Shown: in pieces, positions 1 through 38,030 of the stretch | How positions within the stretch are numbered: the first letter of the stretch is position 1 | Layout of the letters: each line of letters starts with the position of its first letter | Assembly (NCBI GenBank): GCA_016213405.1 | Contig: JACRAM010000092.1 | Location: forward strand, 1 to 38,030 | Reading direction: 5' to 3' | DNA length: 38,030 nucleotides | From: Bacteroidota bacterium | Lineage (GTDB): Bacteria; Bacteroidota; Bacteroidia; Palsa-948 | Position numbers and translations under genes: made by a program | The notes under the pieces: model-generated | The model's input: only the letters and a program-made list of their open reading frames with translations | What the model was told of the DNA's origin: nothing | Databases searched by the model: none

Positions 1-1777
1 TATCTCCCCAAATATCGTAAGCAAATTTCTTATCACCAACCACTCCGGCTGAAACGGGACCTGTATGAATTCCGATTCTCAATTGCCAAGCCCCACCTAA
101 ATCCTCCCCATTGGGGAGGACTTGAGATTTTTTTCCTCCCCTAACGGGGGAGGTCAGGAGGGGGCTTTTCATCCACTCCTGAATTTCCAATGCGGCACTC
201 ACAACATCCATCGCGTTCGTTGTATTTGAAGTAGGCAATCCACCTGCGCACATGTAAGCATCGCCAATTGTTTTTATTTTTTCGATAGGATATTTTGAAA
301 TTATTTCATCGAACTTCTTGAAAAGAAAATCCAATTCGCTCACTAATTCTTCTGCTGAAAGTTTTTCTGCAATGCCAGTGAAATTTTTAAAATCAGTGAA
401 CATTACAGTTACGCTTTCGTAATGTTTTGCGGTTGCTTTGCCATTAGCTTTTAATTCTCTTGCTGTTTCAACGGGAAGAATGTTCAGTAAAAGTTTTTCT
501 GATTTTCTTCTTTCTCGGAAAATAAAAATGGAAAGTATTAAGACAACAAGCAATCCTCCGGCAACGGACCAGATAATTATTTTTTGCCTGTTCAATTGAG
601 CATCCTGCAATTCTTTGTCCTTATTCAGCAGAAGAATTTGTTGTTCTTTCTTCTCGGTCTCATACTTGGTTTGCATTTCGGTGATTTGTTTCGAACTTTC
701 TTCATTAAGCAAACTGTCTTTTGTTTCACCATAAAGCTTGTGGTATTCATAGGCACGCTTAAAATCATTTTTTTCAGAATAAACTTCTGACAATTTTTTA
801 TACACGCCAGCCACATCGTCTTTCGAACCGATTTCCAAAGCAAGTTTTAATCCATCATTCAAATACAAAATGCTTTTCTCATATTCCTTTTTCTGAGAAA
901 ACAAATCTCCAAGGTTTCCATAAATTTCCGCAATGGCTCTTTTATCTCCGAATTCTGTTTTTATTTTCAACGCCTTTTCATAGCAATCTAATGCCTGAGA
1001 ATATTTTTTTTGCGTGAAATATATCAGCCCGATATTAATAAGCGAACCGCCAATGCCGTGTTTATCGCCAGTTTCTTCCCGTATTTTTAAAGAACGTTGA
1101 TAGTATTGCATTGCTTCTTCCATATTGCCGAGGTCATCGTAAATAGTTCCGATGTTATTCAAAACTGCTCCAAGAGAATTTTTATCATTAATTTTTTCGA
1201 AGATACCCGTGGCTCGTTTATAATAATCAAGAGCCATTTGAGAATTTTTCTGATACCCGTAAACTATTCCGATATTCACCAAAGAGATTGCAATTTCTTT
1301 TTCATTATTCAATGTTTCACGAATCTTTAATGATTTCAAATGATAGTCAAGAGAAACAGCGTAATCACCTGTAGCGCTGCGTATCAAACCAAGATTGCTC
1401 AAACTTGCTGCCGAATTTCTTTTGTCTTCAATCTTTGTGAAAATTGTAAGTGCTGAATCGTAATACGCAAATGCGGACTGATATTCTCCTTTATATCTAT
1501 ATACTCCTCCGATATGATTTTGTGAAAGCGCAATTCCTTTTCTGTAATTAATTTCGCGTGAAAGATGCAGCGCCTGCATGGCATAATCCAACGCTTTATC
1601 AGGTTCTGATTTTCGTAAATCCCAGCATAGTTTAGTAAGGATTTCAACTTTGTTTGTATCCTTCCCGGAATGTTTCAAGGCAACCAGCAAACTGTCCACC
1701 TCTTTATCCTGTGAAAAAATAAAGGAACAGCAAACAAGTTGAGAGAAAATAAATGAAAAAATGAAAACAGATTTCAT
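1..1777 (-). CDS. TPR-containing class III adenylate/guanylate cyclase (3' end outside window)
   Basis: This is a membrane sensor that probably makes cyclic nucleotides in the cytoplasm. Translating the minus strand from the ATG at 1777 gives one frame, open to the left edge (592 codons visible). Residues 1-23 form a signal peptide (MKSVFIFSFIFSQ...). About 25-385 is a run of TPR repeats. About 398-420 is a single transmembrane helix rich in I, V and L. The cyclase domain follows, with FTDFKNFT near 459 and KIKTIGDAYM near 504, which carry the two metal-binding aspartates, and RIGIHTGPV near the cut end. Known relatives have periplasmic TPRs that signal through the helix. A GC-rich repeat is inserted in frame at about residues 538-563. 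The start lies only 25 bp from the divergent lpxK start, so the two promoters must overlap. The C-terminus is not visible. Whether it makes cAMP or cGMP cannot be told. Confidence 0.88.
   Translation of the reverse strand, partial: MKSVFIFSFIFSQLVCCSFIFSQDKEVDSLLVALKHSGKDTNKVEILTKLCWDLRKSEPDKALDYAMQALHLSREINYRKGIALSQNHIGGVYRYKGEYQSAFAYYDSALTIFTKIEDKRNSAASLSNLGLIRSATGDYAVSLDYHLKSLKIRETLNNEKEIAISLVNIGIVYGYQKNSQMALDYYKRATGIFEKINDKNSLGAVLNNIGTIYDDLGNMEEAMQYYQRSLKIREETGDKHGIGGSLINIGLIYFTQKKYSQALDCYEKALKIKTEFGDKRAIAEIYGNLGDLFSQKKEYEKSILYLNDGLKLALEIGSKDDVAGVYKKLSEVYSEKNDFKRAYEYHKLYGETKDSLLNEESSKQITEMQTKYETEKKEQQILLLNKDKELQDAQLNRQKIIIWSVAGGLLVVLILSIFIFRERRKSEKLLLNILPVETARELKANGKATAKHYESVTVMFTDFKNFTGIAEKLSAEELVSELDFLFKKFDEIISKYPIEKIKTIGDAYMCAGGLPTSNTTNAMDVVSAALEIQEWMKSPLLTSPVRGGKKSQVLPNGEDLGGAWQLRIGIHTGPVSAGVVGDKKFAYDIWGD
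89..166 (-). repeat. Double-hairpin palindromic element inside the cyclase gene
   Basis: AAGCCCC...GGGGCTT inverted ends enclose two hairpins (CCTCCCC around CAT/TTGGGGAGG, and CTCCCCTAACGGGGGAG) separated by an A/T-rich spacer. The copy is 78 bp, a multiple of three. On the coding strand it reads through without a stop and includes LPNGEDLGGA, the peptide also seen in the aspS copy. Confidence 0.8.
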
Positions 1778-1802
1778 TCCTCAATATTACTATTTTTATA
1801 AT

Positions 1803-2912
1803 ATGAAAGTTTTAAAGTTTCTTTTATTCCCATTTGCTTTTTTATATGGCGCGGTGATTTTTTTTCGCAACCTGGTGTACGACCTCGGCATTTTTCCTGT
1901 GAAGGAATTTGAAACGGGAATTATTGTGATTGGAAATCTTTCGGTTGGTGGAACAGGAAAATCCCCGATGACAGAATATTTGATTCGCCTTTTGAAAGAA
2001 AAATTTCCGCTTGCAACACTGAGTCGCGGCTACAAGCGCCACACAACAGGATTTCTTATAGCGGAAAACGATTCCACTTCCTTTCAGATTGGCGATGAAC
2101 CGCTTCAATTCAAAAAGAAATTTCCGGATGTGATTGTTTCGGTGGATGAGAACCGAAAGCACGGAATAAAAAAACTTCTTTCACAATTTCCTGAGCTAAA
2201 AGTTATTTTACTCGATGACGGCTTTCAGCACCGCAGGGTAAAAGCGGGATTAAGTATTTTGCTCAGCGATTACGAAAAAATGTTTTACGATGATTTTCTT
2301 CTGCCGGTGGGTTCGCTTCGCGAATGGAGAGCAGGGAAAAAGAGAGCGGACATCATCATCGTTACAAAATGCCCTGACAATCTATCTCCTGTGGAAAAAA
2401 GAATCATCCTGAAAAAAATAAATCCTGAACCGCACCAACAGGCGCTCTTCTCGCATGTCAGGTATGGAGAAATCAAGCCCATCCTAAATCCTTCCCCAAG
2501 GGAAGGACTTGACACACAATCTCCCTTCCCTTTGGGAAGGGATGGGGATGGGCTGGCTGTTATTCTCCTCACCGGTGTCTCAAATCCAAAACCTCTTGAA
2601 GATTATCTGAAAGATAAAGTCCAAAATATCATCCCTATCCATTATCCTGACCACCACGAATATACGATTTTGGAAGTAACGCAATTGGCAGAACGATTTA
2701 ACAGCATTACTTCTCAAAACAAAATCATCATCACCACTGAAAAAGACGCCATGCGTTTGGATAAACTCGGTCTGGTGGAAATTATCGGCAAGCTGCCAGT
2801 TTATTACATCCCGATTGAAGTTACGTTTGACGAAAAAGAAAAAGAAGAATTCAATAAACTCATAACCGATTATGTCATTAGAACAAATCAAAAGCACAGC
2901 AGAACACATTAA
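1803..2912 (+). CDS. lpxK: Tetraacyldisaccharide 4'-kinase LpxK
   Basis: LpxK phosphorylates the 4' position of the lipid A disaccharide at the inner membrane, the sixth step of the Raetz pathway. The N-terminus (MKVLKFLLFPFAFLYG) is a membrane-associating helix. A P-loop follows at residues 44-55 (GNLSVGGTGKSP), then the family stretch LSRGYKRHTTGF, GDEP, LDDGFQHRR and the C-terminal TTEKDAMRL. The frame is open upstream to an ATG at 1761, but those 14 residues are not family-like and lie over the 5' end of the divergent cyclase gene, so I chose the ATG at 1803 (369 aa). Residues of about 225-251 are a GC-rich repeat insertion (NPSPREG...PLGRDGDG) between the family segments YGEIKPI and AVILLTGVSNPKPL. 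The 3' end overlaps the next gene by 41 bp, suggesting cotranscription and coupling. Confidence 0.95.
   Translation: MKVLKFLLFPFAFLYGAVIFFRNLVYDLGIFPVKEFETGIIVIGNLSVGGTGKSPMTEYLIRLLKEKFPLATLSRGYKRHTTGFLIAENDSTSFQIGDEPLQFKKKFPDVIVSVDENRKHGIKKLLSQFPELKVILLDDGFQHRRVKAGLSILLSDYEKMFYDDFLLPVGSLREWRAGKKRADIIIVTKCPDNLSPVEKRIILKKINPEPHQQALFSHVRYGEIKPILNPSPREGLDTQSPFPLGRDGDGLAVILLTGVSNPKPLEDYLKDKVQNIIPIHYPDHHEYTILEVTQLAERFNSITSQNKIIITTEKDAMRLDKLGLVEIIGKLPVYYIPIEVTFDEKEKEEFNKLITDYVIRTNQKHSRTH
2476..2554 (+). repeat. Double-hairpin palindromic element inside lpxK
   Basis: A 79-bp element has AGCCCATCC at the left and GGATGGGCT at the right as inverted ends. Inside are two hairpins, CTTCCCCAAGGGAAG and CTCCCTTCCCTTTGGGAAGGGA. 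It is translated in a frame different from the aspS and cyclase copies (SPFPLGRDGDG) but has no stop codon. Confidence 0.8.
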
Positions 2913-3684
2913 AAGGCAAATTTCCATCACGCCCGAAGTGGGAATCATTCTCGGAACAGGGCTTGGCGGATTGGTGAAAGAAATTGAAATTCATAATACT
3001 CTTTCGTACGAAAGCATTCCGAATTTTCCTGTGAGCACGGTGGAAGGTCATTCGGGTAAATTGATTTTCGGCATTCTGGGAGGAAAAAAAGTGGTGGCGA
3101 TGCAGGGGCGTTTTCATTATTACGAAGGATACACGATGCATCAGGTTGTATTTCCGGTGCGGGTGATGAAATACCTCGGCATTAAAACTCTTTTTGTTTC
3201 CAACGCAAGCGGTGGCGTGAACCCCGGTTTTGAAATTGGCGATTTGATGATCATCACCGACCATATTAACCTCATGCCGAACCCTCTCATCGGAAAAAAC
3301 CTTTCCGAACTGGGCGTGCGCTTTCCTGACATGAGCGATGCGTATGATAAAGATTTAATTGCCAATGCAAAAGCGATTGCGAAAAAACACAACATAAAAG
3401 TTCAGCAGGGAATTTATGCGGGACTGACAGGACCCACACTTGAAACTCCTTCTGAATACAAATACATGCGCATCATCGGAGCCGACACTGTGGGCATGAG
3501 CACCGTACCCGAAGTGATTGCCGCGCATCACATGAACATTACCTGCTTTGCCATGAGCATTATCACCGATGTGGGCGTGGAAGGCAGGATTGTAAAAACC
3601 ACGCACGAAGATGTGCAGCGAGCTGCGGAAAAAGCCGAGCCGCTGATGACAAAAATCATGAAGGAACTGGTGGAGGGACTGTAA
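2872..3684 (+). CDS. punA: Purine nucleoside phosphorylase (trimeric, PNP/MTAP type)
   Basis: The enzyme cleaves purine nucleosides with phosphate to the free base and ribose-1-phosphate in cytosolic purine salvage. At 270 aa it is full length for the trimeric class. Visible motifs are GIILGTGLGG at 25-33 (phosphate loop), VEGHSGKLIFG, QGRFHYYEGY, SNASGGVNP, GPTLETPSEY and GMSTVPEVIAAHH. The ATG at 2872 lies inside the end of lpxK (41-bp overlap in another frame). The start is supported by MSLEQIKSTAEHIK, which matches the expected N-terminal helix. Substrate range (inosine/guanosine versus other nucleosides) is not resolved by sequence reading. A long repeat array follows. Confidence 0.94.
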   Translation: MSLEQIKSTAEHIKRQISITPEVGIILGTGLGGLVKEIEIHNTLSYESIPNFPVSTVEGHSGKLIFGILGGKKVVAMQGRFHYYEGYTMHQVVFPVRVMKYLGIKTLFVSNASGGVNPGFEIGDLMIITDHINLMPNPLIGKNLSELGVRFPDMSDAYDKDLIANAKAIAKKHNIKVQQGIYAGLTGPTLETPSEYKYMRIIGADTVGMSTVPEVIAAHHMNITCFAMSIITDVGVEGRIVKTTHEDVQRAAEKAEPLMTKIMKELVEGL

Positions 3685-4114
3685 AAACAAAGCAAACAAT
3701 CGAACTTTTGAAGTTATCCATCGCATTTCTCTGCTAAACCGGATTACTAATTTTGTTTTCCGGATTACCTCGCTGGTAAACCAGATAACAAAAGAAGTAA
3801 GGCAGATAACCTCATTAGTAATCCGGATTACCTCAGAGGTAAACCAGTTTAACAGATTAGCAAACCAGATTAGCAGATAAGTAAACCAGATTACAAAATA
3901 AGTAAACCAGATTACTTCTGAGGTACGATAGATTACATCTCATGTATCATAAATCAGCAGAAAACAATACTACACCTATAAAATAATAGATTTTTGATGC
4001 TTTTTTATGTTCTGGATGTTTTCAGCTTTACGGTAAATATACCCTGCACAGTTGTGCTGTTATTGGCGGAAGAACTTACATGCTACTCACATACGAAGCG
4101 CAACTTCGCGATTT
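3685..4114. other. 430-bp gene-free interval between punA and a small membrane protein gene
   Basis: Most of the interval is taken by the 21-bp-period array at 3734-3957. After it, 3958-4114 is A/T-rich. The only ATG frames there (such as 3994-4179 +) overlap the 3' end of the convergent gene and look random. I see no RNA gene. Confidence 0.7.
3734..3957. repeat. Degenerate tandem array, exact 21-bp period, 11 units
   Basis: The unit is a 14-bp core near GTAAACCAGATTAC followed by 7 variable bases. Cores start at 3734, 3755, 3776, 3797, 3818, 3839, 3860, 3881, 3902, 3923 and 3944, so every step is exactly 21 with no indel despite strong sequence divergence. The core is dyad symmetric; the unit at 3818 (GTAATCCGGATTAC) is a perfect palindrome. 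In one forward frame the units read as heptads (VNQITKE, VRQITSL, VIRITSE), but that frame has stops in the last four units. The reverse-strand frame (VIWFTYF and similar) is open from about 3942 but has no ATG until 3726. Confidence 0.9.
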
Positions 4115-4330
4115 CTATTGGGTTGATTTTTTCTTGTGCATTAAAATATAAACGATTGGTAAAATACCTACTGTGTTGATAAGAGCAATGCAAATAAACC
4201 AAACAAGATGATTGTTCCGACCTGCTTTCCACATGGCAATTAATTTCCAAATTGCTTCCCAAATTGAAAGGATGATTATTACCGGCAAAAGCCAAGCTAA
4301 TATTTCGTGCAGATGTTGAAGTTTTTCCAT
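4115..4330 (-). CDS. Small two-helix membrane protein, DUF5652-like
   Basis: This 71-aa protein starts MEKLQHLHEI. It has two hydrophobic helices, about residues 12-33 (WLLPVIIILSIWEAIWKLIA) and 43-63 (LVWFICIALINTVGILPIVY), separated by a short basic loop WKAGRNNH, and ends in a lysine-rich tail. The pattern of W-E-x-x-W-K in helix 1 and N-T-x-G-I-L-P in helix 2 is what I associate with DUF5652, a family of unknown function. It lies 12 bp downstream of the preceding minus-strand gene and may be the last cistron of that operon. An overlapping frame at 4083-4295 is a shadow. Confidence 0.75.
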   Translation of the reverse strand: MEKLQHLHEILAWLLPVIIILSIWEAIWKLIAMWKAGRNNHLVWFICIALINTVGILPIVYILMHKKKSTQ

Positions 4331-4342
4331 TTTGATTTGGGG

Positions 4343-5608
4343 TTAATTGATTATTAATTTATCCGTTGCAATGACCTCATAGCCCCCTCCCCCGATGCTC
4401 CGATTGGGGCAAGCCTGTGTCCCTCCCCCGCTGGAAGAGGGATTGATGGAGAGGCGAATGAAGTATAGCCCGCTTGGAAGATTGTCGCGCGTGAGAGTAA
4501 CCGTCTGCCCATTAATATTTTTTATTTGTTTTACTACCTGCCCGAATGAATTGTAAACTGTGAGGGTTGCGTTTGTTAAATAATTGTCTGTATGCAAAGT
4601 TGTTTGGGAAGAAAAGGGATTGGGAAACAGAATTATCGAATTCTCAATATTATTTTCATTCACCGTCATATACGCATCAACAAAAAAATTATCTATGTAT
4701 AAGTTGTTTTCACAATCTGTCGTGTATCGAAATTTAAAAAGTACAGATTGACCACTCCACTGCATAAGAGGAGGTCCAATATATGTTTGTGCCCAGTCGG
4801 AAAATTTCGGAACAAATTCATTTGTATCAAAAGAAGGTATGCCTGTTACCAGTTGAGCAGCATATTGTTTCCATATTGATGACCATGTGCTGCCGCAATC
4901 AGCCGATATAAAAAGTTCAAGTGTATCCATATAAACAGGATTCAAAACGGGGTCAGTATATTTTTTATCTGCATAACTAAAAGATACTTCTGGATATGTA
5001 CCGAGTACAACTGGTGGAGAAATAATTTCATCCACTTGACCTTTTGCAGATATGTTGTAATGGAAGTTATCCATGTATAATGAATATTTGTCAACCGTAT
5101 CAACAAACATAGTATCCCAAGTAATGCTGCTATCATAATTTATTATCTGCCATCCTTCGGGAGGGAATACTGAAACATTAAAGTTTTCAGGCATTTGAAG
5201 ATCATAAGGATAAAAGAATGTGCTAACGGAAGTATCATTTGCGGAATTCATATCATTTCCGCTGTTTGGATTGCTTGAATAACATGTAAATGTGTGACTA
5301 CTTCCAGGAAATGTATTCATGTAATTCAATGTAACATTAACAGCTTGATTTGCCAGCAGAGAACCATTCCAATTGTAAGTTTGCAGTGGATTGTTATCAA
5401 AACGATAGTTGATAACACATGACAAAAGAGTAGTGGGTCCAAAATTTTTCAAAACTACATTCGGATAAAATCCAGTAGGCTGCGAGCAAATATTTCCATT
5501 TGGAATTAGAATGCCGGTTATTCCAATATCAATGGACGCAAACAAAAAGTTTGTATGCGCAGTTGTCAAGGTAAAAGCAATTGTCAAGCCGAGAAGAATT
5601 TTTTTCAT
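4343..5608 (-). CDS. Secreted protein with T9SS type A sorting domain
   Basis: The 421-aa protein begins with a signal peptide (MKKILLGLTIAFTLTTAHT). Residues of about 27-135 form a beta-rich domain resembling bacterial CARDB-type modules (VVLKNFGPTTLLSC). About 145-325 looks like a MAM/choice-of-anchor J beta-sandwich (PPEGWQIINYDS, DEIISPPV, LELFISADCGSTW, LFKFRYTTDCENNLYIDNF). The C-terminal sorting domain starts near 333 (ILFPNPFSS) and has LPSGLYFIRLS and a terminal KLIIN. A GC-rich repeat of about 25 residues is inserted in that domain, 12 residues from the end. In T9SS cargo this domain directs outer-membrane export and is usually removed. The gene starts 5 bp after the stop of the upstream giant gene, so the two are probably cotranscribed. 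The substrate is unknown. Confidence 0.85.
   Translation of the reverse strand: MKKILLGLTIAFTLTTAHTNFLFASIDIGITGILIPNGNICSQPTGFYPNVVLKNFGPTTLLSCVINYRFDNNPLQTYNWNGSLLANQAVNVTLNYMNTFPGSSHTFTCYSSNPNSGNDMNSANDTSVSTFFYPYDLQMPENFNVSVFPPEGWQIINYDSSITWDTMFVDTVDKYSLYMDNFHYNISAKGQVDEIISPPVVLGTYPEVSFSYADKKYTDPVLNPVYMDTLELFISADCGSTWSSIWKQYAAQLVTGIPSFDTNEFVPKFSDWAQTYIGPPLMQWSGQSVLFKFRYTTDCENNLYIDNFFVDAYMTVNENNIENSIILFPNPFSSQTTLHTDNYLTNATLTVYNSFGQVVKQIKNINGQTVTLTRDNLPSGLYFIRLSINPSSSGGGTQACPNRSIGGGGYEVIATDKLIIN
4381..4455 (-). repeat. Palindromic element inside a T9SS sorting domain
   Basis: About 75 bp, AGCCCCCTCCC at one end and GAGGC at the other, with two imperfect G/C hairpin halves around a CAAGCCTGTGT spacer. 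It is more degenerate than the aspS copy. On the coding strand it gives a Gly/Ser-rich stretch (PSSSGGGTQACPNRSIGGGG) with no stop. Confidence 0.65.
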
Positions 5609-5613
5609 TGTAT

Positions 5614-8600
5614 TTATTTATTAATTATGATTTTCTTAGTAATTATTCCTTGCTCTGTTTTTAGGTGTAGGAAATAAATGCCGCTGGATTGAGAAGACAA
5701 ATCAATTTGCTGATGTGCAGATGTGCAGATTTGCTGATAAATACATTCTCCATACACATTATAGATTTTCATCTGCACATTTTCAAATCTACTCATCTGC
5801 ATATTGAAAACTCCGCTTGTGGGATTAGGATAAATTGAGTATTGAGTATTAAGTATTGAGTATTGAGAAATGCCTATAGGAAAAAGAACCGTAACAAAAT
5901 CGCAAACAGAACAACCGTTAGCATCCGTTACGCAAACCGTATAAGTTCCAACACAAAGTCCGATTGCTGACGCAGTTGTTTGTCCGCCCGGCAGCCACAT
6001 GTACGTATAAGGAGAGGTTCCTCCTGAATGCGCAGCGCTTGCGCTTCCATCACAACAGGAGATACAACTGGCGTCAACGGAAGAAGCTGTATCTATCAAA
6101 ACCGATGGTTCCGCTACATTAAATACTCCTGTTGCGCTGCATCCTCCGGCATCCGTTACAATAACGGTATAGCTGCCGGCTATTAATCCGGATAAATCCT
6201 GGGTTGTGTTTCCGTTTGACCATGTATAACCGAGCGGTGGATTTCCACCAACAACTGAAATATAAATTTCTCCATCACTGCCTCCATAGCAGGAAACATC
6301 AAAAGTGGAATCAACATTAATTATCATTGCTGACGGGTCAGTTATGGTTACTGTTGCAAAAGCCATACATCCGTTGGCATCAGTTATTATCACAGTATGA
6401 GGACCGGACGGAATGTTTGTAATGTCTTCTGTTGTTTGACCTCCCGGATTCCACAAATAAGTGTAAGCGCCTGTTCCTCCGCTGGCGCTGATATAAATTG
6501 CACCATCGCTTCCCGAGCAAACAGTAACATTGTTTGTTGAATCAACCAACATTGCAATTGCCGATGGCTCATTGATGGTATCGCTTACGGTGGCAGTGCA
6601 CCCATTGGCATCTGTAATGGTTACCGTATAAACTCCGGCAGTTACATTGCTCAAATCTCCTGAAGTTTGTCCGCTAGGATTCCATGAATAGGTGTAAGGA
6701 GAAGTTCCACCGCCCGCTGTTGTGAAAATGAAACCATCACTTCCTCCATTACAAGAAACATCCCGGATGGAATCTATAGTTATCGCCAATACAGCAGGCT
6801 CAGTAATAGTCACTGAACCGGAAGCGGTGCAACCGTTTGCATCTGTAATATCCACCGTGTAAGAACCGGACACAAGCGCGCTCACATCTTCAGTAGTTGC
6901 TCCGCCCGGATTCCAGATACATGTGTAAGGAGGTGTTCCGCCAGTTACGGTAAGGTCAGCCGAGCCATCGCCTGCTCCGTTGCAGGAAATATTTGTTCCG
7001 GCAATTCCCGAACCAAGAACTGCGGGCTGTGTTACAGAAACGGTGCTCGCTGCTGTACAGTTATTTGCATCTGTCACTATTACAGTATACGTTCCTGCAC
7101 ATAAACCTGTACACGATACAAGTGTGCAACCGCTTGACCATGCATAAGTATAAGCAGGAGTTCCACCGGATGCGGATGCAGTTACTGAGCCATCACACAT
7201 TCCATTGCACGAAACATTTGTTACGGTGATGGAAGGAGTAAGCGGTGCAGGTTGTGTTATCACTGCCACAGCGGTATCGGTGCATCCATTTGCATCGGTG
7301 CCGGTCATTGTATAATTTCCAGCGCATAGATTTATGAAGGCAGTAGTGGTTTGCCCGCCAGGAAACCATGAATAAGTATAAGGTGCAAGTCCTCCTGCAG
7401 GACAAACACTCGCAGAGCCATCGCACACTCCGTTGCAGGAAACATTTGTGCTGGAGCAAATCGAAAATACTACCGCACCAACGTTTCCTACTGTTGCGGT
7501 GGTTGTAGCAGTACATCCGATAACATCCGTGACAGTTACGGAATAATTTCCCGGAGCCAGTGAAGTTGCGGCAGAAGTCGTTTGTCCGCCCGGGTTCCAC
7601 AAATATGTGTAGGGATTATTTCCTCCCGAAGCAGAAACAGCAGCAGAACCAAGCGCAATGCAGGTGGCAGGCGTTGAACTTGAAGAAAGATTTATTTTAG
7701 TTATCGAAATATTTTTTGTGACGGAAGAAACGCATCCGTTCAAATTAACTGTGAGAATAACCTGATAAGTTCCAATTGCTGTATAGGTATGTGTAGGATT
7801 CTGAAGCGTGGAAGTATTTCCATCGCCAAGATCCCAAGCCCATGAAGCAGGTGTGGGCGAAGAAGCATCCGTGAAGGATGTTGTATTTCCAAAGCAGGTA
7901 GAAGCAAAAGTAAAGTCGGGCGTGGAACCATCGCTGATACCGATGACTTGCGTTATGGTGTCGCCACCGCATCCATTGCTGGCTATCAACGTAACGGTGT
8001 AGGTGCCGGATGAAGCATACGCATGAACAGCATTCTGGATGGAATCAATTCCCCCATCGCCAAAATCCCAATAGTAATCAGTCGCGCTGAAACTGAATGA
8101 AGAGAAATTAATAGTGGTGCCTGGGCAGGCGGTTGCGGGCCAGTAAAAAAGAGATGCCGATGGCACGTTGCCATAAGTAACATGCACTCCTGCAGAATAG
8201 GTAGCAAAATTTCCGCAGAGGTTGGTTACGGTCACTGACACAATGTAAGTTCCTGTATCGGCAAAAGGATGAGATGGATTCACGAGCGTTGACGTGTTGC
8301 CATCTTCAAAATCCCAAAACACAGAAGTGGTATCAGAACTAAAATTGTTAAACTGAACTGGCGTATCGGGACATACCGCCCCCGGAATGCAGCCGAAACC
8401 GTAACAAAAAAAGGCAGACGGGATGACATTATTCGCAACGCTCAAACATTTTTTGATGGTGGCGGTTCCCCCGCAGGAACTGATGGCAATAAGCGTAACG
8501 GTGTAACTGCCTGTTGCCGTATAGCTGTGTGTTGGATTCATTGCCGTTGAAGTTCCGGCATCGCCAAAATTCCAGCTCCAACTCACTCCGTTCACAGTTG

Positions 8601-9756
8601 CGTTTGTAAAATAAACAACAGCGCCCGGGCAGATTTGTGAAAACCCCGAGCAATTAGCAAAAGGCGTAAACGAGAAATTTGCTATGGGAGGAGCATTAGC
8701 CAATACCCTTATCACAATTGTTTTGTTGGCAGAATTTCCGCAGCCGTTTGTTCCGGTGAAAGTGACCGTATACGTTCCCAGCGATGAATAGGAATGTTTC
8801 GGGTTTTGCTGAAGCGATGTGTTGCCATCGCCAAAATTCCAGAGGAAACTTGTGAGATTGGTTCCGCCTCCTGCAAAAGCAATTGTATCATTGATGCAAA
8901 CGGTATCATTGCCGGCAGTGGCGCTTACGGTTGGCACAATGGTATTGGTGACAGCCACTGTTTTATAAATGGTTGTGTCGTTACAGCCATTGTCAACGGT
9001 CATGCTCACCGTGAATGTGCCAAGGGCAGTATAGGAATGGGCTGTGTTCAATGTGAATGCTGAATCGCCATCTCCAAAGGTCCAGACCGTGCTGACGGGA
9101 GTTGGGAAACTGGAGTTCGAGAATGCTACCATTGTGCTGGGGCAGGCAGGAGTGGGAGAAACAAAAAAACTTGGCATGGGAGGAGGAGCGTTTGCGCTAA
9201 CTGTTACAGCGACAGTATCTGCATCGCTTCCGCAGGCATTGCCGGCTGTGAGAACGACCGAATACGTTCCGGGCGCTGCGTAATTATGGGTGGGCGTAAA
9301 TAAACCCGAACTGTCACCATCTCCAAAATCCCATATCACAAACGAAGGAGGCATGAACATAAAATTGAAATCGGTGAACGTGATGCCGGTGCCAAAGCAA
9401 ACCGGACTTGCAGGAGCTATGTTAAACATGGCATACCATGTGGCGGGAACACCGGTAACATACAGGGATTTTATAATCACGCTGCTATCTCCCGAACCGG
9501 TATTATATACTGTGAGTTTTACATTAAACGCAGCCGACCAGCCATATAAATGCTTAGAGTTGGTAGCAGTATCAACGGGTGAAAAATCACCGAAGTTCCA
9601 TCGGGATGAATCATAACCCGAGCTGAGGTTGGTGAAATATACCGTATCCCCCATGCAGATGGTTCCCGTTGGAGTGAATGAAAAACTTGCTACGGGCTGG
9701 GCGGTGGAGATGATGGTTGCTGATAGTAAAATGATGAGGGAGAATAATTTTTTCAT
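5614..9756 (-). CDS. Giant surface protein: 8 PKD domains, 8 SprB repeats, T9SS type A sorting domain
   Basis: This is predicted to be a long secreted adhesin-like filament. I start it at the ATG at 9756 (1380 aa), because MKKLFSLIILLSATIISTAQ is a clean signal peptide; the 18 codons upstream look non-coding. Eight PKD domains follow, recognisable by WxFGDG...NPxHxYxxxGTYTVxL, to about residue 690. Eight SprB-type repeats follow (VSCNGxxDGS...GGTxPYTYxW...GGQTT...GxYTVxVTDANGC) to about 1300. Last is a type A sorting domain (YPNPTSGVFN...SGIYFLHL...KKIIINK). SprB repeats are known from the Flavobacterium gliding adhesin SprB. It heads a probable three-gene minus-strand operon. The linker before the sorting domain and the domain itself contain short direct repeats. 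The ligand is unknown. Confidence 0.9.
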   Translation of the reverse strand: MKKLFSLIILLSATIISTAQPVASFSFTPTGTICMGDTVYFTNLSSGYDSSRWNFGDFSPVDTATNSKHLYGWSAAFNVKLTVYNTGSGDSSVIIKSLYVTGVPATWYAMFNIAPASPVCFGTGITFTDFNFMFMPPSFVIWDFGDGDSSGLFTPTHNYAAPGTYSVVLTAGNACGSDADTVAVTVSANAPPPMPSFFVSPTPACPSTMVAFSNSSFPTPVSTVWTFGDGDSAFTLNTAHSYTALGTFTVSMTVDNGCNDTTIYKTVAVTNTIVPTVSATAGNDTVCINDTIAFAGGGTNLTSFLWNFGDGNTSLQQNPKHSYSSLGTYTVTFTGTNGCGNSANKTIVIRVLANAPPIANFSFTPFANCSGFSQICPGAVVYFTNATVNGVSWSWNFGDAGTSTAMNPTHSYTATGSYTVTLIAISSCGGTATIKKCLSVANNVIPSAFFCYGFGCIPGAVCPDTPVQFNNFSSDTTSVFWDFEDGNTSTLVNPSHPFADTGTYIVSVTVTNLCGNFATYSAGVHVTYGNVPSASLFYWPATACPGTTINFSSFSFSATDYYWDFGDGGIDSIQNAVHAYASSGTYTVTLIASNGCGGDTITQVIGISDGSTPDFTFASTCFGNTTSFTDASSPTPASWAWDLGDGNTSTLQNPTHTYTAIGTYQVILTVNLNGCVSSVTKNISITKINLSSSSTPATCIALGSAAVSASGGNNPYTYLWNPGGQTTSAATSLAPGNYSVTVTDVIGCTATTTATVGNVGAVVFSICSSTNVSCNGVCDGSASVCPAGGLAPYTYSWFPGGQTTTAFINLCAGNYTMTGTDANGCTDTAVAVITQPAPLTPSITVTNVSCNGMCDGSVTASASGGTPAYTYAWSSGCTLVSCTGLCAGTYTVIVTDANNCTAASTVSVTQPAVLGSGIAGTNISCNGAGDGSADLTVTGGTPPYTCIWNPGGATTEDVSALVSGSYTVDITDANGCTASGSVTITEPAVLAITIDSIRDVSCNGGSDGFIFTTAGGGTSPYTYSWNPSGQTSGDLSNVTAGVYTVTITDANGCTATVSDTINEPSAIAMLVDSTNNVTVCSGSDGAIYISASGGTGAYTYLWNPGGQTTEDITNIPSGPHTVIITDANGCMAFATVTITDPSAMIINVDSTFDVSCYGGSDGEIYISVVGGNPPLGYTWSNGNTTQDLSGLIAGSYTVIVTDAGGCSATGVFNVAEPSVLIDTASSVDASCISCCDGSASAAHSGGTSPYTYMWLPGGQTTASAIGLCVGTYTVCVTDANGCSVCDFVTVLFPIGISQYSILNTQYSIYPNPTSGVFNMQMSRFENVQMKIYNVYGECIYQQICTSAHQQIDLSSQSSGIYFLHLKTEQGIITKKIIINK
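5706..5867. repeat. Short word-like direct repeats in the 3' end of the giant gene
   Basis: Two kinds are seen. At 5706-5738 and 5771-5802 the words GCAGATGTGCAGAT, TTTGCTGAT and ATCTGCA recur in both orientations; these encode ICTSAHQQI and neighbours. At 5835-5867 the 7-base word GTATTGA (one copy GTATTAA) is tandemly repeated, encoding QYSILNTQYSI just before the sorting domain. All are in frame. Confidence 0.8.
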
Positions 9757-9844
9757 GAGGGAATTTTTAGGTGAATGATAACAATGGAATTTTTTACGTA
9801 CAAAAATCAATATAGTTACAATTTTTTAAGGATATTTTTATTTG

Positions 9845-9871
9845 CCCCGTTGGAATTATTTTCCTACGGGG
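9845..9871. other. Strong hairpin between divergent genes
   Basis: CCCCGT-T-GGAA-TTAT-TTCC-T-ACGGGG forms a 10-bp stem with one T/T mismatch and a TTAT loop. It sits in the 161-bp region between the divergent starts at 9756 and 9918, where a terminator would not be expected. It could be a leader structure, an operator or another dispersed palindrome. Confidence 0.55.
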
Positions 9872-9917
9872 TTTGCCATCTCGGATTTTTCTCCTAAGTT
9901 CGCTCAAAATTTAACAG

Positions 9918-11426
9918 ATGAAAAAACTTAACAAGAAAGTACAATGTACGATGTACGATGTGCGATTTACCATCAAACGAATTTTATTTCTCTGCATTTT
10001 ACCTTGTACCTTGCACCTTGTACCTTGTACCTTTTCTTTTGCCCAATATTCTTCTCAAAACATTTCTTTACTTTCTAAATGGGACAATCCGGCAACTGTT
10101 TCTGAACCTTATTACGCAATCCGCTACAACAGCGTGTGGGGATGGGCTGACCCGCAGGACAATAAAGAGTACGCCATCATCGGCTCAACAGACGGAACGT
10201 ATTTCATTGATGTGACTGTTCCCACTGCTCCGGTGGTGCGGGATTATGTTAAAGGAAGAAGAGATTCCTGCATCTGGCGCGAATACAAAACTTACCAGAA
10301 CTATCTTTATGCGGTGAGTGATGACGCGGTGAATGCAAACAATCAGAACAGCATTCAGATAATTGACATGAGTCCGCTTCCCGATTCAGTTCATGTAGTA
10401 TACGACAAGAACATTCTTGTTTCGCGCTCACATTCTATTTTTATTGACGAAGCAAATGCCACCATGTATCTGAACAGCGTATATCTTCCCAACAACGGTG
10501 GTCATTCCAACATGGCGGTGTTCGACATTTCAAGTCCGGCAAATCCGGTTTTGCTGAGAAGGTTGGAACAGGACTATCCATCTAACGATAATGTGCATGA
10601 CTGTTTTGTGAAAAACGATACCTGCTATGCTTCTTCTTCCTGGAGCGGTTTATTTATTTACAAATTAAATCCCAGCGACACGCTCACGCAAATCGGCTCT
10701 ATAACTAATTACGAACCCGGAGGTGCTTACAACCATAACAGCGCTCTCACGGCAGACAGCAAAACGCTCATCTTTGCGGATGAAGTGCCGGCAAATCTTA
10801 CGGCAAAATCTGTTGATGTTTCCAACTTCTCCAATCTTGCCATCGTAGATAACTTCCGCTCAACTCCAACAACCACTGCTACTCCTCATAATGTTTTTAT
10901 CCCGAACGGAAGCAGCGCGCGCTCGGTGATTTCATATTATCAGGATGGGGTTCAGATTTTTGATATCTCCAATCCTTCCAATGTTACGCGGTCAGGATTT
11001 TTTGATACGGCTCCGACAAATTGTCCAACCTGCCCCAATCCTGATTACTCAGGCTGCTGGGGCGCTTATGTTGATTTGCCCAGCGGCACTCTTCTTGCCA
11101 GCGATATGCAGGATGGTTTGTTTGTGCTTGACGCAAGCGCAGCAATGGGAGTTACACCTATAGCGCCAACTGAAATTTCGGTGGATGTATTTCCTAATCC
11201 TTTCACAAATAATTTCCAGATTAATTTCTCACTCCCTTCAGGAGAAACTTTTTCTTACGAACTCACCGACATTACCGGAAAATTGATTGTAAAAAAACAA
11301 ATGGATGTTCCTTCAGGAAAAACATCCTTTACCATTGATGGAAAAAATCTCAGCACAGGAGCCTACATGTTAAGCATGAAGGCAGAAAGCATTTCTCTCA
11401 CAAAAAAACTAATCAAGACAAAATAA
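9918..11426 (+). CDS. Choice-of-anchor B / LVIVD-repeat surface protein with T9SS type A domain
   Basis: This 502-aa secreted protein has about 350 residues of beta-propeller-like LVIVD repeats. Recognisable pieces are YAIIGSTDGTYFIDVTVPT, LYAVSDDA...IQIIDMS, MAVFDISSPANPVLL, SARSVISYYQDGVQIFDIS and LLASDMQDGLFVLD. The sorting domain starts near 430 (VFPNPFTNNFQ) and ends GAYMLSM...KKLIKTK. Family members are extracellular; the ligand is unknown. The ATG at 9918 is kept because the signal peptide (residues 1-43) is continuous from it, but that peptide is unusual: both its basic and hydrophobic parts contain short repeats (CTMYDVR, PCTLHLVPCTF). The M16 peptidase gene follows after 33 bp on the same strand, so they may share a transcript. 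Confidence 0.85.
   Translation: MKKLNKKVQCTMYDVRFTIKRILFLCILPCTLHLVPCTFSFAQYSSQNISLLSKWDNPATVSEPYYAIRYNSVWGWADPQDNKEYAIIGSTDGTYFIDVTVPTAPVVRDYVKGRRDSCIWREYKTYQNYLYAVSDDAVNANNQNSIQIIDMSPLPDSVHVVYDKNILVSRSHSIFIDEANATMYLNSVYLPNNGGHSNMAVFDISSPANPVLLRRLEQDYPSNDNVHDCFVKNDTCYASSSWSGLFIYKLNPSDTLTQIGSITNYEPGGAYNHNSALTADSKTLIFADEVPANLTAKSVDVSNFSNLAIVDNFRSTPTTTATPHNVFIPNGSSARSVISYYQDGVQIFDISNPSNVTRSGFFDTAPTNCPTCPNPDYSGCWGAYVDLPSGTLLASDMQDGLFVLDASAAMGVTPIAPTEISVDVFPNPFTNNFQINFSLPSGETFSYELTDITGKLIVKKQMDVPSGKTSFTIDGKNLSTGAYMLSMKAESISLTKKLIKTK
9938..10034 (+). repeat. Two short tandem-word arrays within a signal-peptide coding region
   Basis: 9938-9969 repeats a GTACAATGTACGATGTACGAT-like word of about 8 bases. 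10000-10034 repeats TACCTTGTACC/TTGCACCTTG, about 5-11 bases. Both are translated in the signal peptide of the LVIVD protein. Confidence 0.8.
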
Positions 11427-11459
11427 ATTTTCCGATTAACCAATCTGACATTCAAAACC

Positions 11460-14363
11460 ATGAAAACAAATTTTTTCTTTTCTATTTTAATCCCTGTACT
11501 TATCGGGGCAATTGCTTTTTCTTTTATCCCGAATCAAAACAAACCTCAGACAGAATCAGGAGCAAAACTGATTGAGAAAGTTTCAAAAAAATCTGGCGAA
11601 CTTATTATCCCCTACGAAAAATGGCGGTTATCCAACGGACTTACCATTGTAATTCACGAAGACCATTCTGACCCGATTCTTTATTTTGATGTAACCTATC
11701 ATGTGGGTTCAAACCGGGAACAAGTAGGGCGCTCGGGCTTCGCGCATTTTTTTGAGCACATGATGTTTCAGGGTTCTGACCACGTGGCGGATGAAGAACA
11801 TTTTAAAACAGTTTCTGAAGCGGGCGGAACGCTGAACGGTTCTACCAATTTTGACCGCACCAATTATTTCGAAACCGTTCCTTCAAACTATATGGAGAGA
11901 ATGATGTGGCTTGAATCAGACCGCATGGGGTTTTTGCTGGATGCAGTGACACAGCCAAAGTTTGAAGTGCAACGCGCCACCGTGAAAAACGAACGCGGGC
12001 AGAATTACGACAACCGTCCTTACGGATTGGCATTTGAAAAAACACTGGAAGCTATTTTCCCTTACGGGCATCCTTATTCATGGAGCACGATTGGTTATAT
12101 TGAAGATCTGAACCGCGTGGATGTGGGCGACTTAAAAAGATTTTTCCTCCGTTGGTACGGTCCGAACAATGCAACGCTTACCGTTGCCGGAGATGTGAAG
12201 CCCGCAGAAGTAATTAAGTATGCTGAAAAATATTTTGGTTCTATTCCAAAAGGTCCTGAAGTGAAAAATATTGCGAAACAAATTGCAGTGCTCGACAAAG
12301 ACCGGTATATTTCCTATGAAGACAATATCCGCTTTCCGATGCTGATGGTTACATTTCCTTCCGTTCCTGCTTATGATAAAGACGAAGCCGCTCTGGATGC
12401 GCTTGCTTCTATTCTGGCGGAAGATAAAAACTCCATCTTCTACCAGAATTTTGTAAAGAAGCAAATGGCGTATGACGCGAGCATAAATAATTTTTCAAGC
12501 GAAGTGGCAGGAATGTTATTTTTTCAGATTCGTTCCCTGCCGGATAAAGCCAAAACAACAAATCCCAAAGAACCTTTTTATAATTCACTGGCAGAAACAG
12601 AAGCGCTCATGAAATCTTCACTGGCTGAATTTGAAAAACGAGGTGTGACCGATGATGATTTGAAAAAGTTCAAGGCGAATTATGAGTCACGCACCATTCA
12701 GTCACTGAGCAGCGTGAGAGGCAAGGGCGCTCAGCTGGCAGCGTATCAGACATTCACCGGCAACGCGAATCAAATCAAAGCAGATATGGATCGCTACATG
12801 AAAATCACGAAAGAAGATGTGATGCACGTGTACAATCAATATGTAAAAGGCAAGCCCGCAGTTTATCTGAGCATTGTTCCGAAAGGGAAATCAAGCATCA
12901 TTGCCAAGCCCAATGATTTTGAACCGCACATAAAAAATCCTGAAGACGGAAAAGAAAGCGCAGAGTATAAAAATCTGGTTTACAATAAAGCGAAAGATAA
13001 CCTGGACAGAAGCAAAAAACCGGGCTCAGGTCCCAACCCTGTAATTAAAGTTCCTGCACTCTGGACAGAAACTTTTCCGAACGGCTTGAAAGCAATCGGC
13101 ATGAAGAACGATGAAATTCCTACAGTAAATATTACTGTCTCCATGGAAATCGGTCACCGCGCAGACGAACTTTCAAAAGCCGGTCTTTCTTTCCTCACCG
13201 CATCTTTAATGGAAGAATCAACCAAGATGCACTCTGCAGAAGAAATTTCAGATATGCTTAACCTTCTGGGAAGCGATATTTCATTCAGCGCTGATGAAGA
13301 AGAAATTACTATGAATATTTCTTCGCTCACAAAAAATCTGGATGCCACTTTGAAAATTGCAAATGAAATTCTTTTCCAGCCGAAATTTGATCAGGAAGAT
13401 TTTGACCGCCTGAAGGAAGAACAAATGCAAACTATTTCCAATCAGGCAACACAGCCCGTAGTGATTGCGAATAATGTTTACAAAAAACTTCTGTATGGAA
13501 AAGGTCATATTCTCTCCACTCCAATCGTAGGAACTAAAGAATCTGTTTCCTCACTCACGCTGGATGATGTGAAAAATTTTTACGCAAATAATTTTTCTCC
13601 TTCCATTGCCAAACTGGTGGTAGCAGGCGATGTCAGCAAGGAATCTGTCCTCCCGAAATTTGATTTTCTGAAATCATGGCAGGCAAAAGAAGTTAAGAAA
13701 ACAGAACAGCCAGCAGTTCCTGTAATTGACAAAACAAGAATTTATTTTGTAAACAAAGACAACGCACCCCAATCGGAGGAGCGCATCGGGTACATTGCCT
13801 TGCCTTTTGATGCTGTGGGCGAATATTACCGTACTACTTTAGTAAATTATGTTTTGGGCGGAGCGTTCAACAGCCGCATCAATATTAATCTCCGCGAAAC
13901 AAAAGGATGGACTTACGGAGCGCGTTCTGGTTTTTCAGGAACAAAATATGCCGGTCCGTTCACTGCACAGGGTGGAATCAAAGGCGATGCAACTGACAGC
14001 GCCATTGTGGAGTTTATGAAAGAAATAAAAATGTATGCGGATGCGGGAATTAAAGATGATGAACTTGCGTTCACAAAAAGTTCTATCGGGCAGCAGGACG
14101 CACTCAAGTACGAAACCAACGGACAAAAAGCAGGATTTGTAAAACGTATTCTTGATTATAACCTCACAAAAGATTTTGTAGACAAACAGCAGGAGATTTT
14201 AAAAAATATTTCCAAAGCGGAGATTGATGCGATTGCCAAGAAAAATCTTCCGTACAATAATATGGTTATCGTGGTGGTAGGCAATCGCGCAAAACTTTTC
14301 GACCGCATTAAAGCACTCGGATACGAAGTGGTGGAACTGGATGCGGATGGAAATCAACTGTAA
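11460..14363 (+). CDS. Two-domain M16 (pitrilysin-family) zinc metallopeptidase
   Basis: This is a 967-aa secreted or periplasmic insulinase-type peptidase. Residues 1-23 look like a signal peptide or lipid-less anchor (FFFSILIPVLIGAIAFSFIP). The first M16 unit has the inverted zinc motif HFFEH at 96-100 and the distant ligand Glu in NERGQNYD (E178). The second half (from about 530) repeats the fold: AGLSFLTASLMEES at the place of the zinc motif has lost its ligands, while ETKGWTYGARSG keeps the Arg/Tyr element typical of the inactive half. The arrangement is the usual fused active plus inactive M16 pair forming a closed chamber that degrades peptides. No sorting domain is seen at the C-terminus (VVELDADGNQL), so it probably stays periplasmic. 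A palindromic element begins directly at the stop codon. Confidence 0.93.
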   Translation: MKTNFFFSILIPVLIGAIAFSFIPNQNKPQTESGAKLIEKVSKKSGELIIPYEKWRLSNGLTIVIHEDHSDPILYFDVTYHVGSNREQVGRSGFAHFFEHMMFQGSDHVADEEHFKTVSEAGGTLNGSTNFDRTNYFETVPSNYMERMMWLESDRMGFLLDAVTQPKFEVQRATVKNERGQNYDNRPYGLAFEKTLEAIFPYGHPYSWSTIGYIEDLNRVDVGDLKRFFLRWYGPNNATLTVAGDVKPAEVIKYAEKYFGSIPKGPEVKNIAKQIAVLDKDRYISYEDNIRFPMLMVTFPSVPAYDKDEAALDALASILAEDKNSIFYQNFVKKQMAYDASINNFSSEVAGMLFFQIRSLPDKAKTTNPKEPFYNSLAETEALMKSSLAEFEKRGVTDDDLKKFKANYESRTIQSLSSVRGKGAQLAAYQTFTGNANQIKADMDRYMKITKEDVMHVYNQYVKGKPAVYLSIVPKGKSSIIAKPNDFEPHIKNPEDGKESAEYKNLVYNKAKDNLDRSKKPGSGPNPVIKVPALWTETFPNGLKAIGMKNDEIPTVNITVSMEIGHRADELSKAGLSFLTASLMEESTKMHSAEEISDMLNLLGSDISFSADEEEITMNISSLTKNLDATLKIANEILFQPKFDQEDFDRLKEEQMQTISNQATQPVVIANNVYKKLLYGKGHILSTPIVGTKESVSSLTLDDVKNFYANNFSPSIAKLVVAGDVSKESVLPKFDFLKSWQAKEVKKTEQPAVPVIDKTRIYFVNKDNAPQSEERIGYIALPFDAVGEYYRTTLVNYVLGGAFNSRININLRETKGWTYGARSGFSGTKYAGPFTAQGGIKGDATDSAIVEFMKEIKMYADAGIKDDELAFTKSSIGQQDALKYETNGQKAGFVKRILDYNLTKDFVDKQQEILKNISKAEIDAIAKKNLPYNNMVIVVVGNRAKLFDRIKALGYEVVELDADGNQL

Positions 14364-14442
14364 AGCCCATCCCCAACCCTTCCCGAAGGGAAGGGAGTTG
14401 CATACACATGTTTCTCCCCCTTCGGGGGAGTTAGAGGGGGCG
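14364..14442. repeat. Double-hairpin palindromic element between convergent genes
   Basis: A 79-bp full copy: AGCCC end, hairpin CCCTTCCCGAAGGGAAGGG, spacer GTTGCATACACATG, hairpin CTCCCCCTTCGGGGGAG and a GGGGGC end. It starts one base after the M16 peptidase stop codon and contains the last codons and stop of tadA. Its stems could serve as a bidirectional terminator. Confidence 0.85.
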
Positions 14443-14874
14443 TTTCTTTTTAAAAAAATCCGTCATCAACTCGGAACATTCTTCAGCAAGAACTCCTGAA
14501 ACAATTTTTGTCTTCGGATGAATTATTTTATCGCTGAGAACTGAATATCCCCTCTTTTCATCTCTGGCACCGTAAATAATTTTTCCAAGCTGCGCCCAGA
14601 AGCTTGCGCCTGCGCACATCGGGCAGGGTTCGATTGTTACATATAGAGTACACTCGTTTAAATATTTTCCTCCAAGATACGATGAAGCCATCGTAAACGC
14701 TTGCATTTCCGCATGAGCAGTTGCATCAGTTAACCGTTCGGAAAGATTGTGCGCTCGTGCGATAATTTTTCCTTCGCACACAATTATTGCTCCTACAGGA
14801 ACTTCATCAGATTCAAATGCCTTGCGCGCTTCTTTCAACGCTTCCTGCATGAAATATGTGTCGTCCTTTTCCAT
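14431..14874 (-). CDS. tadA: tRNA-specific adenosine deaminase TadA
   Basis: TadA converts A34 to inosine in the tRNA-Arg anticodon, in the cytoplasm. The 147-aa protein has the cytidine-deaminase zinc site: H54 with catalytic E56 in HAEM, and C84/C87 in PCPMC. DEVPVGAIIV and YGARDEKRGY are family stretches. The frame is open to a TTG at 14889, but I chose the ATG at 14874 (MEKDDTYFMQEALKEA), which gives the expected N-terminal helix. The terminal residues RPL and the stop codon (14431-14433) come from the palindromic element, so the native C-terminus was replaced or trimmed. The gene is divergent from the elaA-like gene and convergent with the peptidase. Confidence 0.94.
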   Translation of the reverse strand: MEKDDTYFMQEALKEARKAFESDEVPVGAIIVCEGKIIARAHNLSERLTDATAHAEMQAFTMASSYLGGKYLNECTLYVTIEPCPMCAGASFWAQLGKIIYGARDEKRGYSVLSDKIIHPKTKIVSGVLAEECSELMTDFFKKKRPL

Positions 14875-14928
14875 CTGAATACGTCCCAATATTCATCGGG
14901 ATGAAACAAATTTACTAATTGTTGTCTT

Positions 14929-14957
14929 TGTCATTCTGAGCGTAGCGAAGAATCTCC
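14929..14957. repeat. Fragment of a dispersed repeat (TCATTCTGAGC...GAAGAATCTC type)
   Basis: The sequence from TGTCATTCTGAGCGTAGC to GAAGAATCTC is one I recognise as a recurrent intergenic word in many bacterial genomes. ATTCT/AGAAT forms the base of a small hairpin. It lies in the tadA/elaA divergent region and ends close to the elaA start, so it may contribute to the leader. Single copy in this window. Confidence 0.45.
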
Positions 14958-14970
14958 TACTTTTGAAACC

Positions 14971-15429
14971 ATGAACGAAATCATCTGGACTTGCAAACAC
15001 TTCAAAGATTTAACGAACGAAGAACTCTATGAGATTTTTCGCTTGCGCGTGTCAGTTTTTGTCGTGGAGCAGAATTGTCCCTATCAGGATGCTGATGGAA
15101 AAGATTTGAAAGCGTTTCATGTAACAGGGAAACAAAATGAAGAACTGATTGCCTATGCGAGAATTGTTTTTCCCAATGTTTCCTACAAAGAAGTTTCAAT
15201 CGGAAGAGTGATTACTTCCAAAGAAGCTCGAAGAACCGGAGCAGGAAAAATCCTGATGGAGAAATCTATGAAATTCATAAAAAAAGAATTCGGGAAAGTC
15301 CCGGTAAGAATCGGAGCGCAATTATATCTGCAGAAGTTTTATGAAGGATTTGGTTTTGTCCGCGAAGGCAGTGAATATCTGGAAGACGGAATTCCGCATA
15401 TCATAATGTTAGCACCAATTATAAAATGA
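14971..15429 (+). CDS. elaA: GNAT-family N-acetyltransferase, ElaA-like
   Basis: A 152-aa acyl-CoA-dependent N-acetyltransferase of the ElaA type. The N-terminal part (LYEIFRLRVSVFVVEQNCPYQDADGKD) is the ElaA signature, followed by HVTG, ARIVFP, the acetyl-CoA loop region IGRVITSKEARRTGAGKILM, and YLQKFYEGFGFVREGSEYLEDGIPHIIM at the C-terminus. The substrate is unknown. The stop codon overlaps the start of the next gene by 4 bp (ATGA), which usually means translational coupling. A perfect TACTTTTG hexamer lies only 7 bp before the ATG, so if it is a promoter the leader is very short. Confidence 0.88.
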   Translation: MNEIIWTCKHFKDLTNEELYEIFRLRVSVFVVEQNCPYQDADGKDLKAFHVTGKQNEELIAYARIVFPNVSYKEVSIGRVITSKEARRTGAGKILMEKSMKFIKKEFGKVPVRIGAQLYLQKFYEGFGFVREGSEYLEDGIPHIIMLAPIIK

Positions 15430-16118
15430 CACGACTATTTTCATTTTTGACTATACTAACAATTCACCTGACTGCTTTGGGACAGCACAACATCGGACTG
15501 AAAGTTGACGGTGGGTTAAGTAAAATCTCGACAAATTTTTCTTCTCAAGGTACAAGTGTATATAACAATAATAGATTTTCTGGAAACTGTGGACTGTTTT
15601 ATAATTATCATCTTACCCAAAAATCTTTAATTGCTGGCGAATTTCTCCTTATACAAATCGGAGGAACAGAATATCATAATAAACCAATACTTGACACCCT
15701 TGGTAATCCGATGGGAATATCATTTGTTGATAATTTCTACAGACGTATTACTTATATCGGTTTACCAATATACTATGGATTAAAAATAAAAAAACTCACT
15801 ATTAATATTGGAGTACAAACTTCATTTGCTTTAACGAACAAAGAAACGCATGAAAGTTATATTCAGTATCCTAAGAGTAGCAATCCTTCTGGCAGAGATA
15901 TATTCGGTAAATTAAGTATTGACAATTACGATTTCGGGGCGAGACTTGGGATTTCTTATGATTTCACTGATATTTTTGGCATTGAAACAAAGTATTATTA
16001 TGGCATCAACAATATTTATAAGAACAATGACTATAGTTGGAAAGTTAGGCAAATGACTGTTGGTCTACATCTAAAAATTTTCACTTCAAAACGGGAAAGC
16101 GAGACAGAAAAAAAATAA
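15426..16118 (+). CDS. Outer-membrane beta-barrel protein (PorT-like fold)
   Basis: A 230-aa protein with a signal peptide (LFSFLTILTIHLTALGQ) followed by alternating amphipathic strands: HNIGLKVDGGLS, CGLFYNYHLTQKSLIAGEFLL, RRITYIGLPIYYGLKI, LTINIGVQTSFAL, YDFGARLGISYDF, FGIETKYYYGIN and MTVGLHLKIF. This is the pattern of small Bacteroidota OMP_b-brl proteins; the role is unknown. It overlaps the upstream acetyltransferase gene by 4 bp. Its base use is visibly more A/T-rich than its neighbours, which may mean transfer or low expression. The charged tail SKRESETEKK after the last strand is atypical, since barrels often end in an aromatic residue. Confidence 0.75.
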   Translation: MTRLFSFLTILTIHLTALGQHNIGLKVDGGLSKISTNFSSQGTSVYNNNRFSGNCGLFYNYHLTQKSLIAGEFLLIQIGGTEYHNKPILDTLGNPMGISFVDNFYRRITYIGLPIYYGLKIKKLTINIGVQTSFALTNKETHESYIQYPKSSNPSGRDIFGKLSIDNYDFGARLGISYDFTDIFGIETKYYYGINNIYKNNDYSWKVRQMTVGLHLKIFTSKRESETEKK

Positions 16119-16145
16119 CTGGCTAACGCAATGGTAGCAGACTGG

Positions 16146-16198
16146 TGCTTTTCTATAAGCATTCGACACGTATAGTCTTGTCGAACCACTGAAAAGCA
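16146..16198. terminator. Long stem-loop before aspS, possible terminator
   Basis: Outer arms TGCTTTTC (16146-16153) and GAAAAGCA (16191-16198) and inner arms TTCGACA (16162-16168) and TGTCGAA (16179-16185) can pair as a two-part stem. It follows the barrel-protein gene by about 28 bp. No clear U-run follows, so it may be a dispersed palindrome rather than a Rho-independent terminator. Confidence 0.45.
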
Positions 16199-16230
16199 TT
16201 TTCCTTAACTTCGTCACTCAATTTTAATTT

Positions 16231-18054
16231 ATGCTTCGTTCAAATACTTGTGGTGAGTTAACAATAAAAGATGCCGGCAAAACCGTCACGCTTTGCGGAT
16301 GGCTTGCGCGTTCGCGCGATTTAGGCGGAATGACTTTTATTGATCTGCGCGACAGATACGGAATCACTCAGTTGGTTTTTAATATGGAAACCAACAAAGA
16401 ATTGTGCGAGCAGGCAAGAAAACTAGGGCGGGAATTTGTTTTGAAAGCCACAGGAAAAGTCGCTGAGCGGAGCAATAAGAATTTAAAGATTCCTACGGGA
16501 AAAATTGAAATCATCGTAGATAAATTAGAAGTACTGAACGAATCCAAAACACCTCCTTTCACCATTGAAGACGATACAGATGGAGGCGATGAACTCAGAT
16601 TAAAGTATCGTTACCTGGATTTAAGAAGAACTCCTGTAAGAAATAATTTATTGCAGCGCCACAAAGTCGCGCAGGCAGTGCGCGAATATTTTGACGCAAA
16701 CGGTTTCACGGATGTGGAAACTCCTTTCCTTATCAAGTCAACTCCCGAAGGCGCGCGCGATTTTGTTGTTCCTTCACGAATGAATCAGGGCGAGTTCTAT
16801 GCGCTTCCTCAATCGCCTCAAACTTTCAAGCAACTTTTGATGGTTTCCGGTTTTGACAGATACTACCAGATCGTTCGTTGCTTCCGTGATGAAGATTTGC
16901 GTGCAGACCGCCAGCCCGAGTTCACGCAGATTGACTGCGAAATGAGTTTTGTGGAACAAGAAGATGTTGTGCAGATGTTCGAAGGAATGGTGAAACATAT
17001 TTTCAAAAAAGTGCGCGGACTTGAACTGCCGAAGTTTTCCAGAATGACTTATGCAGATGCAATGAAACAGTATGGCGTTGACAAACCCGATACAAGATTT
17101 GAAATGAAAATCATTGAACTGAAGTGCCCCACCCCGACCCTCCCCGTTAGGGAGGGAGAAAAGAAATCACAAGTCCTCCCCAACGGGGAGAATTTAGGAG
17201 GGGCTGGTTTTAAAGTTTTTGACGATGCAGAACTCATAGGAGGAATCTGTGCAAGTGGCTGCGCCAACTACACCCGCAAACAATTAGACAAACTCACCGA
17301 ATGGGTGAAGCGTCCGCAAATTGGAGCGGGTGGATTGGGTTATATCAAATACAATGCTGACGGAACATTAAAATCTTCTTTTGATAAATTCTTTGATGGG
17401 GCATCTCTGAAAAAAATCGCAGAGAAGTTTGCCGCCAAAGCAGGAGATTTGATTTTAATTCTCGCTGGAGCAGAAGCGAAAACCAGAAAAGCGCTGGGAG
17501 AACTTCGCCTGGAAATGGGAAACAAACTCGGCCTTCGCGACAAAAATAAATTTGAGTGCCTTTGGGTTGTAGACTTTCCGCTTTTAGAATGGAACGAAGA
17601 AGAACAGCGCTGGTTTGCAATGCATCACCCATTCACTTCTCCAAAGAATGAAGACATTCCTCTTTTTAACTCCCTCCCCTTCGGGGAGGGTCGGGGTGGG
17701 GCTTCTCCGAAAGCTAACGCTTATGATATGGTTGTGAACGGAGTAGAACTCGGTGGAGGTTCCATCCGCATTCACGACAGAAAACTTCAGGAACAAATGT
17801 TCAAAGTGTTGGGCTTAACAAAAGAAGAAGCAGAACGCAAATTCGGATTCATCCTCAACGCATTTGAATACGGAGCGCCACCTCACGGTGGAATTGCTTT
17901 TGGTTTTGACCGCCTCTGCTCTATGGTCATCAATAATGAAGATTACATCCGCGATTATATCGCCTTCCCTAAAAATAATTCAGGCAGAGACATAATGCTT
18001 GACTCTCCGGGCGATATTGATGAGAAATTGAAAAAAGAGTTAGGGTTGAAGTAG
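16231..18054 (+). CDS. aspS: Aspartyl-tRNA synthetase with two in-frame repeat insertions
   Basis: AspRS charges tRNA-Asp in the cytoplasm; the GAD domain marks it as bacterial-type class IIb. Order: anticodon-binding OB fold (about 1-105, [20 protein letters not shown]), catalytic core with motif 2 ([19 protein letters not shown], near 217-236), GAD insertion domain (about 285-420), GGGSIRIHD and motif 3 ([12 protein letters not shown], near 555). At 607 aa it is longer than usual by about the size of the insertions. Residues 299-325 ([20 protein letters not shown]...) interrupt the FE-K-IELx[10 protein letters not shown] region of the GAD domain. Residues 480-492 ([12 protein letters not shown]) replace the variable loop before [13 protein letters not shown]. 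All catalytic motifs are intact. The glmS gene follows after a split palindromic element. Confidence 0.96.
17125..17205 (+). repeat. Double-hairpin palindromic element inside aspS (copy 1)
   Basis: 81 bp, exactly 27 codons. TGCCCC end, hairpin CCCTCCCCGTTAGGGAGGG, spacer AGAAAAGAAATCACAAG, hairpin CTCCCCAACGGGGAG, then TTTAGGAGGGGCT. The spacer and second half closely match the copy in the cyclase gene, including the translated peptide [10 protein letters not shown]. Confidence 0.9.
17668..17704 (+). repeat. Single-hairpin half element inside aspS (copy 2)
   Basis: About 37 bp: an 8-bp perfect stem CCCTCCCC/GGGGAGGG with a TTC loop, then TCGGGGTGGGGCT. It is read in the same frame as the second half of copy 1, giving [11 protein letters not shown]. 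Confidence 0.85.
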
Positions 18055-18200
18055 TGGTCCCTCCCCATTAGGGAGGGAGAAAATTTCATTGCAAACAAAA
18101 TATCTTTCGTAAATTCGTGTTGAGCATTATTCTTTACCTTTTTCCTTTTGGAAAAACAATAAAAAGTCCTCCCTGAAGGGGAGGATTTAGGAGGGGCTCC
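18055..18200. repeat. Split palindromic element between aspS and glmS
   Basis: One half begins immediately after the aspS stop: stem CCCTCCC/GGGAGGG at 18059-18077, then AGAAAA. The other half is at 18165-18200: stem TCCTCCC/GGGAGGA, then TTTAGGAGGGGCT, ending 8 bp before the glmS ATG. They flank about 85 bp of A/T-rich DNA containing a further hairpin TTTTTCC/GGAAAAA at 18139-18156. The order of the halves matches a full element with a longer spacer. The AGGAGGGG string near 18188-18196 is an unusually good ribosome-binding sequence for this phylum. Confidence 0.75.
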
Positions 18201-18208
18201 TTAACTAT

Positions 18209-20047
18209 ATGTGTGGCATAGTTGGATACATCGGAAGCAAAGAAGCATACCCTGTTCTTATAAAGGGATTGCACCGCCTTGAATATCGCGGATACGACAG
18301 CGCAGGAATTGCTATTCTCAACAAGGAACTTCACGTTTACAAATGCAAAGGCAAAGTTGCCGACCTTGAAAAACACATAGATAAAAAAGATACGCACGGC
18401 ACCATCGGCATTGGGCACACACGCTGGGCAACGCACGGAGCACCCAACGACATCAACGCGCATCCGCATTTTTCGCAGACAAAAAAATTAGTCATCATTC
18501 ACAACGGCATCATTGAGAATTACGCATCGCTGAAAAAAGAATTAAAGAAACGCGGACATAAATTCCAGAGCGATACTGATACAGAGGTTCTCATCCACCT
18601 TATTGAAGATATTTATGTGAGCGAATCCGTTGAACTTGCGGAAGCAGTACGGCAAGCGCTGAACCAGGTAATCGGGGCGTACGCAATTGTAGTTTTATCA
18701 AAAGATAATCCCGATGAACTCATAGCGGCAAAAAAATCCAGCCCGCTCGTGATTGGCATCGGCAAGAATGAATATTTCATTGCGTCAGATGCAACCCCGA
18801 TTGTGGAGTACACAAAAAATGTGGTCTATCTCGAAGACGAACACATTGCTGTCATTCCCAGAAAAGGAAAACTGCAAATCAAAACCATCCGCAACAAAGT
18901 AAAAACTCCCTACATACAAACGCTTGAACTGAAACTCGAAGCGCTGGAGAAAGGCGGCTATCCGCATTTCATGCTCAAGGAAATTTACGAGCAGCCACGT
19001 TCCATCCGCGACAGCATGCGCGGAAGATTGGTGGCGAAAGAAGGAAAAGTAAATCTCGGAGGAATAAAAGATTACGAGCAGAAGATGATAAATGCCAAGC
19101 GAATTATTTTTGTCGCCTGCGGAACTTCCTGGCATGCTGGTCTCGTTGGAGAATATTTATTTGAAGACCTCGCACGCATTCCCGTAGAAGTGGAATACGC
19201 CTCTGAATTCCGCTATAGAAATCCGATCATTGGAGAAGACGATGTCGTGATTGCCATTTCACAATCAGGTGAAACAGCCGACACGCTTGCCGCCATCGAA
19301 CTCGCCAAATCAAAAGGAGCAACCATCATCGGAATCTGTAATGTGGTCGGCTCCACCATTCCGCGCACTACGCACGCTGGCTCTTACACACATGCTGGAC
19401 CGGAAATCGGAGTTGCCTCAACAAAAGCATTCACCGCGCAAATCACTGTGCTCACGCTGATGGCGCTTCGCATCGCGAGAAAAAAAGGTTCTATCTCCGA
19501 GTCAAGATATTATGAACTGATAAACGAATTAAACGCAATTCCGGAAAAAGTAGAAAAAGTGCTGAAAAAAAATGACGAAGTAAAAAAACTCGCAAAGATA
19601 TTCAAAGACGTAAAAAACTTTCTCTATCTCGGACGCGGATACACATTTCCCGTTGCCCTCGAAGGCGCACTCAAGCTCAAAGAAATTTCTTACATCCACG
19701 CAGAAGGTTATCCCGCTGCGGAAATGAAACACGGTCCCATCGCGCTCATAGACGAAAACATGCCCGTGGTCGTCATTGCCGCAAAAGGCGCCTGGTATGA
19801 AAAAATGATGAGCAACATACAGGAAGTGAAAGCACGCAAAGGAAAAATCATCGCCATCGTCACCGAGCGCGACAAATCCGTGAAGCAGCATGCCGATTAC
19901 GTCATTGAAATTCCCGAAACTGATGAAATCCTCGTTCCCCTCATTTCCGTCATCCCGCTCCAACTCCTCGCCTACCACATTGCCGTCATGCGCGGATGCA
20001 ATGTTGACCAGCCAAGAAATTTAGCGAAGAGTGTAACCGTAGAATAA
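18209..20047 (+). CDS. glmS: Glutamine-fructose-6-phosphate aminotransferase (isomerizing)
   Basis: GlmS makes glucosamine-6-phosphate from fructose-6-phosphate and glutamine, the entry to peptidoglycan and lipid A amino sugars, in the cytoplasm. At 612 aa it is full length. MCGIVGYIG places the catalytic Cys at position 2, which fixes the start at 18209. The glutaminase domain has HTRWATHG and HNGIIENY. Two SIS domains follow, with ACGTSWHAG and SQSGETADT in the first and YLGRGYTFPVALEGALKLKE in the second, and the invariant C-terminus (NVDQPRNLAKSVTVE) is intact. No glmS riboswitch-ribozyme is evident in the 154-bp leader; instead that leader holds a split palindromic element. pheT follows after 42 bp on the same strand. 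Confidence 0.97.
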   Translation: MCGIVGYIGSKEAYPVLIKGLHRLEYRGYDSAGIAILNKELHVYKCKGKVADLEKHIDKKDTHGTIGIGHTRWATHGAPNDINAHPHFSQTKKLVIIHNGIIENYASLKKELKKRGHKFQSDTDTEVLIHLIEDIYVSESVELAEAVRQALNQVIGAYAIVVLSKDNPDELIAAKKSSPLVIGIGKNEYFIASDATPIVEYTKNVVYLEDEHIAVIPRKGKLQIKTIRNKVKTPYIQTLELKLEALEKGGYPHFMLKEIYEQPRSIRDSMRGRLVAKEGKVNLGGIKDYEQKMINAKRIIFVACGTSWHAGLVGEYLFEDLARIPVEVEYASEFRYRNPIIGEDDVVIAISQSGETADTLAAIELAKSKGATIIGICNVVGSTIPRTTHAGSYTHAGPEIGVASTKAFTAQITVLTLMALRIARKKGSISESRYYELINELNAIPEKVEKVLKKNDEVKKLAKIFKDVKNFLYLGRGYTFPVALEGALKLKEISYIHAEGYPAAEMKHGPIALIDENMPVVVIAAKGAWYEKMMSNIQEVKARKGKIIAIVTERDKSVKQHADYVIEIPETDEILVPLISVIPLQLLAYHIAVMRGCNVDQPRNLAKSVTVE

Positions 20048-20089
20048 AGGTTATACCCTTCGAGAGAGATTTTTTTACCTTTGTCTCCT

Positions 20090-22579
20090 ATGAAAATCTC
20101 ATTCAACTGGCTCAATCAATATATTGCCTTAGATATTTCTCCTGAGAAAACCGCTGAACTTTTAACCGACTGCGGTCTCGAAGTAGAAAGCGTTGAAAAG
20201 CACGAAACCATAAAAGGCGGGTTGGAAGGATGCGTAATCGGTGAAGTAAAGACAAAAGAAAAGCATCCTGATGCCGACCGATTAAGTTTAACGACTGTGG
20301 ACATCGGCACTGGAACACTTCTTAATATTGTCTGCGGTGCACAGAATGTTGCGATCGGACAAAAAGTAGTGGTGGCAACTGTCGGTGCAACCATTTATCC
20401 CGGCAAAGGCGAGCCCATCACACTGAAGAAAGCAAAAATACGCGGAGCTGTTTCCGAAGGAATGATTTGCGCGGAAGATGAACTCGGCTTGGGAACTTCC
20501 CATGAAGGAATCTTGGTTTTGGATTCAAAAGCAAAGACTGGAACTCCGGCAAAAGAATATTTTTCCCAAAGGGATGGATACCCAAAAGTAGAAAGCGATT
20601 CTGTTCTTGAGATCGGTCTTACACCCAACCGCTCTGATGCCTCTTCGCATATTGGAGTTGCGAAAGATTTATTTGCTGTGCTCAACTGGAAGCTCGCGGA
20701 AAATAAATACGAACTGAATGTTCCTTCCGTAGATGATTTTACTGTCCAAACATCAAAAGTTTTGGAAACTTTTGATGTTGTTGTAGAAGATAAAGATGCC
20801 TGCCCAAGATATTCAGGCGTTACCATTTCAGGAGTTACCATTAAAGAATCTCCCGACTGGCTGAAGAAAAGATTGCTCTCTATTGGGCAGAAGCCCATAA
20901 ATAATATTGTTGACGCCACCAATTTTGTTTTGCACGAACTCGGACAGCCCTTGCACGCGTTTGACGCAGATAAAATTTCAGGCAGGAAAGTAGTTGTGAA
21001 AAAACTTTCAGCAGGAGCAAAATTCACCACGCTGGATGAAGTTGAACGAACGCTGACTGCCGATGACTTAATGATTTGTTCTGATACAGAACCCATGTGC
21101 ATCGCGGGAGTTTTCGGAGGAATGAAATCGGGAGTTTCTGCTGATACAAAAAATATTTTTTTAGAGAGCGCTTACTTCTCCCCTGCTTCCATCCGCAGAA
21201 GTTCCAAGCATCATGGATTAAAAACAGATGCTTCGTTCCGTTTTGAAAGAGGCGCTGACCCGAACATCACGGTTTACGCATTGCAGAGAGCCTCTCTTTT
21301 AATTAAAGAGGTCGCTGGCGGAAAAATCTCTTCCGACATCGTGGATGTTTATCCCCATCCTATCGAGGAAAAGAAAGTTGCTTTATCTTATCACAACCTT
21401 GACCGGCTCATCGGAAAACAAATTGACCGCGCGCAGATAAAACGAATACTGCAATTACTCGGCAATGAAGTTGTAACAGAAGGCGGAGAAACACTTTTAC
21501 TTTCTGTGCCTACAAATAAAACGGATGTAACCGGTGAAGAAGACATCGCGGAAGAAATCCTGAGAATCTATGGATGTAACAACATTGAAATTCCTTCTGC
21601 AGTACGCTCATCGCTTTCGTATGTTTCAAAACCGGATACAGAAAAACTCCGCAATACAATTTCTGATTTGCTCTGCGGATTCGGATTCAATGAGATTATG
21701 TCAAACTCACTGACCAACTCTGAATATCTTTCTTTGTTGTCATCCAACTCCCTCCCTGAAGGGGAGGATTTGGGAGAGGCTTCAGTTTTTCTTCTCAATC
21801 CGCTCAGCCCTGAATTAAATATTCTCCGCCCTACTCTTCTTTTTAGCGGACTGGAAGCAATTGCGTACAACCAGAACAGGAAGAATGCCGACTTGAAATT
21901 GTTCGAATTCGGAAAAGCATATCGTATGCAATCAGGAAAAGAAAATTTTTCTGAGACAAATCATCTCGCGTTATTTCTCTGCGGACAAAAACAAGGGGAA
22001 AGTTGGGGTGGGCAGAAAGGAAGCGTTGACTTTTTTCATCTGAAATCTTTCACAGATAATATTCTAAAGCGTTTGGGAATAGAAGCAGAACAAGTTTCTG
22101 AAATGAGTTCTGACATTCTTTCTTCCGGATTAGCGTATGAAACTAAAAAGAAAAAAATTGTTGAACTTGGCTGGATAAAGAAATCCTTCCTGAAAAAATT
22201 TGACATCAGGCAGGAAGTGTTTTATGCTGACTTCAACTGGGATGTTATTATTGAATTAGTGAAATCATCTTCTATCCGCTTTAAAGAAATTCCAAAGTTT
22301 CCGGAAGTGAGGCGCGACCTTGCTTTGGTTGTTGATCAAAAAGTAAAATATGAATTACTGGAATCACTCGCTTATCAAACAGAAAAAATTCTTCTGAAGA
22401 ATGTAAACTTGTTTGATGTGTATGAGGGAGATAAAATAGAACAAGGAAAGAAATCTTACGCTTTGAGTTTTATTCTGCAGGATGAAAACGCCACGCTCAC
22501 CGATAAAGAAGTGGATGGTGTGATGCAGAAATTAATCAAGACCTATCAGGAAAAAGCTAAAGCTGTAATCCGCTCCTGA
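20090..22579 (+). CDS. pheT: Phenylalanyl-tRNA synthetase beta subunit with a small repeat insertion
   Basis: PheT is the non-catalytic partner of PheS in the heterotetrameric class II enzyme that charges tRNA-Phe. I start it at the ATG at 20090 (MKISFNWLNQYI, 829 aa); the TTG frame start at 20081 adds nothing conserved. Domains in order: tRNA-binding OB fold (about 40-150, VKTKEKHPDADRLSLTTVDIG), B3/B4 editing region (210-380, with NIVDATNFVLHELGQPLHAFD and RFERGADPN), B5 (405-480, ending DVTGEEDIAEEI), catalytic-like core (490-700) and the ferredoxin-fold anticodon-binding domain (735-829, FPEVRRDLALVVD). Residues 553-564 (SNSLPEGEDLGEAS) are a half palindromic element inserted just before FLLNPLSPELNILR. 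pheS is not in this window. Confidence 0.96.
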   Translation: MKISFNWLNQYIALDISPEKTAELLTDCGLEVESVEKHETIKGGLEGCVIGEVKTKEKHPDADRLSLTTVDIGTGTLLNIVCGAQNVAIGQKVVVATVGATIYPGKGEPITLKKAKIRGAVSEGMICAEDELGLGTSHEGILVLDSKAKTGTPAKEYFSQRDGYPKVESDSVLEIGLTPNRSDASSHIGVAKDLFAVLNWKLAENKYELNVPSVDDFTVQTSKVLETFDVVVEDKDACPRYSGVTISGVTIKESPDWLKKRLLSIGQKPINNIVDATNFVLHELGQPLHAFDADKISGRKVVVKKLSAGAKFTTLDEVERTLTADDLMICSDTEPMCIAGVFGGMKSGVSADTKNIFLESAYFSPASIRRSSKHHGLKTDASFRFERGADPNITVYALQRASLLIKEVAGGKISSDIVDVYPHPIEEKKVALSYHNLDRLIGKQIDRAQIKRILQLLGNEVVTEGGETLLLSVPTNKTDVTGEEDIAEEILRIYGCNNIEIPSAVRSSLSYVSKPDTEKLRNTISDLLCGFGFNEIMSNSLTNSEYLSLLSSNSLPEGEDLGEASVFLLNPLSPELNILRPTLLFSGLEAIAYNQNRKNADLKLFEFGKAYRMQSGKENFSETNHLALFLCGQKQGESWGGQKGSVDFFHLKSFTDNILKRLGIEAEQVSEMSSDILSSGLAYETKKKKIVELGWIKKSFLKKFDIRQEVFYADFNWDVIIELVKSSSIRFKEIPKFPEVRRDLALVVDQKVKYELLESLAYQTEKILLKNVNLFDVYEGDKIEQGKKSYALSFILQDENATLTDKEVDGVMQKLIKTYQEKAKAVIRS
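21746..21782 (+). repeat. Single-hairpin half element inside pheT
   Basis: About 37 bp: ACTCCCTCCCTGAAGGGGAGG then ATTTGGGAGAGGCTT. Closest to the half element just upstream of glmS. It is translated in the same frame as the aspS half (SLPEGEDLGEA). Confidence 0.85.
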
Positions 22580-22586
22580 AACAAAA

Positions 22587-22616
22587 AAAGGCCGGAAAAC
22601 TCCAGCCTTTTATCTT
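22587..22616. terminator. Bidirectional terminator between pheT and a convergent surface-protein gene
   Basis: AAAGGC-C-GGA-AAAC-TCC-A-GCCTTT forms a stem with one mismatch, flanked by A-runs on the left and TTTTATCTTT on the right. It lies 7 bp past the pheT stop and 17 bp before the stop of the minus-strand gene, so it can serve both. Confidence 0.75.
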
Positions 22617-22632
22617 TAAAAAATATTTTCTT

Positions 22633-24249
22633 CTACTCTTTCGAAACAATCATCTTCTTTGTGATTTCACCTGCAGCAGATTTTATTTTAACAAAATAAG
22701 TTCCTGAAGGTAAAGTTGAAATAGTCAAACCGTATTTCCCTTTATCATTAACTATTTGTGATTTTAATACTTCTGCTCCTATAAGATTAAAAACAGTGAT
22801 GTATACTTTTTCATTCGCAAACCCATTTTTAAATTCCAGAAACACAATATCAGATGCAGGATTGGGAACAAGTTTTACATCATTTGACGAAGCATATTCA
22901 TTAATTCCTGTTGAAAGGATGGTAACCGTTGAACAACTTGTTACACCGCTGCTGCATCCGTCTGTTTGCACTGTAAGACAAACGGTATATGTTCCAACTG
23001 AGGAATAGACGTGCGAAGGATTACAATTTACAGAAGTGTTGCCATCGCCAAAATCCCAAAAGCAGGAAACAGAACCGGCAGAATTATTTGTCAGTGTTAC
23101 TGTATTTGTGCTTACTGATGAATAAAAATTCGCCTGCGCGGGAGTAAGAACATAATTTGCCTTGAAACTGTATCCCGCCCATGGTGTTACGATGCAAGAA
23201 ATAGTATCACCGGCAACGGGACTACTGATGGTTGTTGCTTCTGTAGTATCTCCATTTTCCCACATATATTTTGAATTAGGTTCTGACCGGGAATTAATAA
23301 CAACAGAAGATCCGGGGCAATACCGCGGAGAGTAAAGAATTCCATCACAGTCAAAATCAACATAGCTGTAAGCCCAGTGCCCGCACTGTGCGCAGTCAAC
23401 ATTGGTAACAACCATGGTGAGCGTTTGTCCTATATATTGCGCCAAATGCAGCCCTCGCATCGTCCATGGTTTATACTGGTCTGTTCCGGCATATCCGCAT
23501 CCGGTTCCGCTCACACCATAAAACCCAGGTATGCTTGGAGCACCTACATAAATAAAATATGACCCAAGAACTGTATCTCCGTTAGGAGCCAGAAGCATGA
23601 TTTCAAAATAGGGTTGGTCTGTCCATGCGTGTCCGGCATCTTCTAAAACAATTGCATAGGAAAAAGTAAAGTCGGTATCGGAAACTGTTACATAAAAAGG
23701 ATATGTTAACTGTTCAGCAACGCATCCAGCCAGACACATTTCTCCAAGCTCAATAGAATTGTTTCCGAAGTTCGGGCAGACAACAGGAATAGTTGGATCA
23801 CCGACATTGGGTCCTGGAGTATTATTGTCAATAGCGGCACCAGATGTAATTGTAAAGTTTGGCACTACGGGAATGCTTGCCGGAGGTGTCCATGTTTGAA
23901 TATGTCCTGAACTAACAGTGCCGACATCTCCCACCCATGCTCCCCATCCGTTTTCTGCTCCCATATCAGTACAAATAGCATTGGTTACGGGCGCCTGATT
24001 TCTACTAACTCTTTTCCAATCTACATTTTTTCCTCTCTGGAATAATTTTCTGCGCTTCTCTATTAACGTATTTATCACTTGTACGGATAAGCCATCTGCT
24101 TTCATTTTTTCTCTTAGTTGCACTTCATCAAAACCATCGGCATTATCCTTTGAGATAATGATTGAATTTTCCTGATTTATTTGTTGTGCGATGGAATGCC
24201 CACTGAAGATGACAGCGGCAACGATTAAGAGAGAGTAATTTTTTTTCAT
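22633..24249 (-). CDS. Surface protein A of a paralogous trio: novel N-module, one PKD, T9SS type A domain
   Basis: The 538-aa protein starts with a signal peptide (MKKNYSLLIVAAVIFSGHSI). Residues of about 37-80 are a charged helical segment (FDEVQLREKMKADGLSVQV...RGKNVDW). About 90-310 is a beta-rich module shared with the next two genes; its marks are DMGAENGWGAWVGD, TPGPNVGDPTIPVVCP, AGCVAEQLTYPFYV, YAIVLEDAGH, YKPWTMRGLHL and CAQCGHWAYSYVDFDC. A short Ig-like stretch and one PKD (CFWDFGDGNTSVNCNPSHVY) follow, then a type A sorting domain (LVPNPASDIVFLEF...SGTYFVKIKS). I cannot name the shared module. Ligand unknown. It is the most downstream of the trio, 72 bp after the next paralog. Confidence 0.85.
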   Translation of the reverse strand: MKKNYSLLIVAAVIFSGHSIAQQINQENSIIISKDNADGFDEVQLREKMKADGLSVQVINTLIEKRRKLFQRGKNVDWKRVSRNQAPVTNAICTDMGAENGWGAWVGDVGTVSSGHIQTWTPPASIPVVPNFTITSGAAIDNNTPGPNVGDPTIPVVCPNFGNNSIELGEMCLAGCVAEQLTYPFYVTVSDTDFTFSYAIVLEDAGHAWTDQPYFEIMLLAPNGDTVLGSYFIYVGAPSIPGFYGVSGTGCGYAGTDQYKPWTMRGLHLAQYIGQTLTMVVTNVDCAQCGHWAYSYVDFDCDGILYSPRYCPGSSVVINSRSEPNSKYMWENGDTTEATTISSPVAGDTISCIVTPWAGYSFKANYVLTPAQANFYSSVSTNTVTLTNNSAGSVSCFWDFGDGNTSVNCNPSHVYSSVGTYTVCLTVQTDGCSSGVTSCSTVTILSTGINEYASSNDVKLVPNPASDIVFLEFKNGFANEKVYITVFNLIGAEVLKSQIVNDKGKYGLTISTLPSGTYFVKIKSAAGEITKKMIVSKE

Positions 24250-24321
24250 GGAGTTATGTTATTAGTGATTACGAAGTGTATGTACGTTGTTCAAGAAAAA
24301 AAGTTACAGTAAAAAATCTTT

Positions 24322-26922
24322 CTATTTCACCACATTCACATTTCCAACATACGTGTGTTTCCTGTCGAACACATCGGTAAGCCGCACCTTCCATACATAC
24401 ACATCTTCTTCTGATAGCTTTCTGCTGCCTCCGCTCATATCAATTCCGCCTTGCTTGACTTTTCCATCCCACTTGCACTTGGCAGGCATGCCTTCTTCTC
24501 CAAACACATCCCAGGGAACATTTGAACCCGAATAATTGCAATTCCATATCATGTTGCCCCATCGGTCGAAAATCCAGATGTCGTATTCTTTCACGCCTCT
24601 TCCTTTTCCGAAAAACAATTCATTGGTAGACGGACCTTCGCCATCAGGAGTAAATGTGTTGGGTATATAAAAAGTATATTCAGGAATCAGGTCAACCACT
24701 TTACATATAGAATCCCAGCAGCCGTATTGATTTTCAACGCGCACGCAAACATTGTAAGAATAAAAATCATTATTCGTTACGGTTGCGGAATAAGAGTGTG
24801 TCGGGTCGGTGTTGACAAGATCGGCAGCAGAGCCATCTCCAAAATCCCAACTCCACTGTGATACATCGGTTGACCACAAATCGCAGAAATGAAAAACGGG
24901 GTCGGTGGCAGGAGCAGGATTGGGTTCTAAACAAAAATTAGCATTGGGCCAGGGGCGAGGTGTAACAATGGGGGTAATTGCGATTGTATCTTTGCATCCG
25001 TTTGAGGAAGTAACGATTAAAGTTGCTCCGTAAGTTCCCGGAATATAATAGCAAACACTTGCCGGGTTTTGAATGGTTGAACTGGAAGGTGTTCCTCCTG
25101 GAAAACTCCATGCCCAATTAGAAATAATTCCATCTGCTGCTGCTAAAGTTGATAAATCGGTGTACCCATTTGCCCCTGTTACGCAAACCGGTGCGCATCC
25201 TGTGCCAGAGCCGGAAAAGTTTGCAACAGGCGGATTGTAAACCTGCACAGGTATTGAAATGGAATTAATGCATCCTGCCTGAGTGGTAACTGTAAGAGTA
25301 ACATTGTGTAGTCCTGCTGAAAGATAAGTAGTTGAAGTATTTGTGCTGGTTGAAGTAGGAGGACTACCAGCTGGCATAGACCAGTTCCAGGTAACAATAG
25401 GATCTCCCGCAGGGGAAATAGAGGCATTGGTAAGTGTAACAGCATTGCCCAAGCACGCTGGGCTGGGTGTGAATTGTGCCGTTGGCAGCGCGGTTATCAC
25501 CACCGAATGAGTGGCAACCGCAGAACAGCCAGCCGAGCAGGTTACGGTATAACTTATTATATAAGTTCCGGGCGAATTATAAGTTACTGTTACGGTGGGG
25601 CTGGTTGATGTGGAGGGCGTGCCTCCTGGAAAACTCCAGTTCCAGTTGGTCATGTTTACGCTTGCAGGCGAAACATAACTGCTGTCCTGAAATGTTAACG
25701 TTCCGCAATTGCCTGTATAGGTAAAATCGGGTACAATAGATGCCGGAACATATCCCAGATGGAAATTGCAGCCGGAGGGTTGCTGAACTTCCACGGTAAT
25801 GGTATCTCCCGGCTGAGGAATCATTGAAATGCATTGTTGTGTTCCCTGCGGAGGTGCCATGGGAACGCCATTGGTAAACCATTGGTAAGTGTATGCAATA
25901 TTGGGGTCAATAGGACCGCAGAGGGTGGAAGTGTTTCCAATACATCCGGCAGATAGCGCTGCCGTGCCGCACATAAAATCCCAGTATGAATATGCCCAAT
26001 GCCCGCACTGCGCGCAGTCTACATTATTAATGACAATAGTAACGGTGGTGCCGATATAGGCAGTAAGGTCTATTCCCACAATCGTCCATGGTTTATACTG
26101 GTCGGTGCCTGCCCAGCCGCATCCGGTTCCGTTCACGCTATAAAAACCAGCCATGGCGGGACCACCTGTGTAAATAAAATTTGCGCACTGCGGAACCAGA
26201 ACTCCATTCTGATCAAGAACAGAAAACTGAACAAAGGGCTGGTCGGATGGAGAATGCCCCGCATCTTCTATCACAATGGCGTATGCATAAACAAAGTTGC
26301 TGTCCTGCGGGGTAACTAATAACGGATACGTTAACTGCTCAGCCACACAACCTGCCACACAGGGTTCGCCCAGTTCTAATGAAGCGCTTCCAAAACCCGG
26401 GCATACAAATGGAACAGTGGGGTCACCCACATTGGGTCCCGGAGTATTGGGGTCTGTTCCTGCTCCCGAAGTAATACTGAAATTCGGAACAGACGGAAGT
26501 CCGGCAGGAGGTGTCCATGTTGGCGGGGCGCCTGAATTTACTGAGCCAATATCTCCCAGCCACGCTGTCCATCCGTTTTCACCGCCTATATCTCCGCAGG
26601 TAGCCATAGGAGTTGGATTGCTTCCGGCATTTTTCACATTGGTCCAGCTCACATTTTTACCTTGCTGCATCCATACTTTTCTGTCGGCTATTAATTTATC
26701 AATGATAGGAGCAGCCAATCCATCGGCTTTCATTTTCTGGCGAAGGGTTGCTTCATCAAAGTCATTTGTTTTTTGCTTGGTAATTTCCAATTGCTTTTTC
26801 TGATAGGTCACATTTTGCGCATACCCCTGTCCTAAGGGGAGTAGCCCCAGAAAGAGAAATAATTTCATAGCACCCTTTAGGGCGGGGTGCAGGGATTTAG
26901 GATTGATGAGTGATTTTTTCAT
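24322..26922 (-). CDS. Surface protein B of the trio: shared N-module, 4 PKD domains, type B (CHU_C) sorting domain
   Basis: An 866-aa secreted protein. After a signal peptide come the helical segment (FDEATLRQKMKADGLAAPIIDKL), the shared module (GENGWTAWLGDIG, TPGPNVGDPTVPFVCP, CAQCGHWAYSYWDFMC), an Ig-like stretch (CGPIDPNIAYTYQWF) and four PKD-type domains, the last with WSWDFGDGSAADL. The gliding-motility-associated C-terminal domain closes it (IPNTFTPDGEGPSTNELFFG...DIWIFDRWGNMIWN...DVYVWKVRLTD...GNVNVVK). Proteins with this ending are T9SS type B cargo and often remain associated with the surface. The N-terminus is odd: the signal peptide contains GC-rich palindrome remnants (NPKSLHPALKGA, LLPLGQGY). 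Confidence 0.85.
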   Translation of the reverse strand: MKKSLINPKSLHPALKGAMKLFLFLGLLPLGQGYAQNVTYQKKQLEITKQKTNDFDEATLRQKMKADGLAAPIIDKLIADRKVWMQQGKNVSWTNVKNAGSNPTPMATCGDIGGENGWTAWLGDIGSVNSGAPPTWTPPAGLPSVPNFSITSGAGTDPNTPGPNVGDPTVPFVCPGFGSASLELGEPCVAGCVAEQLTYPLLVTPQDSNFVYAYAIVIEDAGHSPSDQPFVQFSVLDQNGVLVPQCANFIYTGGPAMAGFYSVNGTGCGWAGTDQYKPWTIVGIDLTAYIGTTVTIVINNVDCAQCGHWAYSYWDFMCGTAALSAGCIGNTSTLCGPIDPNIAYTYQWFTNGVPMAPPQGTQQCISMIPQPGDTITVEVQQPSGCNFHLGYVPASIVPDFTYTGNCGTLTFQDSSYVSPASVNMTNWNWSFPGGTPSTSTSPTVTVTYNSPGTYIISYTVTCSAGCSAVATHSVVITALPTAQFTPSPACLGNAVTLTNASISPAGDPIVTWNWSMPAGSPPTSTSTNTSTTYLSAGLHNVTLTVTTQAGCINSISIPVQVYNPPVANFSGSGTGCAPVCVTGANGYTDLSTLAAADGIISNWAWSFPGGTPSSSTIQNPASVCYYIPGTYGATLIVTSSNGCKDTIAITPIVTPRPWPNANFCLEPNPAPATDPVFHFCDLWSTDVSQWSWDFGDGSAADLVNTDPTHSYSATVTNNDFYSYNVCVRVENQYGCWDSICKVVDLIPEYTFYIPNTFTPDGEGPSTNELFFGKGRGVKEYDIWIFDRWGNMIWNCNYSGSNVPWDVFGEEGMPAKCKWDGKVKQGGIDMSGGSRKLSEEDVYVWKVRLTDVFDRKHTYVGNVNVVK
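26824..26902 (-). repeat. Possible degenerate palindromic element within a signal-peptide coding region
   Basis: Two GC hairpins, CCCTTTAGGG at 26873-26882 and CCCCTGTCCTAAGGGG at 26824-26839, lie about 33 bp apart, with a CCTAAATCC word next to the first. Spacing and content are like the double-hairpin family, but the ends are not clear. Confidence 0.45.
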
Positions 26923-27078
26923 GGTAAAATATATTGTTTATGGCATATACAAGACGAAAAGATAAGAATATGGTTGCTTGCTGATAATTAGGCAGTCCCC
27001 TGTTGGATATTCTGACATCCACCGATTTACGAATATTACCTTTTGTCCGATTTTAAAGTTTGACATCTGGTTTTCCTA

Positions 27079-27378
27079 TTATTGATTTTTTATCAGATTT
27101 TCAACTCCTGAAGTCCAAAACTCATTTCCTGAACTTCGGAACTCAACTCCTGAGCTTCCGAACGCAACTCCGGAGCTTGAGAATTCAACTTTGGAGCTTC
27201 GGATTTCAGTTCTGAAGTTCCGAACCTGTGTTCTGAACTTCCCGACAAGGGTTTGGAAGTTCCCGACTTGTGTTTTTAAGTTCAGGAGAAGCCTTCTGAA
27301 GTTCCAAAGTTCTGTTTTTAACTTACAAACCTGCATTTTGAAGTTCTTGGCTTTAATTCTGAACTTATTTCTATGCAT
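27079..27378 (-). CDS. Candidate heptad-repeat small protein encoded by a 21-bp array
   Basis: A 99-codon frame with an ATG at 27378, 7 bp past the stop of the upstream gene on the same strand. The peptide is nearly all seven-residue units: LKTELWN, FRRLLLN, LKTQVGN, FQTLVGK, FRTQVRN, FRTEIRS, SKVEFSS and SGVEFRS. In the N-terminal half hydrophobics sit at positions 1 and 5, the a/d spacing of a coiled coil; toward the C-terminus the pattern decays to SSG-rich units. No signal peptide. It could be a real coiled-coil protein translated by reinitiation, or a chance open frame, because a 21-bp period keeps one frame stop-free easily. The similar array at 3734 has stops in its heptad frame, which argues for caution. 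Confidence 0.35.
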   Translation of the reverse strand: MHRNKFRIKAKNFKMQVCKLKTELWNFRRLLLNLKTQVGNFQTLVGKFRTQVRNFRTEIRSSKVEFSSSGVAFGSSGVEFRSSGNEFWTSGVENLIKNQ

Positions 27379-27396
27379 TTTTTAGTTATTTCACCG
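27103..27396. repeat. Degenerate tandem array, exact 21-bp period, 13-14 units
   Basis: Units begin at 27103, 27124, 27145, 27166, 27187, 27208, 27229, 27250, 27271, 27292, 27313, 27334, 27355 and 27376, with no indel. The best consensus core is TTCTGAASTTCCGAA, in which GAA-S-TTC is dyad symmetric, with G or C at the centre. The last unit runs into the stop codon of the 1090-aa surface protein gene. Sequence is unrelated to the first array but period and design are the same. Confidence 0.9.
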
Positions 27397-30300
27397 AACT
27401 CACATGCCCTACATAGGTATGCACTTTATCAAAAATATCGGTGAGCCGCACTTTCCATACATACACATCTTCCTGCACCTGCTGGCTGCTGTTTCCGCCT
27501 TCCACTTTTCCATCCCACTTGCAGGCAGATGACATTCCATCCTGCCAGAAACTATCCCAATTAGTGTTCTTGCCTTCAAAGTGGCAATCCCAAATCAGGT
27601 TTCCCCAGCGGTCGAAGAGCCAGATGTTGTAATCTTTCACTCCGCGGCTTTTTCCGAAAAATGAATCGTTGATCAAATCTCCGTTAGGCGTAAAGCAATT
27701 GGGAATATTAAATTCAAACTCCGGAAGCAAATCAACGGTGCGGCAAATGCTGTCGTAACATCCGTGCACGTTTTTAACATCAACGCAAATCTGGTAGGTG
27801 TAATAATCATTGTTGGTTACCACAGCCGAATAAGAGTGTATAGGGTCGGTGCTGACAATATCATTTGTGCCGTCTCCAAAATTCCAGGTCCACTGGGTTA
27901 CATCGTTCGACCACAAATCACAGAAATCGAATATGGGTTCATTCACACTGGCTTCAGAAGGCGTTACACAAAAATCGGCAACGGGCCAGGCAAATATATT
28001 TACGTATTGCGGCATGAGCAAAGTATCCTTGCAGCCATACTGGGTGGTAACTATCAGCTGCACATCATACGAGCCGGGAGTAGGCCAGTACGAACTACCA
28101 TTCTGTAAAGTAGATGAAGAAGGAGAACCACCTTGGAAACTCCATTGCCATGCTGAAATGACTCCGCTCGCTGATTGTGATAAATCTGTAAACCCAAAGG
28201 TTTGGGGAGCACAGCCACTATCTGGCTTTGTAAATAGAGCTATTGGATTACTGTAAACAATAGCGGTATTCGTAACAGTGTCCTTGCAACCTTTTGTAGA
28301 AGTAACAATAAGAGTAAGCGTGTAAGTGCCGGGGGCTGCATACGTATGGCAAGGGTTCTGAAGGTTGGAATGCGGAGTGGCATCGCCAAAATCCCAATCC
28401 CAGCCGGCAAGCGGATCGCCCCCCGCAGGAGTTGAGCCATCCGTAAAACAGGATGAAAAAGTATGGCAAACATTTACCGGATTGATGAGCGCAACAGGCA
28501 GAGGATTAATGGTGGCAGCTACAATGGTATTGCTTTGGCAGCCGCTGTCGGAAGTTACGGTAAGCAATACCTGATAAGGACCCAATCCTGTAAATATGTG
28601 ACAGGGATTTTGTGAGTTGGAAATATTGTTGGCTCCTGAAGCAGGGTCGGCAAAGTTCCAGCCCCAGCTTGTTATGCTTCCAGTAGAAATAGTTGACGAA
28701 TCTAAAAAGCAGGTGCTGTCATGAAAGCAAACCGGCAGCGAACCGAAAGCGGCAACGGGCAGAGGATTCACCGTCACAGTAATGGTATTGGTATCCTTGC
28801 AGCCAAAATTATTTGTAACGATAAGCGTAACCGTATAAGTCCCGGGGTTTCCATACGTGTGAGTAGGGTTACTTTGTACGGTATCAAAACTTCCATCGCC
28901 AAAACTCCAGTTATAATTTGAAATGGTATTGTTGCCGACAGATAGATCAGTGAACGGTGTGATGTTATTAAAGCAAAGATTAATGCTGCTCATGTTAGCA
29001 ACCGGAAGAGGATTCACCGTAACGGCTTGCGTATAGGTTGAAACACACCCTTGCTGGCTGGTAACGGTAAGCACTGCGGTATAATTTCCCGGAGGATAAG
29101 TAACCGAAGGATTCTGCGAGGTGGATGTGGCAGGATTTCCTCCGATAAAAACCCAGTTCCACAAAACCAGCGGGTCGCCCGCTGCAGCAACGGAGTTATC
29201 GGTGAACTGTGTACTGTTTCCGGAACAAACCGTGGTGCTTGCAAATGCCGCCTGAGGCAAACCCAATACGTTAACCGGCTGCACAATGGTATCGATGCAC
29301 CCCGCCTGCGTGGTAACAATCAGCGTTGCCGTGTAACTTCCGGCAGGATAGGTCACTGTTGGATTCTGAGCCGTTGATGAAGTCGGATTGCCGCCCGGGA
29401 AACTCCAGTTCCAGGCAGCTATGGGTGAGCCGTTTGATGTGGTACTTAGGTCGGTGAAATTTACTGTTCCGCAAAGCATGGTAAAATTAAAATTCGGTGT
29501 GATTGACATGGGCTGCGGAACATATACCAAATGAAAATTGCATCCTGATGGTTGCTGCACTTCAACTGAAAATGTATCGCCAATATTCACGATGGGAGTA
29601 ATGCACTGGGCGGTTGCGCTGGGCGGGCCGGTATACGGGTTTCCGTTCTGATACCATTGATAGGTATAGGTGATAGAAGGATCAATCGGACCACAAAGCG
29701 AGGTGGATTGCCCGGGGCAAAACCCTGTTGCAGAACCGGAAATTGATCCGCATGAAAAATCCCAGTAAGAATGGGCAAAGTGTCCGCAATATCCGCAGTC
29801 AACATTGGTAATTACAATGTTCAGCGTTTGTCCGATATACGGTTTAAGGTTTACGCCAACAAGCGTCCATGGCTTGTAATAGGCACCGCAGGATCCGGAA
29901 AAAAAGCCCGGCAGGTTGGGTCCGCCTGTGTATCTGAAACATCCGCATGGAACAGGATTGCCGGCAGAATCATAAATACATAAATCAACAAAGGGCTGGT
30001 TGGCAACATCATGCCCCGGATCTTCCAACACAATTGCATACGCATAAATAAAATTTGTATCAGCGGGAGTAACCGTAAGCGGATAGGTGATCTGCTCTGC
30101 GTAACAGTTCGGCATTTGCGGAACGCCAAGCTGAATGGAAGCATTTCCAAAACCGGGGCAAACCACAGGAATGGTTGGAGAGCCGGGAGCAAAGCCGGGC
30201 GTGCAGGCGTCAATTCCTGCGCCAGCAGTAAGATTAAATCCCGTACTTCCATTGGATGCAGGAGGAGGGCAGGATTGTCCGCCAAAACTGGGAGGACCGG

Positions 30301-30658
30301 AAGTTCCGGCAGCTCCGCACCAGGCACCCCATCCGTTTTCAGCGCCCATATCAGAACAGGCGGCAAAAGGCACGGGTGTGCTGCTTGCTTTTTTCATCCC
30401 AATCCATTCCACGCTTTTTCCGTTCATGGATAATAATTTGCGCTGGGCAATAAGTTTATCAATCACAGGGTCAGACAAACCATCCACTTTCATTCTTGCC
30501 CTTAATGTGTTTTCATCAAAGCCGGCCGTATTGTTTACATTGAGGATAAAATTATTTCCGGCTTTACTCTCTTGAGCGTGAGAATAATTTGTGTTCAGCA
30601 AAAGAAACGCTGAAGCAGCAAATACGATAGAAAAAAACCGGGAATAAATAATTTTCAT
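27386..30658 (-). CDS. Surface protein C of the trio: shared N-module, 7 PKD domains, type B (CHU_C) sorting domain
   Basis: The largest of the trio (1090 aa). Signal peptide (IYSRFFSIVFAASAFLLLNT), helical segment (FDENTLRARMKVDGLSDPVIDKL), shared module (DMGAENGWGAWCG, SPTIPVVCPGFGN, CYAEQITYPLTV, YAIVLEDPGHD, DCGYCGHFAHSYWDFSC), Ig-like stretch, then seven PKD-type domains to about residue 970. The canonical ones show WNWSFGDGSFDTV and WDWDFGDATPHSN. The CHU_C domain ends it (IPNCFTPNGDLINDSFFG...NIWLFDRWGNLIWD...TYVGHVSSVK). It is expected to be exported by T9SS to the surface. Compared with paralog B it has three more PKD units. A promoter-like sequence lies 38-68 bp upstream of the ATG. 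Function beyond adhesion or display is not evident. Confidence 0.87.
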   Translation of the reverse strand: MKIIYSRFFSIVFAASAFLLLNTNYSHAQESKAGNNFILNVNNTAGFDENTLRARMKVDGLSDPVIDKLIAQRKLLSMNGKSVEWIGMKKASSTPVPFAACSDMGAENGWGAWCGAAGTSGPPSFGGQSCPPPASNGSTGFNLTAGAGIDACTPGFAPGSPTIPVVCPGFGNASIQLGVPQMPNCYAEQITYPLTVTPADTNFIYAYAIVLEDPGHDVANQPFVDLCIYDSAGNPVPCGCFRYTGGPNLPGFFSGSCGAYYKPWTLVGVNLKPYIGQTLNIVITNVDCGYCGHFAHSYWDFSCGSISGSATGFCPGQSTSLCGPIDPSITYTYQWYQNGNPYTGPPSATAQCITPIVNIGDTFSVEVQQPSGCNFHLVYVPQPMSITPNFNFTMLCGTVNFTDLSTTSNGSPIAAWNWSFPGGNPTSSTAQNPTVTYPAGSYTATLIVTTQAGCIDTIVQPVNVLGLPQAAFASTTVCSGNSTQFTDNSVAAAGDPLVLWNWVFIGGNPATSTSQNPSVTYPPGNYTAVLTVTSQQGCVSTYTQAVTVNPLPVANMSSINLCFNNITPFTDLSVGNNTISNYNWSFGDGSFDTVQSNPTHTYGNPGTYTVTLIVTNNFGCKDTNTITVTVNPLPVAAFGSLPVCFHDSTCFLDSSTISTGSITSWGWNFADPASGANNISNSQNPCHIFTGLGPYQVLLTVTSDSGCQSNTIVAATINPLPVALINPVNVCHTFSSCFTDGSTPAGGDPLAGWDWDFGDATPHSNLQNPCHTYAAPGTYTLTLIVTSTKGCKDTVTNTAIVYSNPIALFTKPDSGCAPQTFGFTDLSQSASGVISAWQWSFQGGSPSSSTLQNGSSYWPTPGSYDVQLIVTTQYGCKDTLLMPQYVNIFAWPVADFCVTPSEASVNEPIFDFCDLWSNDVTQWTWNFGDGTNDIVSTDPIHSYSAVVTNNDYYTYQICVDVKNVHGCYDSICRTVDLLPEFEFNIPNCFTPNGDLINDSFFGKSRGVKDYNIWLFDRWGNLIWDCHFEGKNTNWDSFWQDGMSSACKWDGKVEGGNSSQQVQEDVYVWKVRLTDIFDKVHTYVGHVSSVK

Positions 30659-30695
30659 ACGCGCAGGTTTAAGAGGTGGTTTTTTTAAGGGCGAC

Positions 30696-30726
30696 CAAAG
30701 GTATATCTTGCATAAGCAAATGTCAA
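30696..30726 (-). promoter_or_regulatory. Bacteroidota-type promoter for surface protein C
   Basis: On the minus strand TACCTTTG (30696-30703) is a perfect match to the phylum -7 consensus TAnnTTTG, with TTG (30724-30726) 20 bp upstream as the -33 element. The start codon is 38 bp downstream. Confidence 0.55.
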
Positions 30727-30739
30727 GTGTTAACGAATA

Positions 30740-31972
30740 TTATTTTATAATCACAAATCCCCGTTGAGTTGATTCTTCACCGTTTTTGTCTTTCACAACA
30801 GCTTTCCATGAGTATGTATCTCCGGTTTTTGTATTTACTCCATCCCACGGACGATTTTTATCAGTCGTTGTGAAAACAATAGTGTTTGATTTATCATAAA
30901 CTGTAACAACAAAACTGTAATCATCACTCATCGTTGGAATCCAGGTGTCATTCAAACCATCACCATCGGGGCTGAATGAGTTGGGAGCAAACAGGTTAAT
31001 GATGTTTTTCACTTCCACTTCTTTGGTTAATGTGGCAGCGCATCCGGCAGAATTTTTTGCGGTCACCGCTACTTTGTATGTTCCATACTTCGCATACGTG
31101 TGTGAAGGATTTTGCTCTGAAGCAATTTTCCTGTCGCCAAAATCCCATTTCCAGTCGGTTGTTTTTGCGGCTTCTGCATCAAAAATTACTGCGAGGTTGT
31201 TCTCCTCAGAGGCTTTGTAAGTCATATCAACGGACGGAGCGGCAAGAACGGTGATAGTGTTTTTCTGTTCATCCGATTTTTTGTCAAGAACGGATGTGAC
31301 CCGAAGTCTTGCAGAAAATGTTCCCGCTTTTTTGAAAACATGTTGTGGATTTTGTTCAACGGAAGTTTCTCCGTCACCGAAAAACCATTTGTAAGCAAAG
31401 TTCGCATCTGCGTTATCTGCCGTGAACTGAACAGGTGCGCCTTCGCAGACTTTATTCATATCCGTGTGAAACGTTGCTGTTAGAACAGAAGCAGTTGAGG
31501 GCTGAGAATTAACCTCTGAGGGCTGATTCTGTTCAGGATTAACTTTGTTTTCACTGCTGTTATTTTCTGTTTGAGTTTCTGTTTTCCCGGATGAAGTGGA
31601 TTGGTTTTCGCTTACAGGATTCTGAACAATAGCTTTTTCTTTTGGCGAGTTATTATTTGTTTCTGAATTCCGGCTGTTTGTTTCTTCTTTCTGAACTGAA
31701 TTTTCGTTTGTAGTATTGCCGGCAACAACTGTGTTTTGTACAATTGTTTTCTCCGTTGTATTGTTTTCAGAATTAGTTGTGCTGAAATAATAAATCAATC
31801 CTGCTGCGGCAATTGCCGAAGCGGCAATCAGAATTGTCTTTCCGATGGAAGAGGAAACTTTTCCTGCGTTAAGTTTGTTGAGGCGGCTTTCCATATCCGC
31901 CCAGTCGGCAGGATTGAATTCAGCTTCGTACTTGTCGAGCGATGATTTCAGATGTTCTTCAAAATTTTTCAT
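30740..31972 (-). CDS. Membrane-anchored PKD/CHU_C protein, likely anti-sigma factor
   Basis: A 410-aa protein encoded 10 bp after the ECF sigma gene. Residues 1-45 are a charged cytoplasmic helical segment (NFEEHLKSSLDKYEAEF, DWADMESRLNKLN). About 47-66 is a single transmembrane helix (ILIAASAIAAAGLIYYF). About 68-155 is a low-complexity Asn/Ser/Glu/Thr linker. Two PKD domains follow (WFFGDGETSVEQNPQHVF, WKWDFGDRKIASEQNPSHTY), then a CHU_C-like ending (LFAPNSFSPDGDGLNDTW...RGFVIIK). Inference from context: the cytoplasmic part binds the sigma factor and the outer part senses the envelope or surface. No zinc-finger (ZAS) motif HxxxCxxC is visible, so if it is an anti-sigma it is of another type. 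The final domain normally serves T9SS export, which is hard to reconcile with an uncleaved anchor. Confidence 0.75.
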   Translation of the reverse strand: MKNFEEHLKSSLDKYEAEFNPADWADMESRLNKLNAGKVSSSIGKTILIAASAIAAAGLIYYFSTTNSENNTTEKTIVQNTVVAGNTTNENSVQKEETNSRNSETNNNSPKEKAIVQNPVSENQSTSSGKTETQTENNSSENKVNPEQNQPSEVNSQPSTASVLTATFHTDMNKVCEGAPVQFTADNADANFAYKWFFGDGETSVEQNPQHVFKKAGTFSARLRVTSVLDKKSDEQKNTITVLAAPSVDMTYKASEENNLAVIFDAEAAKTTDWKWDFGDRKIASEQNPSHTYAKYGTYKVAVTAKNSAGCAATLTKEVEVKNIINLFAPNSFSPDGDGLNDTWIPTMSDDYSFVVTVYDKSNTIVFTTTDKNRPWDGVNTKTGDTYSWKAVVKDKNGEESTQRGFVIIK

Positions 31973-31982
31973 TTATAGTTTA

Positions 31983-32564
31983 TTAGTTTTCCTGATACAA
32001 TTTTATTTTACCTGCAAATGCTTTTTTTAAATTCGTTTTTGCTTTTGACAGATTTGATTTTGATGTTCCTTCATTGATGCCCAATTGTGCTGCAATTTCT
32101 TTGTGCGAGTATCCGTCTATTACGTACATACTAAAAACAGTTCGGTATACGGGCGACAATTTCTGAACAGCTTCCATAATTTCGTTCGTGTTAATTCCTG
32201 AATAATCCATTCCGTTTTCGTTTTCTGTCATTGCTTCTTCGCCATTAGCTTCTACATATTCTGAGTTTGCCTGCACCACCGAGTGCTTGTTCTTTCTGTA
32301 AAAATCAATGGCTGTGTTCACCATTATTTTTCTCACCCATCCTTCAAAAGAACCGCTGGCACCGAATTTATTTATGTTCATGAACACCTTGATAAATCCT
32401 TCCTGCAAAACATCTTTGGCTTCATCGCTGTCTTTTGAATAACGCATGCACACTCCGAGCATCTTTCCGTAAAACATCATGTAAAGAACTTGCTGGCTTT
32501 TGCGGTCGCCTTTAATACAGCCCTCAACAACTTTGTTAATCTGCTCTTTGCTTGTTTCGCTCAT
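31983..32564 (-). CDS. ECF-type RNA polymerase sigma factor
   Basis: A 193-aa sigma-70-family protein without region 1.1. Region 2 is visible at about 20-95 (LYMMFYGKMLGVCMRYSKDS, AKDVLQEGFIKVFMNI, FEGWVRKIMVNTAIDFYRKN). An acidic linker of about 35 residues follows. Region 4 is at about 132-185 (LSPVYRTVFSMYVIDGYSHK, IAAQLGINEGTSKSNLSKAK), with its helix-turn-helix. ECF factors direct polymerase to dedicated promoters in response to envelope signals. It is followed at 10 bp by the membrane PKD protein, so they are one transcription unit and probably a sigma/anti-sigma pair. Candidate targets are the neighbouring surface-protein genes, but no shared non-housekeeping promoter motif was found by eye. 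Confidence 0.93.
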   Translation of the reverse strand: MSETSKEQINKVVEGCIKGDRKSQQVLYMMFYGKMLGVCMRYSKDSDEAKDVLQEGFIKVFMNINKFGASGSFEGWVRKIMVNTAIDFYRKNKHSVVQANSEYVEANGEEAMTENENGMDYSGINTNEIMEAVQKLSPVYRTVFSMYVIDGYSHKEIAAQLGINEGTSKSNLSKAKTNLKKAFAGKIKLYQEN

Positions 32565-32647
32565 GGGCTTCTGATTCTATGACGCTTGAGTTGAAATTGG
32601 TTGCCTTTTTTTATGCGAAAGTTATTTTCACCTCGCTTTGGTGCGCC

Positions 32648-32679
32648 CAAAGGAACAAAAAACATCAACAAAAGTCAAA
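32648..32679 (-). promoter_or_regulatory. Weak promoter candidate for the sigma/anti-sigma unit
   Basis: On the minus strand TTCCTTTG (32648-32655) differs from TAnnTTTG at one fixed base, and TTTG (32676-32679) lies 20 bp upstream. The sigma gene starts 84 bp downstream. Confidence 0.3.
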
Positions 32680-32743
32680 TTTTGAGTTGTTTTTGTTTGA
32701 AAAGGGAATAAGAAAATGAGGAAAATAAGGGGCGGGATAAGTT

Positions 32744-35700
32744 TTACCTCACCAAACTCACATTCCCCTGCCTACTCAAATCATTCCCGTTTGTGAATTG
32801 CACATACATATAATAGGTAAACACAGCCGAGTTCTGTGTCATATCGGGATAAGAGCCATCCCAAACAAAGCCGGGGTCATTGGTCTGAAATATTTTTTCG
32901 CCCCATCGGTTATACATAAAAAATTTGAAATACTTCACGCAGGAAGGATTTACAAAATACACCTGAAAGAAATCATTTTCATTATCCTCATTCGGAGAAA
33001 AAGCATTGGGTACATACACTCCATCAGAGCAGTCCATAGGTTTCACATAAACAATCAAGCAGGATGTATCAGTGCATCCGCTGGCATCGGTTACATAAAC
33101 GCAATATTGCGTGGTTGAATTCGGATTTACAATATTGGTTGCACCAATTGCTCCGTTGCTCCATGAATAAGTTCCGCCTCCGCTTGCAGTAAGCGTAGTG
33201 CTTTGTCCTTGAGAAACAGAAACGCTTGTTCCTGCATTTGCTATCGGGTTCGGAACAACCGCTACTGAATAAGTTGCCGAGTCCTTACAACTTCCCACAG
33301 AAACAATCACTGAATAATTTGTTGTCGAAGTGGGAGAAACATTTATCGAAGAAGTCGTGGCACTGGTATTCCACAAATAATTTCCACCACCGCTTGCGGT
33401 TAGATTTGTATTATCACCAAAACAAATAGTGTCGTTGCCTGAAATAGCTGCATTGGGTGGAGGAAGAACGGTAACACTTACCGTAGATGCAGAAGTGCAT
33501 AAGTTCGCGCTTGTTCCAATCACAGAATATGTTGTTGAAGAGGTTGGCGCCACCACAACTGCCGATGAAGTTCCTCCTGTGTTCCACACATAACTTATTC
33601 CGCCCGATGCGGTAAGTGTTGTTGCATCGCCCGTACACAGCAAGGTATTGCCGCTTATTGAAAGAGCAGGACCGGCATTCACAGTTACCAGTGTTGTTGC
33701 TGAAGCCGAACATCCGTTGGCATCGGTCACCTGCAAAGAATAAAGAGTTGTGAAACCCGGATTCACAATAATCGCTGAAGTGGTTTGCCCCCCGGGAAGC
33801 CATGCATAAGAATAAGCGGGTGTTCCGCTGCTCACCACCGCAGAAAGAGTGGCATTCGAGCCATTGCAGATAACAGCAGGAGGGATAGTTATTACAGGCG
33901 TTGGATTCACGGTAACATTTATGCTGGTTAAAGAAGAGCAGTTGCCATTCGTTGCAATTACGGAATACGAGGAAGATGCCGTGGGAATAATTGTAATCGC
34001 AGTAGTGGTGGCTCCCGTGCTCCAGGAATAATTTGTTCCTCCCGATGCGGTGAGCGTTATAGCAAATCCAGAACAAACAACCGTATTGCCCGTTATGGAT
34101 GCGGTGATTCCTGAAACTACCGATACACTTACCGAAGCGGTATCCGAACAATTTCCATTCGAAGCAATCACAAAATAAGTTGCGTTTGATGTTGGCGAAA
34201 CAATGATAGAAGATGTGGTTGCTGTTGTACTCCAAGAATAATTATTTCCTCCTGATGCGATCAGTGTTGTACTTCCTCCTGTGCAGATAGTGGCGCTTCC
34301 GCTGATGCTTGCATTGGGAACCGGATTCACCGTGACGGATGCGGAAGCAGTATCAGCACATGAACCGCTTGAAACAATTACAGAATAAGTTGAAGAAGAA
34401 GTTGGCGAAACTGAAACGGAAGAAGTGGTGGCAGTTGTACTCCATGAATAATTTCCACCTCCTGATGCACTGAGCGTTGCGCTTTGTCCAGAGCAAATAG
34501 TTGTATTTGCAGAAATAGCTGCGACAGGCGTTTGCGTTACATTCACCGTAAGAGAAGTTGTATCCGAGCACGAACCTGAATATGCAATCACAGAATAAGT
34601 TGACGCTGATGTGGGCGAAACAGAAATGGAAGAAGTGGTGGCAGTTGTGCTCCATGAATAAGTTGAACCACCAGATGCGCTGAGCGTTGCAGAAGCGCCC
34701 GAACAAATACTGGTGTTGCCCGAAATATTTGCAGTGATGGAACTTGCAATCGTGACTTTCACACTGTCGCTCGAAGTACCGCAGGAATTTGTGATGGAAA
34801 GCGTATAAGAAGAAGTTGCTGTTGGAGAAACTGAAATGGAAGAAGTGGTTTGCCCTCCGGGATTCCAAACGTAAGCACCGGTTCCTGTTCCATTTAGTGT
34901 TACTGTCGCTCCTGCACAAATCGTAGAATTATTTCCAACAGTAACAGTTGGCAATGGATTCACCGTAACCACCACCGTGTCCTTATCGCTTCCGCAGGAA
35001 TCAGTTACGGTTACAATATAGTTTGTAGTAGATGTCGGAGAAACGGAAACCGAAGAAGTGGTTGCGCCAGTGTTCCATAAATAACTTGTTCCTCCGCTTG
35101 CTGTCAGCGTGGTGCTTGCAGTTTGGCAAATGGTTACATCGTTTCCGGCAGCGGCAGTCGGAGGAGCACACAAAGGACACAACGTATCCTGAGTTGTCAA
35201 CGCAGCTACTTGCGCGGGTGTTTGATTGGTCGTTAATGTATTGGCAATAGTTTGAGTTCCACCGGAAGTAACATTGGGCGTTGGCGAAGTTTCTGTAAAT
35301 GATCCGGTGGTTTCGTTGCATCCGCTGTTTCCATCCGAATCAGTTTTTATCAGATACACATTTCCTCCGGGAAAACTATATTGAAGCGATGTAAGAACAT
35401 ATCCTCCATCATTCGTTGGTTCCATCCTCACTCTTCTGTCAGTAGAACTGAAAATAAAAAACATTCCTCCGGGAACTCCGTCATCTGCTGAACCTCCATA
35501 CGTTTTCACCCATTGCATGGTTCCTGCATTATCTGTCTTCAAAAGAAAATCATCGTATCCTCCAGCACCAATCGAATTGGTTGCGCCAGCAATAGCATAA
35601 CCACCATCCGTAGTTTGACGAACAACAAACCCGCAGTCATTATTAAAACCACCATACGTTTTTGACCATTGCGTGTTTCCATCGCTGTCTGTCTTCACAA

Positions 35701-36541
35701 GAAAAACATCTGTATTTCCTGCTCCATAAGTTTGCGTTCCACCGCAGGTGATGTAACCTCCATCAGTAGTTTGACGAACAGAGAATCCATAGTCTTCAAG
35801 ACCATTCGTTCCTCCATATACTTTATCCCACAACATAGTTCCGTTCACATCTGTTTTCACCATATACATCTGCAATCCTCCGCCAAAGCTGTAAGAACTT
35901 CCTGTCATGATGTAACCTCCATCATTTGTTTGACGCGCGTCATATCCGAAATCCAGATAAGTTCCTCCATATGTTTTAGACCATTGATGATTTCCCACTG
36001 CATCTAGCTTCACAAAGTAATAATCAAAATATCCGTTCACTGTAAAATCATTCGTGTAACCGAAAGCAGCATAACCTCCATCAGTTGTCTGTTGAATTGC
36101 CCATGCGCTCTCACCATTAAACTCACCATAAGTTTTCGTCCATTGCATGGCACCTGCATTGTTTGTATTTAATAAAAATAAATCGAAATACCCGTTGCCG
36201 AAACTTCTTGTTTCTCCTGCTAATAAATAACCGCCATTGTTTGTCTGTATCACCGCCAATCCTTCTTCGCAGGCAGAACCCGCATACGTTCTAGACCATT
36301 GCATGATTCCATTCGGGTCGGTTTTAATCAAGTATGCATTTTCGCAATCTGCATTTAATTTGGAAGTGGTAACGCGAGCATTGACAATGTATCCGCCATC
36401 GGTGGTTTGCTTCACATCCAAACCGTCCTGCGTAGAATCAATCCCGCCAAATGTTTTCTGAAATTTGATTTGAGAAAAAAGAGAGAAGGAAAAACAGCAG
36501 CAGAGAAGATGAACAAACAACAGCGTAAATATTTTTTTCAT
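32744..36541 (-). CDS. Giant surface protein: seven propeller-like repeats, 10 Ig-like repeats, CHU_C sorting domain
   Basis: The ATG at 36541 gives 1265 aa with a signal peptide (MKKIFTLLFVHLLCCCFSFS); the frame extends 25 codons further upstream without a plausible secretion signal. About residues 25-430 hold seven repeats of the type QTTDGGY(I/A)xxGxTxSFGxG...VKTDxxGxxQWSKTYGG, probably a seven-bladed beta-propeller. Ten Ig-like repeats follow to about 1165 (TICSGxSxTLSASGGxNYSW, STTATTSSISVSPTSxSTY, SVIxSxGxCSDTASVSVTV); repeats 3-5 are nearly identical over long stretches. The CHU_C domain ends the protein (YVPNAFSPNEDNENDFFQVY...NRWGEKIFQT...RQGNVSLVR). It is expected to be exported by T9SS to the surface. 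The ligand is unknown. A long shadow frame at 33414-34235 is an artefact of the Ser/Thr-rich repeats. Confidence 0.88.
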   Translation of the reverse strand: MKKIFTLLFVHLLCCCFSFSLFSQIKFQKTFGGIDSTQDGLDVKQTTDGGYIVNARVTTSKLNADCENAYLIKTDPNGIMQWSRTYAGSACEEGLAVIQTNNGGYLLAGETRSFGNGYFDLFLLNTNNAGAMQWTKTYGEFNGESAWAIQQTTDGGYAAFGYTNDFTVNGYFDYYFVKLDAVGNHQWSKTYGGTYLDFGYDARQTNDGGYIMTGSSYSFGGGLQMYMVKTDVNGTMLWDKVYGGTNGLEDYGFSVRQTTDGGYITCGGTQTYGAGNTDVFLVKTDSDGNTQWSKTYGGFNNDCGFVVRQTTDGGYAIAGATNSIGAGGYDDFLLKTDNAGTMQWVKTYGGSADDGVPGGMFFIFSSTDRRVRMEPTNDGGYVLTSLQYSFPGGNVYLIKTDSDGNSGCNETTGSFTETSPTPNVTSGGTQTIANTLTTNQTPAQVAALTTQDTLCPLCAPPTAAAGNDVTICQTASTTLTASGGTSYLWNTGATTSSVSVSPTSTTNYIVTVTDSCGSDKDTVVVTVNPLPTVTVGNNSTICAGATVTLNGTGTGAYVWNPGGQTTSSISVSPTATSSYTLSITNSCGTSSDSVKVTIASSITANISGNTSICSGASATLSASGGSTYSWSTTATTSSISVSPTSASTYSVIAYSGSCSDTTSLTVNVTQTPVAAISANTTICSGQSATLSASGGGNYSWSTTATTSSVSVSPTSSSTYSVIVSSGSCADTASASVTVNPVPNASISGSATICTGGSTTLIASGGNNYSWSTTATTSSIIVSPTSNATYFVIASNGNCSDTASVSVSVVSGITASITGNTVVCSGFAITLTASGGTNYSWSTGATTTAITIIPTASSSYSVIATNGNCSSLTSINVTVNPTPVITIPPAVICNGSNATLSAVVSSGTPAYSYAWLPGGQTTSAIIVNPGFTTLYSLQVTDANGCSASATTLVTVNAGPALSISGNTLLCTGDATTLTASGGISYVWNTGGTSSAVVVAPTSSTTYSVIGTSANLCTSASTVSVTVLPPPNAAISGNDTICFGDNTNLTASGGGNYLWNTSATTSSINVSPTSTTNYSVIVSVGSCKDSATYSVAVVPNPIANAGTSVSVSQGQSTTLTASGGGTYSWSNGAIGATNIVNPNSTTQYCVYVTDASGCTDTSCLIVYVKPMDCSDGVYVPNAFSPNEDNENDFFQVYFVNPSCVKYFKFFMYNRWGEKIFQTNDPGFVWDGSYPDMTQNSAVFTYYMYVQFTNGNDLSRQGNVSLVR

Positions 36542-36561
36542 CAGATAGTATGTAAAGTGGG

Positions 36562-36569
36562 CAAATATA
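36562..36569 (-). promoter_or_regulatory. Putative -7 element for the 1265-aa surface protein gene
   Basis: TATATTTG on the minus strand matches TAnnTTTG and lies 20 bp upstream of the ATG at 36541. No -33 TTG is found at 17-23 bp, so this is a partial match only. Confidence 0.35.
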
Positions 36570-36683
36570 AGAATGACAGAATCATAATAAGGTTTTGCAT
36601 TCAAAAGAAATTTCATTATTCATTTCATGTCCATTCTTATAAGTGGCTGGTTTTTCCTATCATTGTATTCTGATTATCCTTTC

Positions 36684-37922
36684 ATGTCCAAAACCAGCAC
36701 TACGGAGCTTTTTGACCTGATACAGTCGCTGACAAAAGCGGAGAAACGGCATTTCAAGATTTACGCTTCGCGGCATGTGATTGGAGAGGAGAATAAATAT
36801 GTAAAACTGTTTGATGCCATTGCCAGCCAGAAAGCGTATGACGAAAAACATTTGCTGAAGAATGAAAGCTACATCAGGCAGCTTCCGCTTCTGAAAAAAA
36901 GGCTGCACGAAGCGGTTTTGAAATCACTTGATTTATTTCACACCAGCGTGGATGCCGAGATAAGAAAACTTTCTCATCAGGCAGAAATCCTCTATGAAAA
37001 AGCGCTTTATGAACAATCAAAAAAGATTTTAAGAATTGCGAAAAAACTTTCTCAGGAACACGAACTCGCCACGTATGAACTGGAAATTCTGCGCTGGGAA
37101 ACAAAAATTTCCTGGGCGCAGGACAGCATGGAAGGCATTGGAAGAATTCTTTCGGAAGAAAAAAACATTCTGCAAACGCTTGACAACGTTACAAAATACC
37201 GAACGCTCAACCACAAGGCATTCAGCATTTATTACGAGCACGGAATTCCCCGAACGCCAAAACTGGTTCGGGAGGTAAAAAATATTCTCTCCAATCCCCT
37301 GCTGAAAAATCCAAAACTTGCGCTTTCATTTGAATCGGAACACACGTATTTTCATTTTCACACGGTTTATAACAGCATGAGGCAGGATTATGCAAAGGCC
37401 TATTCGTTCGGGTTGAAAAAACTTTTCCTGTTTGACATTCATCCTGAAAAAATAAAAACTTATACGAATCTTTACCTCGGAGATTTAAACGACTGCATCA
37501 TATTCGCCATTTCGCTGAAAAATTATGAGAAGATGGAAGAACATATCCAAAAACTACGCGCGCTGGAACACGCTTCCCTTTCGGAGCGGAGCAAGACCAT
37601 TTTGTTTTTCTATTCCTATCACGAGTTGAATTATTACAACAATACAGGGCAGTTTCAGAAAGCAGTGAAGCGTATTGAACACCTGGAAGAAATCTTTCCC
37701 GTTTACGGAAGCAAACTCACTCCCGCAAAACGCGCGGTGCTTTACACAACATTCGCTGTTGCGTATTTCGGAAACAAGAATTTCAAAAAGAGTATTTACA
37801 ACCTGAACCAGATTAGAAACGAACCGCTCGGTGGCGTGCGCACGGATATAGAATCGTTCGCCTATTTGCTATACCTCATCGTTCATTATGAAATTAAAGT
37901 AGGAAGCGAAGGTACAAAGTAA
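36684..37922 (+). CDS. Conserved helical Bacteroidota protein, interrupted by a group II intron-like sequence
   Basis: The 412-aa reading frame starts at the ATG at 36684 (MSKTSTTELFDLIQSLTKAE); the ATG at 36627 would add a hydrophobic stretch not expected for the family. The protein is helical throughout, with TPR-like pairs (LSHQAEILYEKALYEQSKKI, FQKAVKRIEHLEEIFPVYGS), and no signal peptide. I recognise the opening LTKAEKRHFKIYASRH as a widespread cytosolic Bacteroidota family of unknown function, whose members run on for roughly another 100 residues. Here the native sequence ends at HYE (codon 37890-37892); IKVGSEGTK and the stop are encoded by the intron-like sequence. The rest of the gene may lie beyond the right edge. 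Confidence 0.7.
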   Translation: MSKTSTTELFDLIQSLTKAEKRHFKIYASRHVIGEENKYVKLFDAIASQKAYDEKHLLKNESYIRQLPLLKKRLHEAVLKSLDLFHTSVDAEIRKLSHQAEILYEKALYEQSKKILRIAKKLSQEHELATYELEILRWETKISWAQDSMEGIGRILSEEKNILQTLDNVTKYRTLNHKAFSIYYEHGIPRTPKLVREVKNILSNPLLKNPKLALSFESEHTYFHFHTVYNSMRQDYAKAYSFGLKKLFLFDIHPEKIKTYTNLYLGDLNDCIIFAISLKNYEKMEEHIQKLRALEHASLSERSKTILFFYSYHELNYYNNTGQFQKAVKRIEHLEEIFPVYGSKLTPAKRAVLYTTFAVAYFGNKNFKKSIYNLNQIRNEPLGGVRTDIESFAYLLYLIVHYEIKVGSEGTK

Positions 37923-38030
37923 CTTCGCCACCTCTCACACCACTGTACATGCTTAGACGCATACAGCGGTTTCATAAAGTTTTAATCGTTTGTAGTTTGC
38001 CGATAAACTGTAGTAACCTTCTTTTGCAAA
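37893..38030 (-). mobile_element. 3' end of a group II intron, antisense to the host gene (partial)
   Basis: Read on the minus strand, 37938-37971 resembles domain V: ACCGCTGTAT pairs with GTACAGTGGT, a two-base AT bulge follows, and there is a CGC triad. Next comes GTGTGAGAGG, a string I know from bacterial intron ends. A domain VI-like stem follows (GCGAAG/CTTCGC, 37906-37927), then CCTAC and a terminal AT at 37893. The upper part of domain V is shorter than the canonical one and the loop (GTCTAA) is not GNRA, so the copy may be degenerate. A frame reading ANYKRLKLYETAVCV with its stop at 37953-37955 enters from the right edge and could be the end of an intron-encoded protein. Most of the element lies outside the window. 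Confidence 0.5.

Follow-up and report, generated by a model that had tools for sequence, protein, structure and literature searches.

Introduction

Unit lengths normally vary from one tandem array to the next. In plasmid iterons, direct repeats about two helical turns long are bound by protein on one face, and REP/BIME elements are clustered, species-specific extragenic palindromes. In Bacteroidota, the BrickBuilt MITE of Porphyromonas gingivalis is an intergenic element built of imperfect head-to-tail units without spacers; its units measure 23 nt, near two turns, it forms one dispersed family with a leader, a tail and terminal inverted repeats, and 22-, 23- and 41-nt repeats are mentioned for strain W83 (PMC4596501). 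Borg elements contain many locus-specific intergenic tandem arrays that were formed independently, with units that are near-perfect, A-rich and present in genes too; only 14-38% of the intergenic unit lengths are divisible by three (PMC9879509). Intergenic minisatellites, REP clusters and tandem-repeat MITEs are already known.

Here, we describe a tandem array (array A) in a 38,030-nt window, the whole stretch of DNA that was analysed, which is one contig (C92) of a 3.65-Mb Bacteroidota genome in 127 contigs (G000). Like BrickBuilt, array A is intergenic and consists of imperfect head-to-tail units of comparable, two-turn length. Unlike that dispersed family, it is near-unique in sequence and shows neither terminal inverted repeats, leader and tail nor dispersed copies; no inverted repeat stands out as bracketing it, and the arrays found in this genome are for the most part mutually unrelated. 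Array A also differs from REP/BIME elements in not being one dispersed high-copy palindrome, arrays of its motif being found only in C92 and a second contig, C38, in 3.65 Mb, and from CRISPR in that its units follow one another without a break at 21 bp and their spacers measure only 7 bp. Known from sequence alone, it can be likened to plasmid iterons for its two-turn direct repeats; unlike iterons, it has no replication gene beside it (inspection of the window ORFs by eye revealed no replication initiator gene), and an estimated hundred arrays per chromosome, with units unrelated in sequence, occur here. Unlike the tandem repeats of Borg elements, the arrays of this genome are dominated by one unit length and are often diverged yet in register (PMC9879509).

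We found no description of a 21- or 22-bp lock in the open-access literature searched; an exact two-turn lock that unrelated sequences share genome-wide is apparently undescribed there, and so are genome-specific palindromes on a strict 22-bp lattice. One genome keeps one unit length of two helical turns over mostly unrelated sequences, the value being lineage-specific (21 or 22 bp). Such a single length calls either for a factor that reads bacterial intergenic DNA and is sensitive to spacing or for a mechanism of duplication that has its own ruler, and both readings are directly testable.

Array A keeps an exact 21-bp register

The first-pass annotation had described, downstream of punA, eleven near-palindromic cores spaced by exactly 21 bp (Table 1). 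The spacing was confirmed: TRF reported positions 3776-3915 with period 21, 6.7 copies and 0% indels, direct 21-bp matching reached z=16.7 in 168-bp windows, and in a wrap-around alignment 61 substitutions were counted while the array body was free of indels, the only two gaps lying at the 3' edge. Ten units are clear in the 21-bp register, from 3734 to about 3957, while the eleventh (GTATCATAAATCAG at 3944) is weak and barely recognisable. Sub-periods such as 7 or 10-11 were looked for inside the unit and none was found. Array A is a two-turn phased array in exact 21-bp register in non-coding DNA.

Table 1. Features of the window referred to in the text.
Feature	Position	Strand	Remarks
punA, purine nucleoside phosphorylase	2872..3684	+	array A begins 50 bp past its stop
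Array A, 21-bp tandem array	3734..3957	.	about 11 units, core GTAAnCCrGATTAC plus variable spacer; TRF, register alignment, dyad test
First fold-back of array A (I1)	3728..3837; arms 3728-3771 and 3794-3837	.	44 nt, 73% complementary; cores and spacers covered
Perfect 14-bp palindrome GTAATCCGGATTAC	3818..3831	.	most symmetric unit of array A; sequence
Second fold-back of array A (I3)	3818..3936; arms 3818-3851 and 3903-3936	.	34 nt, 74% complementary
Convergent gene beyond array A, secreted protein	4343..5608	-	C-terminus looks like a putative T9SS sorting domain, a resemblance inferred by eye
Array B, second 21-bp array	27101..27381	.	TTCnGAAnTTCnGAA type, sequence unrelated to array A; dyad p=0.0003

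Symmetry was assessed by permuting the 21 columns with all units used, so that tandem structure and composition were kept. By this test the self-complementarity of array A exceeds the null (p=0.0003, z=4.0), which places it in a dyad-symmetric subclass; arrays A and B are among the strongest dyads of the 55 arrays tested. A consensus-only test had given no enrichment for array A (p=0.32); it missed the symmetry because it had too little power, and was dropped for column permutation. Period statistics from inverted matching alone were left out of the results, since copies of one unit are not independent. Each unit has two dyad axes, half a period apart. One unit is a perfect palindrome, as had been described, but the near-palindromic character of the core is softer than stated, since in the most frequent unit, GTAAACCAGATTAC, just 5/7 positions pair.

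The association of array A with punA is incidental, because four congeners (G001, G004, G005 and G006) have no array after this gene. In G001, punA is directly followed by an M16 peptidase gene, which in the window sits at 11460; array A therefore lies within a species-specific stretch. Window positions 3685-9900, between punA and the M16 peptidase gene, are absent in G001 and hold minus-strand secreted-protein genes. Period-21 arrays are nevertheless also present in the congeners G001, G005 and G006, and the turnover of arrays is rapid.

Two-turn arrays are numerous in the genome

Arrays were sampled in 1.16 Mb of the genome, about a third of it, taken in stretches. TRF arrays of at least 60 bp had a period of 21, 42, 63 or 84 in 39 of 61 cases. 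After ORFs of at least 200 aa had been excluded and neighbours merged, 31 arrays with a period of 21 (or 42/63) were left, most of them unrelated to each other in unit sequence; this number extrapolates to about 100 in the whole genome. Outside long ORFs the period was 21 in 26/33 arrays, and 200 kb of E. coli contained no such array. A search for other 21-bp arrays in the genome and its relatives, proposed in the first-pass annotation as a check, thus found them in number. They occur in convergent, tandem and divergent gaps, with no preference for convergent ones; near-identical arrays coexist with heavily diverged ones, and higher-order units of 42 or 63 bp are common.

Units from different arrays are no more alike than permuted units (mean best pairwise similarity 0.303 versus 0.296), which rules out a motif common to all arrays of this genome. 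There are only small families, array A with C38 and L068 with L172, the array at C38:1380-1651 being the one clear exception that has the array A motif. In a whole-genome pattern search this motif was clustered only in C92 and C38, with other matches near the control count, so that it is ruled out as a genome-wide operator; a DNA search of the genome with the array A element returned one copy. By column permutation, 9/40 tested period-21 arrays showed a dyad at p<0.05, and 31/40 did not (p>=0.05).

Wrap-around alignment of the 31 arrays gave 1576 substitutions and 85 gap events, of which about ten are uncompensated; most gaps are insertion-deletion pairs a few bases apart that compensate each other, so that the lattice is restored. 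In neutral bacterial DNA, small indels occur at about 1/10 of the substitution frequency or somewhat less. Indels being scarce against this expectation, the lattice looks constrained, which is suggestive but not proof.

Array B sits downstream of a gene for a large secreted PKD-type protein. Its motif had 36 pattern matches against 2 in the control, and the eight matches inspected outside the window lie within ORFs, with no 21-bp array. The sample of this genome also contains recurring palindromic 12-mers, CCTTCCCGAAGG (13 copies) and GGGCTAAAGCCC/GGGCTGAAGCCC (9 and 6), which may be dispersed hairpins.

Palindromes lie on a 22-bp lattice in Bacteroidaceae

A sample of 80 Bacteroidota loci, the majority from Bacteroidaceae, had a period of 22 in 14/25 arrays, 21 in 6 and 23 in 2, and about 490 kb from 27 other families of the class yielded only five arrays. 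Dyads at p<0.05 were found in 11/15 tested 22-bp arrays, as against the 9/40 for 21-bp arrays. Whole-genome searches showed that some of these palindromes are abundant and genome-specific: AAACGCAAGGGCGTTT had 233 matches in G041 (control 2) and 158 in G042 (control 1) but no more than 5 in the other genomes that were searched, CGCAACATGTTCCG had 702 in G040 (control 42) and GTGCCAAAGGCTTGGCAC had 66 in G043 (control 0), these counts being strand hits, so that one near-palindrome may count twice. Among listed palindrome sites at most 150 bp apart, 109/110 distances are multiples of 22 bp. Loci with genome-specific palindromes are L104 (4811-4943), L102 (6746-6877), L124 (1448-1570 and 16220-16310) and L098 (6857-6925); the palindrome of L123 is local, not genome-wide.

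The Bacteroidaceae palindromes match REP/BIME elements in their high copy number. They differ from them in the strict lattice of 22 bp (21 bp in the genome under study) and in a site upstream of sppA that recurs with its sequence replaced. Arrays of 22 or 23 bp lie upstream of sppA at nine loci (L094, L098, L099, L102, L104, L114, L115, L123 and L124) and differ in sequence between species. Such upstream arrays were found for 9/27 sppA genes versus 17/164 other genes with a comparable gap (Fisher p=0.004, the gene having been chosen post hoc). The Bacteroidales locus L128 (3903-6309) carries a 24-bp array of a quite different type, along with 8-bp repeats (GGGTTACC, GACTTTCA).

A spacing-sensitive protein platform is the preferred reading

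Array A belongs to the phased intergenic arrays of two turns (21 bp) that occur in this genus, and within them to the dyad-symmetric subclass; the above findings suggest, with a probability of roughly 0.4, that it works as a multi-site protein platform. As part of this explanation, the Bacteroidaceae counterpart of the dyad-symmetric 21-bp subclass would be the palindrome arrays with a 22-bp period. Most likely, a dimeric DNA-binding protein of an architectural or nucleoid type would occupy successive palindromes on one helix face. Contacts between neighbouring proteins would need exact two-turn spacing, so that substitutions would be tolerated and frame-shifting indels would not. In-register unequal exchange would lengthen and shorten the arrays, giving rise to the 42- and 63-bp higher-order units, and array sequence would turn over quickly. 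We infer the protein, and what it might do, from the period lock, dyads, register, non-coding nature and turnover that were observed.

The dominant period counts in favour of this platform (21 bp in 26/33 arrays here and 22 bp in 14/25 of the Bacteroidaceae-rich sample, with none in E. coli), as do the kept register, the dyads, the genome-wide 22-bp palindromes and the recurrence at sppA. Our tentative view is that a spacing-sensitive dimer best explains the two-turn lock, the dyads and the high-copy Bacteroidaceae palindromes together. Counting against it are the lack of a common motif, the 31/40 period-21 arrays without a dyad at p<0.05, the self-complementarity of the variable spacers, which would be superfluous for a dimer that binds the core, and the absence of the array beside punA in four sister species. 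Same-face protein binding on array A is therefore plausible but unproven. Cooperative binding or nucleoid organisation, as the annotation had proposed, keeps its basis in the phased palindromes, but with a motif confined to C92 and C38, few dyads elsewhere and self-complementary spacers it is one of three live explanations and is not established.

A broader version of the platform, which we hold to be rather unlikely, would extend it to all Bacteroidia: phased palindrome arrays would be recognised by a dimeric DNA-binding protein that evolves rapidly, each genome having its own palindrome on a strict two-turn lattice (21 or 22 bp by lineage), and at conserved sites such as that upstream of sppA the sequence would be replaced wholesale without a change in position, period or symmetry. 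The lattice of Bacteroidaceae, which comprises hundreds of palindrome copies, occurs in well-studied gut bacteria, in which chromatin and expression experiments are practical.

Duplication, folding and coding as alternatives

A strong rival to protein binding is duplication measured out by a two-turn ruler, or else a role in folding, because most 21-bp arrays of this genome have neither a dyad nor a common motif. In the first case, slippage or template switching, perhaps at hairpins, would duplicate arbitrary intergenic DNA in two-turn steps; the arrays would be functionless minisatellites, the dyad arrays would be those that fold, and fold-back copying would keep their arms complementary. Such an origin is possible, though less likely than not. 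A unit length that is fixed over mostly unrelated sequences, the scarcity of dyads, the mixture of fresh and decayed arrays and the frequent 42/63-bp units all agree with it; it would explain the quick turnover seen in the absence of array A from congeners, and Borg elements offer a precedent for tandem repeats that arise independently (PMC9879509). On its own, however, it leaves unexplained the rarity of small indels in strongly diverged arrays, the occurrence of one palindrome at hundreds of Bacteroidaceae loci on a 22-bp lattice and the recurrence upstream of sppA.

In the second case, arrays that are transcribed or single-stranded, such as those in untranslated regions, would form long hairpins, and selection would act on the fold instead of the sequence. 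The predicted RNA fold of array A is more stable than that of dinucleotide shuffles (z=-6.3 on the + strand and -6.7 on the - strand) and of column permutations (z=-3.4 on one strand and -5.0 on the other; 0/60 permutations as stable), and 52/63 pairs in the predicted folds share one dyad axis modulo 21. When the 8 columns of lowest conservation, the spacers, were scrambled, folding was abolished (z=-5.5, 0/200), whereas re-dealing spacers between units changed little (z=-1.0). Since spacer scrambling removes the fold and the arms of the fold-backs span cores and spacers, the symmetry of array A is a property of the whole 21-bp unit, beyond the 14-bp core. Spacer scrambling likewise destroyed folding in most dyad arrays tested, and shuffling within columns lowered fold stability in arrays A, B, C38, L083, L104 and L114. 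A selected fold would explain these observations, including the spacer complementarity. Against it, no consistent sense-strand advantage or G-U asymmetry was found, the arrays lie in gaps of all three orientations, and most 21-bp arrays fold no better than their column-permuted versions. Array A contains no terminator-type site and belongs to no known Rfam family; Rfam gave no match anywhere in the window, and only tRNAs in six related loci. We thus consider selection for folding unlikely.

A decayed or active heptad-coding repeat, which the annotation had offered as its alternative since multiples of three (21, 42 and 63) keep the frame, is highly improbable: although one frame is open in many arrays, which for a unit of 21 bp is what chance predicts, every frame of arrays A, B and C38 is interrupted by stops (4, 11, 6, 6, 3 and 11 in the six frames of array A) and their variability follows no codon-position pattern (0.31/0.35/0.36 by position modulo 3 in array A), and the Bacteroidaceae counterpart has a period of 22 bp, not a multiple of three. 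Conservation by codon position had been named as the observation that would tell against the palindromic core; with none seen, and other arrays being numerous, the heptad alternative fails and the phased-palindrome reading survives.

Repeats of other kinds occur within coding sequence. In the window, the heptamers ATTGAGT, GTACGAT and TACCTTG are tandemly repeated at 5834-5867, 9939-9970 and 10000-10033, yielding peptides such as QYSILNTQYSI and CTMYDVRFT. Long ORFs elsewhere in this genome carry coding repeats of 36, 45 or 81 bp with a collagen-like look (GPTGPT/NGTNG type), at L184 950-4946, L187 2754-3269, L189 1774-2077, L200 12900-13343 and L204 1655-1940.
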